The notes under the pieces are model-generated. The model was not told the origin of the DNA, did no database searches, and saw only the letters and a list, made by a program, of their open reading frames with translations. From Fidelibacterota bacterium (lineage in GTDB: Bacteria; Fidelibacterota; UBA8477), in contig JAIPJR010000072.1 in the NCBI GenBank assembly GCA_021734045.1, positions 1 to 12,143 on the forward strand: 12,143 nt of DNA, written 5' to 3'. Below are positions 1 through 12,143 of this stretch, piece after piece. A program made the position numbers and the translations under genes. Within the stretch, counting starts at the first letter, position 1, and every line of letters begins with the position of its first letter.

Positions 1-2
1 TT

Positions 3-239
3 CAGGATCAAAAATTAGAAGTCACCAAAGAGGATGTGGAGGCGCGTCTGGACGAATTGACTCAGCCTTATGGTGACCAGGCGGAGCAGATGAAAGCACT
101 GTATCGCAAAAAAGAGTACCTGCGCGATATTCGGGAGGAAATTCTGGAGAACAAAGTATTTGATGAGCTGCTGAAAAATGCCAAGGTGAAGGAAAAAACG
201 GTGAGTACAGATAAGTTGGGAGGTAAACATGCCCATTAA
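3..239 (+). CDS. tig: Trigger factor, C-terminal end (partial at left edge)
   Basis: The frame is open from base 3 to the TAA at 237-239, giving about 78 residues of a protein whose start lies outside the window. The visible part is charged and helical ([14 protein letters not shown], then [22 protein letters not shown] and a short Lys-rich tail), the pattern of the end of the trigger-factor C-terminal chaperone domain. Trigger factor is the ribosome-bound chaperone that receives nascent chains; its ribosome-binding and prolyl-isomerase domains would be upstream and are not seen. Position directly before clpP and clpX is the common bacterial tig-clpP-clpX order and is the strongest support. 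The last 11 bases overlap clpP, suggesting translational coupling. A GTG at 36 lies in frame but is internal, not a start. Confidence 0.85.
218..223 (+). promoter_or_regulatory. Shine-Dalgarno site of clpP inside tig
   Basis: GGGAGG lies 5 bases before the clpP ATG at 229 and is still within the tig reading frame. A strong canonical site supports this start and indicates that the ribosomes use anti-SD pairing, which is uncommon in Bacteroidota proper. Confidence 0.75.
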
Positions 240-822
240 TCAATTGGTTCCCATGGTGGTGGAGCAGACGGGCCGGTCGGAGCGCGCATTTGATATTTAC
301 AGCCGGTTATTGAAAGAGCGCATCATTTTTTTGAGCACTCCCATTGACGACAATATTGCCAGCCTGGTTATTGCTCAGTTGCTGTTTTTGGAGGCGGAGG
401 ATCCTAAGAAAGACATTTTTCTGTATATCAATTCACCGGGTGGTGTGGTGACTTCCGGTTTAGCCATTCTGGACACCATGCGTTATGTGAAGCCGGATGT
501 GTGTACAACCGTGATTGGTCAGGCTGCCAGTATGGGTGCGTTACTCCTGGCCGGAGGTACGAAGGGGAAACGCGCCGCCCTGCCGCATGCCCGGGTTATG
601 ATTCATCAGCCGTTGGGTGGTGCGGAAGGTCAGGCCTCCGATATTCAGATCGCGGCCACGGAAATTATCAAGACGAAAAAGCTGTTGAACCAACTGCTGG
701 CGGAGCTCACCGGGCAGAAAATTTCAAAAATTGAAAAAGACACGGACCGCAATTTCTTTATGTCGGCTGAAGAAGCGGTCAAATATGGTCTGGTTGACAA
801 AGTATTGGATGAACGGGGTTAG
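229..822 (+). CDS. clpP: ATP-dependent Clp protease proteolytic subunit ClpP
   Basis: A 197-residue serine peptidase of family S14, the usual length with almost no propeptide. ClpP forms a double heptamer in the cytoplasm that degrades proteins unfolded and fed in by ClpX or ClpA/C. The catalytic triad can be read: Ser101 in AASMGA, His126 in MIHQPLGG, and Asp171 in EKDTDRNFF, with the NSPGG oxyanion segment at about 68-72 and the C-terminal AVKYGLVD motif at about 183-190. Start: ATG at 229 with GGGAGG 5 bases upstream. It overlaps the tig end by 11 bases and is followed after 2 bases by clpX, so the three are very probably cotranscribed. Nothing is missing or odd; it appears to be an active enzyme. 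Identification is from family motifs. Confidence 0.98.
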
Positions 823-824
823 CA

Positions 825-2063
825 TTGGCTGACAAACGCACTCTCAAATGTTCGTTCTGTGGTCGTCCGCAGAAAGATGTAGATGTCCTAATTTCCAGCC
901 CGACCGGCACGCATATATGTGAAGCGTGTGTACGCAATGCGGCGGATCTATTAAGTCACGATCACTCTCGCGGGGAATGGCAGCGGTTTACCCTGGAGAA
1001 TATGCCGCGTCCGCATGAGATTAAGGGATTTCTGGACCAATATGTAATCGGCCAGGAGCGTGCCAAACGGGCGGTATCAGTGGCGGTTTACAACCATTAC
1101 AAGCGTATTCAGGCGACGGAAGATCTGGACGGTGTGGAACTGGAGAAGAGCAATATTCTGTTAATCGGTCCCACCGGTACGGGGAAGACGCTGCTGGCTC
1201 GGTCATTGGCTAAGATGCTGAAGGTTCCGTTCGCCATTGCCGATGCCACCGTGCTAACGGAAGCGGGATATGTGGGTGAGGATGTGGAAAATATCCTGGT
1301 TCGCCTGCTCCAGTCTGCTGATTACGATGTGCCTGCTACGGAGCGGGGGATTATTTATATCGACGAGATTGATAAAATTTCGCGCAAGGACGGTAATCCT
1401 TCCATCACCCGCGATGTGTCCGGTGAAGGGGTTCAGCAGGCATTACTGAAAATTTTGGAAGGAACAGTGGCCCAGGTTCCACCCAAGGGTGGCCGGAAGC
1501 ATCCGGAGCAACCCTTGGTCAGTATTAATACCAAAAATATTTTATTCATTCTGGGGGGTGCGTTCGAAGGCATTCAGCCCATTATCGCCCGGCGCTTGAA
1601 AAAAACAGTCATGGGATTCGATGGCAGCTCTGAAGAGATGGTAGGAATTGATGATAAGAATCTGGTAAAGATGGTCCAACCACAGGATTTGCTGGCCTTC
1701 GGGTTAATTCCGGAGCTGGTAGGTCGCATTCCGGTTTTTGCTCACCTGGAGGAACTCACACCGGAGGCATTGCGCCAGATTTTGTTGGAGCCTAAAAATG
1801 CTCTTATCAAGCAGTATAAAAAATTATTTGAGCTGGAAGGGGTAACCCTGGAATTTGACGATGCGGCAATTGATGCCATTATCGAAAAGACCCAGGAGGC
1901 GCAAACAGGTGCCCGGGCATTGCGGGCGACGCTGGAGTCCATCATGATGGATATTATGTACGAGTTGCCGGCCCAGGAGAATGTGAGTCGCTGTATCATT
2001 ACCCGTTCGGTTGTAACCGGCGAGGCCCGCCCAACCATAAAATATCGCAAGTCCACCGCTTAG
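825..2063 (+). CDS. clpX: ATP-dependent Clp protease ATP-binding subunit ClpX
   Basis: A 412-residue AAA+ unfoldase, full length for the family, that recognises tagged substrates and threads them into ClpP. The N-terminal zinc-binding domain shows Cys9, Cys12, Cys32 and Cys35. The AAA+ module has Walker A GPTGTGKT (115-122), the pore-loop GYVG (148-151), Walker B IIYIDE (176-181), the RKH pore-entrance loop (224-226), the arginine-finger segment GRIP (Arg301) and sensor-2 GARALR (Arg364). The ClpP-docking loop reads MGF (263-265) where Escherichia coli has IGF, a conservative change. The only start giving the intact zinc domain is TTG at 825, 2 bases after the clpP stop and 6 bases after a weak GGGG (815-818), so it probably relies on coupling to clpP translation. 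Confidence 0.98.
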
Positions 2064-2129
2064 CTGCAGGTGTGACGGTTAATACAAGCCAACTTAACAA
2101 TCGAGCGGTATTTAACCCTTGGGATTTAG

Positions 2130-2152
2130 CCAGTCTTGACGAATTTGACTGG
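2130..2152 (+). repeat. Short inverted repeat downstream of clpX
   Basis: CCAGTC (2130-2135) and GACTGG (2147-2152) are perfect 6-bp complements around an 11-base loop. AACCC (2114-2118) and GGGTT (2151-2155) could form a competing or extended outer pairing. No run of T follows, so it is not a standard rho-independent terminator. It could be an mRNA 3'-end hairpin or an operator, or be chance. Confidence 0.3.
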
Positions 2153-2222
2153 GTTACATTCAATTAATATAAGCAATTACCTTTTGGCTAAAGTCTTTAA
2201 ATTCAAAGAAGATAATTGTGGG

Positions 2223-2266
2223 TTTACCGGACTTAGAATCCAAACCGAGCGTATGAATTTACCGGA
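2223..2266 (+). repeat. 9-bp direct repeat upstream of the receptor promoter
   Basis: TTTACCGGA occurs at 2223-2231 and again at 2258-2266, with start points 35 bases apart, and the second copy ends 42 bases before the -35 box of the receptor promoter. Direct repeats upstream of a promoter can be activator sites. No regulator gene is visible in the window, and two 9-mers may be coincidental. Confidence 0.3.
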
Positions 2267-2307
2267 TTTCCATGAAAAACCCCCATCGTAATAATTTTGA
2301 AATTTCC

Positions 2308-2336
2308 TTGACACCCAAATCGGGATTCTCTAAAAT
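2308..2336 (+). promoter_or_regulatory. Sigma-70-type promoter of the receptor operon
   Basis: TTGACA at 2308-2313 is a perfect consensus -35 box. TAAAAT at 2331-2336 matches the -10 consensus at five of six bases, and the spacer is the optimal 17 bases. Transcription would begin near 2342-2345, leaving a leader of about 35 bases before the ATG at 2378. The TTTG-type Bacteroidota promoter is not needed to explain it. It is the only strong promoter seen before the four-gene cluster. Confidence 0.75.
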
Positions 2337-2364
2337 CCTTAGCAATACCAAAACCAATGATGCT

Positions 2365-2369
2365 GGAGG
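2365..2369 (+). promoter_or_regulatory. Shine-Dalgarno site deciding the receptor start
   Basis: GGAGG lies 8 bases before the ATG at 2378. An in-frame ATG at 2357 would place this site inside the coding sequence and lies only about 15 bases from the predicted transcription start. The 2378 start also yields a clean signal peptide beginning MYRRRIS, so it is preferred. Confidence 0.75.
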
Positions 2370-2377
2370 CTTTGTCT

Positions 2378-5300
2378 ATGTATAGGCGACGTATTTCAAT
2401 CATAATTTCAACGACCATTCTTGTTTTCAGCCTTTTACCGGCCCTGGTGTTTGCGGGCACAACCGGAAAGATTATGGGGCGGGTGACGGATGCCACGACG
2501 GGTGAGCCGTTAATCGGTGTCAATGTTGTCATTGAAGGTGAGAACATGGGCGCCGCATCTGGCGAGAATGGAGAGTACTTCATCATCAATGTCCCTGTTG
2601 GCATTTATACGCTGCAGGCGCAATACATTGGCTACCAGAAGGTGTCGGTGCAGGAAGTGCGTGTGAACGCAGATCTCACCACCCAGGTGGACATTGAATT
2701 AACATCCACCGTGCTGGAGCTGGGCGAGTCCGTGATTGTGGAGGCGAAGCGCCCCATGGTTCAAAAGGACCTTACCTCCAGCCGCCGGACTATGAGCGCA
2801 GATGATATCCAGGATATGCCGGTATCCTCTGTGGAGGGTGCGGTGAATTTGACGGCCGGAGCAGTAAGTTCCGGCGGATTGCACCTCCGCGGTGGTCGCG
2901 CATCGGAAGTGGTGTACCTGTTTGATGGTATCGCCCTGAATGACCCGTTGACGGGTAACCCCAATGACACTGACATCCCTATGATGGCCATCGATGAGAC
3001 CAATGTGATTTCCGGTGGTTTTGGTGCGGAATATGGTAGTGCACAATCGGGTGTGATCAATGTTGTAGCAGCCGAAGGTGGCCGCGGCTATTCGGGAAAA
3101 TTGCGCTATACAACTTCCAATGGTGTTGCCAATGCTTTTTCCGGTGAGGATCCCCACGACCGGCAGTCGTTTGAATTCAGTGTTGGTGGCCCGCTTTTAT
3201 CGCAGAAGCTGAGCTTTTTTGCCTCCGGTGAGGTCGGCGAGAACTATGGCCGCCTACCGAATCAGTACAGTGGACTGCAGAACTACACTGGCAAGTTGAC
3301 TTACCGGGTGAGTGACGCTTTAAAATTCAATCTCAGTGGACTGTATTCCAATGCCAATGAGCAGTGGGGCTATTCCCACACCTGGAGTAAAACCATCAGC
3401 GAGGACCGACTTCGGTCTTACATGCCCCGTTATTTGGAGCATTATGACGGTATGGACGATCCCTTCATGCGGGATGGTATTCTCAAAGACAGCGAAATTC
3501 CGGACTGGTTTGTTACCAATGTCATGGGGAACCCCGGTGCGGTTGGTCAAACCTATACAGACCCGGTTTCTGGTGAAGAAGTTGAAGTGGGACCGCTGGA
3601 TTGGTGGTATGGTAATGGTCAGTTAGATACTGAAGATCTTAATTATAATGGTATTCTGGATGATGGTGAGGATTTGAACGGTAATGGCATCCTTGATTCT
3701 GAAGATGCAGACCGGAATAAGTCTCTGACCTCGTACAGTGTTTGGGATCGCCTACCCTGGGTTAAGCGCACCAGTTACCTTCTGACCGGTGGATTTACCC
3801 ACACGCTGTCTCCCAAAACCTATTATGAAATCCGGGTTGCTACCTTCAGTACCGCCTTGAAGGACAATACCATCGAGCAGATTAATGAAGACCGGAACTA
3901 CAATGGCGTTCTGGATGCTGGTGAAGATCTGAACGGGAATGGCGTCCTGGATGCTTATGATGCCGATAATCAGGTTTGGGGCTTTGATGATCCCAACGAT
4001 ATGTTCCATGATGACAACAACAATGACTATGTGGACGAATCGGAGCGTGACTGGAATGGTGATGGCGTTATTGATGACGTTGATAAGGCCAATTGGATCC
4101 ATTGGGTTGATTTTCCGGTGGATGAAGGGTTCACGTATTACAGGAATTTTTACGGTGTTGGTCCTCATAATCCTTACACCTATTACCGGGATCACTGGCA
4201 TGAAGACCGGAAGGTTACCAATACGGTAAAGGGTGATTTAACCAGCCAGTACAATGTGAACCATAAGGTGAACCTTGGTTTTGAGTACAAGGGCTATGAC
4301 TTGTATTACCATGATACACCGGACCGTTATGGCTATGCGGAAAAGTACCAGGTTTATCCCTGGGAAATGGCTTTATATGCCAATGACAAAATGGAATTTC
4401 CCGGTATCATCGTGAATCTGGGTTTGCGCTGGGAGTGGTTTGATCCCAAGCAGCCGCATCCTGGTGATGCCACTGACCCGACCTGGACATCGGATGACTT
4501 CGATGATTGGGATGGTGATGGTACACCCGAGTATTACAATGCGGCGCTGTCCTCCAGTTATGTCCATACGCTGCGTGAATTGAAGGACCCGCGTGATGCC
4601 AAAACTACCACACGGTTTGCACCGCGTTTGGGTGTCTCTTACCCCATCACGGACCGGGATATGCTGTATTTCAACTACGGCCGCTATTATCAGCGCCCAC
4701 GGTTGGATTATCTTTTCCGGAACATCACCTATAATATGGGTGGCGGATTCCCCATCGTGGGTGATCCTAACCTGAGTCCGGAGTTGACTACCTCATATGA
4801 AATCGGTGTGCGGCATCAGTTCCCGGCGGAGGTGATGATTGAAGCCAAGGGTTTTTATAAGGACATTTTCGGCCTCACCGATACACGCCCCATTTACTGG
4901 ACGGTTTCGGATTGGTACACCACCTATTTCAATGCTGACTACGGTCGCGTTCGCGGTCTGGAGCTATCGCTCGTGAAGCGCCCGCCCTCCTGGTATTACG
5001 GTGAGATTAATTACACCTACTCCATTGCCAAGGGTAAGGCTTCGGCCGTATCCCAAGGGTATCTTACCGAATGGTCCGGTGGTATTGTGCCGACCTTTGA
5101 GTCGTTTCTGGATTGGGATCAGGCGCATACTTTTTCCGGGAATCTGAACTTCCGGTATCAGGGTTTTCTCACCAGTTTTGTGATTACCGCTGGTAGCGGA
5201 ACGCGATACACAAAACCTGGCCAGGGTCGCTTGGTCGTGGAAAATACCGAGACTTTACCGCCCACTTCACGCAGTGACCTGCGGATGAGTTACACCCAGA

Positions 5301-5587
5301 AAGTTGGTCCGGCTGACGCCACCCTTTTCATGTTGGTTACCAATCTGTTTAACCGCACCAATATCTTAGGTGTATCGGATATCGAATGGTACGACGCCTA
5401 TAAGACGATTAACGAGCGCTATGAGAATGGTGAGCTTACGGAAGCTGAATATCTGGACCAGGTTGATTCTGATAATGATGGCAAAGCGGATTATAACAAA
5501 ACCCATCCTGAGATGGGATCGGATCTGGATCCGTCAGTGTACGGCGACAAGCGTCGTTTCCAAATCGGAATATCGTTAGCCTTCTAA
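2378..5587 (+). CDS. TonB-dependent outer-membrane receptor with carboxypeptidase-regulatory-like domain
   Basis: A 1069-residue exported protein from the ATG at 2378. Residues 1-26 are a Sec signal peptide (basic MYRRR, hydrophobic core, cleavage after VFA). Residues about 30-115 form a carboxypeptidase-regulatory-like beta-sandwich (GRVTDATTGEPLIGVNV, then GEYFIINVPVG). A TonB plug follows at about 120-235, with LHLRGGRASEVVYLFDGI near 168-185 and GFGAEYGSAQSGVINVV closing it. The rest is a 22-strand-type barrel ending in Phe (RFQIGISLAF), as the BAM complex expects. Such receptors take up ligands across the outer membrane using TonB energy; the substrate cannot be read here. The size recalls SusC, but no SusD gene follows. 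Odd feature: several EF-hand-like acidic loops lie within barrel loops (about residues 417-575, 706-722 and 1030-1040). It probably heads the downstream operon. Confidence 0.9.
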   Translation: MYRRRISIIISTTILVFSLLPALVFAGTTGKIMGRVTDATTGEPLIGVNVVIEGENMGAASGENGEYFIINVPVGIYTLQAQYIGYQKVSVQEVRVNADLTTQVDIELTSTVLELGESVIVEAKRPMVQKDLTSSRRTMSADDIQDMPVSSVEGAVNLTAGAVSSGGLHLRGGRASEVVYLFDGIALNDPLTGNPNDTDIPMMAIDETNVISGGFGAEYGSAQSGVINVVAAEGGRGYSGKLRYTTSNGVANAFSGEDPHDRQSFEFSVGGPLLSQKLSFFASGEVGENYGRLPNQYSGLQNYTGKLTYRVSDALKFNLSGLYSNANEQWGYSHTWSKTISEDRLRSYMPRYLEHYDGMDDPFMRDGILKDSEIPDWFVTNVMGNPGAVGQTYTDPVSGEEVEVGPLDWWYGNGQLDTEDLNYNGILDDGEDLNGNGILDSEDADRNKSLTSYSVWDRLPWVKRTSYLLTGGFTHTLSPKTYYEIRVATFSTALKDNTIEQINEDRNYNGVLDAGEDLNGNGVLDAYDADNQVWGFDDPNDMFHDDNNNDYVDESERDWNGDGVIDDVDKANWIHWVDFPVDEGFTYYRNFYGVGPHNPYTYYRDHWHEDRKVTNTVKGDLTSQYNVNHKVNLGFEYKGYDLYYHDTPDRYGYAEKYQVYPWEMALYANDKMEFPGIIVNLGLRWEWFDPKQPHPGDATDPTWTSDDFDDWDGDGTPEYYNAALSSSYVHTLRELKDPRDAKTTTRFAPRLGVSYPITDRDMLYFNYGRYYQRPRLDYLFRNITYNMGGGFPIVGDPNLSPELTTSYEIGVRHQFPAEVMIEAKGFYKDIFGLTDTRPIYWTVSDWYTTYFNADYGRVRGLELSLVKRPPSWYYGEINYTYSIAKGKASAVSQGYLTEWSGGIVPTFESFLDWDQAHTFSGNLNFRYQGFLTSFVITAGSGTRYTKPGQGRLVVENTETLPPTSRSDLRMSYTQKVGPADATLFMLVTNLFNRTNILGVSDIEWYDAYKTINERYENGELTEAEYLDQVDSDNDGKADYNKTHPEMGSDLDPSVYGDKRRFQIGISLAF
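3635..4098 (+). repeat. Tandem EF-hand-like 12-residue units inside the receptor
   Basis: Four 36-base units encode the pattern D-x-N-x-N-G-x-L-D-x-x-E/D: 3635-3670 (DLNYNGILDDGE), 3671-3706 (DLNGNGILDSED), 3890-3925 (DRNYNGVLDAGE) and 3926-3961 (DLNGNGVLDAYD). Acidic residues or Asn at positions 1, 3, 5 and 9 with Gly at 6 and mostly Glu at 12 match the calcium loop of EF-hand and dockerin folds. A looser third block (3986-4098) includes HDDNNNDYVDE and DWNGDGVIDD. The copies differ at many synonymous sites, so they are not recent duplications. Calcium binding is inferred. Confidence 0.7.
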
Positions 5588-5609
5588 ATAAAGAGATAGG
5601 TACTAATCT

Positions 5610-7925
5610 ATGAAGCGGACATTGTTACACAGAATCACAGGCATATTCGGCGTTCTGGCGATTCTGATTGTTGTTGATAGCGTTTTCGCCCGCAACATGA
5701 ATTCTTATGAGAGTGACCTCTTTGGTCTGGCCAAACCATCGGCGCGGCCTGAGAAGGCATTCTATATCATGTCTACGGGAAATCTTTGGACAGGATTGAC
5801 GAACTATGGGAGTGTAGGAGATCCTAATTTCTCAGCAACCGGCAGGCCCTCTATGATGTGGCCGGGCGGCTCGGATAATAATTACCTCTATGATGGTGGT
5901 ATCTGGGTCGGGACCGAGCTGGGTGGTGAACCCGTGGTGACTACCTACTTCTACAATCCGGACGTGGAGTACAAACCCACCACCGGTTTCCCCGGTGAGG
6001 TGGGAACCACGGTGAATGGCGCTAAAGCCAAATCGCTGGAAGATAGTTACATGGTCTTTGACGATGTGGACGAGCGCTCTGAAAGTAATCACGTGCCCAT
6101 TGGTGTGCGCATCAATCAACGCGGAATGACCTGGAGCCTGCCTGATTTCGATGATATGGTGGCATTTGAATATGAAATCTTCAATACCGGATTAAACGGT
6201 GACCTGACCGATGTGTACATTGGATTTTGGTATGATGTGGACGTGGCCTCCATTGATGCTACCAATCTTGCTATTGACGATCTGGTGGACTACGATGGTT
6301 GGGACCAGTCTGATTCCGATACAGATATCTATGACAATGTTGATCCTTACGATCTGGATGGTGACGGATTCACAGGGTATGACGAATATGGCGTCCCTTA
6401 TTACAGAGACGCCGGCCAGAACCCAAATTACGATCCCAGCAAAGTCCAGGGAGATGGATTTTTCGATGAGTGGGGCATTGTTTTTGACGCTGACGCCCCT
6501 GTTTTGAAATGGCAGGTCGATGTGCCCAGTCTGGGCCGTGTGGCCGGCGCACCAGCTGTTGTGGATGGTGATACGCTGAGGGGCTATCAATTCCCCCGGA
6601 GCCTTTCCTACATCTATGATGGTGATGACCCGGTGTCATCCAGTAATGATTATGGTGAACGGGAGATGAGCCCCATCGTAGACGGATTTTTTGGTGGTAT
6701 GTTGCTGGCGACGGATGCACCCTGGCAGAATGTGGAAGGGCGCGATTTCAAGATCGGCTATTCACATCAGTGGTGGAACTGGGAGTCGGACCCCAAAACC
6801 GATAAAGACCGCTGGGATTATATGCAAGGACAGCATGTCTCTAGTCAGGGAAAGAAATTCCTGAACAATCCTCTTGAGCTGGGATTTCCCCAATTTGACT
6901 ATCGGTTTTTACTCACAACCGGCCCCTTCGATTTGCCAGAAGGTCAGTCGATAAAGCTGGTCTTTGTAACCGTTATCGGTCGCGGGCTGGAAGGAATACG
7001 CGCCAACGCTGACAATGCGGTGAGAGCTTATTATTCTGGTAGTGAGAACAGTAATCCATATGCCCAGAGCAACTGGGATGAAGATAATCACTGGGTGCTT
7101 CCAATTCCTCCCAGTGTCCCGGCACTTTCCTATTCTCCCGTGGATGGTGGTGTGAAACTAGCCTGGGACACCAGCGCAGAGACGACCCCCGATCCGAACC
7201 TGGGCAGGGAAGATTTTGAAGGATACCAACTATACCGGGCTGCATATGCGCCTCAGAATTGGGAATTAATCGCTTCATTTGATAATCGTAGTAATGACCC
7301 GATTTGGGTTGTGACTAACGCAGGAGATACGCTGGGTGACGCACCGGTTGATCTGCCGGATATTCAGCAGACCTTCACCGATTATGGTGGCACAACCCCA
7401 TGGGGAACGACGGTTGATCCGCCGGTCAACAGTATTCCTTATTACTACGCCCTGTCGGCATACGATCCGGTGAAGACCGCTGCCGAAGCAGGGCAGGACT
7501 TGCCACGCGCCTATTCACCGTTAAGCAATTACAAAAAGACGCTCAGTGGTGCACCGGTACCCGTGTATCCTTCGCGGCTATACGAAACCGGGCAGGCTAT
7601 TCCAACCCTGGATGATGTGCAGGTCGTTCCCAATCCTTACCTGGGAACCGCAGCCTGGGAGGCGTTGTATGAAGATCGCCTGAAATTTGCCGGATTACCT
7701 CCGGTGGCTAAAATTACCATCTATTCTCTGGTCGGAGACCGCATTATCACGATAGACCATACGAATGGTACAGATTACGAATTCTGGGATCTGGTGTCCC
7801 GGAACAATCAATCTGTTGTGAGCGGGCTCTACATTTATGTGGTGGAAGCACCTGATGTTTCCACGGTGGGAGAGACCTCCGATACCGTGGTGAAGAAGGT
7901 TGGTAAATTTGCGATTTTCCGGTAA
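5610..7925 (+). CDS. Exported protein with fibronectin-III-like region and T9SS-like C-terminal sorting domain
   Basis: A 771-residue protein I cannot name. Residues 1-27 form a Sec signal peptide ending VFA; there is no lipobox Cys, so it is not a SusD-type lipoprotein. The long N-terminal part (about 28-490) is rich in Gly, Asp and aromatics, with an EF-hand-like loop at 248-259 (DLDGDGFTGYDE). Residues about 498-640 resemble fibronectin III (VPALSYSPVDGGVKLAWD, then FEGYQLYRA). Residues 667-771 resemble a T9SS type-A sorting domain: VQVVPNPYLG, a KITIYSLVGDRI strand, then SGLYIYVVEA and a terminal VGKFAIFR. It starts 22 bases after the receptor stop, with a modest AGAGATAGG ribosome site ending 9 bases upstream. 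By analogy with CTD proteins it would cross the outer membrane and be surface-attached; a partner role to the receptor is inferred. Confidence 0.8.
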   Translation: MKRTLLHRITGIFGVLAILIVVDSVFARNMNSYESDLFGLAKPSARPEKAFYIMSTGNLWTGLTNYGSVGDPNFSATGRPSMMWPGGSDNNYLYDGGIWVGTELGGEPVVTTYFYNPDVEYKPTTGFPGEVGTTVNGAKAKSLEDSYMVFDDVDERSESNHVPIGVRINQRGMTWSLPDFDDMVAFEYEIFNTGLNGDLTDVYIGFWYDVDVASIDATNLAIDDLVDYDGWDQSDSDTDIYDNVDPYDLDGDGFTGYDEYGVPYYRDAGQNPNYDPSKVQGDGFFDEWGIVFDADAPVLKWQVDVPSLGRVAGAPAVVDGDTLRGYQFPRSLSYIYDGDDPVSSSNDYGEREMSPIVDGFFGGMLLATDAPWQNVEGRDFKIGYSHQWWNWESDPKTDKDRWDYMQGQHVSSQGKKFLNNPLELGFPQFDYRFLLTTGPFDLPEGQSIKLVFVTVIGRGLEGIRANADNAVRAYYSGSENSNPYAQSNWDEDNHWVLPIPPSVPALSYSPVDGGVKLAWDTSAETTPDPNLGREDFEGYQLYRAAYAPQNWELIASFDNRSNDPIWVVTNAGDTLGDAPVDLPDIQQTFTDYGGTTPWGTTVDPPVNSIPYYYALSAYDPVKTAAEAGQDLPRAYSPLSNYKKTLSGAPVPVYPSRLYETGQAIPTLDDVQVVPNPYLGTAAWEALYEDRLKFAGLPPVAKITIYSLVGDRIITIDHTNGTDYEFWDLVSRNNQSVVSGLYIYVVEAPDVSTVGETSDTVVKKVGKFAIFR

Positions 7926-7950
7926 TGCAAGCAGCAAGCGAGGCGATAAA

Positions 7951-8943
7951 ATGAAATTAAAAGCTATAACTTTAGCGAGCCTGTTATTCCTGACCCAATT
8001 TGGCTATGGACAGCAAATTTTTGAAAAAGTCGGCACTTCAGGCGCTCACTTTTTGGATATTTCCATGGATGCCGGAATCAAGGGAATGGGTGATGCCTAT
8101 ACTGCGCTGGTGTTGGATAACGCCGGGGCGATTCACTACAATCCTGCGACGCTGGTGTACATCCCCTCCTGGAGCGCCCACTTTGGTAATGTGGGCTGGT
8201 TCGCGGGAATCGGTTTAAACAGCGTAGCGGCCGCTTATAATCTGGGTGGTGCCGGTGCTGTAGGTGTGTATTACCGCGGACTAAACTCCGGTGACATTGA
8301 CGAAACCACACCAACCCAGCAGTTGGGTACCGGCAATGTCTATAACTGGCAAGATATGTTGCTGGGTGTGACATTTGCACGATCCTTCACCGATCGTTTT
8401 AGCGCGGGTGTTAACCTGGGGTATCTGAACGAATCGATCTCCGAGTATGATCTGAGCGCCAGTGCATGGGTGATGGATTTAGGGACATTTTACATGACCG
8501 GTTTCCAATCATTGCGACTGGGAATGACCATTCGCAATTTCGGACCCGAAATCGATTTCGAGCAGACATTTATCGATTACAACAACGGGGAAGAGGTTCT
8601 CACACCAGAGAAGTATCGACCCTTTCCCATGCCGTTAACCTTCCAAGTGGGTCTGGCCTATGACTTCCTGGAAAATACCGACAATCAGTTGTTAACGGTT
8701 TCTGTTGATGCTGTTCATCCCAATGATTCGGCGGAACGGCTTCACTTGGGATTTGATTACCGGTTTTTGAACACGATCCATGTCCGGGGTGGTGGCTATT
8801 CCAACCATAATTCTGCTTCCCTAATGGGTGGTATTGGGTTGGATCTGCAGAAAATCGGTGTCAATGGCCGGTTTGACTATTCGGTAGCCAATTATGGTTT
8901 AATTGGTTTCGTGCATCAGTTTTCAATGATTATTTCAGGATAA
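7951..8943 (+). CDS. PorV/PorQ-type outer-membrane beta-barrel protein
   Basis: A 330-residue protein from the ATG at 7951. It has a signal peptide (MKLKAITLASLLFLTQFGYG, then QQ) and the family's N-terminal signature: GTSGAHFLDI, then GIKGMGDAYTALVLDNAGAIHYNPA at about residues 31-65, followed by alternating beta-strands typical of the FadL-like PorV/PorQ barrel. In Porphyromonas, PorV carries cargo from the T9SS translocon to the attachment complex and PorQ acts with the sortase PorU. Which of these this protein matches cannot be decided by eye, hence no symbol. An in-frame TTG at 7900 would extend it into the upstream gene, but AGG at 7941-7943, 7 bases before 7951, and the clean signal peptide favour 7951. 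It follows the CTD protein by 25 bases, suggesting a cargo/shuttle relationship. Confidence 0.85.
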   Translation: MKLKAITLASLLFLTQFGYGQQIFEKVGTSGAHFLDISMDAGIKGMGDAYTALVLDNAGAIHYNPATLVYIPSWSAHFGNVGWFAGIGLNSVAAAYNLGGAGAVGVYYRGLNSGDIDETTPTQQLGTGNVYNWQDMLLGVTFARSFTDRFSAGVNLGYLNESISEYDLSASAWVMDLGTFYMTGFQSLRLGMTIRNFGPEIDFEQTFIDYNNGEEVLTPEKYRPFPMPLTFQVGLAYDFLENTDNQLLTVSVDAVHPNDSAERLHLGFDYRFLNTIHVRGGGYSNHNSASLMGGIGLDLQKIGVNGRFDYSVANYGLIGFVHQFSMIISG

Positions 8944-8956
8944 GGATGGTATCAAT

Positions 8957-11900
8957 ATGTCTCGAATATTAAAACTTATCGCACCCTTATCACTTTTTCT
9001 GACAGCGACATTCCTGTATGCGGCGGGACCGATGATTCAGTCTGCACGGTATGTGCCGGATGAGAATAAGCTGGTGCTTACGTTTGATGAGGATGTGGAT
9101 GCGGGCAGCGTCCTGTTGGGCCAATTATCCTTTGATGATGACAATGGCGGCCCCAATGCTGATCTATCATTAAGGGGTGGGTCAGTACTTACACCGGCGG
9201 GTTTATCCAGTACGCTGGAAATCAATCTGCTATATTCTACTGTGATTGATAGTTTTGTGGGTGCCTACTATGGCGATAATACTTATGTGTTCCGTCTGTG
9301 GGGCGCCAAACCTGACCAACTTATGACCCTGGAGAATATGGATGCAGACAATCTGGTTCTAACGGCCGGAGCGGGGGCATTCATTGATAATACATATGAG
9401 TCGTCCGCGATGCAGTCAGTCGCCTGTACGGTGGACGCTGTAACCGCTCAGCCGGAAATCGTTTCTGCCACATATGATGCCAATATCAATAAAATGCAGT
9501 TCGTTTTTTCCGATGTCGTCCAATTTGACCAGATCGCGGAAGATCGATCTGTAGCGGGTGGCCCCGGCAATGGATTGCTCCAGAGCCCGGTGGGTACCAA
9601 CGACCCGGGTGAAGACCGTAATGGTAACGGGGTACTGGATTTCGAGCAGAACATCAAATTTCTGCGGATCGGCTTCAGTGGAACCGGTGGATCCATGACA
9701 TTGGAGAATATCGGCAGTGTTGTACAAACTGCTGATAATGACACCATTGATATGTACGTGACGAATAACGATGCCAAGCGGCTGGAAGGCACCATTGGTT
9801 TAGATGCTAACTTGAAACTGGACATTCAGCCATGGGCTTTTGTTGATCAGAATTATAATCCCAATGCTTACAGTGACATGGGGGTTACAGCGATTGTGGA
9901 TACCGTTGATTTTGTCCCCGATTCTGCATCCTACAATCTGAGTAAGAATGAACTGAGTATCTTTTTCAACAATCTTGCTGATGCCGGGCGGTCGATTAAA
10001 ATCACCCGTCCCGCACCTGTTTATACTAAGATTGTCCTGAGTAACGGTACCGAGTCACACACCATTTCCGGTGTGGAGGGTAATCCATCAACAATCGGGG
10101 CGACGGGTTTCAAATTCAAGTTACAGATAATAGATCAGGCCAGTGTGGAAGCACTCATTAATGGCTCTTCACTCAGCCTGGCCATGGAATCTTACGCTAT
10201 ATATGATAACCTGGGTAATGGAAACGCGGACATTACCGGCATTCCTGTGGAAGTTGTGGAAACAGCGTCTGCCAATGAACAACCACCCACACTGGAAGCA
10301 GCGTCTTTTGATGAAGACACCCAAACCCTGCAACTGACCTGGTCGCTTTCCTTGGGCGTTGGTTATTACCTTGGGAACACGCTTCCCGCCATGCCGGCAG
10401 ATTGGGATGATCTGGCCAGTCAGGAGCTCACTGGTTTTGGTGCCTATGATCCGATTGCCGATTCGACCATCACATTTGGTAGCGGTAAAGTCTATTACTC
10501 CGGCAGCAAGAAGAACACCTATGTTCGTTTGGACCAGGCTGATGCCATTCGGATTCAATCCTATCCAAATTTGAGTGATCTTCATGTCATTGCTGATCGG
10601 GATGTGTTTAATGCTTTTCTATTCCTGAACGGCAATAGTGAAGCCACGGCTGAGGACAGTGTTTTTCTGAGTATTGTCCCCGACACCACAGCCCCGGTCA
10701 TCACCAATGCCAAAATGAATGTGTTTACCCAGTCCATGGAATTCGATGTGGACGAGCCGATTCAGGCTGCCGCTATCGATCCGGCAGATTTTAAGCTGGG
10801 TAATGTGACATTGGGCGGCACCGTTTCGGCAATTACTGGTGCTGCGTATGATAATCAGTTCATCCTGAATCTGGATGAAACCTCCTATAATGCCTTTATG
10901 GCACTCCCGGACAGTATTCTGGTAGCGCCGGATCTTATCTCTGCCAGCAGTGCATTAACCAACCTTGCCGGGATTGGATCTGCTGCTGCTACCATGAACG
11001 CACCAGCAGGGCGGTATTTCTACCTTTTGAGCCGCGAGGCCTTTGTGACACCAACTGCCACCCGTTTTGGCGCGCTAAAGCTCATCAGTGACCATTGCGA
11101 AATTTATGTGGATGAAGATGTGTGGGGAACCCGCATCACCATGGATGATGTCCTGAAACTTGCGGAGACATTCGAGACCAAGACGCCAATGGATAGCACC
11201 CAGGGCATTAAAGCCATTGTGGACGAGTGGTACGGTGATGTGAAGGATACGGATGGAAATGGAAAGGTCATCATCTTCCTGGCAGATGTTCTGGATGAAT
11301 ACGATCTGGGACGGAATGACACCAATTCCAGTTTCTTCGAAAATGGGTATATCACCATGGCCGATACTACTGATAGTGAATTTTCCAACCGGGGTGATAT
11401 TATCTACCTGGATGTGGATCCGCAGGTAATCGGTACACCGCCTTACACGACCTGGAATCATTCCATGCTGCATGCTCTTGCATACCAGTATACCCATATG
11501 GCAGCATTGCACAACAAGCCGGCACAGGAACCCTGGATTCGGTATGGTGTGGCATTAAAACTCCAGGAAATGGTGGTCGGAAATGTGAAATTCTTTGGCG
11601 ACGGTGCTAACACCAAGGCAACGGCAGCCAACGAGCTGACCTACATCAATGCCAGTTTGTTGAAGAGTCGTGACGATCTGTTTAATGTCTATAACTTCTT
11701 CACCTATTTGACGGAGAAGTATTCAGATCCTGACGATCCGCTGGCGGTGATTCGTGCAATCGCTGCCTCCGATGAACTGGGTGTCGCTGCAGTTGATGAG
11801 GCGATCGCTCAGTTTGATGAAAGTACCACAACAGCCGAGGCCTTTTCCAATTATGGTACTGCCTGTTTCCTGGATATGGTGCAGGACAGTACCGGGGCGG

Positions 11901-12143
11901 CTGATGATGTCGATTCGCTTTACAATGGAATTTATAGCTTTGATGCTCTGTTGTTAAATGCGCCTCCAAGTGGTAAAAATGCTGGAAATATCCCCTGGGA
12001 TAAAGCTGCCAATAATGGTGCGCCTTTCCCAAAATCGGGCATTTTCCCGTGGTCATTTAATTTCTATGTGTCCAGGGCTTACTTTCTGAACCTGGAAGGG
12101 CAGGTCATCATTGTATCGCCCGATTTACAACCGGAGGATACAT
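8957..12143 (+). CDS. Large exported Ig-repeat protein with degenerate M30-like metalloprotease domain (partial at right edge)
   Basis: I read the frame codon by codon from the ATG at 8957 to the window edge without a stop: 1062 residues, C-terminus missing. AAGGA at 8942-8946 precedes the start. A Sec signal peptide ends near residue 22-23 (FLYAAG). About five Ig-like modules (Big_5/SbsA-like, pattern 'P-x-I-x-x-A-x-y ... L-x-x-x-F-x-x-x-V') begin near residues 26, 165, 322, 443 and 579. From about 700, a domain resembles M30/hyicolysin-type peptidases: CEIYVDED (714-721), DTDGNGKV (764-771), NRGDIIYLDVDP (811-822). The expected HExxH site reads YQYTH (843-847), and the later WxNEG position reads WIRYG (860-864), so catalysis is probably lost. 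An EF-hand-like loop lies at 220-231. Whether a T9SS CTD ends the protein is unknown. It may be surface-exposed cargo of the PorV-like partner. Confidence 0.8.
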   Translation, partial: MSRILKLIAPLSLFLTATFLYAAGPMIQSARYVPDENKLVLTFDEDVDAGSVLLGQLSFDDDNGGPNADLSLRGGSVLTPAGLSSTLEINLLYSTVIDSFVGAYYGDNTYVFRLWGAKPDQLMTLENMDADNLVLTAGAGAFIDNTYESSAMQSVACTVDAVTAQPEIVSATYDANINKMQFVFSDVVQFDQIAEDRSVAGGPGNGLLQSPVGTNDPGEDRNGNGVLDFEQNIKFLRIGFSGTGGSMTLENIGSVVQTADNDTIDMYVTNNDAKRLEGTIGLDANLKLDIQPWAFVDQNYNPNAYSDMGVTAIVDTVDFVPDSASYNLSKNELSIFFNNLADAGRSIKITRPAPVYTKIVLSNGTESHTISGVEGNPSTIGATGFKFKLQIIDQASVEALINGSSLSLAMESYAIYDNLGNGNADITGIPVEVVETASANEQPPTLEAASFDEDTQTLQLTWSLSLGVGYYLGNTLPAMPADWDDLASQELTGFGAYDPIADSTITFGSGKVYYSGSKKNTYVRLDQADAIRIQSYPNLSDLHVIADRDVFNAFLFLNGNSEATAEDSVFLSIVPDTTAPVITNAKMNVFTQSMEFDVDEPIQAAAIDPADFKLGNVTLGGTVSAITGAAYDNQFILNLDETSYNAFMALPDSILVAPDLISASSALTNLAGIGSAAATMNAPAGRYFYLLSREAFVTPTATRFGALKLISDHCEIYVDEDVWGTRITMDDVLKLAETFETKTPMDSTQGIKAIVDEWYGDVKDTDGNGKVIIFLADVLDEYDLGRNDTNSSFFENGYITMADTTDSEFSNRGDIIYLDVDPQVIGTPPYTTWNHSMLHALAYQYTHMAALHNKPAQEPWIRYGVALKLQEMVVGNVKFFGDGANTKATAANELTYINASLLKSRDDLFNVYNFFTYLTEKYSDPDDPLAVIRAIAASDELGVAAVDEAIAQFDESTTTAEAFSNYGTACFLDMVQDSTGAADDVDSLYNGIYSFDALLLNAPPSGKNAGNIPWDKAANNGAPFPKSGIFPWSFNFYVSRAYFLNLEGQVIIVSPDLQPEDT

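Follow-up and report, generated by a model that had tools for sequence, protein, structure and literature searches.

Inactive metallopeptidases are already a known kind of protein, and a 2024 review devoted to them leaves family M30 unmentioned and hardly mentions bacteria (PMC11266112). A precedent among the cargo of the type IX secretion system (T9SS) is the family NF052323 of T9SS-dependent, M6-like inactivated metalloproteases, in which an exported metalloprotease has a dead active site. The C-terminal tails of T9SS cargo are bound and shuttled by barrels of the PorV family, and in a published model some of these tails, such as that of PorZ on PorQ, are left uncleaved; PorZ thus stays on PorQ, and PorU on PorV, as cargo on its cognate barrel (PMC10202324). 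A different pairing is that of the RagAB and SusCD complexes, where a TonB-dependent receptor is encoded alongside a surface partner.

Here we consider a stretch of DNA of 12,143 nucleotides, referred to as the window, which ends in a gene with an M30-like domain that lacks the zinc-binding HExxH motif. The gene is the fourth in a cassette with the following features:

2357-5587, + strand, TonB-dependent receptor with a CarbopepD_reg-like domain (PF00593, PF07715 and PF13715 above cut-off)
5610-7925, + strand, g771, a 771-aa protein without a named family, conserved with the cassette
7945-8943, + strand, PorV/PorQ-family outer-membrane barrel (NF033709, PF19572)
8957-12142, + strand, first 1062 codons of the zinc-less M30 gene, an open reading frame that runs off the contig end
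8957-9025, + strand, probable signal peptide MSRILKLIAPLSLFLTATFLYAA of the zinc-less M30 protein, putative, from a reading of the sequence
11072-11875, + strand, predicted M30 pseudopeptidase domain, residues about 706-973, from hhalign to HExxH relatives, the lugdulysin match and a canonical-only HMM

Lugdulysin, the neutral metalloprotease of Staphylococcus lugdunensis (family M30; PDB entries 7bb8 and 7bb9, the latter with E242Q and Y315F), has by profile the same domain as the window protein, with the acidic loop, the strand preceding the helix and the helix order in common. Lugdulysin has the full set of zinc and catalytic residues, whereas the window protein is without four of the five, and the window domain is, unlike lugdulysin, embedded in a predicted T9SS protein of about 1494 aa. 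The HExxH-bearing M30-like proteins of the Neomarinimicrobiota (665-1010 aa) have a homologous domain, and several of them the same C-terminal tail, but their domain lies near the N-terminus, its zinc site is present in 54 of 54 cases, and in the flanks examined their genes are never beside those for PorV, g771 or a TonB-dependent receptor.

Like PorU-PorV and PorZ-PorQ, the cassette pairs a T9SS-tailed surface protein with a PorV/PorQ-family barrel, but it has no C25 sortase domain and includes a receptor and g771. Unlike SusD/RagB of the RagAB and SusCD complexes, the putative partner of its receptor carries a dead peptidase domain and is T9SS cargo; the window showed no homologue of SusD/RagB, the cassette genes had no Pfam or NCBIfam match to SusD/RagB, and the receptor reaches 64 bits with the SusC/RagA model TIGR04056, for which the cut-off is 368, so that the cassette is not assigned to the SusCD/RagAB type. 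Membership of NF052323 was considered and rejected, as the window protein scores 22 bits, in its tail only, against a cut-off of 600 bits for what is an M6-like family. The window genome does have an NF052323 relative elsewhere (G000:C48:28737-31535; 343 bits, below the same cut-off), and such relatives occur phylum-wide.

Results

The gene and its protein

The zinc-less M30 gene continues on an overlapping contig of the same genome (G000:C8, L002), to which it is joined by 111 bp of 100% identity, and this gives the full length of about 1494 aa. The protein ends in a T9SS type A sorting / FlgD-Ig tail, with both models for the T9SS type A sorting domain above their cut-offs (TIGR04183, 43.4 bits, cut-off 23; PF18962, 33.2 bits, cut-off 27). 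We infer that the protein is exported by the T9SS to the cell surface, which is where a preliminary description of the window had placed it, and which the tail upholds as a prediction.

A public Candidatus Neomarinimicrobiota MAG (L003) has a gene that is 91% identical. Compared with the nearest relative, dN/dS is 0.05 for the M30 domain and 0.066 for the whole gene, rough figures since dS is near 1. They support retention of the domain under purifying selection, in line with the earlier reading of an open frame as a retained domain, and together with long open frames across nine families they rule out a pseudogene. The genomes are draft assemblies. In two of them (G148 and G151) the zinc-less gene is apparently split by a frame change (L111:8438-9827, L094:1420-5698), either genuine or an artefact of assembly, and in G153 (L095:584-6763) an insertion of some 580 residues in the N-terminal part brings the protein to 2060 aa.

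Homology to family M30

The region first singled out, window positions 11096-11590 on the + strand, covers residues 714-878 in the final open reading frame, starting with CEIYVDED and ending with NVK. Alone, the window protein gives nothing significant over the M30 region with Pfam or NCBIfam, the threshold of Pfam M30 (PF10460) being missed. Relatives were sought with the window domain in 245 Neomarinimicrobiota genomes and found in 72, and many of them are proteins of 665-1010 aa with HExxH and WxNEG. An HMM built from the 54 HExxH-bearing relatives only recognizes the window domain with 104.4 bits (E 7e-31), while the best of 2000 shuffles reaches 7.7 bits, and hhalign aligns the zinc-less with the zinc-bearing profile at a probability of 99.8% (E 8e-28). 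For both profiles, lugdulysin alone among PDB entries is matched with a significant E-value (E 3e-34 for the zinc-bearing and 3e-9 for the window-clade profile). PF10460 itself is above cut-off in two zinc-bearing relatives (G196:C76 and G033:C10), at the same coordinates as the domain match; matches of the HExxH-bearing proteins to the NCBIfam model MXAN_6640_HExxH are weak and below cut-off.

The domain of the window clade is thus significantly similar to M30 members, and these profile comparisons support its assignment as a gluzincin homologue of the hyicolysin/lugdulysin family, the scaffold proposed in the preliminary description. AlphaFold, run on segments of 353 and 229 aa with alignments of five rows each, gave pLDDT values of 31 and 35, and the gluzincin fold is therefore a prediction from sequence profiles. 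Viral contigs were searched for relatives of the domain and none was found. One element is common to zinc-bearing and zinc-less members alike:

11246-11266, + strand, DTDGNGK, an acidic, calcium-loop-like motif

The pattern is kept in 51 of 54 zinc-bearing and 25 of 26 zinc-less rows, and the loop may bind calcium.

Loss of the zinc site

With the register set by the printed profile alignments, three stretches of the window protein fall on the active site of lugdulysin:

11483-11497, + strand, YQYTH at the HExxH position, with Tyr843, Gln844 and His847 at lugdulysin His241, Glu242 and His245
11543-11545, + strand, Tyr863 at the position of the third zinc ligand Glu (lugdulysin Glu268, in WxNE)
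11678-11680, + strand, Leu908 at the position of the catalytic Tyr (lugdulysin Tyr315)

Two catalytic residues are indicated by the engineered entry 7bb9, and Glu268 is taken to be the third zinc ligand, as is general in gluzincins. Of the five residues of the site, the window protein retains only His847, the second zinc His, and has lost the other four. The residues named beforehand (H835, H839, Y843, Q844, Y845, T846, H847, H852 and Y863) are all in place, and the loss of the zinc site that had been read from them is borne out by Tyr843, Gln844 and Tyr863 at His241, Glu242 and Glu268; the fifth position, Leu908, was absent from that account. Where an active peptidase would have HExxH, the third-ligand Glu and the catalytic Tyr, the window protein has YQYTH, Tyr863 and Leu908. 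A canonical HExxH elsewhere in the protein would have spoken against the loss, and neither HExxH nor HE occurs among the 1062 aa that the window encodes, nor was any seen in the remainder to about 1494 aa. Among the 54 zinc-bearing rows H, E, H and E are complete in all 54, with the catalytic Tyr in 52 of the 52 that are readable; the five-residue set is complete in 0 of the 26 zinc-less rows.

Could a different metal site, or some other hydrolase chemistry, have been rebuilt on the scaffold? His835, His839, His847 and His852 lie within 18 residues of each other, and a rearranged metal site had been left open on this ground. The relatives L004, L005 and L006, however, keep one, none and none of these four; H839, H847 and H852 are confined to the closest relatives, not one of the four is conserved across the order-level clade, and in the window's order the nearest relative alone has His847, which is Met or Leu in the others. 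The third-ligand position is Tyr or Val, and the Tyr315 equivalent is Leu. Because only His847 remains and most relatives are without it, a rearranged site is unlikely, and its construction from the four His is not supported by the relatives; rebuilt chemistry of any kind we regard as exceedingly improbable. As judged from these alignments, the window domain is very likely a pseudopeptidase without a zinc site, and predicted to be inactive.

Phylogeny of the loss

Among the 245 genomes the zinc site is kept in 54 domains and lost in 26. In an unrooted tree of these 80 domains, calculated with the active-site columns left out, one branch (99/98), present in 99% of bootstraps, parts all 54 zinc-bearing from all 26 zinc-less rows. 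The window's lineage has intermediates, HEYTK, HEFTK and HEFAK (with the third-ligand Glu kept), HEYTR, QEHAR and NEFVK, and an end state of YQY with Tyr or Val at the third-ligand position. These fit an order of events in which the second His was lost early and the remaining site then decayed; since the tree has no root, this direction can only be inferred. Another zinc-less lineage (NALT, FQLA, HTLAR, NTLTR) has diverged further. The zinc-less form is kept across much of the phylum Neomarinimicrobiota.

The receptor/PorV cassette

The barrel gene of the cassette scores 161 bits with NF033709 (cut-off 90) and 29.1 with PF19572 (cut-off 27). The g771 gene has no Pfam or NCBIfam match, and its close homologues (E below 1e-150) occupy the same cassette across the phylum. 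Directly upstream of the zinc-less gene lies a PorV-family gene in 22 of the 23 loci with upstream sequence, and in 20 of these 22 the order is complete: TonB-dependent receptor, g771, PorV family, zinc-less M30. The remaining two are cut short by the contig end, and the single exception to the PorV rule is a gene fusion in G212. The full cassette spans nine family codes and both zinc-less lineages. At the 55 HExxH loci, a few of them overlapping, no TonB-dependent receptor, g771 or PorV lies within the flanks, which upstream are mostly 1-2.6 kb, so that an adjacent PorV would be visible and a more distant receptor would not. Receptor/PorV cassettes that are more distant (L128, L129) carry different genes in fourth position.

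The G212 fusion (L119:4558-9519, G212:C77) combines the zinc-less M30 domain and a g771-like region in one open reading frame of 1654 aa; neither PorV nor receptor adjoins it. In G243 one contig stops at g771 residue 73 after the zinc-less domain and another starts at residue 76, which suggests a second M30/g771 fusion.

In seven genomes from several families, clpP and/or clpX lies directly upstream of the cassette, in the window (229-5587) as well as at L107, L108, L109, L115, L121 and L122; this is an unexpectedly stable pairing of a housekeeping protease pair with an outer-membrane cassette.

A dead peptidase might also serve as regulator of an active one. The window genome (G000, 92% complete) yielded no catalytic M30 paralogue, and regulation of an active twin in the same genome is for this reason unlikely and was rejected.

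Discussion

Because the dead form is retained in much of the phylum, with the same three outer-membrane genes next to it in nearly every case, the zinc-less M30 protein probably binds rather than cuts. The explanation that we favor, and think probable on the sequence evidence, is that it is a non-catalytic, T9SS-exported binding subunit of an outer-membrane receptor complex. The M30 domain would have been kept as a binding module in a large exported surface protein, which the PorV-family barrel would most likely hold or deliver through its C-terminal tail. The protein would then stay at the surface with the barrel, over the TonB-dependent receptor and together with g771, and the former substrate cleft would capture a ligand for uptake instead of cleaving it. 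The conserved neighborhood and the fusion suggest a physical complex, and a joint surface complex of the cassette products is a likely, if putative, arrangement. That the ligand is a peptide or protein is plausible, and its capture for uptake we propose only tentatively.

Two alternatives give the protein a surface role of another kind. It may have a structural or assembly function, as scaffold for a sub-complex of PorV-dependent attachment or export, the receptor gene being merely co-transcribed, by analogy with PorZ or PorU sitting on PorQ or PorV. The immediate adjacency of the PorV-family gene in 22 of 23 loci and the type A sorting tail are in favor of this, as is the published model of tails left uncleaved on a cognate barrel of PorV type, PorZ on PorQ being an example (PMC10202324). 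Against it, conservation in the cassette extends equally to the TonB-dependent receptor and g771 (20 loci), and there are five further PorV-family genes in the genome, so that the cassette PorV is not the sole T9SS barrel; we think such a function unlikely. A surface adhesin, with the dead domain binding other cells, particles or polymers and no role in transport, would agree with the large size, the sorting tail and the lost catalysis. Adhesins usually diversify fast, however, whereas the M30 domain is under strong purifying selection, and the receptor and PorV neighborhood is constant over nine families, which makes an adhesin distinctly improbable. The preliminary description had proposed an adhesin or a receptor partner, and the cassette, with its TonB-dependent receptor and its PorV-family barrel, therefore favors the partner, as its fourth gene, over the free adhesin.

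The link of a zinc-less M30 gene to a PorV / TonB-dependent receptor / g771 cassette is new; a zinc-less M30 clade tied to such a cassette was not found in a search of open-licence literature. With zinc-bearing sisters, intermediates with a partial site and one well-supported branch, the domain is a clear bacterial case of a dead metallopeptidase, in which the path from secreted peptidase to receptor-type subunit can be traced. It is possible, though far from assured, that a phylum-wide complex exists in which a TonB-dependent transporter is served by T9SS proteins on a dedicated PorV-family barrel, the dead M30 capturing the ligand and no SusD-type lipoprotein taking part. The cassette ties type IX export, PorV-family barrels and TonB-dependent uptake together in an uncultured phylum, and it offers a concrete complex for reconstitution.
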